Shown in pieces: positions 1 to 46,481 of a stretch of DNA of 46,481 nucleotides. The translations under genes were made by a program, and so were the position numbers. The stretch covers positions 1 to 46,481 of the forward strand of contig JALONO010000025.1 of the NCBI GenBank assembly GCA_025454895.1. Direction: 5' to 3'. The notes under the pieces were generated by a model. The model was given only the letters and a program-made list of their open reading frames with translations, was not told the origin of the DNA and did no database searches. This DNA is from Bernardetiaceae bacterium. Its GTDB lineage: Bacteria; Bacteroidota; Bacteroidia; Cytophagales; Thermoflexibacteraceae. Position 1 is the stretch's first letter. Every line of letters starts with the position of its first letter.

Positions 1-813
1 AAAAAGTATGCCCGCCGCTACGGTGCTCGTAAAATACCAATAGGCGTCGGTTTGGAGCGTGCCTACATCGGGCATTAGCAAAGCATAAAGTGAATTGAAG
101 AAAGAGGCCAGCAGGTACAGGCCAAAGTAGAGGTAGCCTCGGTCCTTCACGTTGGTGTAAAGCACCAAACAGTAGAAGCCCATGATGAACAATATCCCCA
201 CAAAAGCCAGCCCCCATTCGCGGGTTTGTTTGTACGCGCTCAAAGCAACTTCGGGCCTGGCCAATTTGAAGGATTGTAAACTTTTGGAAAAATCCTTGTT
301 CTGGCGGTTGTTGGTCGCTATCTGCTGCACCCGCACGTAGTAAACCTGGGTTTGGCCAGGGGCGATCTTGGCCAGAAAGGCCATGGAGAGGCCCAGGTGG
401 ATGGGACGTTTGGCCGAGCGCGTATCGCGCCGGAGGCCGCCCAGTTTGACCGGGGCCTCGTTGCGGAGGGTGTGAAGCTCCACGCTGTCGAACTGGTTGA
501 AGAAATCAAGCACCAAGGTGCTGTCGGCCAACTGGTTGTGGAGGCTGAACCGCAGCCAGCCCACTTCGCTGCCGTCGGCGGTAACGTAGGGCAAGTCAGG
601 GCACGGCTTAAACTGCCCGGCCAGCGGGGCCTGGGCCACCTGGGCGGCGGTGTAGCGGCCGGTGGGGTCGGGCAAGGCTTCCACCTTGGCCAAAATGTTT
701 TTGCCGAGCAAGGCATCGGTAACTTGGATGGGGGTTTGGGCCTGGGCCGCCAGGGGCAGGTGCCATCCGATAAGCAAACAAAGTAAGGTCAGCCTGATAG
801 TAAGCGTTACCAT
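1..813 (-). CDS. 7TMR-DISM membrane receptor, N-terminal part (3' end beyond window)
   Basis: Reading the minus strand from the ATG at 813-811 gives 271 codons without a stop up to the window edge, so the C-terminus is missing. Residues 1-25 form a signal peptide ending in an AQAQ-type cleavage region. Next comes a beta-rich sensor segment of about 170 residues with the pattern W-L-R-F-S-L-H-N-Q and V-Y-Y-V-R-V-Q typical of the extracellular 7TMR-DISM domain. From about residue 205 hydrophobic helices begin (FVGILFIMGFYCLVLY, then YFGLYLLASFFNSLY), matching the start of a seven-helix bundle. In known 7TMR-DISM proteins this sensor is joined to a histidine kinase, a guanylate cyclase or a DNA-binding output domain; which one follows here cannot be seen. 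It is divergent from the histidine kinase at 1111, which is suggestive but not proof of a shared role. Confidence 0.85.
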   Translation of the reverse strand, partial: MVTLTIRLTLLCLLIGWHLPLAAQAQTPIQVTDALLGKNILAKVEALPDPTGRYTAAQVAQAPLAGQFKPCPDLPYVTADGSEVGWLRFSLHNQLADSTLVLDFFNQFDSVELHTLRNEAPVKLGGLRRDTRSAKRPIHLGLSMAFLAKIAPGQTQVYYVRVQQIATNNRQNKDFSKSLQSFKLARPEVALSAYKQTREWGLAFVGILFIMGFYCLVLYTNVKDRGYLYFGLYLLASFFNSLYALLMPDVGTLQTDAYWYFTSTVAAGILF

Positions 814-1110
814 AATAGGAAAAATGAGCCTGGTCTATCAGGCTACCAAGGCTGAAATTGCAAACCCTGTGCCTGTTTAACTTTGCTAAACTATTGACCT
901 GACTATGCGTCCTTTAAGTCCGGTTTTGAGCCAACTAGATCAGGTAAGATATATGGAAAAAGATCAGATTTTGGCACAAAAAATGGCCTTGGTCGCTTGT
1001 CGGCAACGTATTGCCAACTCTGATACTGGCCTCGCTAGGGGCCGTAGAGTCAATTTACGGACGATTTTTGCGTTAACTTTTCTTATAAGGTAAATCGATT
1101 TGGCGGGCTC

Positions 1111-3324
1111 ATGCGTTTCGTGTTGTTATGCTGGTGGCAGTTATGGCTAGGTGGGCTGGCGGCGGGCGCGTGGGCGCAATCCGCCGTTCGCACCGATAGC
1201 TTAGGCCAGGCCTGGCAGCAGGCCAAAAGCGATACCGCGAAAATCCGGCTGGCCCAGGAACTGTGCAACGCCTTTGTGTTTAGCCAACCTGATAGTGCCG
1301 TGCGCTATGCCCAATGGGGCCTCAAAAATGCCCGACCCGGCCGCGATGATCGGCGGTTGCACACTTTCCACAACGCCTTGGGAGTGGTGCGCAACCAGCA
1401 AGCCGACTATAACAAGGCCATCATGCATCATTTCGCCGCGCTTGAATTGGCCCAAAAGTTTCGCGACGGGGTTAACCAAGGTCGCAGCCTCAATAACATT
1501 GGCGTGGTGTTTACCAATCAAGGCAAGTACACGCGGGCCCTGGTCTATTTTCACGAGGCCCAAAAGGTTTATGAAAAAGCCAAAGAGTTTACTTTTGTCA
1601 ATACGATCCACACAAACGTGGGCATCATCCATCAAAACCTAAAGCACTACGACCAAGCGCGGGAGAGCTTCCAAAAGGCCATTCGCGGCCATGAGCGAAA
1701 CCGGAACCGCAGGGGCACGGCCATTGCGTTGCAAAACCTGGCCCGGTTCTATTACCTACTGGCCAAGTACGACTCGGCCATGCATTTTTTTGAACAAGCT
1801 GAGCACATTTATCGGGAAATAGGGGAGAAGTCATTTTTAGGCCGAGTTTACAAAAGTAAAGGGGCCATTAGGGTCGCATTCAACCAACTAGACCAGGCGG
1901 AGGCCGACCTAAAATATGGTTTTTCCGTGGCCACCGAGGTCAAAGACCGGAAAACCCAGGCCCAGGTGCAAATTGAAATGGCCAATTTGCGGCTTAAGCA
2001 ACACCGCCCCGACGAGGCCGCCCAACTGGCCCGCCAGGCCCTGGCCACGGCCGAGGAGATTCAGAGCATGGAGGAAATAAAACTGGCCGCCGCCCTGGTG
2101 TCGGATATTTATTTTCAGTTGGAAGACTACGGCCAGGCCCTAAGTTACTACAAAGTGGCCCGCACCGCCCAAGATAGCCTGGACAATGTGGAGCGCCAGA
2201 AAGCGATCAGCAATTTGCAAAGCGATTTTGAGATTCAGAGCGAACGCAAGCAGCGGGAGGAGGATAGTGTGAAAAACCGCCAGATGATGCAATTGTTGAG
2301 GAGCCGGGCCGAGTTGCGCCAAAGGCAATTGCTGATCGAGAAGTACCAGCTCAACGACTCTAACCAGTTATTGCTGGCCGTTACCGAGCGCACGGAAAAG
2401 GAATATGACAGCCTCAAACAGACCTCTAAGGCTGAAGCCGAGATGCAACAGAGCCAGTTGATTTTTCAAAAGCAGCAGTTCAACCTTCAGCAAGCCGAAT
2501 TGAGAAACAAGCAGCAGCAACGCAACTTGTTAATGGTTTCGCTGGCTTTGGTGCTTAGCGTGGTGGCCGTCCTGGTCTGGGCGTACTACCAAAACCGGCG
2601 TAAAAACCGCGAGTTGGCCGCCCGGCAGGCTGAACTTCAGCGGCTCAATGCCACCAAGGACAAGTTGTTTTCCATTGTGGCCCACGACCTGCGTGCGCCG
2701 TTCAACGGCCTCAAAAACAGTTTGGAACTGTTTGATAGCCAGTACATTTCCCAAACTGATTTTACCCACCTGGCCAACCTGCTGAAACAAGACGTGGAGG
2801 GCCTCAACCAGGGGCTGGATAATTTGTTGCGCTGGGCCCACTCGCAAATGCAGGGTATTGAACCTCAACCACTTAGCGTAGAACTAGGGCAAAAAGTGGA
2901 CGAAGTGCTCCAACTATACGCCCGCCCTGCCGCCGATAAGAACATCGATTTGATCAATCAGGTGCCCATTGAGGTCAAGGCTTGGGTGGACCCGGATCAT
3001 GTGCGGCTCTTGCTGAGAAATTTAGTAAACAATGCCATCAAGTTTACCCCGGCGGGCGGTAGCGTGCGGGTGGGGGCTACCGTGGGGGCGCGGACCAAGA
3101 TTACCATTTGCGACACCGGCCTTGGTATGACCGCCGACGAAATAGGCAAACTTTTCAACATCGAGCAACACTACAGCACCCGTGGCACGGCCAACGAAAA
3201 AGGCTCGGGCCTGGGCCTGATCCTTTGCAAGGAATTTGTGGAAGCCAACCAAGGCCAGCTTACCGTGGAGAGCCAAAAAGGGAAAGGTACTACTTTTACC
3301 ATCGATTTGCCCCTGTCCAATTAA
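1111..3324 (+). CDS. TPR-repeat sensor histidine kinase
   Basis: A 737-residue protein with a signal peptide (cleavage near A22, GAWA/Q). About residues 60-350 are tetratricopeptide repeats (LNNIGVVFTNQGKYTRALVY is a clear unit), which would lie in the periplasm. A coiled coil at about 360-465 leads to one membrane helix at about 472-495. The cytoplasmic part has a HisKA region with the phospho-acceptor motif SIVAHDLRAPF (H525) and an HATPase domain: N box around N637-N641, G1 box DTGLGM from D668, G2 box GSGLGL near residue 698. All catalytic boxes are intact, so it should autophosphorylate. No receiver domain is fused and no response regulator lies next to it, so its partner is elsewhere. 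This TPR-kinase layout is widespread in Bacteroidota. The ATG was chosen because the signal peptide follows directly. Confidence 0.93.
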   Translation: MRFVLLCWWQLWLGGLAAGAWAQSAVRTDSLGQAWQQAKSDTAKIRLAQELCNAFVFSQPDSAVRYAQWGLKNARPGRDDRRLHTFHNALGVVRNQQADYNKAIMHHFAALELAQKFRDGVNQGRSLNNIGVVFTNQGKYTRALVYFHEAQKVYEKAKEFTFVNTIHTNVGIIHQNLKHYDQARESFQKAIRGHERNRNRRGTAIALQNLARFYYLLAKYDSAMHFFEQAEHIYREIGEKSFLGRVYKSKGAIRVAFNQLDQAEADLKYGFSVATEVKDRKTQAQVQIEMANLRLKQHRPDEAAQLARQALATAEEIQSMEEIKLAAALVSDIYFQLEDYGQALSYYKVARTAQDSLDNVERQKAISNLQSDFEIQSERKQREEDSVKNRQMMQLLRSRAELRQRQLLIEKYQLNDSNQLLLAVTERTEKEYDSLKQTSKAEAEMQQSQLIFQKQQFNLQQAELRNKQQQRNLLMVSLALVLSVVAVLVWAYYQNRRKNRELAARQAELQRLNATKDKLFSIVAHDLRAPFNGLKNSLELFDSQYISQTDFTHLANLLKQDVEGLNQGLDNLLRWAHSQMQGIEPQPLSVELGQKVDEVLQLYARPAADKNIDLINQVPIEVKAWVDPDHVRLLLRNLVNNAIKFTPAGGSVRVGATVGARTKITICDTGLGMTADEIGKLFNIEQHYSTRGTANEKGSGLGLILCKEFVEANQGQLTVESQKGKGTTFTIDLPLSN

Positions 3325-3368
3325 ACCTTGGCTTGGTTAGGGCATCTAAATCGCACACCCGCTGGCCC

Positions 3369-3986
3369 ATGACCGAACTGGAAAACCGTTGGCATACCCT
3401 AGTGGCTACTTTACCTGCCCCATTGCCTGCCAAGCAACGGGTGCTGGCCGATCTGTTAGCCCGTTACCAAGCCGATGGCCGCCACTACCACAACTTGGCC
3501 CACCTGCGGGCTATGTTTGCCCTGGCCCAGCAATATGGGCCGCAGTTGCGGCAGCCCGCCCTGGTAGCTTTGGCCATCTGGTTTCACGATGCGGTGTACA
3601 ACCCCCTGCGCGCCGATAACGAAGCCCAAAGTGCGGCCTTGGCCCGCCGCCAACTCCAGCTCTTAGATATTGCCCAACCCGATATTGATAAAGTGGAGCA
3701 GCTGATTTTGGCCACTAAAACCCACCAGGCCCACGGCGATCCTGACACTGAATACTTACTTGATTTTGATTTGGCGATTTTGGCCGCCCCTATCGATCAG
3801 TATCAGCTTTACGCCCAGCAAATTAGGCAAGAATACCGGCTCGTGCCCGACTTACTGTACCAGCCCGGTCGCCGCCGGGTGCTCAAGGCATTTCTGGACC
3901 GGCCTCGCATTTACCACCATTTGGGGGCTGCCGCCGAAGCCCAGGCTCGCGCCAACCTCGCCACGGAACTAGCCGAGCTTGTTTAA
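3369..3986 (+). CDS. HD-domain metal-dependent phosphohydrolase (COG4339-like)
   Basis: A 205-residue soluble protein. The frame stays open upstream into the histidine kinase gene, but the ATG at 3369, 45 bases after the kinase stop, gives the family's usual N-terminus and length. It carries the HD-superfamily metal-ligand pattern: H-Y-H-N-L-A-H-L near residue 42, then W-F-H-D-A-V-Y near residue 74 with the paired His-Asp, a T-K-T-H segment near residue 118, and L-D-F-D-L-A-I-L with a further Asp. These fit the family of predicted HD phosphohydrolases of unknown substrate (COG4339). No substrate can be inferred from context. It is codirectional with the kinase and may be cotranscribed. Confidence 0.85.
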   Translation: MTELENRWHTLVATLPAPLPAKQRVLADLLARYQADGRHYHNLAHLRAMFALAQQYGPQLRQPALVALAIWFHDAVYNPLRADNEAQSAALARRQLQLLDIAQPDIDKVEQLILATKTHQAHGDPDTEYLLDFDLAILAAPIDQYQLYAQQIRQEYRLVPDLLYQPGRRRVLKAFLDRPRIYHHLGAAAEAQARANLATELAELV

Positions 3987-4177
3987 TTTTTTCAACCAAT
4001 TATCCACAATTAAATCGTCAAAGTTCAACAAAGTTGTTTGCCGATAAAAAAGTCGCTTTCCCGCTTGGCAATCCCCAAATTTTCGTTAAAATTTGACGTT
4101 TATTTAAGCAAACCCATTTTAGGCAATCAACCCAACCTACCGAGTTATTTTACAGTTTTACCCGATTTGACGAAGCT

Positions 4178-5728
4178 ATGTCGCTACTAGCCCCCGTTAC
4201 CCGGCCGCTTGATGCCACGCAGGCCGCTCATTTGCTCAGGCGCGCCACCTTTGGGCCTAACGCGGCCCAAATTAGGCAGTTTACCGGCATGAGTGCCGCC
4301 AACGCCGTAGCCCTGCTCCTGGCCGATTTGCCCGTGCCAGCCCACCCGCCCCATCCTAACGGGGGTGGCGAATGGCACGGAAATCCGTTTAGCCAAATGG
4401 ACGAAGGACCTCGCACCAACTCGCTAAAAGGTTGGTGGACTGGGCTGATGGCCTCAAACGAAGCTCCAAATGTACGGGAAAAGATGGTGTTGTTCTGGCA
4501 AAACCATTTCGTTTCCACCTTCCAAGTGGTCAACGATGCCCGGTTTATGTACCTGCAAAACCAGGTGATGCGCCGCCATGCCTTGGGCAACTTCCGCCAA
4601 TTCGTGATCGACATCACCAAGGATGCGGCCATGCTCATTTACCTCAACGGTAACGGTAACGTGGCCGGGCGGCCCAACCAAAACTATGCGCGGGAATTGC
4701 AGGAACTTTTCACCATCGGCCGGGGCAACTATACCGAAGACGACGTGCAGGCGGCCGCCCGAGTGCTCACCGGCTGGCGCGTGAGCGGTTACCGCAACGA
4801 AACCAGTGGGGCCATCAATGTTACGTTTAACGCCGCCCAGCACGACACGGGCAACAAGCAATTTTCTGCTTCGTACCAAAACCGGGTGATCCAAGGCCGG
4901 CGCGATGCCAACGCCGGAGATACCGAGCTAGCCGAATTGGTAGATATGATTTTGGCCCAACCTGAAGCCGCCCGGTTCATTTGCCGCAAGCTATACCGCT
5001 GGTTCATCAATTTTGACATCACCGCCCAAATTGAGCAGGAGTTTATCCGCCCCCTGGCCGATCAGTTCCGGCAAAACCAGTTCAATATCAAAGGGGTGCT
5101 GGAAACCATGTTCCGCAGCCAACATTTTTACGACGCCGCCGTGCGCGGGGCCATCATCCGCTCCCCTATGGAGCTGGTGATCGGCACTTTGCGGGCCTTC
5201 AACCAAACTCCGCCCGAGGTAACCAACGTAGCCCCGTTTTTCCAATACACCAACTACGTGTGGCAGCGCAGCCGCGAGTTGCAAATGGACCTGATGGACC
5301 AACCCACCGTGTTTGGCTGGCGGCCCTATTACGATACCGGGTTTTACGAAATCTGGATCAGTTCCACTACGCTAGCTTTGCGCAACTCTTTCTCCGACCA
5401 AATGGTAACCGGCAACTTCCGGGTAGGCTCCAACCGGCTGGGTATCGACTCCATTGCCGCCGCCCAAGCCGCTGCCGACCCCACCGATGCCGAAAAACTG
5501 GTGGATCACTTTGATAATCTACTGCTGGCCGTGGATTTGACCAAAGCCCAAAAAGACTTTTTGATCGACACTATCATGGTCAACAACCTGCCCCGCTACG
5601 AGTGGACCAACGAGTGGAACGAGTTTACCCGCAACCCAAATAACAATACCCGCCGCATGAGCGTGAAAATGAAGCTGGATAGCCTGCTCACTTACATACT
5701 CCGGTTGGCAGAATATCAGATGTGTTAG
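4178..5728 (+). CDS. DUF1800 domain-containing protein
   Basis: A 516-residue protein spanning nearly the whole DUF1800 family. Signature segments are AAHLLRRATFGP at the N-terminus, a W-Q-N-H-F motif near residue 108, and YARELQELFTIGRGNYTEDD near residue 170 followed by an A-A-R-V-L-T-G-W block. A later SPMELVIGTLR segment is also typical. There is no clear signal peptide. The gene sits 57 bases upstream of a DUF1501 gene in the same direction. DUF1800 and DUF1501 genes are found as neighbours in many Bacteroidota, Proteobacteria and Planctomycetes, but the function of the pair is not established. An operon is inferred from spacing and the terminator after the second gene. Confidence 0.9.
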   Translation: MSLLAPVTRPLDATQAAHLLRRATFGPNAAQIRQFTGMSAANAVALLLADLPVPAHPPHPNGGGEWHGNPFSQMDEGPRTNSLKGWWTGLMASNEAPNVREKMVLFWQNHFVSTFQVVNDARFMYLQNQVMRRHALGNFRQFVIDITKDAAMLIYLNGNGNVAGRPNQNYARELQELFTIGRGNYTEDDVQAAARVLTGWRVSGYRNETSGAINVTFNAAQHDTGNKQFSASYQNRVIQGRRDANAGDTELAELVDMILAQPEAARFICRKLYRWFINFDITAQIEQEFIRPLADQFRQNQFNIKGVLETMFRSQHFYDAAVRGAIIRSPMELVIGTLRAFNQTPPEVTNVAPFFQYTNYVWQRSRELQMDLMDQPTVFGWRPYYDTGFYEIWISSTTLALRNSFSDQMVTGNFRVGSNRLGIDSIAAAQAAADPTDAEKLVDHFDNLLLAVDLTKAQKDFLIDTIMVNNLPRYEWTNEWNEFTRNPNNNTRRMSVKMKLDSLLTYILRLAEYQMC

Positions 5729-5785
5729 CCTTTGGCCTAGCCAAAGGCCGTTTTCAACCTTTAAAAACTTTATCAAGAAGAAGAC

Positions 5786-7366
5786 ATGAAACGCCGCGAC
5801 TTTCTAACTGCCGCCACATCTTCGTTTTTTCTGCCCGTAATGCTGGATGGGTATGGGGCCAAAGCCTTTTCGCCCACCTCGCCGTTTATGCGTGCCTTGG
5901 CCGAGGTAGCCGAGGCCACCGACCGGATTTTGGTGGTGGTGCAATTGAGCGGGGGCAACGATGGGATCAACACTACCCCACCCTTGGACCAACTAGAGGT
6001 GTACTTACGCAACAACTTTAGACCGGGCGTGGCCATCCCCGAAAACCGGATTTTGCGCCTCAATGGCCAAAATACCGTTGGCTTACACCCCGCCATGACG
6101 GCCATGCAGCGCATGTACAACGAAGGCCAATTATCGATCATTCAAGGGGTTTCGTATCCTCAGCCCAACTTGTCTCACTTCCGGGCTAACGATATTTGGT
6201 TCACCGCCTCCGACTCTAACCGGTTCGAAACCACCGGCTGGCTGGGCCGTTACCTGGACGACCGGTTCCCGCGCTACCCGGCGGCTTTCCCCACCGCCCA
6301 AATGCCAGATCCGCTGGCCATCCAGATCGGGGCCATTCCTACTACCACTCTGCTAGGCGATAACACCTCGATGGCCGTGGTGTTCCAAGACCCTGATGCT
6401 TTTGCCCGCCTGGTGGGCGATAAACCCAACGTGCCCGATACGGCCACCACGCCTGGTTACGCGGGCGACCGGATCAAGTTTATCCGTCAGCAGCAAGTAA
6501 CTAGCGTGGCTTACGCTGGCCAAATCCGCACGGCGGCCGGCAAAGGGCGTAACCAAGCCACTTATCCTACCAATAATGGCCTGGCTAATCAGTTGCGCAT
6601 TGTGGCCCGACTTATACACGGTGGCTTGCAAACCAAGGTGTACTACGTTACCATCGGCGGGTTTGACACCCACGCGGCCCAAACCGATGCCAACGACCCC
6701 ACCACCGGCGCCCATGCCAATTTGTTGCGCAACGTGTCGGAGGGTATTGCCGCTTTCCAAAACGACCTGAAAATGCTGGGCGTGGATGACAAGGTAGTAG
6801 GCATGACCTTCTCCGAGTTTGGCCGTACCGCGGTCGCCAACGGCACCCGGGGCACCGACCACGCCTCGGCCGCAGTGCAATTCGTGTTCGGTAAGCACCT
6901 CAAAGGTGGCCTGATCGGCCGCTCGCCCAACCTGTCGGACCTGGTGAACAATAACCAACTGCGGATGCAGTTCGACTTCCGGCAAATCTACTCCACCATG
7001 CTGCGCGATTGGTTTGCTACTCCTACATCTGATGCCAATGCACTGTTGTTCAAGGAGTTTGGCACCCTGCCCATCTTCAGCGACATTGTAACTGGGTTCG
7101 ATGAGCCGCTGTTCAACACCAAAAACCTGCGCATGTACCCCAACCCCACCTCGGCCACCTTGGTGATCGAGAACGATGCCCTGGCCAATAGCGCGGGCGC
7201 AGTGCGGATTGTGGACCTCGCCGGCCGCGAAGTGCTGCGCCAGGAGCTTACCTCCGGCCAGCGCAAAGTGCAAATGGACGTGCAGCAACTGCCTGCGGGC
7301 AACTATATTGTGCAGGTGCAAGCCGGGCAGAAAAGTTTTAGTGGCCAAGTGTCGGTAATGCACTAG
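5786..7366 (+). CDS. DUF1501 domain-containing protein with type IX secretion C-terminal signal
   Basis: A 526-residue protein with an N-terminus (MKRRDFLTAATSS) containing a twin-arginine-like pair followed by a short hydrophobic stretch. The DUF1501 body has GGNDGINT near residue 53, LHPAMTAM near residue 96, SHFRANDIWFTA near residue 130, a late GGFDTHAAQ block and FSEFGRTA. DUF1501 belongs to the alkaline phosphatase/sulfatase-like fold. The last ~80 residues are a type A type IX secretion sorting domain: MYPNPTSATLVIEN, then VRIVDLAGREVL, then LPAGNYIVQVQAG. The protein is therefore expected to cross the inner membrane and reach the cell surface or medium through the Por/Gld system. It follows DUF1800 closely and ends just before a strong hairpin terminator. 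Confidence 0.92.
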   Translation: MKRRDFLTAATSSFFLPVMLDGYGAKAFSPTSPFMRALAEVAEATDRILVVVQLSGGNDGINTTPPLDQLEVYLRNNFRPGVAIPENRILRLNGQNTVGLHPAMTAMQRMYNEGQLSIIQGVSYPQPNLSHFRANDIWFTASDSNRFETTGWLGRYLDDRFPRYPAAFPTAQMPDPLAIQIGAIPTTTLLGDNTSMAVVFQDPDAFARLVGDKPNVPDTATTPGYAGDRIKFIRQQQVTSVAYAGQIRTAAGKGRNQATYPTNNGLANQLRIVARLIHGGLQTKVYYVTIGGFDTHAAQTDANDPTTGAHANLLRNVSEGIAAFQNDLKMLGVDDKVVGMTFSEFGRTAVANGTRGTDHASAAVQFVFGKHLKGGLIGRSPNLSDLVNNNQLRMQFDFRQIYSTMLRDWFATPTSDANALLFKEFGTLPIFSDIVTGFDEPLFNTKNLRMYPNPTSATLVIENDALANSAGAVRIVDLAGREVLRQELTSGQRKVQMDVQQLPAGNYIVQVQAGQKSFSGQVSVMH

Positions 7367-7384
7367 TTAGCAGTTTTTCAATTT

Positions 7385-7431
7385 AATCGTAAGAAGGGAG
7401 GCGCGCAGGTCGGGCCTCCCTTTTTACGATT
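7385..7431 (+). terminator. Long hairpin terminator after the DUF1800-DUF1501 unit
   Basis: An 18-base stem (7385-7402 with 7414-7431; 17 Watson-Crick pairs and one G-T wobble) closes an 11-base loop, with a T run inside the right arm. It begins 18 bases after the DUF1501 stop. The near-symmetry means it could act on both strands. Confidence 0.85.
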
Positions 7432-7569
7432 AGGCCAAGCGGCCGCCCAATAAACTTTTCCCTTACCGCAGTAGTTATATCTGCAAATTATTTTGGCAAT
7501 AGGTTTTTAAATATTTGAAAATCAATTAATTGATTTTGTTGATTGGTGAAATAAGCCAAAATCGCCACC

Positions 7570-8370
7570 ATGCCTGAACTGCCCGAAGTAGAAAGTTACC
7601 GCCGTTACTTTGAAGCCACTGCCTTGCACCAAACCGTGCGGGAAGTGGAAGTGCTCGACTCGAAGGTAGTCAAAGTTGACCCCGATTACCTGCGCCAGCA
7701 ACTGGTGGGGCAGCGGTTTACGGGCACCGACCGGATCGGGAAATACCTGTTTGTCCACCTTAGTTCGGGGCGGGTGCTGCTGCTCCACTTTGGCATGACC
7801 GGCGAACTGGCCCACTACGCCCCCACCGCCGAACTACCCCGGTTCACTCGGGTACGTTTTGGCCTGGCCAACGGCTATCACCTGGCTTTTGTGGATCCCC
7901 GCAAGTTTGGCCGAATCGAACTGGGGGACAGTGTGCCCCAATTCCAGGCCGCTAAGGGCCTCTCGGCCGATGCGCTGAAGTTACCTTTGGATAATTTTAA
8001 GGCTGCCCTGGCGAAGCGGATGGCCCCCATCAAAAGCGTGTTGCTGGACCAGGCCGTGGCGGCGGGCGTGGGCAACTGGATCGCGGACGAGATGTTGTTC
8101 CAGGCGCGGGTACACCCTTTGCGGCGGGCGGCCCACCTTACCCAGGCCGAAACTGCGGGCTTGCACCAAGTGATGCTGCACATTTTGGAACTGGCCGTGG
8201 CCCACGAGGCTTATTACCGTGATTTCCCACCGTATTTTCTGCTGCATAGCCGGGGCTGGACTGATGCGCCCATTGCGCCTTGCCCCGGTTGCGCGGGCGA
8301 GGTGGCCAAAACTGAAGTTGGCGGCCGGGCCACTTACTTTTGCCCCCGGTGCCAGCCCACCGCGCCATAG
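7570..8370 (+). CDS. mutM: Formamidopyrimidine-DNA glycosylase (Fpg/MutM)
   Basis: A 266-residue base-excision repair enzyme expected to remove oxidised purines such as 8-oxoguanine and cut the abasic site. After Met removal the N-terminus is PELPEVES, with the catalytic proline P2 and E3. The conserved lysine is in RIGKYL (K58 with Met counted). The DPRKFG segment supplies the DNA-intercalation loop region. The helix-two-turn-helix is AGVGNWIADEMLFQARVHP. The C-terminal zinc finger is complete, with CPGC and CPRC pairs. Family length is usual. The gene lies between the DUF1501 terminator and rpoB; no functional link to either is apparent. Confidence 0.93.
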   Translation: MPELPEVESYRRYFEATALHQTVREVEVLDSKVVKVDPDYLRQQLVGQRFTGTDRIGKYLFVHLSSGRVLLLHFGMTGELAHYAPTAELPRFTRVRFGLANGYHLAFVDPRKFGRIELGDSVPQFQAAKGLSADALKLPLDNFKAALAKRMAPIKSVLLDQAVAAGVGNWIADEMLFQARVHPLRRAAHLTQAETAGLHQVMLHILELAVAHEAYYRDFPPYFLLHSRGWTDAPIAPCPGCAGEVAKTEVGGRATYFCPRCQPTAP

Positions 8371-8480
8371 CAGTAACGGGCCAAACCGGGGCGGAACCCG
8401 ATAGCGGTTCTCACCCTGGCCGCCTAGTGGTTGCCCAGCATGAAAAGCGAAAAGTATTTCCGAAAACCCTTTTTTATTAC

Positions 8481-8488
8481 TAGATTTG
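8481..8488 (+). promoter_or_regulatory. Possible -7 element (TAnnTTTG) for rpoB
   Basis: TAGATTTG fits the Bacteroidota -7 consensus TAnnTTTG. A convincing -33 TTTG is not visible 19-21 bases upstream. If used, transcription would start near 8495 and leave a leader of about 175 bases before the TTG start. The 300-base spacer holds no ribosomal protein gene. It does contain a short perfect palindrome (TTGAC-G-GTCAA, 8555-8565). Confidence 0.35.
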
Positions 8489-8670
8489 CGCTTTGCTTAT
8501 GCCAGTAGCGTTCGCTTATTCCACCCAAAAATCTTACCGCCGATGTGTGAAGGCTTGACGGTCAACGTCTTGCATGTAAACCCATCGCCCGTTGTTAAGT
8601 TTTGGCCGGAATAGTGCCGCACCCAAGGTTAACCGAAAGTTCATTCGTTCAAACATAAATTGTCAGCAAA

Positions 8671-11600
8671 TTGGCAAAACTCGTTGACGGAAGGGTAAAT
8701 TTCTCTTCCACCACTCACCACCTGGAATACCCAGACTTCCTGGATGTCCAATTGCAGTCTTTTCAAGACTTTTTCCAATTGGAAACCCCGGCCGAGAAAC
8801 GCCAGCGGGAGGGCCTGTTCAAGGTGTTCAAAGAAAACTTCCCGATCAGCGACTCGCGGGAGAATTTCGTGTTGGACTTCGTGGACTACATGGTGGATCC
8901 GCCCAAGTACTCGGTGGACGAGTGCATTGACCGGGGCCTGTCGTACACGGTGCCGCTCAAGGCGAAGCTGCGGCTATCGTGCAACGACGAGGACAACGAA
9001 GAATTTGAGACCATCGAGCAAGAGGTGTTCCTGGGCAACATCCCTTACATGACCTCGCGCGGTTCGTTCGTGATCAACGGGGCCGAGCGCGTGATCGTGT
9101 CGCAGTTGCACCGCTCGCCGGGCGTGTTCTTTGCCCAAAGCAAGCACACCAACGGTACCAAGTTGTACTCGGCCCGCATTATCCCGTTCAAAGGTTCGTG
9201 GATCGAGTTTGCTACCGACGTGAACAACGTCATGTACGCCTACATTGACCGGAAGAAGAAATTCCCCGTAACCACCCTGTTGCGGGCCATCGGCTACGGG
9301 TCAGACAAAGACATCCTCGATATCTTCGAACTATCAGAAGAAATCGATGCCAAACCCAATCCGCTTAGCGGCGTGGTGGGCCGCAAACTGGCCGCCCGGG
9401 TGTTGCGCACCTGGACGGAAGATTTCGTGGACGAGGACACGGGCGAGGTAGTATCCATCGACCGGAACGAGGTGTTGCTGGAGCGCGACCACGTGCTGGC
9501 GGAAGACGATATTGCGACGATCTTGAGTTCCGGCTCTAAATCGATTATTTTGCACCGGGCAGATGTAAATATATTGGACTACGCCATTATTTACAACACC
9601 CTGCAAAAAGACAACTCCAACTCGGAGAAGGAAGCCGTTGAACAAATTTATCGGCAACTCCGCAACACCGAGGCCCCTGACGAGCAAACTGCCCGTGAGA
9701 TCATCCAAAGCCTGTTTTTCAGCGATAAGCGTTATGATTTGGGCGAAGTGGGCCGCTACCGGATCAACCGCAAACTCAACGCGGGGACCTCGATGGAAGT
9801 GCGGGTGCTCACCAAAGAGGATATCATTGCCATTATCAAATTCTTGATCACGCTGATCAACTCGCGGGCCGTGGTGGACGACATTGACCACCTCAGCAAC
9901 CGCCGGGTACGCACCGTGGGCGAGCAGCTTTATAGTCAGTTTGGCGTGGGCCTGGCCCGGATGGCCCGTACCATCAAGGAGCGGATGAACGTGCGTGACA
10001 ACGAGGACTTCAAGCCTGTGGACTTGATCAACGCCCGCACGCTGTCGTCGGTGATCAACTCGTTCTTCGGCACCAACCAGTTGAGCCAGTTCATGGACCA
10101 AACCAACCCCTTGGCCGAAGTTACCCACAAACGCCGGATGTCGGCCCTAGGCCCCGGCGGTTTGAGCCGCGAGCGGGCGGGCTTCGAGGTGCGCGATGTC
10201 CACTACACCCACTTTGGGCGGTTGTGTACCATCGAGACCCCGGAAGGCCCTAATATCGGCCTCATTTCGTCGCTTTGCGTACACGCCAAAGTAAACGGGA
10301 TGGGCTTTATCGAGACCCCTTACCGCAAAATCCAAGACGGACAGGTAAACCTCAACGACGAGGAAATCATTTACCTCACCGCCGAAGAAGAGGACGGCCA
10401 TAACATAGCCCAAGCCAGTGCGCCTATCGGCAAAGACGGTAAGTTTACCGTGGACAAGCTGAAGGCCCGCTTTGAAGGCGACTTCCCCATTGTGGGACCC
10501 AACGACTTGTCGTACATCGACGTGGCTACCAACCAGATCGTATCGGTGGCGGCTTCGCTGATCCCGTTCTTGGAGCACGATGATGCTAACCGGGCACTCA
10601 TGGGCTCGAACATGCAACGCCAAGCCGTGCCGCTCCTGCGCCCGCAAGCCCCCATTGTGGGCACGGGCCTGGAAGGACGCCTGGCCGTCGACTCGCGCAC
10701 CCTCATTATTGCCGAGGGCGAAGGCGAGGTACACCGGGTAGATGCCACCGAAATCGTGATCAAATACGACCGCACCGAAGACCAGGAACTGGTGAACTTC
10801 GACGGCGAACTGACCACTTACAAGCTCACCAAGTTCCGGCGCACCAACCAAGACACCTGTATCAACCTCCGGCCCACGGTATTCAAAGGCCAGCGGGTAG
10901 TGAAGGGAGACGTTCTGTGCGAAGGCTACGCCACCAACAACGGCGAATTGGCCTTGGGCCGTAACCTCAAAGTAGCCTTTATGCCTTGGCAAGGTTACAA
11001 TTTTGAAGATGCCATCGTGATCTCCGAAAAAGTGGTGCGTGACGACATCTTTACTTCCATTCACATCGAGGAATTTGAACTCGAGGTGCGCGACACCAAG
11101 CGGGGCGAAGAGGAACTCACCTCCGAGATCCCTAACGTGAGCGAAGAAGCCGTGAAGAACCTCGATGAGAACGGGATTATCCGGGTGGGGGCCGAGGTGA
11201 AAGAAGGCGATATCTTGATCGGTAAAATCACCCCGAAAGGCGAAACCGACCCCACGCCGGAAGAAAAACTCCTCCGGGCCATCTTCGGCGACAAAGCGGG
11301 CGATGTGAAAGACGCTTCCATGAAGGCACCCCCCTCGTTGCGCGGCGTAGTGATCGATACCAAGCTCTTCTCGCGCCCCAAAAAGGACAAAGAAGTGCGG
11401 ATGCGCATGAAACGTGAGGTAGAGCAACTGAAGACCCGCTATGGCAAGGCCCTGCTGCGCCTCCGCGCTGAGATGATCAACCGGATGAGCAACCTGCTGG
11501 ACAGCAAAACCAGCAAAGGGGTTAGCCATAAATTCGGCGACGAAGTGGTGAGCAAAGGGGTTAAGTTTACCAGCAAGGTGATCGAGACCAACCTGTTCCC

Positions 11601-12546
11601 CGAGAAAAACGCTTACCGCGACGAGAGCAACTATAACGTGCCCGAAGAGGCCAACCTCATTGCCGATATTAACCTGGACAACTGGACCGACGACGAGCGG
11701 ATTAACACGCTGGTGGCCCAGATGGTGAAAAACTACAACATCAAGCGCAACGAGTTGACTGGCCGCTTCAAGCGCGAGCGCTTTACTTTGGAAGTAGGCG
11801 ACGAGCTGCCCACTGGCATCGTACAAATGGCCAAAGTTTACATCGCCAAAAAGCGCAAGCTCAAAGTGGGCGATAAAATGGCGGGCCGCCACGGTAACAA
11901 AGGGGTAGTAGCCAGGATTGTGCGCGAGGAAGATATGCCCTTCTTGGCCGACGGTAACCCGGTGGACATCGTGTTGAACCCGCTGGGCGTGCCCTCGCGG
12001 ATGAACCTGGGCCAGATTTACGAAACCGTACTAGGCTGGGCCGGGGAAAAATTGCGCCGCAAGTACGCCACCCCCATCTTCGACGGGGCCACGGAGGATG
12101 AAGTAGCCAAGGAACTGGCCGATGCTCACCTGCCTGCCTGGGGCCGCACCGAACTTTACGACGGCCTCACGGGCGAGAAGTTCGAGCAGCGGGTTACCGT
12201 AGGCATTATCTACATGCTCAAACTCGGCCACTTGGTGGACGATAAGATGCACGCCCGCTCCATTGGGCCTTACTCGCTCATCACCCAGCAGCCGTTGGGC
12301 GGTAAAGCCCAGTTCGGGGGCCAGCGTTTCGGCGAAATGGAAGTGTGGGCCTTGGAAGCCTTTGGCGCGTCCAACATCCTCCAGGAAATCCTGACCGTCA
12401 AGTCGGACGACGTGGTGGGCCGGGCCAAAGCCTACGAGTGCATCGTGAAAGGCGAGAATATGCCCAAGCCCAATATCCCCGAGTCGTTCAACGTGTTGAT
12501 TCACGAACTGCGCGGCCTGGCCCTGGAAGTAACAATGGAAGAGTAA
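8671..12546 (+). CDS. rpoB: DNA-directed RNA polymerase subunit beta
   Basis: A 1291-residue beta subunit, full length for Bacteroidota. The start is a TTG at 8671: it encodes the family's expected N-terminus ([11 protein letters not shown], then [19 protein letters not shown]), and an in-frame TAA at 8656-8658 excludes any upstream start. The rifampicin region at about residues 470-505 ([23 protein letters not shown]) has the residues usual in sensitive enzymes. Further family landmarks are [22 protein letters not shown] and the C-terminal [18 protein letters not shown]. The gene is unusual in standing alone: mutM lies upstream, a terminator follows 23 bases after the stop, and a CoA-transferase gene comes next. 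The rplJ-rplL-rpoB-rpoC order is otherwise very widely conserved. Confidence 0.98.
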
Positions 12547-12569
12547 TTGGTTTTGAAGTAAATCCAGAT

Positions 12570-12600
12570 AACCCGCTGGCATCGGCTAGCGGGTTTTTTG
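12570..12600 (+). terminator. Intrinsic terminator directly after rpoB
   Basis: An 11-base stem (12570-12580 with 12585-12595, one G-T wobble) with an ATCG tetraloop is followed by a T run. It starts 23 bases after the rpoB stop, so transcription should end here rather than run into rpoC. Confidence 0.85.
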
Positions 12601-12926
12601 TTATACCTTTTTAACTTGTTATCTTCATCGCCCTCCCGTTTCGCCTTTTCTTGTGGTAGAAATTTAGGTAAATGAAGCCAGCGACTGGCACTTGATCCTT
12701 CATCATTAGCAGGGGTTTTCAAAATAAGGCCATTCACTCACTTGTATGGTTTCTTACTAGCCATTTCTACTGTAAATTGCCACTTACAAACAAAGAGCAA
12801 CGCTAGGTGTGCCTGAGTCAATATGATGCGCCTAAGCTTAGTTTCTTGAACTCATCCCGAATTTGCAGGTAGCAGTTACTTGCTTGTGAATGCGATGTTA
12901 TCCCCTTTTGAATTTTTTTGTTTTAT
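12601..12926. other. Intergenic stretch without recognisable gene
   Basis: About 325 bases between the rpoB terminator and the CoA-transferase start. It is AT-richer than the coding DNA. I see no ORF with family character, no tRNA-like fold and no repeat shared with other spacers of this window. It presumably holds the promoter of the next gene, but no clear TAnnTTTG element was found. Confidence 0.5.
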
Positions 12927-13583
12927 ATGTTAGACAAAAACGGCATCGCCCGGCGCATCGCCCAGGAGCTTCGTAGCGGCTATTATGTGAACTTAGGCAT
13001 TGGCATCCCCACCCTGGTGGCCAATTTTATCCCGCCGGGCATCGAGGTGGTGCTCCAGTCGGAGAATGGGCTGCTGGGCATCGGCCCCTTTCCCGCCGAG
13101 GCCGAAGTGGACCCGGACTTGATCAACGCGGGCAAGCAAACCGTTACCATGCTGCCCGGCTCCAGCCTGTTCAGTTCGGCCGATAGCTTTGCCATGATCC
13201 GGGGCGGTCACGTGGACCTCACCATTCTGGGGGCAATGGAAGTATCGGAAAACGGTGACATCGCCAACTGGAAAGTGCCCGGTAAAATGGTGAAAGGCAT
13301 GGGCGGGGCGATGGACCTGGTGGCCTCGGCCCGCAACATCATCGTGGCCATGCAGCATTGTAGCAAAGACGGCCAGTCTAAGCTATTGAAAACTTGCACT
13401 TTGCCCATTACCGGCCTGCGCTGCGTCAAAAAAATTGTAACTGATATGGCCGTGTTGGATGTGTTGCCCCAAGGCGGTTTTCGCCTGCGCGAGCGGGCAC
13501 CCGGGGTAAGCGTGGCCCAAATCCAGGCCGCCACCGAAGGGAAGTTGGTGATAGACGGGGAAGTGCCCGAGATTACGCCATAA
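12927..13583 (+). CDS. scoB: 3-oxoacid CoA-transferase subunit B
   Basis: A 218-residue family I CoA-transferase beta subunit, which moves CoA between succinyl-CoA (or another acyl-CoA) and acetoacetate or a related 3-oxoacid. The ATG at 12927 gives the family N-terminus MLDKNGIARRIAQEL; a TTG three codons upstream is less likely. The NLGIGIPTLVANF segment and catalytic motif SENGLLG (E46 as the CoA-thioester glutamate) are intact, as is the GGHVDLTILGAMEV block. Length is normal. The enzyme needs an alpha subunit (scoA), usually the adjacent gene, but none is in the window. It converges on a minus-strand lipoprotein gene. Confidence 0.92.
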   Translation: MLDKNGIARRIAQELRSGYYVNLGIGIPTLVANFIPPGIEVVLQSENGLLGIGPFPAEAEVDPDLINAGKQTVTMLPGSSLFSSADSFAMIRGGHVDLTILGAMEVSENGDIANWKVPGKMVKGMGGAMDLVASARNIIVAMQHCSKDGQSKLLKTCTLPITGLRCVKKIVTDMAVLDVLPQGGFRLRERAPGVSVAQIQAATEGKLVIDGEVPEITP

Positions 13584-13593
13584 TGCCCGGTAA

Positions 13594-13626
13594 ATAAAAA
13601 AACCCGACGGATTTTACCGCCGGGCT
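13594..13626 (-). terminator. Intrinsic terminator for the minus-strand lipoprotein gene
   Basis: On the minus strand a GC-rich hairpin (8-base arms 13603-13610 and 13618-13625 with one mismatch) is followed by a run of seven Ts (13596-13602 region). It lies between the stop codons of the convergent genes and orients toward the minus-strand transcript. Confidence 0.75.
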
Positions 13627-13649
13627 AAGTTACTACAGGTGCTTATCGA

Positions 13650-14525
13650 TTACTTAACCACGATGGCCAAGTAGCGGTTACGCCAGAACGAAGCGGGATT
13701 TTTGATCTTCAGCACAGTGGTGCTGCCGTTTTCCACCAGTTCGTAGCTGCTAGCGTCGCGGGGCTCAACCAGTTCCACCCGCTTGGCCTTATAGTCGCCA
13801 ATCTCGATTTCGGTCATGTTGCGCAGGTCGCCTTTGGTGAATTGACTCTCGTCAGATCCATTAAGGTCTTTGTTCTTTTTAAACAAGCCTTTGCTACTGA
13901 TGATCCCGCGACCTTCCAATTCCTTACGCTTACCGATGGCGTAGAACACCGAGTTCAAAGTGTTTTCGGTTTCCACGCGCTTGGTGGTTTCCACTTCCTT
14001 CTCGGCGGTGGTGGTGGCCAGGTTTTGTTTCACTTGGTCCAGCTCGCCTTGCAGGGCGGCAATGGTGGACTGCAGGTCAACGATTTGGCGCTCTTTATCC
14101 TCGATTTGTTTCTTAAGTTCGTCGACCATTTGGGTCAAAGCGGCATTTTTGTTGCCAGAAGCCTTTAACTTGGCTTGCAGGTTGGCGATTTTTTGTTGGT
14201 TCTCGGCATTGAAGCGTTCCATTTCTTTGAACGCATTGTCAATGTTCAAACCGCCTTCGCCACTAAACTTGCCGCCTTGCATTTGGCTGGCCGCCTGGCG
14301 GATGCGCTCCTCGCGGGCCCGCATCGAGTCCAGGTTAGCATACAGTTCCTGCATGTCGGAATTCATTTGGACCAAGTAGGCACTATCTTTTTGGATTTTG
14401 GCCTTCAGGTCGGTATTTTCTTGCTGTAGCTTCTCGTATCCTTCGCCGCTATTCATATCGCAAGCAGAAAAAGCGAACATCGCCGACATAACTGCTACGG
14501 AGAGACTAACACGGATGGTGTTCAT
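13650..14525 (-). CDS. Coiled-coil lipoprotein of unknown function
   Basis: A 291-residue protein. The N-terminus is a lipoprotein signal with the lipobox FSAC (lipidated C22). Residues ~30-190 are strongly heptad-like, rich in K, E, Q and L with almost no Gly or Pro (for example LQQENTDLKAKIQKDSAYL and MVDELKKQIEDKERQIVDLQ), with one Gly-rich break near residue 83-92. The C-terminal ~100 residues look globular: an FYAIGKRKELEGRGII segment, then IEIGDYKAKRVELV, and an end in FWRNRYLAIVVK. It is probably an envelope-anchored elongated protein. It resembles coiled-coil lipoproteins common in Cytophagales, sometimes labelled adhesins, but I cannot assign a function. It lies immediately downstream of the Hsp70-like/pseudokinase gene on the same strand, 128 bases away. 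Confidence 0.82.
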   Translation of the reverse strand: MNTIRVSLSVAVMSAMFAFSACDMNSGEGYEKLQQENTDLKAKIQKDSAYLVQMNSDMQELYANLDSMRAREERIRQAASQMQGGKFSGEGGLNIDNAFKEMERFNAENQQKIANLQAKLKASGNKNAALTQMVDELKKQIEDKERQIVDLQSTIAALQGELDQVKQNLATTTAEKEVETTKRVETENTLNSVFYAIGKRKELEGRGIISSKGLFKKNKDLNGSDESQFTKGDLRNMTEIEIGDYKAKRVELVEPRDASSYELVENGSTTVLKIKNPASFWRNRYLAIVVK

Positions 14526-14653
14526 AAAGAAGGTGATTAAATTAGGAAATGGTGAAAATTTAGAAAGGGTAATGGAAACTGAGAGTTTCGGTTGATTAAC
14601 GATGAAAACTGAGAAATCTTGTATGCGTTAAGATTTTTTTACAAAAAACCGCT

Positions 14654-17302
14654 TTATTGTAGCTCCAAGGTTGGTATTTGCTTGGATTTGAGGACAAAAC
14701 GGTTGTCGGATTGTGCGGTTACTGAAAACTCGCGTAAGTTTTCGTCGGCAAGGATTAGGGTGTTGGCTGCTAAGTCTAATTTGCCACCTTGCCTAAATTT
14801 GCGAGTAGGTAGCCCTCCGGCTCCTTTGTTGTGCACTACTAAATTATAAACGAACTCGTTAGTGGATATATTTACCTGCTGAACATCAACGGTGATTTCC
14901 ACTTCTTGGCCTTCCGGGTTGGTGTATTTGCCCACGTACCGGTTGTTGGCCAATCTGCCAAAATCAACGTCGGTTTCAGCGGGCGTATTGTCCTGGGAGG
15001 GGGTTTCCTTTTTTTCTTGGGCGGGTTTTTCATCTTTTTTAACTCGATCCACGGTCGGGCCGTCGGATTTGACGAGCGACATCAGCCGGTCGCGGAATAG
15101 GTAGGCGGCCAGGGCCAGGCCCACCACCAGCACTACCGCCAAAGCGGCGGCCAGTACTTTGCCCAAGGGGAACGCGGCGGGGGCCGGAGTAGGCTTAGCG
15201 GTACCTGCCGCAAACCGTTTCTCGATGTCGGCCAGCATTTCGCCCGCGGTTTTGTAGGGGCTAGCCGAGCTGCCGTCGGAGGTTTTCTTGATCACCTCGG
15301 CCCAACGCTTGTCTTTCACCTGCCCAATGGCTTGGGGCGCGGTTTTGCCCGTGAGCATCTCGAGCAACAGGCTGCCCGTTTCTTTTAAATTGACCCGGAC
15401 TTTGTTCTGGATGCCCGTTTTGTTGTCGTTACTGCGCACATATTCAAGGCCAGAGGCTACTAGGGTTGGGCTTTGGCCATCTGGCCGGACTACGATGTTT
15501 TCTGGCTTGAGGGTTTTGTACCAAAACTCCCGCTGGTGCAGGTAGTCTAAGGCTTGGAGGATGGGCACGATCCATTTTTTAGCCTCAGCCTCGGTAGCCA
15601 GCGGCAACAACGTCTTGAGTTTTTTGCCTTCTACATATTCTGCCAGATAATAGGGCAAAGGGGCATCAGGCACGCCTTTGTAAATTTTAGCGATGTTAGG
15701 GTGGCTGATGTATGAGATGCGTTTGATCTCCTGGCTGAACGACTCATTGACCGCCCCGTCCTTCGCTAATTCTTCTTTCAAGATTTTTCGGATGGCTTTG
15801 GGGTACTCGGGTAAGCTCACCTCTTGCAGGTAGGTGGCAGGCTCGGTCCCCAGTAACTGCCGGACGGTGGCCGTATCTTGGTAAGTGGGTGGGTGGGCCG
15901 GGGGAGGCTCCACTTTTACGGTTTGGCCCACTTGGGGTGGCGGCGGCAGTGGAGGCTCGGTTACGGGCGGTAGGTTTTCTACCAGGTGGGCAAACAGGTC
16001 AGGTGCCGGGGGGGGCGGTTCCGCAAAGGTTGGTTCCTCCATTGGGGGCACTGGTTCCACCTGAGCCACGGCTTCTGCCACTGGCGGGGCCAATATTTCA
16101 GCAGGTTCCATCATTGGCGGGGCCGATACTTCGATCGGCTCGGCCACGGGCGGGGCAAAAAATTGCACCGGCTCGGCGGGGGGCGGTGTTAGCACCGGCT
16201 CGGCCACGGGGGCGGGAGGCGGGCTTACCCTCAGCAACTGGCGGTTCTGCCAAGCTGGTTGGGCTTGGGCCAGCAAATTGAGCATCAGTTGGCGCACGGC
16301 GGCTTCTTCGTTGGTGATGGCCACCACCCGGTCCCGGCCGAACTGCTGGCCCAGTAGGCCCACCAGCACTTCGTTGGCCAACTTTTGGCCGGTAACCAAC
16401 ACCTTGCTGGGCGGTTGGTTAGGGGCCACCTGGGCCAGGTTGTCGCGCACGCGGGCCAGCACGCTGGTGGCATCGAACAACAGGCTGTTGTACTCGTCGG
16501 ACCGGACCACGGCGTTCCCGGTTTCCCCGTCCGAAAATTTGACGTAAATATTGAGCAATCCCTCTTTTTGCAAGGTAGCCAGCCAACCGTCGGCCTGGTT
16601 CAAGTGGTTACGATACTCGTTTTTGGCGGCAAATTCGTCGCGGAGCAGGCTGCTAAACGAGTTGCGGAGGGCTTTATCCACCACTAGTTTGGCCAAGGCC
16701 ACCTTGGTGGCCAGGTAATTGAAATCAAGTAACTTGTCGGTATCCAACGTTTGCCCAAAATTGACCGCGACCTGTAAATAAGTCCCGCCAATGGCATCTA
16801 CCAAAGCCGTAGCGCCCGGCTGGTTGGCCAGCAGGGCGGCGGCGGCGCCTTGGGCCTGCACAACATCGAAACCACCACTTTCTAAAAAAGCCACCAGTTG
16901 TTCTTTGGCTTTGTCGGTGGCATCGTCGGGTAGGCAAAGGGCTATGGGGATGCGCCCGTTGGTATTTTCCAAAGCCAGGGTTTGCCGGTATTGGGCCTTT
17001 ACTTCTTGCAACACATCTACCAAAATATCCTCAACCCCGTAATGTGAGCCATCTAAATTGATGAGTTTGCCCACGCTCATGGCATCAAAAATGTGCCCCA
17101 CGTAATTGGGGTCCTCGGCAGCTTGCTCGTAGCTAGCCTCGTCGATGTTCAAAACCTGGCTACCGTTGGGGGTTTGTTCAATTTTGAAATAGAGCGGAAC
17201 CAGCCGGAGTTGCCCAGGTTTGAGCCAGGCCAGCTCATTTTGTTGGCGTAACCCGGCCGCCAGGTACTTTTCGGTAAAAACCAACGCAAGAAGTTCAGAC
17301 AT
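14654..17302 (-). CDS. Degenerate Hsp70-like / pseudokinase / transmembrane fusion protein
   Basis: An 882-residue protein with four parts. (1) Residues 1-~345 resemble an actin/Hsp70 ATPase fold: IPIALCLPDDATDKAKEQLV, then an AAAALL helix, DAIGGTYLQVAV in the place of the Hsp70 phosphate-2 loop, and KVLVTGQKLANEV in the place of the adenosine loop; the phosphate-1 D-G-T motif is absent. (2) Residues ~365-485 are a proline-rich linker with repeated P-P-V-A-E-P units. (3) Residues ~490-690 follow protein-kinase order (IKRISYISHPNIAKIY, YYLAEYVEGK, LDYLHQ), but the catalytic loop reads YKTLKPEN (Y595-N602, HRD changed to YKT), DFG is ASG (616-618), and the VAIK lysine is R505, so it should be a pseudokinase. 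(4) One membrane helix at about 710-730 and a ~125-residue exported domain. Function unknown; probably a scaffold or sensor at the inner membrane. Confidence 0.85.
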   Translation of the reverse strand: MSELLALVFTEKYLAAGLRQQNELAWLKPGQLRLVPLYFKIEQTPNGSQVLNIDEASYEQAAEDPNYVGHIFDAMSVGKLINLDGSHYGVEDILVDVLQEVKAQYRQTLALENTNGRIPIALCLPDDATDKAKEQLVAFLESGGFDVVQAQGAAAALLANQPGATALVDAIGGTYLQVAVNFGQTLDTDKLLDFNYLATKVALAKLVVDKALRNSFSSLLRDEFAAKNEYRNHLNQADGWLATLQKEGLLNIYVKFSDGETGNAVVRSDEYNSLLFDATSVLARVRDNLAQVAPNQPPSKVLVTGQKLANEVLVGLLGQQFGRDRVVAITNEEAAVRQLMLNLLAQAQPAWQNRQLLRVSPPPAPVAEPVLTPPPAEPVQFFAPPVAEPIEVSAPPMMEPAEILAPPVAEAVAQVEPVPPMEEPTFAEPPPPAPDLFAHLVENLPPVTEPPLPPPPQVGQTVKVEPPPAHPPTYQDTATVRQLLGTEPATYLQEVSLPEYPKAIRKILKEELAKDGAVNESFSQEIKRISYISHPNIAKIYKGVPDAPLPYYLAEYVEGKKLKTLLPLATEAEAKKWIVPILQALDYLHQREFWYKTLKPENIVVRPDGQSPTLVASGLEYVRSNDNKTGIQNKVRVNLKETGSLLLEMLTGKTAPQAIGQVKDKRWAEVIKKTSDGSSASPYKTAGEMLADIEKRFAAGTAKPTPAPAAFPLGKVLAAALAVVLVVGLALAAYLFRDRLMSLVKSDGPTVDRVKKDEKPAQEKKETPSQDNTPAETDVDFGRLANNRYVGKYTNPEGQEVEITVDVQQVNISTNEFVYNLVVHNKGAGGLPTRKFRQGGKLDLAANTLILADENLREFSVTAQSDNRFVLKSKQIPTLELQ

Positions 17303-17474
17303 GGGGGAGTAACAATTAGTTGCTCGGCGTTAAGCCTGCTTAGGTTTAACGTCCAAAATTCAGGTTTTAGGTTGACAAGTGCAAAAAAAGGTTAAAACAG
17401 CCGCATGGGCCAGCCAGTTGGGGGGGAGGTTCCCCGGCGTAGCCCGCGCGTAAAGCCAGAAGAGACCTTGGGAA

Positions 17475-18530
17475 TTACACCACTTTGAGGGCCTTGTTGT
17501 AGTCCAGGATGAAGTAACGCACCGCGGTTTTAATGGCGTTTTTGACCGAGAAGTCGCGAGCCACCACTTTTTTCACCACATCGGCGGGGTTATAGCCGTG
17601 GTTGGGGTCGCGTAAGGCCGAGAAGCTACCCACAGGCGTGGGGGTAATGGTGTCCCGGTCGGCCGTGAACAACGACTGCAGGTAGTCGGCCCGGCTTTCC
17701 TGCCAGGTGTAGCCCACATTGCGCGACAGGAAAATATCGACATCGATCTGGTTATTAGGCAGCACCGTGTATTTGAGCGACGAGTTGTACACCAGGTTGG
17801 ACATGTTGTTTTTCACCGCCTTGATCACCAGCCGGGCCGTGTCGGAGTTGGGTTGGCGTTCCACGGCGTAGTTATAATACACATTGCGCCGGTAAAACCC
17901 GTCGTTGAACACGTTCTCGCTGTCTAAGGTAAGTTGCATGTGGGCTTCCATGCCCTCGGGCAGCAGCCACGGGTGCTGGGTGCGCAGCAGGTTGGGCAGG
18001 GCATCAATGTCGGTTTTGTAGGCTTTGCCGTACACGTCCCAAATCACTTTCTTCTTTAACGCGGCGATCAGTTGGCTCTTTTGGGCGGCCGGGAGGTTTG
18101 CCTTCACCAGGGCATCGAAATCGGGCTTGCCGGCGGCCAGGCTGGTGTAGCCTTTGGCGGCCACATTGGTAGCGGTTTGGGTCACGGCCGGGGCGGTGGT
18201 GCGGTTAGTCGTCCCGATTTTTTGCAATTCGCGCACGGCCAGGTTAGGGGTTAAGGGCACGGGCGGCAAGGTGGCCACGGCGTTAGTGGGCACTTTGGGC
18301 ACAAAATCCCCATCCTCGGTGTCGCGGGCCAAGGTGCGCAATACCCTGAACAGGTAGTCGTCCACCATCCCGGTTACGGGCAAAAAGTAAGACGATTGGA
18401 AATCGCGCACGGCTTTTTCGTCCTCCGGGCCAAACTTTTGGTCCAACACCAGTTGGTAGCCGAGGGTAATCAGGTACTGCTGCACGCGGGTTACGTCTTT
18501 GCCCGCCGAACCTACTTTAATCGTTTCCAT
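17475..18530 (-). CDS. Peptidoglycan-binding-domain protein without signal peptide
   Basis: A 351-residue protein. Residues ~7-65 are a PG_binding_1 module (GSAGKDVTRVQQYLITLGY, then FGPEDEKAVRDFQ and PVTGMVDDYLF). A Pro/Thr-rich linker at ~80-130 is followed by a ~215-residue domain I do not recognise, with aromatic segments (RRNVYYNYAVERQPNSDTAR, VDIFLSRNVGYTWQESRADY). No signal peptide, lipobox or membrane helix is present, which is odd for a cell-wall binder: it may stay in the cytoplasm, be exported by another route, or use the module for another ligand. It is 172 bases upstream of the pseudokinase fusion on the same strand and may share its operon. Confidence 0.75.
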   Translation of the reverse strand: METIKVGSAGKDVTRVQQYLITLGYQLVLDQKFGPEDEKAVRDFQSSYFLPVTGMVDDYLFRVLRTLARDTEDGDFVPKVPTNAVATLPPVPLTPNLAVRELQKIGTTNRTTAPAVTQTATNVAAKGYTSLAAGKPDFDALVKANLPAAQKSQLIAALKKKVIWDVYGKAYKTDIDALPNLLRTQHPWLLPEGMEAHMQLTLDSENVFNDGFYRRNVYYNYAVERQPNSDTARLVIKAVKNNMSNLVYNSSLKYTVLPNNQIDVDIFLSRNVGYTWQESRADYLQSLFTADRDTITPTPVGSFSALRDPNHGYNPADVVKKVVARDFSVKNAIKTAVRYFILDYNKALKVV

Positions 18531-18622
18531 TTTTGGGTGGTTTAGTGAGAAATGAAATTGACAGCTAATTTATTAATGAACTGATAGCAAGAGGTTTATC
18601 TAATAACATAAAGGCTAGCCGG

Positions 18623-19663
18623 TTATCGCGCCACCCGGCCTGCATCCTGCCCCTGGGCCAGCCGTTCAATGTCTTGGGCCGAAGCCAACAAGGCATCGCC
18701 GGGCACGGTATGTTTGTAGGCGTAGGCTGCGGCCGCAAAGTCCACCGCTTTTTGCGGTTGGCCGGGCCAGGCGAGTAGCCCGCACAGCAAGGCCCCCATA
18801 AAGGCATCCCCCGCCCCGATGCGGTCCTCGATGTGGGTGAGGTTATGCACCGCCGACGAATAGAGTTGCCCCTGGGCGTACAACATGGCGCTCACCTCGT
18901 TTTGCGAGGCGTTGTGCGACCGCCGGAGGGTAACCGCCACGCGCGTGCAGCGCGGGTACGCCTGGGTGAGGGTGTGGCAGAAGGCGGCCACTTGCTCGGC
19001 GGGCGAGTGGGCTTTTGGCGGCGGCTCGCTGCGGAGGCCCAGCATGAGCTCGGCCACGTCTTCGCCGGCCAGCAGCAGGTCGCAACCTTGCACCAGGGCG
19101 GGCATGACCTCAATGGGCCGTTTGCCGTATTTCCAAAGGGCGGCGCGGTAGTTCAAGTCGCACGAAACGGGCACGCCCAGCCGGTTGGCCACCGCAATGG
19201 CCTCGGCGCAAGCCTGGGCCGCCGCCTCCGAAACCGCCGGGGTAAGCCCGCTCCAGTGGAACCAGGCGGCTCCGGCCAGCACCTGCTCCCAGTTGACCAA
19301 ACCGGGCTGCCACTGGGCAAAAGCGGAATGGGTACGGTCGTAAATGACCTTGCTGGCCCGGTTGTCCACCCCGTTTTCCAAATAGTAAAGCCCCAATTTT
19401 TCGCCGCCAAACACCAGGTGCTCGGTGCTCACCCCGCTGGCCCGCAGTTGCATGGCCACGGCTTGGCCCAGTTCGTGGGCGGGCACGCGCGTAACGTGGG
19501 CCGCTTGCAACTGATAGCCAGCCCCCAGTTGGGCCACGGCCACCGCCACGTTGGCCTCGCCCCCGCCATACACCACGTCGAGCGAGCGGGCCTGCACAAA
19601 CCGTTGGTGGCCAGGGGGCGACAGCCGCAGTAAACTTTCGCCAAAGGTGACGACTTTTTGCAT
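18623..19663 (-). CDS. kdgK: PfkB-family sugar kinase, probably 2-dehydro-3-deoxygluconokinase
   Basis: A 346-residue ribokinase/PfkB-fold kinase. It has the N-terminal GESLLRLSPP, the glycine-rich substrate loop YGGGEANVAVAVAQLG, and the C-terminal anion-hole and catalytic-base motif DRIGAGDAFMGALL with D286. The central SCDLNYRAALW segment is typical of KDG kinases, which phosphorylate 2-keto-3-deoxygluconate to KDPG in uronate and pectin breakdown. The KDPG aldolase (eda/kdgA) that would normally accompany it is not in the window, so other sugars are possible. It is read toward the peptidoglycan-binding gene (gap 92 bases) and divergent from the DUF4199 gene. Confidence 0.85.
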   Translation of the reverse strand: MQKVVTFGESLLRLSPPGHQRFVQARSLDVVYGGGEANVAVAVAQLGAGYQLQAAHVTRVPAHELGQAVAMQLRASGVSTEHLVFGGEKLGLYYLENGVDNRASKVIYDRTHSAFAQWQPGLVNWEQVLAGAAWFHWSGLTPAVSEAAAQACAEAIAVANRLGVPVSCDLNYRAALWKYGKRPIEVMPALVQGCDLLLAGEDVAELMLGLRSEPPPKAHSPAEQVAAFCHTLTQAYPRCTRVAVTLRRSHNASQNEVSAMLYAQGQLYSSAVHNLTHIEDRIGAGDAFMGALLCGLLAWPGQPQKAVDFAAAAYAYKHTVPGDALLASAQDIERLAQGQDAGRVAR

Positions 19664-19783
19664 GATAGGGTTGAGTTTGCGGGCAAATGTAACCTTTAGG
19701 CCGCATTTGTTAGTCGGTGGCGGGCCACTTGGGCCACACGGGCGAGGTCATTTTGCTAACGGCCCTTCGCTTAATTTTGGGGC

Positions 19784-20302
19784 ATGAACTCTCCCCTGGT
19801 CAAAATTTCGTTGTTGACTGGCCTGCTCACCGGGGCGGCCATTTTGGCTTTCAACCTGCTCATTCATTCGTTTGGCAATAACCCGCTGGGCCGGGGCATG
19901 TTGTTGTTTGTGCCCGTGTATGTGATGGGCCTGGGCGTGGCCTTACGACAGTTCCGCGAGCAGCACAACCAAGGCAAACTACGCGGTGGGGAGGCCCTCA
20001 GTTTCAGCTTGATCTTTAATTTGGCGGCTTCGGTAAGTTATGGGCTATTGTTCTGGGCCTGGCTGGGTTGGGTAAGCCCGGCCATGCTGCTCACCCACCA
20101 GGCGGCCATCCGGCAAAAGCTAACCACCGAACAAGCCGCGATTTTGGCCGACCCCGCCTACGGGCAAAAGTTTTACGACGACAGCCTGCGCGCCACCGAC
20201 CAAATGACCGCCGACCAAGCCGCCTGGGCCGATTTTAAAAAAACCTCGTTTGTGGGCCTGTTGTTAGCCATTGGCACGGGGCTGTTTTTTAGGAAGAAGT
20301 AA
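19784..20302 (+). CDS. DUF4199 family membrane protein
   Basis: A 172-residue inner-membrane protein with four predicted helices: ISLLTGLLTGAAILAFNLLI, MLLFVPVYVMGLGVAL, FSLIFNLAASVSYGLLFWAWL-like, and a C-terminal FVGLLLAIGTGLFF before FRKK. The hydrophilic stretch between the third and fourth helices (about 60 residues, acidic and basic) is characteristic of DUF4199 proteins of Bacteroidota. Function unknown. It starts 120 bases from the divergent kdgK, so the two promoters share that spacer. Confidence 0.85.
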   Translation: MNSPLVKISLLTGLLTGAAILAFNLLIHSFGNNPLGRGMLLFVPVYVMGLGVALRQFREQHNQGKLRGGEALSFSLIFNLAASVSYGLLFWAWLGWVSPAMLLTHQAAIRQKLTTEQAAILADPAYGQKFYDDSLRATDQMTADQAAWADFKKTSFVGLLLAIGTGLFFRKK

Positions 20303-20333
20303 CCAGGTTTTTGCAGGTTGGAAATCTTGCTAA

Positions 20334-20356
20334 AATGATTGCATGATTAAATGATT
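20334..20356 (+). repeat. Dispersed ATGATTGCATGATT repeat, copy after DUF4199
   Basis: A 23-base sequence identical to the reverse complement of 42227-42249. It begins 32 bases after the DUF4199 stop and has the same sense as that gene. The core is the octamer GATTGCAT, which is also repeated six times at 40574-40621. The rest of the spacer to 20578 shows no other feature. Confidence 0.8.
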
Positions 20357-20578
20357 TTTCTGATTGATTACCAATTATTTATGTATTGGGAATGCGAAAT
20401 CTCAATTTGATTTTGCTATCAGATGATTACCGGGCGATCAAATGGAAGCTGCTCCCGGATTGGGAAAAAATGCCCCACCGGGCCGCCTCAGCCCCGCCCC
20501 CAACTTTTTCTCCCGGCTTTACGTTACGGCAGTTAGTTGCCCGCGTTAGGGGCAAGCCACCCATCAACTTCTTTTTAT

Positions 20579-21697
20579 ATGCTTAAAATCGTGCTTTGGG
20601 GCCTGGCCGTGCTACTAGGTTTGCTGGGCTTGGCGGCCTTGCTGGGGTTTCGTTACCTGCGGGGCAATGCCGACGTATTGATCGAGTTTATCAAAAACAA
20701 CCCGGACAAAACCTCGCTGGTGCTCATCCGCAACGACACGGTGCTGCTGAGCCTTCGCCCTGACCAGAAAATGCCCCTGGCCAGCACGGTAAAAACCATT
20801 GTGGCCATCGAGTATGCCCAGCAGGCGGCTAAGGGCCTAGTCAACCCCCAGCAACCAGTCGACTTGGCCGAACTGGAACGCTTCTACTTGCCCCTCACCG
20901 ACGGCGGGGCCCACCCCAACTGGCTAAAGCAAGCCACCGCCGACGGCCTGGTGAAAGACGGAAAAGTACCCCTGGAAGAAGTGGCCAAGGGGATGATCCG
21001 CCATAGCTCGAACGCGAACACTGAGTACTTGATGGCCAAGTTGGGCCTGGCCAACATCAATGCCAACCTGACGGTCCTGAACTTGCCCCGGCACGACCCG
21101 TTGTACCCGCTCGTTTCGGCCTTGCTGGTGGTGTCGAACACCGAGAAAATCCCGGCCGATCAGTTCCTGGCCCGTTGCCAGGCCCTGCCCCCGGCCGATT
21201 ACGTGCAGCAATGCTTGGCCATCCACCAAAAACTGGCCGCTGATGCGGACGGTAGTTTTAAAAAGACCTTCGTTTTCCCGGACCTGGCCCTGCAAAAAGT
21301 TTGGTCGGATCGGCTGCCCGCCTCCACCACGGGCGAATATGCGGCCTTGATGCAGAAAATCGGGAGCCGTACTTATTTCCCGGCCGAAGTCCACCGCCAC
21401 CTGGACCCGGTGATGGAGTGGATTTTTGTGGCCGCGCCCAAAAACCGGGGCGTGTACACGCACCTGGGCATGAAGGGCGGCTCCACGGCCTTTGTGCTCA
21501 CCGAGAGCCTGTACGCTAACCTGCCCAACGGCGACCGGGTGGCCCTGGCCTATTTCATCAATGGCCTGCCGCCTAACTATTTGGAGGCCACGCGCTTGCA
21601 AAATGCCATGAACGAGTTTAATCTCCACTGCATTTGGCCTAAACGGCAGCCGGGGCTGATCGCGGCGTTGGCCCCGGCTTCTTCCAGCACAAAATAA
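20579..21697 (+). CDS. Membrane-anchored serine hydrolase of the class A beta-lactamase fold
   Basis: A 372-residue protein. The ATG at 20579 precedes a hydrophobic helix (residues 3-23) that would anchor it in the inner membrane with the body outside. The three active-site motifs are present: S69-T-V-K72 in PLASTVK (nucleophile and general base), HSSNAN near residue 142 in the position of the SxN motif, and MKGGST in the position of the KTG motif. This fits the beta-lactamase2 family (class A-like hydrolases, D-Ala-D-Ala peptidases and related enzymes). It could act on peptidoglycan, an antibiotic or another ester or amide; the sequence does not decide. A longer start from TTG at 20537 is less likely because the helix would be shifted from the N-terminus. 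Confidence 0.85.
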   Translation: MLKIVLWGLAVLLGLLGLAALLGFRYLRGNADVLIEFIKNNPDKTSLVLIRNDTVLLSLRPDQKMPLASTVKTIVAIEYAQQAAKGLVNPQQPVDLAELERFYLPLTDGGAHPNWLKQATADGLVKDGKVPLEEVAKGMIRHSSNANTEYLMAKLGLANINANLTVLNLPRHDPLYPLVSALLVVSNTEKIPADQFLARCQALPPADYVQQCLAIHQKLAADADGSFKKTFVFPDLALQKVWSDRLPASTTGEYAALMQKIGSRTYFPAEVHRHLDPVMEWIFVAAPKNRGVYTHLGMKGGSTAFVLTESLYANLPNGDRVALAYFINGLPPNYLEATRLQNAMNEFNLHCIWPKRQPGLIAALAPASSSTK

Positions 21698-21758
21698 AGC
21701 GGGTAAGAAGTTTAGGTATAAGGGCGGTACTTTATTTTTACGCACTTGACTAACGAAA

Positions 21759-23627
21759 ATGAAGCACTATCACTTGACCTATGCCCTGGGCTGGCTCACC
21801 TCACTGGCCACTTTGGCCCAAACCCCCAAACGCCCTATGACTAATCCGAACCTGCTAGACGAGAAAGTAACCGACCATAAAATAGTAGTGTACCAATTGT
21901 TGCCCCGGCTGTTCGGTAACCTGAACGCCACCAACCGTTTTTATGGTACGGCTGCCGAAAATGGCGTGGGTAAGTTAAACGATATCAATGAGTTGGCTTT
22001 GGGGGAATTGAAGAAACTGGGCGTTACGCACGTGTGGTACACAGGCGTGATCGAGCACGCCACCATGACCGACCACGCCGCCTACGGCATTGCCCCCGAC
22101 GACGCTGATGTGGTAAAAGGCCGGGCCGGGTCGCCCTATGCCATCAAAGACTATTATGACGTGGCCCCCGACCTGGCCGTGGACGTGCCCAACCGCCGCG
22201 AGGAGTTTGCCGCCCTGGTGCGCCGCACCCATGCCCAGGGGCTTAAGGTCATCATCGACTTTGTGCCCAACCACGTGGCCAGGGCCTACCGCTCCGATGC
22301 CAAGCCCGCCGGGGTGGTGGACTTGGGCCAGCAAGACGATCCTACGGTGGCCTTTAGCCCGCGCAATAATTTCTACTATTTGCCGGGCACGAGTTTCCAA
22401 GTGCCCCGGGAGTACCAACTGCCGCCCGGCGTGCAAGTGCCCAGTAAAGACGGCCACTTTGCCGAAACCCCGGCCAAAGCCACCGGCAACGACCAATTTA
22501 CCCCTGCGCCCGGCGTAAACGAGTGGTTTGAGACGGTGAAATTGAACTACGGGGTCGATTATCAAAATAACCGGACCAAACACTTTACCAATCCCTTGCC
22601 CGATACTTGGCACAAGATGTTCGACATCCTGCGTTATTGGGCCGCCCAAGGGGTGGACGGTTTCCGCTGCGACATGGCCGAGATGGTACCAGTGGAATTT
22701 TGGGCCTGGGCCATTATCCGCCTCAAACAAGAATACCCCAACTTGGTGTTCATTGCCGAAATTTATAACCCCAACGAATATCGCAACTACCTGGAAACCG
22801 GGCACTTTGATTATTTGTACGACAAAGTGGGGTTGTACGATACGCTCAAGGCGGTGATCCAGGGCCGGGCCGGGGCGGGCGACATCGCGCCCAACTGGCG
22901 GCACTTGCAGGGCATCAACAGCCGCATGTTGCGGTTTTTGGAGAACCACGACGAGCAGCGGCTGGCCAGCCCCTATTTTGCGGGCCGGGCCGAAAAGGGC
23001 ATCCCGCTTATGACGGTTACCGCCACCCTCAACTCGGGGCCGGTTATGGTGTACTTTGGGCAAGAAGTGGGCGAGCCGGGGGCCGGGGCCGAGGGTTTCG
23101 CGGGCGACGACGGCCGCACTACCATTTTCGACTACTGGGGGGTGCCGGAGCACCAAAAGTGGCTCAACGGTGGCCGCTTCGACGGCGGTGGGCTAAGCCC
23201 CGCCCAGCGCGAACTGCGCGACTGGTACGGCCGGTTACTCAATTTGTGCCGCAAGTCCGAAGCCATCCGCAAGGGCGGGCTTTATGAACTGCACCAGGCT
23301 AACGTGGCCGCTAACAGCCAAGGTTACCACACCCGCCATGCCTACGCCTACTTGCGGTTTACGGCCAAAGAAAAACTGTTGATTGTGGTCAATTTTGGGG
23401 AAACCGCCCAGGCCCTGCGGCTCAAAATCCCGGTGGAGGCGTTTGACGCAGCTGGCCTGCCCTCGTACAAAAAATACCGGTTTACCGAACTGCTGGCCGC
23501 CCAGCCCGAGGCCCCGCTGACCATTTTGGCCTCGGAAGCGGCCAAAACCCACGCCCCGGAGTCTGGTCTGGCTATCGAACTACCGCCCTGGGGGGCCAAA
23601 ATCTACCGGATCGAGGCCACTAAGTAA
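21759..23627 (+). CDS. Secreted GH13 alpha-amylase family glycoside hydrolase
   Basis: A 622-residue enzyme with a signal peptide (cleavage near LATLAQ). The catalytic barrel has all GH13 regions: region I VIIDFVPNHV; region II DGFRCDMAE with nucleophile D305; region III FIAEIY with acid/base E334; and region IV LENHDEQRL with transition-state stabiliser D398. A C-terminal beta domain ends in a W-G-A-K-I-Y-R segment. The substrate is an alpha-glucan or related oligosaccharide, exact bond unknown. No SusC/SusD pair or other carbohydrate-utilisation genes lie nearby. Located 61 bases after the hydrolase gene in the same direction. Confidence 0.93.
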   Translation: MKHYHLTYALGWLTSLATLAQTPKRPMTNPNLLDEKVTDHKIVVYQLLPRLFGNLNATNRFYGTAAENGVGKLNDINELALGELKKLGVTHVWYTGVIEHATMTDHAAYGIAPDDADVVKGRAGSPYAIKDYYDVAPDLAVDVPNRREEFAALVRRTHAQGLKVIIDFVPNHVARAYRSDAKPAGVVDLGQQDDPTVAFSPRNNFYYLPGTSFQVPREYQLPPGVQVPSKDGHFAETPAKATGNDQFTPAPGVNEWFETVKLNYGVDYQNNRTKHFTNPLPDTWHKMFDILRYWAAQGVDGFRCDMAEMVPVEFWAWAIIRLKQEYPNLVFIAEIYNPNEYRNYLETGHFDYLYDKVGLYDTLKAVIQGRAGAGDIAPNWRHLQGINSRMLRFLENHDEQRLASPYFAGRAEKGIPLMTVTATLNSGPVMVYFGQEVGEPGAGAEGFAGDDGRTTIFDYWGVPEHQKWLNGGRFDGGGLSPAQRELRDWYGRLLNLCRKSEAIRKGGLYELHQANVAANSQGYHTRHAYAYLRFTAKEKLLIVVNFGETAQALRLKIPVEAFDAAGLPSYKKYRFTELLAAQPEAPLTILASEAAKTHAPESGLAIELPPWGAKIYRIEATK

Positions 23628-23693
23628 GCCAGCCGATAGTAGACCTCTTGCGTATTAGATTAAAATCCTTCCAAATTACCCTTTCTAGACCCA

Positions 23694-23776
23694 GAATTGC
23701 GTCCCCTCCCCGACGGACGACCAAAAGCGAATGAGCTTTTGGGGCGAGCCAGTGCTGCTGGTTAGGGTGGGGCCAA
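23694..23776 (+). repeat. Dispersed CCCTCCCCGACGGA...GGGTGGGGCCA element, copy 1
   Basis: Begins with AATTGCGTCCCCTCCCCGAC and ends with GGGTGGGGCCAA. In between is a hairpin: CCAAAAGC at 23721-23728 pairs with GCTTTTGG at 23735-23742. Related copies are at 41947-42016 (same strand) and 42101-42145 (opposite strand). It fills much of the 190-base spacer between the GH13 gene and the orphan minus-strand ORF. Confidence 0.75.
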
Positions 23777-23818
23777 AAAAAGGGCGGATTTCGAACGAAA
23801 ATTAGGTCTAGTTTAAAA

Positions 23819-24307
23819 TTAGCGGAGCAATTCCTGTAAATACGCCTCAATCTCGGCTTTGAGCGGTTTGTTCATGGCCAGCACTGCCTCCTGCGCATCG
23901 GCCCCGGTGCCTTTGGCTACCCAGCCGGTGCCCTTGGCGCGCCCGGGCGTGGCCGGAGGCTGGGCCGTAGCCAATGCCCGCTCCAGCAAGGCGACCAGCC
24001 GCTCGCGGGCGGCCGGGGGCACGGGCACGGTTTTGGGCTCCCCGCCGCTGTACGTGCCCGTAGAGCTTTCGAGCTGGGTTACGGGCCGATAGGCTAGGCT
24101 ATCGGGCTGGAGCAGGTACAGGTTGCCTGCCCCATCGGCGTATTGGTAGGGTGGTTCTTGAACTGAGTTGGGCATGACAATGCGCTGATTTTCAGGAGAT
24201 TTAGTGGGAAGAAGAACCTTGGAGGTGGCGGGCGTTACCCCCCAGTCCACTAATAGGCTGGCCAAAACGGCCCCTTTGACAAGCCCCAGCTCGGCCGAGT
24301 AGAACAT
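23819..24307 (-). CDS. Hypothetical protein, 162 residues
   Basis: An open frame of 162 residues starting at ATG 24307-24305. There is no signal peptide or membrane helix. The middle (PPYQYADGAGNLYLLQPDSL) is followed by a Pro/Ala-rich part and an amphipathic C-terminal helix (LKAEIEAYLQELL). Codon use looks like the neighbours. I do not recognise a family. An apparent terminator hairpin for the upstream DUF4494 gene ends exactly at its start codon, so it needs its own promoter or is expressed only by readthrough. It may be lineage-specific; a spurious ORF cannot be excluded. Confidence 0.55.
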   Translation of the reverse strand: MFYSAELGLVKGAVLASLLVDWGVTPATSKVLLPTKSPENQRIVMPNSVQEPPYQYADGAGNLYLLQPDSLAYRPVTQLESSTGTYSGGEPKTVPVPPAARERLVALLERALATAQPPATPGRAKGTGWVAKGTGADAQEAVLAMNKPLKAEIEAYLQELLR

Positions 24308-24337
24308 AAAAACGGGCGGGCATTTAGCGGCCCGCCC
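24305..24337 (-). terminator. Terminator after DUF4494
   Basis: On the minus strand, a perfect 8-base GC stem (24314-24321 with 24330-24337) is followed by a T run (24308-24312). It lies 48 bases after the DUF4494 stop and runs into the ATG of the 162-residue ORF. Confidence 0.75.
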
Positions 24338-24384
24338 TGGTTAAAGGCTCATGATCGGCTGGCAATGACAGCTCGCGCCCTGCG

Positions 24385-24981
24385 TTAGGCCCCGTTGGGC
24401 ATGGCTTCGTCTTGGCCGGGGTGGCCGTCGGGGTCTTCGTCCAGGTCTTCTTCTCCCAAAATTTCGTCCTCGATTTCGTTCAGGGTATCGTCCACCACGG
24501 GGGCTTTGGCCAGGGGCTTAAGCTTGCCTTCTTTGAGTTTCTCCTCGTCTTCCGATACGTAAGGGATCACCTCCACAATGTTGGTGAAATTCACGTCGGT
24601 GATGTCGTAAGGGATGACCCAACTGCTAAACTGCTGCTCTACCCGCTCAATGGCCTGCTTGGCACTGGGGGCGGCCACCAGCACCAACATGCTGATGCGC
24701 TTTTCCTTGCTGGCGGGGCCTTCGTCCACCACGTCCACATACGACACCTTGAGCTTGAACCACACCTCGGTGTCGTCGTAATTGTACACTTCGCGGTAGT
24801 TGGTTTTGCCCACGCTGGCCACGTTGAAATCGGGGATGCTGCTGCCAATGCTGCGGTGCAAGCGGGCCTCGGCATCGGTAAACGAAACGGCGTCCACCAA
24901 GTAGCTCTCGGTAACGGTTTTGATCTTATCGTTTTCTAAAAACTTGACGTATTGGATTTTGCACAAGAACCAGGTAGCCAT
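24385..24981 (-). CDS. DUF4494 family protein
   Basis: A 198-residue soluble protein. The N-terminal ~150 residues match DUF4494, a Bacteroidota family of unknown function: TWFLCKIQYVKF at the start, ESYLVDAVSFTDAEARL near residue 26, VWFKLKVSYVDVVDE near residue 72, and NFTNIVEVIPYV near residue 131. The C-terminal ~40 residues are an acidic tail (EDEILGEEDLDEDPDG) likely to be disordered. No membrane or signal features. It ends in a hairpin terminator. Confidence 0.85.
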   Translation of the reverse strand: MATWFLCKIQYVKFLENDKIKTVTESYLVDAVSFTDAEARLHRSIGSSIPDFNVASVGKTNYREVYNYDDTEVWFKLKVSYVDVVDEGPASKEKRISMLVLVAAPSAKQAIERVEQQFSSWVIPYDITDVNFTNIVEVIPYVSEDEEKLKEGKLKPLAKAPVVDDTLNEIEDEILGEEDLDEDPDGHPGQDEAMPNGA

Positions 24982-25140
24982 ATTATTTTGATTGAGGTGG
25001 GTTGATCATTTTTTGCGAACCCAAAAGTAAGGCATTAAACTGACCCACAAATATGTTAATAATAATTGATATTGGCAAATTTTTTACATAAAAAAATATT
25101 TAAGATGATTTTGACATGAGGTACTGCTAGTTCGGAGATG

Positions 25141-25342
25141 CCCGCGAGCCACGCCCAGCACCTGGAGGGCGGTGAGGCACGAACCCGTGCGGGCGGGCGG
25201 GCGGGTGCATGGCCTGGCGCAGCCGGACAGGCACTTGCCCGCCCGCCCGCACGGGAACAGGCGTGTACCGAAACGTCGGCCCGGCCTAGAAGGTGCCGCA
25301 CCGCCGGGGGCTTAAAAACGCAACGGTTCCGGCGCCAAAAAC
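25141..25342 (+). repeat. Palindromic dispersed repeat with conserved tail, copy 1
   Basis: A ~200-base GC-rich element. A perfect 19-base inverted repeat (25184-25202 with 25237-25255) flanks a core containing GGCCTGG and GCCGGACA. Then comes a tail with GGTGCCGCACCGCCG, CTTAAAAACG and GGCGCCAAAA (25291-25342). The second copy is on the opposite strand at 43629-43830; its arms differ in sequence but also pair perfectly. It lies in the ~460-base spacer between DUF4494 and nrdB. The AT-rich 25000-25130 part of that spacer shows nothing else. Confidence 0.85.
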
Positions 25343-25390
25343 AAAAAATGGTGGTTTGGTTGGGAGATAAAACCCCGTTCCGCAAGGGCC

Positions 25391-25419
25391 AAAAAAAGCC
25401 CCAAGCGGGGGCCTGGGGC
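25391..25419 (-). terminator. Probable terminator after nrdB
   Basis: On the minus strand GCCCCAGGC and its imperfect complement (25411-25419 with 25398-25406, one mismatch) are followed by seven Ts (25391-25397). It lies 24 bases beyond the nrdB stop. Confidence 0.6.
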
Positions 25420-25442
25420 GGGTAAATGGGGGAGGGGAGGGG

Positions 25443-26438
25443 TTAAAAATCTTCGTTGAGGCTGAATTTTTGGGTGCCCTTGTCGCTCATGACCCCGGCT
25501 TTTTGGTATTCGCCCACGCGCTTCTCGAAAAAGTTGGTTTTGCCTTGGAGCGAGATCATGTCCATGAAATCGAACGGGTTGGCGGAGCCGTACTGCTTGG
25601 GGCAGCCCAGTTCGCCCAGCAGGCGGTCGGCCACGAACTCGATGTACTGGCTCATCAGCCCGGCGTTCATGCCGATGAGGGCCACCGGCAGGGCCTCGGT
25701 AATAAACTCTTGCTCGATGCGAACGGCATCGGTGATGATCTCGATCACGCGCTCTTGGGGCAGGCGGTTGGTCAGGTAGCGGGTGTAGAGCAGGCAGGCG
25801 AAGTCGCAGTGCAGGCCCTCGTCGCGCGAGATAAGCTCGTTGCTAAAGCTGAGGCCGGGCATGAGGCCGCGCTTTTTGAGCCAGAAGATGGAGCAGAAGC
25901 TGCCCGAGAAGAAAATGCCTTCCACGGCGGCGAAAGCCACCAGCCGCTCGGCAAAATTTTCGCTATTGATCCAGCGCAAGGCCCAGTTCCCCTTTTTTTG
26001 CACACAGGGCACGGTTTCCAGGGCGTTAAAAAGGCGGGATTTTTCCTGCGGGTTTTTAATATAGGTGTCGATGAGCAGCGAGTAGGTCTCGGAGTGGATG
26101 TTCTCGATCGCGATTTGGAAACCGTAGAAGCACTTGGCCTCCGAAAACTGCACCTCGTGCAAAAAGTTGGCGGCCAGGTTTTCGTTCACGATGCCGTCGC
26201 TGGCGGCAAAGAACGCCAGCACATGCGAGATGAAATAACGTTCATCGGCGGTGAGGTTGTCCCAATCTTTGAGGTCTTGCGAAAGGTCGATTTCCTCGGC
26301 CGTCCAGAAACTGGCCTCGGCTTTTTTGTACATTTTCCAAATGTCGTCGTACTCGATGGGGAACAACACAAAACGGTTGGGGTTGTCCACCAATAATGGT
26401 TCCACGGCTTGCGCGGTTGTGCTTGGACTGTTGGTCAT
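25443..26438 (-). CDS. nrdB: Ribonucleoside-diphosphate reductase, beta (R2) subunit, class Ia
   Basis: A 331-residue R2 protein that houses the diiron-tyrosyl radical used by NrdA to make deoxyribonucleotides. Iron ligands and radical site follow eukaryote-like R2 spacing: D81 (ASDGIV), E112 and H115 (IENIHSETY), with Y119 as the radical tyrosine. The second-half ligands are in AAVEGIFF and in [11 protein letters not shown]. The C-terminus FSLNEDF fits the tail that docks on R1. The ATG at 26438 was preferred to one 15 codons upstream, whose extra residues have no family character. The large subunit gene nrdA is not in the window. Confidence 0.95.
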
Positions 26439-26697
26439 GGCAATAGGCGATAGATGTAACGAAACGGTAACGCTTGTCAACAAGCAAATTGTTTTGGTAT
26501 TTTTTTATTATTTGATTAGATTTTTCAAATAAAAAAAATGAAAAATCGGGCAAGGGTTGACAATCAGGATGTTAGCGACCGAAGCGGCCAACCAGAGGTG
26601 GGGCCAACAAATGTAAGCACTAGCGGCACAAAAACGGCCCGTTGGGGGCCAGGTTTTCGGGGGTTTTTTCTGCCCGCACAATTAATTGAAGGTTAAC

Positions 26698-26728
26698 TTG
26701 GCGGTTAGCCGCCCATGAGCTATATTTG
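26698..26728 (+). promoter_or_regulatory. Bacteroidota-type promoter of rplU-rpmA
   Basis: A TTG at 26698-26700 (-33) is separated by 20 bases from a perfect -7 box TATATTTG at 26721-26728. Transcription would start close to 26735, giving a leader of about 20-25 bases before the rplU ATG. Confidence 0.65.
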
Positions 26729-26757
26729 CGGACTTTTTTGAAAACTAAGGAAAAAAG

Positions 26758-27069
26758 ATGTACGCAATTGTAGAAATCGCCGGACAACAGTTCAAGGTAG
26801 AGAAAGACCGGTTTGTTTACACCCAACGCCTCGAAGCGGCGGAGGGCGATACTTTGACTTTTGACAAAGTGTTGCTGGTAGACAACGACGGCACCGTCAA
26901 CGTTGGAGCCCCGGTATTATCGGGCGCGAAAGTAACGGGTAAAGTGCTAGGCCACGTGCGGGGCGAAACCCTGGTGGTGTTTAAGAAGAAACGCCGCAAA
27001 GGGTACGCCAAGCGCAACGGCCACCGCCAGCACTACACCAAGGTGATGATCGAATCGATCAGCCTGTAA
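26758..27069 (+). CDS. rplU: 50S ribosomal protein L21
   Basis: A 103-residue protein with the L21 N-terminus MYAIVEIAGQQFKVEKDRF, central LLVDNDGTVNVGAPVLSGAK and the basic C-terminal KKKRRKGYAKRNGHRQ block. Full length. It binds 23S rRNA in the large subunit. It is the first gene of the usual rplU-rpmA pair, 49 bases ahead of rpmA. Confidence 0.98.
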   Translation: MYAIVEIAGQQFKVEKDRFVYTQRLEAAEGDTLTFDKVLLVDNDGTVNVGAPVLSGAKVTGKVLGHVRGETLVVFKKKRRKGYAKRNGHRQHYTKVMIESISL

Positions 27070-27118
27070 ACCAACCAGTTTCTCCTCTATCCAAGCAAGC
27101 AAAAAAACTTAAATAGCA

Positions 27119-27388
27119 ATGGCACACAAAAAAGGCGCGGGTAGTTCCAAAAACGGCCGCGAGTCGCACAGCAAACGCCTCGGCGTGAAAATTTTCGGGG
27201 GCCAGCACGTAATTGGCGGCAACATCATCGTGCGCCAGCGCGGTACCCGCCACTATCCTGGCAAAAACGTAGGCATCGGCCGCGACCACACGCTGTTCGC
27301 TTTGGTGGAAGGCACCGTGGAATTCAAAAAGGGCCTGCTGGGCCGCTCGTTTGTGTCGGTAGTCCCGGCCGAAGCGACCGCTGCCTAG
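27119..27388 (+). CDS. rpmA: 50S ribosomal protein L27
   Basis: An 89-residue protein starting [20 protein letters not shown], the N-terminal tail that reaches the peptidyl transferase centre, followed by [20 protein letters not shown]. The tail begins directly with the mature sequence and no processed leader is present. Second gene of rplU-rpmA and followed by a terminator. Confidence 0.98.
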
Positions 27389-27422
27389 TCCTAACCAGTC
27401 TCATTGGCCGCCTTGGCGGCGT

Positions 27423-27448
27423 AACCCGGCTTACCACCGGGTTTTTTT
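27423..27448 (+). terminator. Terminator after rplU-rpmA
   Basis: A 7-base stem (27423-27429 with 27437-27443) followed by a run of Ts. A second small GC hairpin (GCCGCC-TT-GGCGGC, near 27408-27421) precedes it. Confidence 0.8.
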
Positions 27449-27545
27449 ATGCCCGGCGGGGCGGCCCACGCCATAATTGAATAAGGGTTGCGGATCGTCG
27501 ATCTTTGAAATGATTGATAAACAAGAGGAACAATCATTTCACCAG

Positions 27546-27562
27546 GCAATCATTAAGTCATT
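27546..27562. repeat. GCAATCATTAAGTCATT motif, spacer copy
   Basis: A 17-base sequence identical to 42241-42257. It lies in the 240-base spacer between rpmA and the arginase-fold gene, next to ATGATTG/CAATCATT segments that can pair. Confidence 0.6.
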
Positions 27563-27631
27563 GCCGGGTAAGGCTCGCCTTGTGGCCAAACCCGATAACT
27601 TTGCCGCAGTTTTGGCCCCGCTAGCCCCGCA

Positions 27632-28738
27632 ATGGACATCCGCCTTTTTGCCGACAGCGTGCACGACGCGCTGGAAGAATTGACCCAAAACCCGGCCCAC
27701 CTGGGATCCGTGATTTTCAACCACTTCGACCGGCTGCCCAAGTGGCGCGACCTGGACCTGGCCCTTATCGGGGCCGATACCGAGCCGGGCAGTGCCGACG
27801 TGGTGCGCCGCGAACTGTACCAACTGACCCGCAGCCGCGATAATTACCGCCTGGCCGACCTGGGCAACCTGCGCCCCGCCGCCGACCGCGAGCAAACTGC
27901 GGGCCGCCTGCGCGAGGTGTGCGCTTACCTGCTGGACCAGGGCGTGCTGCCCGTGGTGCTCACCGACGACCCCAGCTTACTGCCGGCTCAGTACTTGGCT
28001 TATGAGCACCTGGGCCAGCCCGTATCGTTGGCCATCGTCGACAGCCGGGCCGACCTGGCCGAAACCCAGCCCTTGGCTAAAATTTTGGCCCACCGGCCCA
28101 ATTATTTGTTTGGCCTGAGCCTGCTGGGCTACCAGCAATACCTGGTGCCAGCCGAGCACTTGGCCCTGTTGCAAAAAATCAACACCGACTTGCTGAGCGT
28201 GGGCAAAATGCGCGACCATTTCCGGGAGGTGGAGCCAGTGCTGCGCGGGGCCGACCTGCTGGGCTTCCACCTGGGCGCGGTGCGCCGGGCCGATGCTCCT
28301 GCCAACCGGGTTCGCCACCCGTTTGGCCTCACTGGCGAGGAGGCGTGCCAATTGGCCTGGTACGCCGGGCACGCCGAACGGCTCCGCTCGGTGGGTTTTT
28401 ACGGCTACCAGGCCGATAGCGACCCCTTTGGCCAAACGGCCGCCTTGCTAGCGGTCATGGTTTGGTATTTGGTGGAGGGTTTTTATCATCGCAGCCCATT
28501 GCAACCTTTCACGGAAGATTTTTATATCAAATTCCACGTGCCAGTGCTGGGCGATGGCCTGGTGTTCTACAAACACCGCCACCACGACAAATGGTGGCTT
28601 GAGGTGCCGCTCACCGGCCCAGCCGCCCAGGCCTTTGGGGCCGCCCTGCACGTGCCTTGCAGCCAGCTCGACTACGAGCAGGCGGTGGCCGGCAGCCTGC
28701 CCGACCGCTGGGTGCGCGCCGTGGAGCGGGCCAGTTGA
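27632..28738 (+). CDS. Arginase/formimidoylglutamase-fold protein lacking the metal ligands
   Basis: A 368-residue protein with ureohydrolase order: an N-terminal DLALIGADTEPGSADVVRRE block, then PVVLTDDPSLL where the family has a GGDHS motif, VSLAIVDSRADL where D-A-H-x-D is expected, and ADLLGFHLGAVRRADAPAN where S-x-D-x-D-x-x-D-P is expected. Most manganese ligands are thus replaced (only scattered Asp remain), so arginase, agmatinase or formimidoylglutamase activity is unlikely. The C-terminal ~100 residues (a KFHVPVLGDGLVFYKHRHHD segment) are well preserved in character. A non-enzymatic role is inferred; none is known to me. Start at ATG 27632. Confidence 0.75.
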   Translation: MDIRLFADSVHDALEELTQNPAHLGSVIFNHFDRLPKWRDLDLALIGADTEPGSADVVRRELYQLTRSRDNYRLADLGNLRPAADREQTAGRLREVCAYLLDQGVLPVVLTDDPSLLPAQYLAYEHLGQPVSLAIVDSRADLAETQPLAKILAHRPNYLFGLSLLGYQQYLVPAEHLALLQKINTDLLSVGKMRDHFREVEPVLRGADLLGFHLGAVRRADAPANRVRHPFGLTGEEACQLAWYAGHAERLRSVGFYGYQADSDPFGQTAALLAVMVWYLVEGFYHRSPLQPFTEDFYIKFHVPVLGDGLVFYKHRHHDKWWLEVPLTGPAAQAFGAALHVPCSQLDYEQAVAGSLPDRWVRAVERAS

Positions 28739-29135
28739 TGGTACCTCTTTTTGGGTAAATGATGGGTCGGGCTAGTCAAACATGCATTCCCCCAAAACTT
28801 GGTAGAGCACTTTCCTAGCCGCCATTGCCGCTGCTTTTGGCCACTTTTTGCGTTGCGTAGTGATTTTCGTGTTTAATAAATAAGCCAAAACGGCGGCTTT
28901 TGTCTAACTTGGTTTAAACAAAACCGTTGGTACTGCCGTTCTGTGGGCAGACTGAGCCACTACCTGACAAAATTTCCAGTTCGAAGTCAGCTCCAGCAAG
29001 TGGAGCCAAATTTGCAACCATTTTTTGCTGGCCGCGAAGCCAAGGGTGGCCTAACAAACACAAAAAGTTGAACTACGGAATTTTTTTAACCCCCAAACGT
29101 ATTTATTACTGTATGTGCCTACGCACCATTCAACC
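28739..29135. other. Intergenic stretch before queD
   Basis: About 400 bases without a convincing gene. It includes a GC-poor middle and short imperfect hairpins (for example CTCCA-GCAAG-TGGAG near 28990). I searched by eye for a preQ1 riboswitch upstream of the QueD-type gene and did not find its conserved loop or the A-rich tail. Confidence 0.45.
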
Positions 29136-29543
29136 ATGAGAGTAGCCGTTTTCCGCAAAGAGCACTTTAATGCCGCTCACCGTTTGCACAATCCCCAATG
29201 GACCGACGAAATGAACCAGCGCGTGTTCGGTAAGTGCAACAACATCCACTATCACGGCCATAACTACGAACTGATCGTGAAGGTAACCGGCGAAATTGAC
29301 CCGCGCACCGGCTACTTGGTGGACATGAAAATCCTCAGCGACCTGATCAAGCAACAGGTGATCGACCGTTTCGACCACAAAAACCTCAACCTTGACACGG
29401 TAGAATTTAGCAATCTTAACCCCACGGCCGAAAACATTGCCGTTGTCATTTGGCAACTGATGAGGCCCCATCTCGACGATCACCTAGAGCTTAAAGTAAC
29501 ACTTTATGAAACCGAACGAAATTTCGTGGAATACCCCGCCTAA
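29136..29543 (+). CDS. queD: 6-carboxytetrahydropterin synthase / 6-pyruvoyltetrahydropterin synthase family (QueD-like)
   Basis: A 135-residue T-fold enzyme. ATG 29136 is preferred to one 7 codons upstream because it gives the family start RVAVFRKEHFNAAHRL. Zinc histidines are in HFNAAH and the HYHGH motif; the catalytic cysteine is in GKCNNIHYHGHNY; the active-site pair continues with FDHKNLN and the C-terminal E-T-E-R. It converts dihydroneopterin triphosphate, the product of the overlapping folE, either to 6-carboxytetrahydropterin (queuosine route) or 6-pyruvoyltetrahydropterin; the short form suits either. No queC or queE is nearby. Confidence 0.9.
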   Translation: MRVAVFRKEHFNAAHRLHNPQWTDEMNQRVFGKCNNIHYHGHNYELIVKVTGEIDPRTGYLVDMKILSDLIKQQVIDRFDHKNLNLDTVEFSNLNPTAENIAVVIWQLMRPHLDDHLELKVTLYETERNFVEYPA

Positions 29544-30291
29544 CGGCAAAAACGGGAAAAACCACACCAATGGACATAACACTGCGCCCGAATTGGCCTC
29601 CCCAGCTCCCTTAGACCTAACCGATACCGACCTGGACCTGAGCGAACTCATTGACCAAATGGGCGACGAACACGTAGCCACCGCTACCGACACGCCCCTG
29701 CGGCCTGATGCCTTTGTGCTTAGCGACGAAGAGAAGATACACAAAATAGAGAAGCACTTTAAGGCCATTATGGACACCCTGGGTCTGGACCTGACCGATG
29801 ACAGCCTCAAGGGCACGCCCCACCGGGTGGCCAAAATGTACGTGAAGGAGATTTTTAGCGGCCTCAACCCGAGAAACAAACCTTCGGCCCGGCTGTTCGA
29901 GAACAAGTACAAGTACAGCGGCATGTTGGTGGAGCGGGACATTACGTTTTACTCCAATTGCGAGCACCACTTTGTGCCGATTTTCGGGCGGGCCCACGTG
30001 GCCTACGTTTCCAGTGGCAAGGTGATTGGGCTGTCGAAGCTCAACCGCATTGTGCAATACTTTGCCAAACGCCCGCAAGTGCAGGAGCGGCTCACCAACC
30101 AAATTGCCGAGGAACTAAAGGCCGTGTTGCAAACCGAAAACGTGGCCGTGGTTTTGGACGCTACCCACATGTGCGTATGCTCGCGCGGGGTGCAGGATGT
30201 GAACAGCAGCACGGTTACTTCGTACTACGGCGGCCAATTTGCCGAAGGCCCCCTCCGCGACGAGTTTTTGAAGTACGTGTACGGGAAATAA
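29506..30291 (+). CDS. folE: GTP cyclohydrolase I
   Basis: A 261-residue enzyme making 7,8-dihydroneopterin triphosphate from GTP. The catalytic part begins near residue 75. Landmarks are GTPHRVAKMY, the zinc site SNCEHHFVPIFGRAHVAY, GLSKLNRIVQYFAKRPQVQE, and the third zinc ligand in HMCVCSRGV. The N-terminal ~70 residues are Asn/Pro/Asp-rich and probably disordered, longer than in many homologues. The start at 29506 overlaps the end of queD by 38 bases in another frame, which implies translational coupling. A later ATG at residue 52 would also leave the catalytic domain intact. It ends before a strong terminator. Confidence 0.95.
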   Translation: MKPNEISWNTPPNGKNGKNHTNGHNTAPELASPAPLDLTDTDLDLSELIDQMGDEHVATATDTPLRPDAFVLSDEEKIHKIEKHFKAIMDTLGLDLTDDSLKGTPHRVAKMYVKEIFSGLNPRNKPSARLFENKYKYSGMLVERDITFYSNCEHHFVPIFGRAHVAYVSSGKVIGLSKLNRIVQYFAKRPQVQERLTNQIAEELKAVLQTENVAVVLDATHMCVCSRGVQDVNSSTVTSYYGGQFAEGPLRDEFLKYVYGK

Positions 30292-30340
30292 TGATCGGCT
30301 GATTTTTATTATCTCGCTGATTTTCAGTGACTTGATCTTT

Positions 30341-30384
30341 ATCAAAACCCCCATGCAGGCTACAACCGGCGTGGGGGTTTTGAT
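30341..30384 (+). terminator. Terminator after folE
   Basis: A 16-base stem (30341-30356 with 30369-30384, one G-T pair), with T-rich right arm. It ends about 50 bases after the folE stop and is symmetric enough to act on both strands. Confidence 0.85.
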
Positions 30385-30442
30385 TGGGCGTTCGCTAACA
30401 TTCTTCAAGCCATTTTAGTCTCATTTCTCCAGAAAGAACAAC

Positions 30443-30478
30443 AAAAAAGGCGGCGCATAAGGTTGCGCCGCCTTTTTT
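30443..30478 (-). terminator. Terminator of the caspase-fold/TPR gene
   Basis: A perfect 15-base inverted repeat (30443-30457 with 30464-30478) with A/T runs on both ends, so bidirectional. It lies 12 bases beyond the minus-strand stop codon. Confidence 0.85.
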
Positions 30479-30489
30479 AACAGAGGCGA

Positions 30490-32937
30490 CTAGGCCATTT
30501 GCTCAGCTTCCAGCTTGGCAATACGGAAGCGGGCCTTGGCGTAGTAATTACCAAACGGATATTTTTGGATGTAGGCTTTGTAAGCCTCCAGGGTATCGGT
30601 GCTGGTTACCATGTCCCAATCCTTGGTTTCTTCGAGTTTGCTGGTTTCTTGGAGCTGGACCAACCGCTCGCGGGCTTGGTGGGCGAAGGGCTTTTCGGCA
30701 CTTTGGCCCAGGTAAGCCTGGTAGGCAGCGATGGTATTCTCGGCGGTGGCCCGCTGCCAAGCCTCGTCGGCCGGGACTTCTTCGTTGAGGTGGGCGACGA
30801 TGGCTTCTTGGTCGGCAGGCAACTCGGCCTGGGGTTGCGTGGCCTCACCACCAAAGGTAGCGGCGAGTTCCATCTCGGCCAGAGCCTCCGGGGCGGCTTC
30901 CTCGGGGGTTTCCACGGCATGGCTAAAGCTCCCGATCTCCTCGGCCACTTGCTGGCGGATGTCGTTGAGGTTGTCTTCGGCCCGGTTTTGCAGTTGGCTA
31001 ATGCGTTGGTAAGCCTCGCCCACATAGCGCGAAACGTCAGTTTGGTTTACATAATCGAGGTAACCGCGCACGGTGTTGGTTTGCACGGCCCGTTGCCAAA
31101 TTTGATCCTCGTCGTCAGTGGCTAGTGGGGGCGAGGTCGGCGAGTGGTCTTGGGTGGGCGGTTCCACTTGGGCTACTGGTTCGTCAACTGCCACCGGGGC
31201 GGCTTGGTTGGTGCTGGTTTCTTCCTGGGCGGCGCGGCGCAACTGCTCGTAAATGGGCAGGTCGTTGGCCGGTTCGGGCGTAACTTCGGTGGCCTGGCCG
31301 TTTACATAACTAGTGGTGGGTTTATCCTGGCCATTGGCGGGTACGGCCTGCGCCTGGGCGGCCAGCAAAGCGGCCTGTTGGGCCTGGGCTTGCGTGGCAT
31401 ATTGCCCTTGCGGGAATAGGGCCAAATACAGTTGGTAGGCATCCACACTGGGCAACTGGGCCACTTGTTCCCATACCCGGGTTTCCAAAGTTTGCTCGGT
31501 TTGGGTGCGTACCCGGTCGGCCACAACCTGTTCCAATTCAGCTAGTTGGGCTTTTTGCAGTTCGGCGATTTTGCTGTTTAATTGCTGCTCCACCTCGGCG
31601 CGCACCCGTTTGGCCACATCGGTTTCCAGGCGGGTTTTCCACTCGTCGCGCTTGCCCATAAACTGGGTACACTCCTCCAACCGGCGCTGGGTGCGGCGGT
31701 CCTGGTGGATGGTGAGGGCCTCGCGGTAGCGCTCGGCGGCCTTGTCCACCTCAAAGCGGGCGTAACACTCGTCGGCACTGTCCATCAGTTCGGCGTAGCG
31801 GATTTCGCCCGTGCACACCTCCAGCCGTTCGGCAAACAAAGGCTGCTCGGGGTGTAGGGCACTGAGGCGGGCGTAGTGAACCTTGGCCAGTTCGTATTGC
31901 CCGGCGGTGAAGTAACCCTCGGCAATTTTCTCGACCGATAGTTGCGATTGACGGCGCACACTGGCCAGGTCATAAATTTCGTAGGCCAGGTCAAATTGTT
32001 TCTTGGCCTGGTTGTAATGCCCTTGGGCAAACTGGGCCTCGGCTTCCAACACCAACCCGATGAAGCGGGTTTTGGCGTTCAGTTCCTCGTCGGCATCGTA
32101 AAATTCACGGGCTTGCTCGTAACCGGGCAGGGCCTCGGCAAATTTTTCTTGGGCAAATTGTTGGTCGGCCACGGCCTTCTTTTCCAAGAACGACAGGTAG
32201 CGGACGTTGTTGCCAAAGTGCAATTTTAAGGCATCGGCGGGGGCGTAGGCCAGCGGCGCGGCCGGGGCCTTGCCCGCCAGCCGGTATTGCTCGTAAAGGT
32301 AGTCGTTCAAATCGGCCACGGTAATGGCCCGGTGATCTTTGCGCAGGCCGCCTTCCCACAACTTGGTGAGCAACGGGGCCAGCCGGGGTTCGCGCTGGTA
32401 CTCGGCGTCACGCGGGGAGGCCAGCACCACGCAGGCATTGCCCAGGGCGTTGCCGAGGCGGTGCAGTTCTTCGTGGGCGTATTGCCAAAGTTCGGCCCCC
32501 GCTTCGGGCGAGTGCAGGTAAGCGCAGTCCAACACCATTATTTTGGCCGTTTTCGGCGTTTCATCCATCGTTTCGGCCAACTGGGCCAACGAAATGCCGT
32601 TTACGTGCATCTGCGCCAGCGTGGAATTAGCCGTGGCCAAATACCACTGGCTGCGGCGAAACACCGCGTACCCGGCGTAGTACACCAGCAGCACATCGGG
32701 GCTCTCGTCGGCCGCGGCGGCCAACTCTTCTTTAATATGCGTGTTATCGGCATGGCCCCACAGGTTTACCACGCTGCTGGCGGTGGCCCCTGGCACGTAG
32801 CGGTCCACCAGGCACGCTTGTAAGGCCGCTAGGTGCGCGGAGGCGGTGGGGAGGGCGGGCAGTTCGGGGTCTTTAGCAAAAGTATCGGAACCGAAAAGTA
32901 CAATTTTTACTTTGGGCGGGTTTTGGTTAGTCGACAT
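30490..32937 (-). CDS. Caspase-fold (catalytically degenerate) / TPR / coiled-coil scaffold protein
   Basis: An 815-residue protein with no signal peptide. Residues ~8-225 follow the caspase-like (peptidase C14) order: KVKIVLFGSD, a helix with a PTASAHLAALQ segment, VLLVYYAGYAVF and KIMVLDCAYLHSP. In active members the first reads GHG and the second D-x-C-H-S-G. Here Tyr90 replaces the catalytic His and Ala139 stands where Cys is expected (C138 is one residue off), so protease activity is doubtful. Residues ~255-430 are TPR-like helices (QFAQGHYNQAKKQFDLAYEI, GYFTAGQYELAKVHYARLSA), residues ~430-505 a coiled coil, and the rest is Ala/Gln/Glu-rich with three short repeated W-x-x-A-x-x-x-x-T-x-x-x-Y units (one reads WQRAVQTNTVRGYLDYVNQT). 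A cytoplasmic scaffold role is inferred. Confidence 0.8.
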   Translation of the reverse strand: MSTNQNPPKVKIVLFGSDTFAKDPELPALPTASAHLAALQACLVDRYVPGATASSVVNLWGHADNTHIKEELAAAADESPDVLLVYYAGYAVFRRSQWYLATANSTLAQMHVNGISLAQLAETMDETPKTAKIMVLDCAYLHSPEAGAELWQYAHEELHRLGNALGNACVVLASPRDAEYQREPRLAPLLTKLWEGGLRKDHRAITVADLNDYLYEQYRLAGKAPAAPLAYAPADALKLHFGNNVRYLSFLEKKAVADQQFAQEKFAEALPGYEQAREFYDADEELNAKTRFIGLVLEAEAQFAQGHYNQAKKQFDLAYEIYDLASVRRQSQLSVEKIAEGYFTAGQYELAKVHYARLSALHPEQPLFAERLEVCTGEIRYAELMDSADECYARFEVDKAAERYREALTIHQDRRTQRRLEECTQFMGKRDEWKTRLETDVAKRVRAEVEQQLNSKIAELQKAQLAELEQVVADRVRTQTEQTLETRVWEQVAQLPSVDAYQLYLALFPQGQYATQAQAQQAALLAAQAQAVPANGQDKPTTSYVNGQATEVTPEPANDLPIYEQLRRAAQEETSTNQAAPVAVDEPVAQVEPPTQDHSPTSPPLATDDEDQIWQRAVQTNTVRGYLDYVNQTDVSRYVGEAYQRISQLQNRAEDNLNDIRQQVAEEIGSFSHAVETPEEAAPEALAEMELAATFGGEATQPQAELPADQEAIVAHLNEEVPADEAWQRATAENTIAAYQAYLGQSAEKPFAHQARERLVQLQETSKLEETKDWDMVTSTDTLEAYKAYIQKYPFGNYYAKARFRIAKLEAEQMA

Positions 32938-33083
32938 GGCATTTTAGCACAACCTTGTAAAAGCAATAAATGACGAAGGGGTAAAAGCCGAGACAGATGA
33001 GGCATTTGTTGAGTAAAATTAAGGCTACTGGCGCAAAAAGAAATAATTTAAGCCCGGCTTTGACCGAAAAAGTTTCAATAATA

Positions 33084-33968
33084 ATGCCGCAAACCACCGT
33101 TTACCGAAGGTTTTTTCGCAGAACCTTCAAGGCTTTGCAAAAAATTGTTAATGGCTTTATTGCCGATGACTGCCTCAACACCAGCGCGGCCCTCAGTTAT
33201 TACATGGCATTTTCGCTGGCCCCCATCTTATTTATATTGGTGTTGGTGGCGGGCAGCGTGTTTGGCGAGGCGGCCATCAGCGGCAAAATCTACGCCCAAA
33301 CCGAGCGTTTTATTGGCGAACAGGCCGCCAGCATTGTGCAAACCTTGCTGCAAAACGCCTACCACGGCAGCGAAACTTGGTTGGCCACCGTCATCAGCAT
33401 CGTTACCTTTTTGGTGGGGGCCACCACCGTATTTGGGGCGTTGCACAGCGCGCTTAATCGCATTTGGCAAGTAGCGCCCCGGCGGCAGCGGGCTTTCCGC
33501 AAGCTCATCGAGCAGCGGTTGTTGGGTCTGCTTATGTTGCTGCTCATTGGCATATTGCTGGTGGCCATCATCATTTTTGAGCAGGCGGTTGGGGTTATCC
33601 AAACCCGGTTCAGTTTTTTGCTGCCCAAACTGCCCGAGGTGTTCAGCAGTTGGGCGAGTAGCTTGCTTAGCTACTCGGTATTGCTCATTCTTTTTACGTT
33701 GGTTTTCAAGTTTTTGTCCGATGCCCGGCTGCGCTGGCTCACCAGCCTGGCCGGGGCCGGGTTTACCACGGCCCTGTTTGCGGTGGGCAAGTGGGCCATT
33801 GGCCTTTACCTGCTCCACAGCAGCCTGGGGGGCGTGTACGGCGCGGCTGGCTCGTTCGCCGTCCTGCTCACCTGGATTTACTACTCGTCGGCCATTTTTT
33901 TGCTCGGGGCCGAGTTTATCAAGGTGTACGCCCAGCACACGGGCGACGACCCCAATCGCGCGGATTGA
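33084..33968 (+). CDS. YihY/virulence-factor BrkB family membrane protein
   Basis: A 294-residue integral membrane protein with six predicted helices. Family motifs are NTSAALSYYMAFSLAP in the first helix region, FLVGATTVFGALHSALNRIW in the middle, and the C-terminal GVYGAAGSFAVLLTWIYYSS. The family was once called RNase BN by mistake; its function remains unclear (putative envelope or transport role). ATG 33084 (MPQTTVYRR) was chosen; an in-frame ATG 29 codons upstream at 32997 would add a basic, low-complexity leader and cannot be excluded. Divergent from the caspase-fold gene. Confidence 0.9.
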   Translation: MPQTTVYRRFFRRTFKALQKIVNGFIADDCLNTSAALSYYMAFSLAPILFILVLVAGSVFGEAAISGKIYAQTERFIGEQAASIVQTLLQNAYHGSETWLATVISIVTFLVGATTVFGALHSALNRIWQVAPRRQRAFRKLIEQRLLGLLMLLLIGILLVAIIIFEQAVGVIQTRFSFLLPKLPEVFSSWASSLLSYSVLLILFTLVFKFLSDARLRWLTSLAGAGFTTALFAVGKWAIGLYLLHSSLGGVYGAAGSFAVLLTWIYYSSAIFLLGAEFIKVYAQHTGDDPNRAD

Positions 33969-34147
33969 GCTAGTGGGGTTTGGTTTTTCCGGGAGGGGTT
34001 ATAAAAGGACGCGGCCAGATTTTGTGCCAGGCCCCGACGGTTTCCATAGCTGCTGGCACAGTCCGTTGTTTCTGGACACGCCTTTCGCGGATGCGAGGGT
34101 ATAGTTAAGGGCGACTTTTGTGCAGTTGGCGCTTGGGGTTTTGTCCG

Positions 34148-34756
34148 TTATCGGTCAGCCTCTGCTGCTCTTCTTAGTGCCAAAAACACCTCTTTTAACG
34201 GTTGAGAAACAGAGCTTGTCGGCTCGCTCAATACAAGTTCTTGGTAGATATTTAGGAAAGTAATCCGTGCCCTGTGAAAGAAGTGTAAGTAATGCCTGAT
34301 GAAGCCTAAACAGTCTAAAATAGCAAACTCAATTCCAGTCTGTTCATAAAGGCTTTTAGCGTAATCCAAAACATCTTGCTCAATTACGTCGGTCGTGATA
34401 AAGATGTAGTTGTCAATTCTCGATTTTGCGCCTTTCAATTTTTGCAAGGCAACGTCAATATCGTCTTTCGTTACTCGATTGTCCTTCATTTCATAGCTCG
34501 TAATAACTTTCTCATCGTTCACGAGTGTTACTTCAATATCGCCCAATGAACCAGTCTGTTTATCTGCTGCGTTGTGTGCTTCAAGCGGCATAGAACCTTC
34601 GCCAATCCGGCCACTAACTGCCATGTAAGCTGCGGCAACAATGAGCACGGGAAGTCGGCTTGCGTGTTTAGAACTTAAATGCTGCGTTAGAAGCGTAATG
34701 ATTTCTTCGGACGAGAGCGGTAACACGTCTTTAGTTTACTTTAGCTCCGCCAATAA
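34148..34756 (-). pseudogene. C-terminal part of a SacI-like restriction endonuclease, separated by in-frame stops
   Basis: Open from a GTG at 34726 for 192 residues (VLPLSSEEIITLL, LPVLIVAAAYMAV, HNAADKQTGSLGDIEVTL, YEMKDNRVTKDDIDVAL, IFITTDVIEQDVLDYA). The frame is the same as that of the 170-residue ORF upstream. Two TAA codons, at 34757-34759 and 34733-34735, with seven sense codons between, separate them. From memory, SacI-family enzymes carry both halves in one chain, with L-L-x-x-L then L-P-L-S-S-E in this place. The D-I-E-V ... Y-E-M-K pattern resembles a PD-(D/E)XK nuclease core. The coordinates include the sense codons between the stops. It is either a broken gene or a genuinely two-part enzyme. 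Confidence 0.65.
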
Positions 34757-35269
34757 TTATTGCATCCTGCTTTCGTTTTCCTGTTTAATGATGAGAAGAA
34801 AGCGAAGAAATTCCTGCAAAACATTTTCCGCCATATCCTGCTCGGAATAGACAGTGTCAATTATTTCAAGTGTGTACTGATAAATTTCTCTTGGTCTGCC
34901 TACAAAAACAAGGGCAGGTGTCAGGGTCCTGTCGATGTTGCGAAATGCTGGTGTAAGGTAAGCTGTCGTAGGGTTACAGGGCAATTTGTACTTGTGAACC
35001 AAAGCCTGTACAAAGGCTTCATCATAGTAACGGCCTGAATAACTGCCTTCTCCTTCAATTTCTGTGTAGGGCTTACGGATATCAACAGTTGGCCTGTCAA
35101 TCTTTGCTAATAGGCAGGATAAGGTAAACCTAATTGGTGCCTTGTTCGCATTACAACGGCAGAGAAATTCAATCTTTTCCTGGAGTTTCTTATTTGATAC
35201 AAATGGCACTGAGATTTTGTTTAGCGCATTGGAATAGAAGGCTTCTAAACGTTCAGCAGGTGTTGGCAT
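34757..35269 (-). CDS. N-terminal part of a SacI-like restriction endonuclease
   Basis: A 170-residue ORF starting MPTPAERLEAFYSNALNKIS, with DIRKPYTEIEGEGSYSGRYY, KLPCNPTTAYLTPAFRN and a C-terminal helix that runs to ESRMQ and stops at TAA. It starts with a TAATG overlap with the methyltransferase stop, so the two are translationally coupled. By remembered similarity it corresponds to the N-terminal half of SacI-family type II endonucleases. The rest of the enzyme continues in the same frame after two stop codons. Base composition is clearly AT-richer than the flanking genes. Confidence 0.7.
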   Translation of the reverse strand: MPTPAERLEAFYSNALNKISVPFVSNKKLQEKIEFLCRCNANKAPIRFTLSCLLAKIDRPTVDIRKPYTEIEGEGSYSGRYYDEAFVQALVHKYKLPCNPTTAYLTPAFRNIDRTLTPALVFVGRPREIYQYTLEIIDTVYSEQDMAENVLQEFLRFLLIIKQENESRMQ

Positions 35270-36162
35270 TAGAACAATGAATAGGTTTTAGACTTAGTGC
35301 CAACTTCATAGTTCACCCAAAGCACTTCTTGTCGCTTGTCTTTTGTTGAATGGATGGTTTTTTCTGGGCTATAAAGTTTTTTCCATTTGGTTGGCGGAAA
35401 CAGTTCGTTCATCAAGTCGCAGTCGTAGTTAGAAACTGCGGCCTTGCCTTCAATGGCGTTTAGCACTTCTGCTAATTCTCTGTGCTGGTCGTCATCCATT
35501 TCAAAGCCATAGGAATTGGTGTCCCCTCTGGTCTCGTGTATGTAGGGCGGGTCGCAGTAAAAGAAAGTGTCTGGACTATCGTATAGTTTTATAACCTCAA
35601 TTGCCGGGCGGTTTTCAATTAGTACCCTTAAAAGCCGTTCGGCAATCAAATCAAGTTGCTCAACGCCTCCTAACCATCTGCTTACAACACCGCTCATTCC
35701 TGTCCGGCTTGTGTTTTTGCAATTTGCCCAACGTCCTAAAGATGCCGTTTGTGCAAGTCCTGTTCTGACCTGTCTTGCTCGCACGTAAAAACGCCTTGCT
35801 CTTTCAATTGGGGTAAGATTTGGTTCAAGTTCGCAGGCAATTTTAAATTCTTCACGGGAAAAGGGGGTAAGCGCAATTTTCTCAATCAGGTGCTCTTTTT
35901 CTTCACGTAAAACCCGAAAGAAGTTAACGACCTCGCCGTCAATGTCGTTGTAGGTCTCAACCAGGGATGGCTCTTTATTTAGCAGAACTGCTCCCGAACC
36001 CGCAAATGGCTCGCAATAATGCACGCAGTCGGGGAGTAGTGGTAAAAGCCAATCAAGGTGCGAAAACTTGCCGCCGTACCAGCCAAATGCAATCAATTTC
36101 TTAGGCCGCGTCAGCCCTAAAATCGGCGAAGGGGCTTTCTTAGTTTTAATCTGGGTTTCCAA
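35269..36162 (-). CDS. Dam/D12-class adenine-specific DNA methyltransferase
   Basis: A 297-residue N6-adenine methyltransferase. The AdoMet-binding motif I region is CEPFAGSGAVLLNK near residue 50 and the catalytic motif IV is CDPPY near residue 206, giving the alpha-class order (motif I before IV). The N-terminal KLIAFGWYGGKFSHLDWLLP is typical of the D12 family. It should protect host DNA from the adjacent SacI-like nuclease; SacI recognises GAGCTC, but whether this enzyme shares that specificity cannot be read from the sequence. If the nuclease is broken it survives as an orphan methylase. AT-rich relative to its surroundings, consistent with transfer. Confidence 0.9.
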   Translation of the reverse strand: METQIKTKKAPSPILGLTRPKKLIAFGWYGGKFSHLDWLLPLLPDCVHYCEPFAGSGAVLLNKEPSLVETYNDIDGEVVNFFRVLREEKEHLIEKIALTPFSREEFKIACELEPNLTPIERARRFYVRARQVRTGLAQTASLGRWANCKNTSRTGMSGVVSRWLGGVEQLDLIAERLLRVLIENRPAIEVIKLYDSPDTFFYCDPPYIHETRGDTNSYGFEMDDDQHRELAEVLNAIEGKAAVSNYDCDLMNELFPPTKWKKLYSPEKTIHSTKDKRQEVLWVNYEVGTKSKTYSLF

Positions 36163-36482
36163 TTTTTAAAATCTCGTCTAAAGCCACAAATTTAATTCTT
36201 TCAAAAAAAGGTCCGTGCGGAAGTTTTGCAAGGTTGTAGGGTTACGCCTAACACTCAAACTTACGAAAGTTCTGTCGTAGTGATTAGATGGTTGGGTGTT
36301 ATTTAATCAGAGGGTTAATCTTTAGCGGTTGCACAGGCCTAGCACTACGGTGTCAGGCCCGTCTCAGTCCGCCGACTCGGCTCCGGGCCGGGGCGATTGC
36401 ATTGCCCCCAAGCTGAGTTGCTCGGCAGGCATTCCGTAGCAGTACCATTTTTTGCAAGACAACTCCAATCTGAGTAGGGTTT
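36163..36482. other. Spacer at the upstream edge of the restriction-modification locus
   Basis: The first ~150 bases keep the AT-rich composition of the methylase gene and must hold its promoter. An imperfect inverted repeat (TAACACTCAA at 36248-36257 with TTGGGTGTTA near 36292-36301) lies here. From about 36330 composition returns to GC-rich. No gene is recognisable. Confidence 0.45.
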
Positions 36483-36513
36483 GGTTTTATCAAACAAACG
36501 TTTGGTATATTTG
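36480..36513 (+). promoter_or_regulatory. Promoter and operator of the tetR gene
   Basis: TTTG at 36480-36483 and a perfect -7 box TATATTTG at 36506-36513 are 22 bases apart. Between them is an AAAC-N4-GTTT dyad (36492-36503), containing the 10-base palindrome CAAACGTTTG at 36495-36504. The same CAAACAA(A/T)CGTTT sequence occurs exactly 600 bases downstream before the DUF4442 gene. Its position between the promoter boxes suggests autorepression. Confidence 0.65.
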
Positions 36514-36520
36514 TCCCATT

Positions 36521-37081
36521 ATGCCCAAAGTAAAAACCACCAAAGCCGAGGTAGTGCGCCTGGCGACCGAAGTGTTCCGCGCTCAGGGCTTCCACGCCAC
36601 CTCGATGGACGACCTGGCGGCGGCTTGCGGCCTGCGCAAAGGTAGTTTTTACCACTACTTTCCCAGCAAGGAGGCCCTGCTCACCGAAACCCTGGAGCAA
36701 GCCCTGGCCTATTTCCGGGCGAAGGTGTTTGCCTTGGCCTACCAGCCCGATCTGCCGCCCCGCCAGCGGCTGCAAACTATGTTGGATAAATACGCTAAGT
36801 TGTTGTTTTACAACCCTAACGGTTGTTATTTGGGCAACTTGACCCTTGAGCTAGCCGCTACCCTGCCCAGCATCAAGCCGCTGCTATGGCAATTTTTTGC
36901 CGATTGGGCGGCCGCGCTTTCCCAGCTTTACCAGGCCAAGTACCAGCCCGCGTTTGCCGACCAACTGGCCTGGCAAATGGTGATGGAGATGGAAGGGGCC
37001 TTGATGCTCGGTAAGTTGAGCGGGCAACCCTCTTGGCCCGAGCAATGCGCGGCCCGCATGTTAGCTCATTTGGAGGCTTGA
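36521..37081 (+). CDS. TetR/AcrR family transcriptional regulator
   Basis: A 186-residue regulator. Residues 1-50 form the DNA-binding domain, with helix-turn-helix TSMDDLAAACGLRKGSFYHY and the typical FPSKEALLTETL end. The remaining all-helical part is the ligand and dimer domain, with a YNPNGCYLGNLTLELAAT segment like that of the AcuR/YcdC-type subgroup. ATG 36521 is used because it lies just after the promoter and gives the usual start; an upstream in-frame ATG at 36452 would place the promoter inside the gene. It likely represses itself and the DUF4442 gene that follows. Confidence 0.9.
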   Translation: MPKVKTTKAEVVRLATEVFRAQGFHATSMDDLAAACGLRKGSFYHYFPSKEALLTETLEQALAYFRAKVFALAYQPDLPPRQRLQTMLDKYAKLLFYNPNGCYLGNLTLELAATLPSIKPLLWQFFADWAAALSQLYQAKYQPAFADQLAWQMVMEMEGALMLGKLSGQPSWPEQCAARMLAHLEA

Positions 37082-37089
37082 TGATTTTA

Positions 37090-37105
37090 CCAAACAATCG
37101 TTTAT
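37090..37105 (+). promoter_or_regulatory. Second TetR-type operator, before DUF4442
   Basis: Contains CAAACAATCGTTT (37091-37103), matching the operator at 36491-36503 at 12 of 13 positions. It is nine bases after the tetR stop and 20 bases before the DUF4442 ATG. Confidence 0.6.
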
Positions 37106-37124
37106 TTTATTTTTTACTTTGGCC

Positions 37125-37628
37125 ATGCAAAAAGAATCGTTTAAAACCTGGTGGTTCCGCTTTTGGATGAACTTGTACCCCATGTTTTTGGGCACGGGCG
37201 GGCGGGTAACCTTCATCGCGGCCGACTGGCGCGAGGTGCGCGTGCGCCTGCGCCTCAACCTGTGGACGTACAACTACGTGGGCACTATTTTCGGGGGCAG
37301 TATGTTCGCCGCCTCCGATCCGTTTTATATGCTCATGCTTTACCGCACGCTGGGGCCCGAATACGTGGTGTGGGACAAAGCCGCCCACATCCGTTTCCGG
37401 CGGCCGGGGAAATCGCGGCTGGAGGCCCGGTTCCTGCTCACCGAGGCGGCCCTGGCCGAGATCAAGGCCAAGGTAACCGCCCAGGGCGAAACCGACCACC
37501 CGTTTACCCTGCAATGGGTGGACCGGGCCGGCCAAGTGCACGCCGAGGTAGAGCGCACGGTTTACGTGGCCACCAAAGATTTTTACAAGCAAAAACGGCA
37601 GGCCAAAGCGGCTAAGGCGACTAACTAA
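37125..37628 (+). CDS. DUF4442 hotdog-fold thioesterase-like protein
   Basis: A 167-residue protein. ATG 37125 gives MQKESFKTWWFRFWMNLYP. Family landmarks of DUF4442 (PaaI-like hotdog fold) are LNLWTYNYVGTIFGGSMFAA near residue 45, DPFYMLML, and VVWDKAAHIRFRRPGKSRL. The hotdog fold suggests acyl-CoA or acyl-ACP thioesterase activity, but no substrate is known for this family. The shared operator with the upstream TetR gene suggests induction by a ligand of that regulator, perhaps an acyl compound. Confidence 0.85.
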   Translation: MQKESFKTWWFRFWMNLYPMFLGTGGRVTFIAADWREVRVRLRLNLWTYNYVGTIFGGSMFAASDPFYMLMLYRTLGPEYVVWDKAAHIRFRRPGKSRLEARFLLTEAALAEIKAKVTAQGETDHPFTLQWVDRAGQVHAEVERTVYVATKDFYKQKRQAKAAKATN

Positions 37629-37744
37629 AGGAATTAAATTATTGAAAACCAATGATTTGTTTTTAGTTTGGTCGCTGCTTTGGCGCAGACGGAACGGATA
37701 TCCCCGCCATTTTAGCTTAATTTTACCGTGGTAAACCTGTCCGC

Positions 37745-38443
37745 ATGAACCCCGCTGCCACCTGGGCCGAGGCCGTAGCCCAAGAACTGGACGAGTGTTT
37801 CGCTCTGGTGGCCGACCCCACTAAGGCCGTGCCCATGCGCGCGTACATGAAAAACCAGTTCGAGTTTTGGGGTATCCCGGCCCCGCAACGGCGGCAAGTA
37901 AGCCGCGAGTTTTGGCCTCGCCTCAAAGCCGAGGCTGACCAGCCCCGGTTGCTGGCCTTGGCCCTTACGTTGTGGCAACGCCCCCAGCGCGAAGCCCAGT
38001 ACGTGGCCTGCGATGCCCTGGCGGACTTTGCCAAGTGCTTGGATACCAGCGCGTTGCCTACTTTGGAGCACCTGCTGGCCCACCGAACCTGGTGGGACGT
38101 GGTGGACACCCTGGCCCCGCACGTGTACGGCCCGTTGGCCCGGGCCTGCCCGGCGGCGATGCGGCCCGTGCTGGACCAGTACTGCCTTCACCCCAACCTT
38201 TGGCACCGGCGGGTGGCCTTGCTCCACCAGTTCACCTACCGGGCCGATACCGACGCCGAGTTGTTGTTTGCCTACTGCGCAGCTAATGCCCGCCATCCCG
38301 AATTTTTTGTGCAAAAGGCTGTGGGCTGGGCCTTGCGGCAGTATGCCAATATAGATGCTCCGGCCGTGCGCCGCTTTGTGGCTCAGCACCCCGAATTGGC
38401 CCCGCTCAGCCGCCGGGAAGCCCTCAAACGGGTGGGCGGGTAG
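37745..38443 (+). CDS. alkD: DNA alkylation repair protein (AlkD-like glycosylase)
   Basis: A 232-residue all-alpha HEAT-like-repeat glycosylase that removes N3- and N7-alkylpurines. The residues corresponding to Bacillus cereus AlkD W109, D113 and R148 are present with the same spacing: W117 and D121 in WWDVVD, and R156 in LWHRR. The C-terminal FFVQKAVGWALRQYA repeat is also conserved. Full length. It sits 116 bases after the DUF4442 gene, probably in its own unit. Confidence 0.92.
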   Translation: MNPAATWAEAVAQELDECFALVADPTKAVPMRAYMKNQFEFWGIPAPQRRQVSREFWPRLKAEADQPRLLALALTLWQRPQREAQYVACDALADFAKCLDTSALPTLEHLLAHRTWWDVVDTLAPHVYGPLARACPAAMRPVLDQYCLHPNLWHRRVALLHQFTYRADTDAELLFAYCAANARHPEFFVQKAVGWALRQYANIDAPAVRRFVAQHPELAPLSRREALKRVGG

Positions 38444-38504
38444 CTTTTGCTTGGCAATTGCTATTTTTGTAAATAGTTGATTTTTAGTGATTTATATTTA
38501 CGTG

Positions 38505-38622
38505 CGTACAATCACGTGCCTGCAATTGCGGGTTTCTACCTACCTAAATTGAGTGGGCGGCCTTATGGCCCGGCCCAGCGGAGTGGCCTAATTTTGTATC
38601 GTGATTGAGACAGAAACGCCCT
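38505..38622 (+). repeat. 118-base direct repeat, copy 1
   Basis: Runs from CGTACAA to ACAGAAACGCCCT and matches 38826-38943 without gaps, offset 321 bases. Most of the few differences are C-to-T transitions. Inside are GCAATTGCGGG and a GGCGGCC...GGCCCGGCCC segment. The 203 bases between the copies contain an 8-base inverted repeat (TGGCTCGC with GCGAGCCA, near 38698 and 38757). Confidence 0.85.
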
Positions 38623-38825
38623 CGGGCGCGTCCACATCAAAAACATTAATAAGGGGTAAATTTAAACAACGCTGGGTCAGTCGCCGGGTATTTGCCGTGG
38701 CTCGCTGGCCAAAAAGCTGGCCCCGACTTCTACCTACCACCCGCCCGGCTGGCCCGTGGCGAGCCAGTAACGGGTGAAGCAACCGAATTTTAATCTCTTG
38801 TTTTTCAATATTTTAAATAGCGGAA

Positions 38826-38943
38826 CGTACAACTACGCGCCCGCAATTGCGGGTTTCTACCTACCCAAATTGAGTGGGCGGCCTTATGGCCCGGCCCGGC
38901 GCAGTGGCCTAATTTTGCATCGTGATTGAGACAGAAACGCCCT
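38826..38943 (+). repeat. 118-base direct repeat, copy 2
   Basis: Matches 38505-38622 in full length. Directly after it the sequence CGCCGGGTATTTGCCG occurs; the same 16 bases follow copy 1 only after a 60-base interval (from 38682), so one unit has gained or lost a segment. The spacer up to the TPR gene at 39094 shows nothing further. Confidence 0.85.
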
Positions 38944-39093
38944 TCGCCGGGTATTTGCCGGGCGACTGATTTTTTTTGGCCGGATGGCCGGGGTAACCCA
39001 CCCGCTAAACCCCGCCGTTGGCCCCGCTAGTTTTGTTGCAACGTTAAAATTTCACGATTTTTGTACAGAGCAAAGTATAACGTTACTTTTTCT

Positions 39094-40572
39094 ATGAAAA
39101 TCTGGTTTTGGCTTTCCCTCTTGTTTTGGCCCGTGGTGGCCTCGGCCCAGTTGCAAACCGTGGCGATGTTCCAAGAAGGGGAGAAGCATTTTAAGGCGGG
39201 CAAATATGACCAAGCGATTAAACTCTACAGCCAATCGCTGAAACTGAAGGAGAATTTTATTGTGTACAACAGCCGGGGCATGGCTTACGAGCGGCTGGCC
39301 AAGTACGACCAGGCCATCGCTGATTACAAAAAGGCGGCGGACAACTTTAAGAAAACCACGGCCCACACCAACCCTGAGAGCGACTACCTGCCCACTTTTT
39401 ACTTTAATATGGGCAATGCCCTGTACGGCAAAAAAGACTACCGGGCGGCGGTGAGTTACTACAATTCGTTTGTAAAAGAAATGAAGGGCGACCCTCGGCT
39501 CAAGCTGGCTTTGTTTAACCGGGCCATGTGTTTCGAGGGGGCCAAGATGTTCCCGCAGGCGATGGACGGGTACGGGCGCACCCTGGCCGCCGACCCCAAT
39601 TACTTGCCCGCGTACTTGCGCCGGGGGCTGCTGTTTAGCACCTCCGACAGCACCGATGCCGCCCTGGCCGACTTTGCGAAAGCCCTGGAAATCAACCCGA
39701 AGGAGAAGTTGGCCTATTACTACCGGGCCGAGCTTAAATACAACCTGGGCCGGTTTGACGAGGCCGTGGCCGACTACACCGAATGCCTCAAGCTAGACCC
39801 GAAAGACACCCGGGCCTTGTTCAACCGGTCGGTGGCCAACATGGCCCAAAACCAGCCCGATGCCGCCCTAGCCGATTACGCCGAGATCATTAAACTGGAC
39901 CCCAAGCACCGGGCGGCTTACATTGCCCGCGCCAAATTGTACCGGGCGCGAGGTAAAAATGAAGAAGCGATCAAAGATTACACCGCCGCCCTGGCCGTGG
40001 AGCCGCGCGACAAGCAGAGCCTGTTTGACCGGGGCAGCCTGCTGCGCCTGGGGGGCCGCCACGCCGAGGCCATCCAAGATTTTGACAAGGTGATTGCCCA
40101 GGACCCCAAGCTGGCCGCTGTGTACGATGCCCGGGGCAAGGCCCGGCGCGCCCTGGGCCAGCACGAAAACGCCCTGGCCGATTTTGATAAAGCCATTGGC
40201 CTGGAAGCCAAGTTTGCTGATTTCTATAACAACCGGGGGCTGGTGAAAATCAACCTCGCCCAATATGCCGAGGCCGTGAAGGATTTTGACAAAGCCCTGG
40301 AGTTGGACAAAGGTTTTACCTATGCCTACAACAACCGGGGGCTGGCCAAGTACCACCTGGGCCAGTTGGACGCCGCCCGGCTAGACGTGCGCAAATCGTT
40401 GCAAATGGAACCGGCCAACGCCCAGGGGCATTATAACCTGGGCCTGATCCACCAAAAGCAGGGCAAAACGCCGGAGGCCCTCATCAACTTCCAAAAGGCG
40501 GTGGAACTGGCCCCTGGCAACAAGGAATTTGCCGAAGCCTGGGAGAAGTTAAAAACTGCGAGTGGGAAGTAA
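39094..40572 (+). CDS. Secreted TPR-repeat protein
   Basis: A 492-residue protein. ATG 39094 is followed by a clear signal peptide (MKIWFWLSLLFWPVVASAQ), so it is exported to the periplasm; a TTG 11 codons upstream would bury that signal. The mature part is almost entirely TPR units of ~34 residues, about a dozen, such as LYSQSLKLKENFIVYNSRGM and FADFYNNRGLVKINLAQYAE, with the usual Y-x-x-R-G and A-x-x-D-x-x-K pattern. Nothing other than TPRs is fused. It probably mediates protein contacts in the envelope. It ends two bases before a tandem octamer array. Confidence 0.9.
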   Translation: MKIWFWLSLLFWPVVASAQLQTVAMFQEGEKHFKAGKYDQAIKLYSQSLKLKENFIVYNSRGMAYERLAKYDQAIADYKKAADNFKKTTAHTNPESDYLPTFYFNMGNALYGKKDYRAAVSYYNSFVKEMKGDPRLKLALFNRAMCFEGAKMFPQAMDGYGRTLAADPNYLPAYLRRGLLFSTSDSTDAALADFAKALEINPKEKLAYYYRAELKYNLGRFDEAVADYTECLKLDPKDTRALFNRSVANMAQNQPDAALADYAEIIKLDPKHRAAYIARAKLYRARGKNEEAIKDYTAALAVEPRDKQSLFDRGSLLRLGGRHAEAIQDFDKVIAQDPKLAAVYDARGKARRALGQHENALADFDKAIGLEAKFADFYNNRGLVKINLAQYAEAVKDFDKALELDKGFTYAYNNRGLAKYHLGQLDAARLDVRKSLQMEPANAQGHYNLGLIHQKQGKTPEALINFQKAVELAPGNKEFAEAWEKLKTASGK

Positions 40573-40573
40573 G

Positions 40574-40621
40574 GATTGCATGATTGCATGATTGCATGAT
40601 TGCATGATTGCATGATTGCAT
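40574..40621 (+). repeat. Six tandem copies of the octamer GATTGCAT
   Basis: Six perfect 8-base units starting two bases after the TPR-gene stop codon. The same ATTGCATGATT core occurs singly after the stop codons at 20302 and 42264. Copy number is likely variable by slippage. A small GC hairpin (40675-40681 with 40690-40696) follows. Confidence 0.9.
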
Positions 40622-40750
40622 GATTCTCCATTTTTGAAGATTTTGAATTGATTGAAGGGCATGTGCCAATCGCTCGGCCCGCCAAAAAACGGGCCGGGCC
40701 ATTACAAGCCGCGCAAAAAGCCGTAACTTGGCCAAAAAAAACGGAGCGGC

Positions 40751-41656
40751 ATGGGCATCGACCTGGGCATCATCAAACAATACGGCAATTTGGAATTGCT
40801 GGCCCGCCAAATGGTGGAGGGGTTTATCACAGGCCTGCACAAATCGCCGTACCACGGGTTTTCGGTTGAGTTTGCCGAGCACCGGCTTTATAACACGGGC
40901 GAGAGCACCCGCCATATCGATTGGAAGGTGTTTGCCAAGTCGGACCGGCTGTACACCAAGCGGTACGAGGAGGAGACCAACCTGCGCTGCCAAATCGTGA
41001 TCGACAACTCGTCGTCGATGTACTACCCCGAAAAAGATTACGGGAAAATCCGGTTCAGCATTTTGGCGGCCGCTTGCCTGGCCCACATGCTGCAAAAGCA
41101 ACGCGACGCGGTGGGCATTACCACCTTTGCCGAGGGCATTGAGTGGGCCAGCCAGGTCAAGTCCACGCCCTCGCACGTCCACAACCTGTTCCTTAAGTTG
41201 CAGCACCTGCTCGATACCGTGCCCGAACGCAAAAAAACCTCGGCGGCCAGCGTGCTCCACCAAATTGCCGATAAGATCAACCGGCGGTCGTTGGTGGTGA
41301 TTTTCAGCGACATGATGGACAACCTGAGCGAGCAGGGCGAGATTTTCGCCGCTCTTCAACACCTGAAACACAACCACCACGAGGTGCTGCTGTTCCACGT
41401 GTTGGACAAAAAAACCGAAACGGATTTTGCCTTTGCTGACCGCACGTATGAGTTTATCGACCTCGAGAGCGGCGAGAAAGTGAAACTTTCGCCCACCCAG
41501 GTACGGCAGTATTACCAAGAGCGCATCCAGCAGCAGTTCCAAGACCTAAAACTGCGCTGTGGCCAATACAAAATCGATTTTATCGAGGCTGACATCGGCC
41601 AAAGCCTGGACCAGATCCTGCTGGCGTATCTCATTAAACGGGGGAAGATGAGTTAG
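40751..41656 (+). CDS. DUF58 (vWA-like) protein
   Basis: A 301-residue protein. It begins NLELLARQMVEGF, has the family block HRLYNTGESTRHIDWKVFAK near residue 48, and the vWA metal-binding (MIDAS-type) motif VIDNSSSMY near residue 81 with D-x-S-x-S. A later VVIFSDMMDN provides the second MIDAS segment. DUF58 proteins are usually encoded beside a MoxR-type AAA ATPase and act with it in complex assembly or stress and envelope functions; no MoxR gene is in the window, so it is unpartnered here. No membrane segment seen. Confidence 0.9.
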   Translation: MGIDLGIIKQYGNLELLARQMVEGFITGLHKSPYHGFSVEFAEHRLYNTGESTRHIDWKVFAKSDRLYTKRYEEETNLRCQIVIDNSSSMYYPEKDYGKIRFSILAAACLAHMLQKQRDAVGITTFAEGIEWASQVKSTPSHVHNLFLKLQHLLDTVPERKKTSAASVLHQIADKINRRSLVVIFSDMMDNLSEQGEIFAALQHLKHNHHEVLLFHVLDKKTETDFAFADRTYEFIDLESGEKVKLSPTQVRQYYQERIQQQFQDLKLRCGQYKIDFIEADIGQSLDQILLAYLIKRGKMS

Positions 41657-41684
41657 AACCCCGCCCCCGGTGCCGCGTGGCACC

Positions 41685-41734
41685 CAATGGTAGGGGCGGG
41701 CCTTGTGCCCGCCCAGGCGGCCAATGAACGCCCG
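41685..41734 (+). repeat. 50-base GGTAGGGGCGGGCCTTGTGC repeat, copy 1
   Basis: Matches 41783-41832 over 50 bases with only a few differences. Each copy contains a small hairpin GGGCGGGC-CTTGT-GCCCGCCC. It starts 28 bases after the DUF58 stop. Similar GTAGGGGCGGGCC...GCCCGCCC sequences are known as dispersed repeats in many bacteria. Confidence 0.85.
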
Positions 41735-41782
41735 GTGCCCCGGCGGATCCCCGCCCCGGCGGCTCCGATGCGGCGGGACAAT

Positions 41783-41832
41783 CAATGGTAGGGGCGGGCC
41801 TTGTGCCCGCCCTGATGGCCAATGAACGCCCG
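41783..41832 (+). repeat. 50-base GGTAGGGGCGGGCCTTGTGC repeat, copy 2
   Basis: Second copy, offset 98 bases from the first, with the same GGCCAATGAACGCCC end. The 48 bases in between are GC-rich (GGATCCCCGCCCCGGCGG) and end in a GGACAAT segment. Confidence 0.85.
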
Positions 41833-41946
41833 TCTGGCATCATGCCAAAATCAAATAGAGATCGCCCATTTCCTATCTTTTAAATGATTGATAATCAAAA
41901 GAGTTTTTGCGTGTTGATAATGAGCATCTTAGCTTAATTCGGAGGA

Positions 41947-42016
41947 AGTCCCTCCCCGACGGACGGCAAAAACGGGAGTTTTTGAGCGGGTAAGTGCGGC
42001 TGCTTGGGGTGGGGCC
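41947..42016 (+). repeat. Dispersed CCCTCCCCGACGGA...GGGTGGGGCCA element, copy 2
   Basis: Same ends as the element at 23694-23776. Its internal hairpin has a different sequence, CAAAAAC with GTTTTTG around GGGA (about 41967-41984), so pairing is kept while bases change. It is 85 bases from an inverted copy at 42101. Confidence 0.75.
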
Positions 42017-42100
42017 AAGACGGGCGGGTCAAACAACGTTTTTGCAATAAAGCTCACTCACAAATGTATTGATGAAAATTATATCTAAATTCCACTCTTT

Positions 42101-42145
42101 TTGGCCCCACCCTGGCCCTCTCCGTCGGGGAGGGAAGGCAATTCT
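42101..42145 (-). repeat. Dispersed CCCTCCCCGACGGA...GGGTGGGGCCA element, shortened inverted copy 3
   Basis: On the minus strand it reads AATTGCCTTCCCTCCCCGAC followed by GGAGAGGGCCAGGGTGGGGC. The internal hairpin present in the other copies is missing. With copy 2 it forms an inverted pair flanking an AT-rich 85-base stretch. Confidence 0.7.
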
Positions 42146-42226
42146 GAAGCGCGTAGGAGGTGGCAGAAAAGAGGCCAGTTTAAGTCAACTATCTGATTTT
42201 CAATATGCAAAAACTCTAAAGATAAC

Positions 42227-42257
42227 AATCATTTAATCATGCAATCATTAAGTCATT
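42227..42257 (-). repeat. Dispersed ATGATTGCATGATT repeat, copy after DUF2279
   Basis: 42227-42249 is the exact reverse complement of 20334-20356; the adjoining 42241-42257 also equals 27546-27562. It lies 7-37 bases beyond the DUF2279 stop, in the same sense as that gene. Confidence 0.8.
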
Positions 42258-42263
42258 TCAGAA

Positions 42264-43166
42264 TCACCCCACCCAAAGCCCGGCTCCCCGGCCCAAGCCC
42301 GTGGCCCACAGCAGGGCCGGGGCGGGGCAACGGTACGCCTGGGCGGCGAAAAAAGCGGCTTGCCAGCCCGGCCCGGTAAGCCCGAGGGATTGTTGCACGT
42401 AGGCCCAGTCTAGGTCCACGCCCACGAAGAACCGCCGGAAGGCCCCATAGCCTTGGGCCAGGTTTTGCTGCGGTTGGCCGTACACCAGGCCGCCCGCCCC
42501 GTAGCCGATGGCCAGCCGCCAGGGCGTGGGCTTCTCAGGCTCCGCGTCCTCGGGGTTGCGCCAGGGGCGGAGCAGCCAATTGCCCCCCACCGATAACCAA
42601 TAAGTTTGCCCGTTGTAGTCTTTGATCAGCCGCTCGCCCAGGTGGCGGCCCAGGCGTTCGGGGCGGGCGGTGGCCAGGGTGCTGGGCCAAAACGCGAACC
42701 GCGCCTGCAAATCGGCGGCGGGCAGCCAGCGGGCTTGGGCAAAGTAAAGCACCGCCCCCAGGGTGTTGGCTAGCAGATCACCGGGGCTGGCCCCGTAGCC
42801 GGGCTGGCGGCCGTCCAGCCACTCGATGGGGGCCAGGGCGGCCCAGCCCCACACGGGGGCCTGGGCCAGGGCACTCGCCGGCGGCACCCCGGCCCACTGG
42901 GCCAGGCCCTGGGCCAGGCGGCTCAATTGAAACGCCGAGTAAGCGTGGCCCACCTTGTCCATTTGTTGCCACTGGGCGTTGTCGTCGAACCAGTGGAACT
43001 CCTCGCTGGGTTGCTCGTACCAGAGTTTGCCCAGGGCCCAGAGCGTGCCGCCGTAGGCTACCGCCGCCCCGGCCCGCAAAAACCGCCGCCGGCCAGCCAG
43101 CGGGGCGGGGGCAGGCCGGTGGCCCCACAAACGCCGCCACCAATTACTGAGGCTGCGGCCCGCCAT
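42264..43166 (-). CDS. DUF2279 family protein
   Basis: A 300-residue protein. An Arg-rich N-terminus precedes a hydrophobic segment (AAVAYGGTLWALGKLWY, residues 33-50), which would be a signal anchor. The DUF2279 landmarks are FHWFDDNAQWQQMDKVGHAY near residue 57, a W-G-x-x-A-L-A-P-I-E-W-L-D-G block, SPGDLLANTLGAVLYFAQ, and an NGQTYWLSVGGNW segment. Family function is unknown; members are envelope proteins of Bacteroidota. The start overlaps the end of gldC by 23 bases, so the two are probably one operon. Confidence 0.85.
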   Translation of the reverse strand: MAGRSLSNWWRRLWGHRPAPAPLAGRRRFLRAGAAVAYGGTLWALGKLWYEQPSEEFHWFDDNAQWQQMDKVGHAYSAFQLSRLAQGLAQWAGVPPASALAQAPVWGWAALAPIEWLDGRQPGYGASPGDLLANTLGAVLYFAQARWLPAADLQARFAFWPSTLATARPERLGRHLGERLIKDYNGQTYWLSVGGNWLLRPWRNPEDAEPEKPTPWRLAIGYGAGGLVYGQPQQNLAQGYGAFRRFFVGVDLDWAYVQQSLGLTGPGWQAAFFAAQAYRCPAPALLWATGLGRGAGLWVG

Positions 43167-43491
43167 GCTCCCGCTTGATGTGTTGCACCAGCATGTCGCA
43201 AAGGTTCTCCATCAGGTCGGCCATGTGGGCATCGTTGGTGGCCCGGCGCACTACATCGGCCAGGCCCCCGATGGTGTCCACCACGGTGCGTTTCATCTCG
43301 TCCACGGGCAAGTCCTTGGCCCACAGGTCAATCCGCAGCGTTTCCTTGCGCTGGTGGTCCCACAGCGACAGGTTCAGGGCTTTGGCCTCGGCGGGCGCGT
43401 CGCCAGGCCCGTCGGTGGCTTGCCAAAATATTTTCTCGGGTACGTTCTGGTCGTCGAGCTCAATATGGAAACGGATTTCCGAAGTTTTCAT
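43144..43491 (-). CDS. gldC: Gliding-motility protein GldC
   Basis: A 115-residue soluble protein. ATG 43491 gives MKTSEIRFHIELDDQNVPEK, and the remaining landmarks FWQATDG, AEAKALNLSLWDH, TLRIDLWAKDLPVDEMKR and the Asp-rich C-terminal helix (ATNDAHMADLMENLCDML) are those of GldC. GldC was linked to gliding in Flavobacterium but is also present in non-gliding Bacteroidota and its biochemical role is unknown. It overlaps the downstream DUF2279 gene. Confidence 0.9.
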   Translation of the reverse strand: MKTSEIRFHIELDDQNVPEKIFWQATDGPGDAPAEAKALNLSLWDHQRKETLRIDLWAKDLPVDEMKRTVVDTIGGLADVVRRATNDAHMADLMENLCDMLVQHIKREHGGPQPQ

Positions 43492-43628
43492 AACCCTATT
43501 ATAAAGTGGCGGCAAAGTTGGGCAATAATTGCAACACCGCTAGCCCGTTGGCAGCAAATTGATGGTAATGCACACATTGTCAAATCATTAGTTGCTTCAA
43601 CTTTCTTCCTCTAACCTTAAAAAAGTAC

Positions 43629-43830
43629 TTTTGGCGCCAGGAGCGGGGCGTTTTTAAAGCGGCGGCGGTGCGGCACCCTACGGGGTTCGCTCGCGCTCCC
43701 GTATGCGCGCGGGCAGGCACCGGGGTGTCCGGCAAAGCCAGGCCGCCCCCGCACCTGCCCGCGCGCATACCTGGGGCCCCAACCCCAGCCCTCCGGTCGC
43801 CGGGCGGGGCCACCGGTTCGTTGCCAATCC
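43629..43830 (-). repeat. Palindromic dispersed repeat with conserved tail, copy 2
   Basis: Opposite-strand copy of 25141-25342. A perfect 17-base inverted repeat (43701-43717 with 43754-43770) flanks the core containing GTGTCCGGC and CCAGGCC, the reverse complement of the core in copy 1. The tail (43629-43679) carries TTTTGGCGCC, CGTTTTTAAAG and CGGCGGTGCGGCACC. It occupies the space between gldC and the divergent 5'-nucleotidase gene, so it lies in or near that promoter region. Confidence 0.85.
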
Positions 43831-43886
43831 CCCACCCACAATTCCCGCGATTTGGTTAATTATGCAAAAACTCCGTTTATCCCCGC

Positions 43887-45368
43887 ATGAAACGTTCTTT
43901 ACTTCACTTGTTGGCCGGGCTGGCCTGCGCCGGGCTGCTGGCTTGCCAAGGCCCCCGGCTCACCTTGCTGGCCATCAACGATGTGTACGAAATCGCCCCG
44001 CTGGCCAACGGCACCGAGGGCGGCATGGCCCGGGTGGCTACCCTGCGCCGCCAACTGCAAGCCCAAAACCCGAACACCTACCTGCTGCACGCGGGCGATT
44101 TCGTAAGCCCGTCCGTGATCGGAACGTTGCGCTACGAAGGCAAGCGCATCGCGGGCCGCCAAATGATCGAGGTCATGAACGCCGCCGGGGTCGACTATGC
44201 CACCTTTGGCAACCACGAGTTCGACATCAGCGGGGCCGACCTGCAAGCCCGGATCGATGAGTCGAACTTTGAGTGGGTGGTGGCCAACTTGCGCCAGCGC
44301 GGGCCGGCGGGCCTAGGGCCGCTGCAACAAGCCCGCAACGGCGAGCCAAAGCCCCTGGCCAGTAGCTTTGTGTTGCCCTTGGGCCAGCGCCAAGTGGGCG
44401 TGCTGGCCGTGGCCATCCCCACCGCCAACCCGTTTGCCGAGTTTGAAGACCCCCTGGTGGCGGCTGAGCGGGAGTACCAGGGCCTGGCCGCCCGCTGCGA
44501 CTTTGTGATCGCCCTCACCCACCTGGAGGTGGCCCAAGACCTGGAACTGGCCCGGCGGTTATCCGGCCTGCGGCTCATCATCGGGGGCCACGACCACGAA
44601 AACATGCGCCACCAAGTGGGGCAGACCTTGGTTTGCAAGGCCGATGCCAATGCCAAAACCGCCTATGTGCATTACTTGCAACTGCGGGGTAAGCAATTGA
44701 AAATCAAGGCGAAATTGCGGAAAATTGACCCCAGCTTGCCTGCCGACCCCGCTACTGAGCAAGTGGTGGGCAAATGGACGGCCATTGCCAACCAGAGTTT
44801 TGCTGAGATGGGTTTTAACGCCCAGGAAGTGGTGTACCGTGCCCCGGCCCCGCTCGATGGGTTGGAGAAAAGCGTGCGCAACCAGGCTACCAACCTCACC
44901 GAGTTGATCGGCCAGGCGTTTTTGCGGGCGTGCCCCCAGGCCGAGGCGGTGGTGTACAACAGCGGCTCCATCCGGGTCGACGACAAGCTGGCCGGCAACG
45001 TTACCCAGTACGACGTGGTGCGCATTTTGCCCTTCGGCGGCCCGCTGGTTACGGTGGCCCTCAAAGGCCAGTTATTGGCCAAAGCGCTGGCCAGCGGCCA
45101 GGCCAACCGGGGCATTGGCGGTTACTTGCAAACCGTGAACCTGGCCCCCGGCCCCAACGGCCAGTGGCTGCTCAAGGGCCAGCCGCTGGACCCGCAGCGG
45201 ACCTACACCGTGGCCATGACCGACTTCCTGCTCACCGGCCGGGAGGCGGGACTGGATTATCTCACCCCCCAAAATCCTGACATCCAATCGGTTACGCCGG
45301 GGGCTGGCAATAGCCCCGCCGCCGATGTGCGCAAGGCCCTCATCAGTTATCTACTCACCTTAAAATAA
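43887..45368 (+). CDS. 5'-nucleotidase / bifunctional metallophosphatase lipoprotein (UshA-like)
   Basis: A 493-residue lipoprotein with lipobox LLAC (lipidated C20). The N-terminal calcineurin-like phosphatase domain has the metal motifs AINDVYEI, LLHAGDF, GNHEFDI, ALTHLE and GGHDHENM. The C-terminal 5'-nucleotidase domain begins near residue 310 and has YNSGSIRVD, ILPFGGPLVT and LTGREAGLDY. It would dephosphorylate nucleotides or related phosphoesters in the periplasm or at the surface. Both domains look intact. It converges closely on the aminotransferase gene (gap 8 bases). Confidence 0.92.
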   Translation: MKRSLLHLLAGLACAGLLACQGPRLTLLAINDVYEIAPLANGTEGGMARVATLRRQLQAQNPNTYLLHAGDFVSPSVIGTLRYEGKRIAGRQMIEVMNAAGVDYATFGNHEFDISGADLQARIDESNFEWVVANLRQRGPAGLGPLQQARNGEPKPLASSFVLPLGQRQVGVLAVAIPTANPFAEFEDPLVAAEREYQGLAARCDFVIALTHLEVAQDLELARRLSGLRLIIGGHDHENMRHQVGQTLVCKADANAKTAYVHYLQLRGKQLKIKAKLRKIDPSLPADPATEQVVGKWTAIANQSFAEMGFNAQEVVYRAPAPLDGLEKSVRNQATNLTELIGQAFLRACPQAEAVVYNSGSIRVDDKLAGNVTQYDVVRILPFGGPLVTVALKGQLLAKALASGQANRGIGGYLQTVNLAPGPNGQWLLKGQPLDPQRTYTVAMTDFLLTGREAGLDYLTPQNPDIQSVTPGAGNSPAADVRKALISYLLTLK

Positions 45369-45376
45369 GGCCGGGT

Positions 45377-46481
45377 TTACACCTTGGCCGTCACCTGGCT
45401 CATCACCAGTTGAAACCGGTCCAAAAACTGTTCGGCTTCGGCCCATCCCAGGTTGAGGGCGGGCAGCAGCCGTAGCGTATGCTTGTCGGACGAAGAGCCG
45501 GTGAAAATGTGGTGCTGGAACAGCAGCGCGTCGCGCACCAGTTTGGCTTCCAATTCCAGCTCAATGCCGATCATGAGGCCCCGGCCGCGCACCTCGCGCA
45601 CCCCCTCTATGCCGCGCAGTTGGCCCATCAGGTGGCGGCCCAGTTGCTCGGCGTGGGTGATCAATTGCTCTTGTTCAATTACTTCCAATACGGCCAGGGC
45701 AGCGGCACAGGCCAGGTGGCTACCGCCAAACGTAGTGCCCAGCAGGCCCGGCTTGGCCTTAAACTTAGGATGAATGAGCACGCTGGCCACCGGGAAACCG
45801 TTGCCCATGCCCTTAGCGGTGGTGATCAGGTCTGGCTCGACCCCGCTAAAGTGATGGGAGAAAAACCGGCCCGACCGTGCGTAGCCGCATTGTACGCTGT
45901 CGGAGATGAGCACCGCGCCGTGCTGGTCGCAGAGGCGGCGGGCGGTTTGCCAAAAGTCATCGGTACCCACATAAATGCCGCCTAGCCCTTGGATGCCCTC
46001 AATAATCACGGCCGCCACGGTGTCGTCAAAAGCGGCCTCGAGGGCGGCTTGGTCGTTGTAAGGCAAAAATTGCACGTGGGCCCGCGAGTTGATGGGGGCG
46101 GCAATGGCGGGGTTATCGGTAACGGCCACGGCCCCGGCGGTGCGGCCGTGGAACCCACGTTTAAAGGCCAGAACCTTGGTGCGCCCCGTGTGGAACGAAG
46201 CCAATTTAAGGGCGTTTTCGTTTGCCTCGGCCCCGGAGTTGATCAGGAACAGCGAAAAATCCGGGTGGCCCGACAGTTGCCCCAGCTTTTCGGCCAGTTC
46301 GTCTTGCAACGGGTTGAGGATGGAGTTGGAGTAAAACCCAATTTTTTGCAACTGCTCAGTAATTCGCCTTACGTAATGCGGATGGGTATGGCCAATGGAA
46401 ATTACGGCGTGGCCGCCGTAGAGGTCCAGGTATTGTTGGCCGTGTTTGTCCCACAGGTGGCTGCCCACCGCCCGCACTGGC
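45377..46481 (-). CDS. argD: Acetylornithine-type aminotransferase (5' end beyond window)
   Basis: Open to the right window edge on the minus strand; ~368 residues are seen and the N-terminal ~15-25 are missing. Class III PLP aminotransferase motifs: YLDLYGGHAVISIGHTHP, INSGAEANENALKLA, FKRGFHGRTAGA, and the Schiff-base lysine in TTAKGMGNGFP. The PLP-nitrogen aspartate is in LISDSVQCGYARSG, where Ser replaces the usual Glu after Asp. The family in Bacteroidota includes acetyl- and succinylornithine aminotransferases of arginine synthesis. Specificity is not certain from the sequence, and no other arg gene is in the window. Confidence 0.85.
   Translation of the reverse strand, partial: PVRAVGSHLWDKHGQQYLDLYGGHAVISIGHTHPHYVRRITEQLQKIGFYSNSILNPLQDELAEKLGQLSGHPDFSLFLINSGAEANENALKLASFHTGRTKVLAFKRGFHGRTAGAVAVTDNPAIAAPINSRAHVQFLPYNDQAALEAAFDDTVAAVIIEGIQGLGGIYVGTDDFWQTARRLCDQHGAVLISDSVQCGYARSGRFFSHHFSGVEPDLITTAKGMGNGFPVASVLIHPKFKAKPGLLGTTFGGSHLACAAALAVLEVIEQEQLITHAEQLGRHLMGQLRGIEGVREVRGRGLMIGIELELEAKLVRDALLFQHHIFTGSSSDKHTLRLLPALNLGWAEAEQFLDRFQLVMSQVTAKV

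Follow-up and report, generated by a model that had tools for sequence, protein, structure and literature searches.

The 882-residue open reading frame at positions 14654-17302(-) of the window, that is, of the whole analysed stretch of 46,481 nucleotides from a Cytophagales bacterium, is a conserved and genuine gene, and its product is a conserved transmembrane pseudokinase of narrow distribution that also carries a degenerate Hsp70-like domain. The gene begins with ATG and fills 14654..17302 on the (-) strand. The open reading frame, Pfam, homologues and AlphaFold2 models together give the order of its parts: an Hsp70-like nucleotide-binding domain (NBD), a Pro-rich linker, a pseudokinase, a membrane helix and a beta-domain. 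Because both folds have lost residues needed for catalysis, the product is most likely a docking platform or sensor and not an enzyme, and we lean, with moderate confidence, towards a non-catalytic scaffold or sensor for signalling at the inner membrane that arose by fusion of an Hsp70-like protein with an associated kinase. An earlier note on this DNA had delimited the same gene, with a P-P-V-A-E-P linker and a membrane helix, and had proposed a scaffold or sensor; the gene, the linker and the helix were all located, and the proposed role remains the most probable one.

The nature of the N-terminal part became apparent from structure comparison. The AlphaFold2 model of residues 1-356 (16235..17302, (-)), for which 18 aligned homologues were supplied, reached a pLDDT of 90.3 and a pTM of 0.86, and the best 50 matches found by Foldseek in the PDB were all Hsp70/DnaK proteins, with E values down to 9.8e-17, TM scores of 0.63-0.71 and 12-17% identity. 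Pfam and PDB sequence profiles gave no credible match to this part, the HSP70 profile (PF00012) matched none of 8 members tried, and the alignment to Cytophagales DnaK with hhalign, for which a narrow DnaK profile was used, stayed below significance (Prob 0.3). Therefore, the Hsp70 assignment, and with it the earlier placement in the actin/Hsp70 superfamily, rests on the AlphaFold2 model and the top 50 Foldseek matches. The phosphate-1 loop is replaced by a beta-hairpin at residues 5-20 (LALVFTEKYLAAGLRQ; 17243..17290, (-)), and in the motif table DLGTT is missing from all 17 homologues covering the region. The motif table also places the phosphate-2 region at residues 166-176 (ALVDAIGGTYL; 16775..16807, (-)). 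Across the family its acid is mostly retained (Q in one member) and its glycines are mostly gone, whereas the window copy still reads D-A-I-G-G-T, so that the absence of D-G-T stated in the earlier note is true for phosphate-1 only. A remnant of the adenosine motif with an invariant G305 was recognised in the motif table and the alignment at residues 299-309 (16376..16408, (-)). The NBD is not followed by an Hsp70 peptide-binding domain, the Pro-rich linker and the pseudokinase standing there instead. The missing phosphate-1 loop and the loss of most phosphate-2 glycines suggest that ATPase activity has been lost throughout the Hsp70-like family, including the form encoded by a separate gene.

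The pseudokinase occupies residues 481-701 (15200..15862, (-)) and belongs to the kinase superfamily, as had been supposed, by both sequence and structure. On the full protein, Pfam reports a kinase domain (PF00069) from residue 506 onward at 55.1 bits, against a cut-off of 31.7 (E 9.7e-15), and leaves the first 350 residues without a match; PknB was the best Foldseek match to the AlphaFold2 model of this domain (3.2e-12), and its position in a kinase tree, described below, is consistent with the assignment. The PknB/PASTA equivalog NF033483 scored 61.4 bits, below its cut-off of 450, and the listed matches to anti-phage defence kinase profiles (PD-T4-6 and similar) are confined to generic kinase sequence, at about residues 502-629. 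In the homologue alignment and the motif table, YKT stands for HRD at residues 595-597 (15512..15520, (-)) and ASG for DFG at residues 616-618 (15449..15457, (-)), both as read previously. The activation segment after ASG is about 25 residues shorter than in active relatives and its APE is gone, a deletion that the earlier reading had not included. None of the 4 pseudokinase homologues has the HRD-Asp, the DFG-Asp or the APE portion of the activation segment, and the copy in genome G003 is degraded further, with WYHAKLNDQH as its catalytic loop and SSK for DFG. The Gly-rich loop is not recognisable. The supposed replacement of the VAIK lysine by Arg was a register error: HMMER aligns K506 (15785..15787, (-)) with Pfam profile position 30, which is taken here to be the model's VAIK lysine, and the aligned homologues read V-V-R-K, V-A-R-K and V-L-M-K at this position, against V-V-V-K in active relatives. 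All 4 pseudokinases have both K506 and E525, the glutamate of alpha-C, and LKPEN with N602 is retained in three of the four, the catalytic-loop Asn being lost in G003. Since the Lys-Glu pair is kept, binding of ATP without the usual metal site is possible, judging from these residues. The proposal that both folds are catalytically dead is thus well supported for the kinase part; for the Hsp70-like part it rests on the phosphate-1 loop missing family-wide and is suggestive.

The two domains are joined by the Pro-rich linker at residues 357-480 (15863..16234, (-)), defined by sequence and homologue comparison; the three closest homologues carry a helical module of about 50 residues at this position. 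A match in the window's own genome (G000:C369) was confined to the Pro-rich part and was judged to be due to chance. Hydropathy and a helix in the model place a single membrane helix at residues 713-735 (15098..15166, (-)), and beyond it lies a small C-terminal beta-domain at residues 781-882 (14657..14962, (-)), predicted to be periplasmic and modelled by AlphaFold2 with block pLDDT values of mostly 93-97. This domain is also present in kinase-less relatives (hhalign P 3.6e-4). The protein is probably oriented with its N-terminus inside and its C-terminus outside, because no signal peptide was recognised, because of the nature of the N-terminal folds and because six relatives from family f2 have positive charge on the N-terminal side of the helix; the window's own flanking charges do not favour this orientation. 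Of the exported domain proposed earlier, the beta-domain itself is therefore confidently modelled, and its external location is a prediction on which the flanks in the window are undecided.

A first scan of the genome contigs with the single window protein as query returned zero relatives. The statements on distribution made here apply to an order-wide sample of 291 genomes and a phylum-wide sample of 395. In the former the Hsp70-like N-domain was found in 20 genomes, and in the latter only in the window's own genome, together with one weak partial match; within the taxonomic family its presence is patchy. The full domain plan is present in three further genomes of the same family, namely G006 (Thermoflexibacter ruber DSM 9560) and the Cytophagales MAGs G009, whose copy is truncated by the contig end, and G003. 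Two other forms exist. Proteins of family f2 combine the Hsp70-like domain with helical modules, the membrane helix and the C-terminal domain but have no kinase, and family f4 encodes the Hsp70-like domain separately, as a protein of about 485 residues.

Several observations link the pseudokinase to this last form. A kinase tree was built from 32 rows, retrieved mainly by searching with the window protein. In it the four pseudokinases make one clade (100/99) on a long stem branch (1.45), and their sister group (95/95) consists of f4 kinases in which HRD and DFG are intact. The active sister type (at least 63% identity) was found in only 5/291 genomes of the order (G034, G049, G076, G088 and G101). 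Each of these five also has the Hsp70-like protein as a gene of its own, a form that was found in one further genome, G114, which is 72% complete. A single open reading frame separates the Hsp70-like gene from the kinase gene that follows it on the same strand in G034 and G049, and in the g55 genomes the two genes lie apart. The genomes linking the kinase with the Hsp70-like gene span two genera, and so represent few independent events. Moreover, in G006, G009 and G003 the pseudokinase is preceded by a helical module that matches the one ahead of the active kinase (P 2.8e-5). The simplest account is the fusion of an already associated pair: an Hsp70-like protein and its existing Ser/Thr kinase partner would have been united in one chain, and kinase catalysis would have been lost after fusion. 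As the active kinases are the closest in the tree, are restricted to genomes that also have the Hsp70-like protein as its own gene and, in two of these, are encoded close to it, the protein looks like such a fused pair that lost catalysis and was then kept by purifying selection. More tentatively, these proteins may constitute an undescribed Cytophagales membrane signalling family whose core would be a degenerate Hsp70 NBD in partnership with a Ser/Thr kinase. One lineage would keep the two as distinct genes, the kinase being active, and another would have fused them and turned the kinase into a pseudokinase, the two dead folds together making up the receiver of an envelope sensor. The active kinase beside a separate Hsp70-like gene and the fused pseudokinase form a before-and-after pair in two lineages, and so offer a way to ask whether the docking role of an active kinase passes to the pseudokinase descended from it.

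In the scaffold or sensor proposed here, the Hsp70-like NBD and the pseudokinase would offer two docking surfaces in the cytoplasm, both anchored by the membrane helix, and the external beta-domain would bind an envelope ligand or partner; its state might then be relayed inward and alter binding by the cytoplasmic part. The computations support the folds, the motif losses, the architecture, the common descent and the conservation under constraint, whereas loss of activity in vitro, topology, docking, the direction of the signal and the ligand are inferred. Against this reading stand the neighbouring genes, which point to no partner, the distance between kinase and Hsp70-like genes in the g55 genomes, the charge pattern around the window's own helix and the existence of kinase-less relatives. 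The retention of K506, E525 and N602 also counts against a non-catalytic role, since it leaves nucleotide binding possible, and it is a reason to consider a pseudokinase that still binds ATP or performs other chemistry through its Lys-Glu pair under regulation by the Hsp70-like domain. By analogy, AMPylation as in SelO or glutamylation as in SidJ would be the candidate reactions, and both proteins are precedents for such a change. However, the DFG-Asp has become Ala or Ser, the Gly-rich loop is unrecognisable and G003 has lost the catalytic-loop Asn, so a metal site common to the family is lacking, and we regard such retained ATP binding or chemistry as unlikely.

A somewhat less probable alternative is that the protein is a platform on which an envelope or export machine is assembled at the membrane, in the manner of GspL with its degenerate actin-like domain, helix and periplasmic domain; the pseudokinase would then be an added docking part. 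The order of a cytoplasmic ASKHA-type fold, a helix and a small periplasmic domain is common to kinase-bearing and kinase-less members, and the existence of the latter indicates that the kinase is dispensable for the core architecture. The comparison with GspL is a general one, to which the searches added a very weak PDB match of the C-terminal domain (E 0.96, non-significant), and genes of such a machine were not recognised beside any copy examined. It could also be argued that the gene is an inactive remnant of a once-active Hsp70/kinase pair drifting towards loss, as the long stem branch, the patchy presence within the family and the degradation, furthest advanced in G003, might indicate. 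This is very improbable, given that the frames are intact in 4/4 fusion copies and that between G006 and G009, the pair on which constraint was measured in place of the window copy, the pseudokinase is the best conserved domain. With 72% identity, saturated synonymous sites and a pN/pS of 0.20, the pseudokinase of these two genomes is no relic.

The scaffold or sensor reading is best modelled, by analogy, on EssB/YukC or MviN. EssB/YukC of the T7SSb is a transmembrane pseudokinase with a short activation segment that serves as a non-catalytic hub (PMC12599244, PMC9600267). Like it, the protein described here has a cytoplasmic pseudokinase whose motifs are degraded and whose activation loop is short, together with a single membrane helix and an external domain, insofar as the predicted topology holds. 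It differs in its Hsp70-like domain, of which EssB as described has none (PMC12599244, PMC9600267), and in keeping K506, the VAIK position of EssB being occupied by Arg (LDMR, PMC12599244 Table 1); moreover, type VII secretion genes were not recognised among the neighbouring genes examined. In Mycobacterium, the MviN/ActPs3 pseudokinases are membrane proteins with an activation-loop deletion that recruit a partner upon phosphorylation, and MviN also carries a carbohydrate-binding domain (PMC12599244). The activation-loop deletion in a membrane pseudokinase is found here as well, whereas the VAIK lysine retained here is lost in MviN (VALT). The MviN pseudokinase is fused to a lipid flippase, and here the fusion is with an Hsp70-like NBD instead. 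Degenerate actin-like domains of the ASKHA fold also serve as structural parts at the inner membrane in proteins of the GspL/PilM type; the fold matches obtained here are to Hsp70 NBDs, and a pseudokinase is added.

A Ser/Thr kinase and an Hsp70 domain also occur in a single bacterial protein in Pirellula (gi|32474490), where the HSP70 part is C-terminal (PMC1262709); compared with that fusion as described, the Hsp70 part here is N-terminal and degenerate and is accompanied by a membrane helix and a beta-domain. The G034/G049 locus, which in G034 also has two Pfam-confirmed PP2C phosphatase genes upstream of the kinase/Hsp70-like pair, is reminiscent of GAP1-N2 GTPase-centred loci, which contain an Hsp70 without peptide-binding domain and, separately, kinase, PP2C and vWA genes (PMC7159879). 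However, a GTPase gene was not recognised here, the Hsp70-like family is a different one, and Hsp70 and kinase/PP2C/vWA are two themes in those loci. A literature search that took in few subscription papers found no description of a protein that unites a degenerate Hsp70 NBD with a pseudokinase, membrane helix and C-terminal beta-domain. The impression of an unfamiliar kind of system thus stands for the full combination and not for its elements, given the transmembrane pseudokinase scaffolds and the Pirellula fusion. Bacterial pseudokinases are experimentally largely unexplored (PMC12599244), and the protein also adds an Hsp70-like family that Pfam profiles miss and only structure comparison reveals.

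Gene neighbourhoods differ between the window and the relatives examined, and a partner gene was not found in them. Directly downstream, on the same strand, 13650-14525(-) encodes a coiled-coil protein matching the NCBIfam Cbp1-family collagen-binding adhesin NF052320 (158 bits, cut-off 90). Upstream, 17475-18530(-) encodes a peptidoglycan-binding protein whose C-terminal region of about 200 residues recurs in several longer proteins of the same genome and of relatives; it was rejected as a partner, having many paralogues and homologues, none beside the Hsp70-like family elsewhere. The G009 copy is directly followed by a gene for a 136-residue membrane protein (L033:10102-10512(-)), conserved in 9/12 genomes searched in varying surroundings. 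In three g55 genomes its distance from the Hsp70-like gene is about 3-9 kb, in G006, G003, G013, G034 and G049 it lies elsewhere, and it was dropped as a partner because its location varies and it was not found in the window's genome. Other kinase genes were also noted. In f4 genomes a second kinase gene adjoins the first (L039:4023-6194(-), L149:7662-9794(-), L150:7786-9018(-)); the product in L039 has a Pfam kinase domain and a sub-threshold N-terminal biotin/lipoyl-like match, and the N-termini of those in L149 and L150 look alike. In the window's own genome, Ser/Thr kinase genes that clearly match Pkinase form a cluster (G000:C129, L096).
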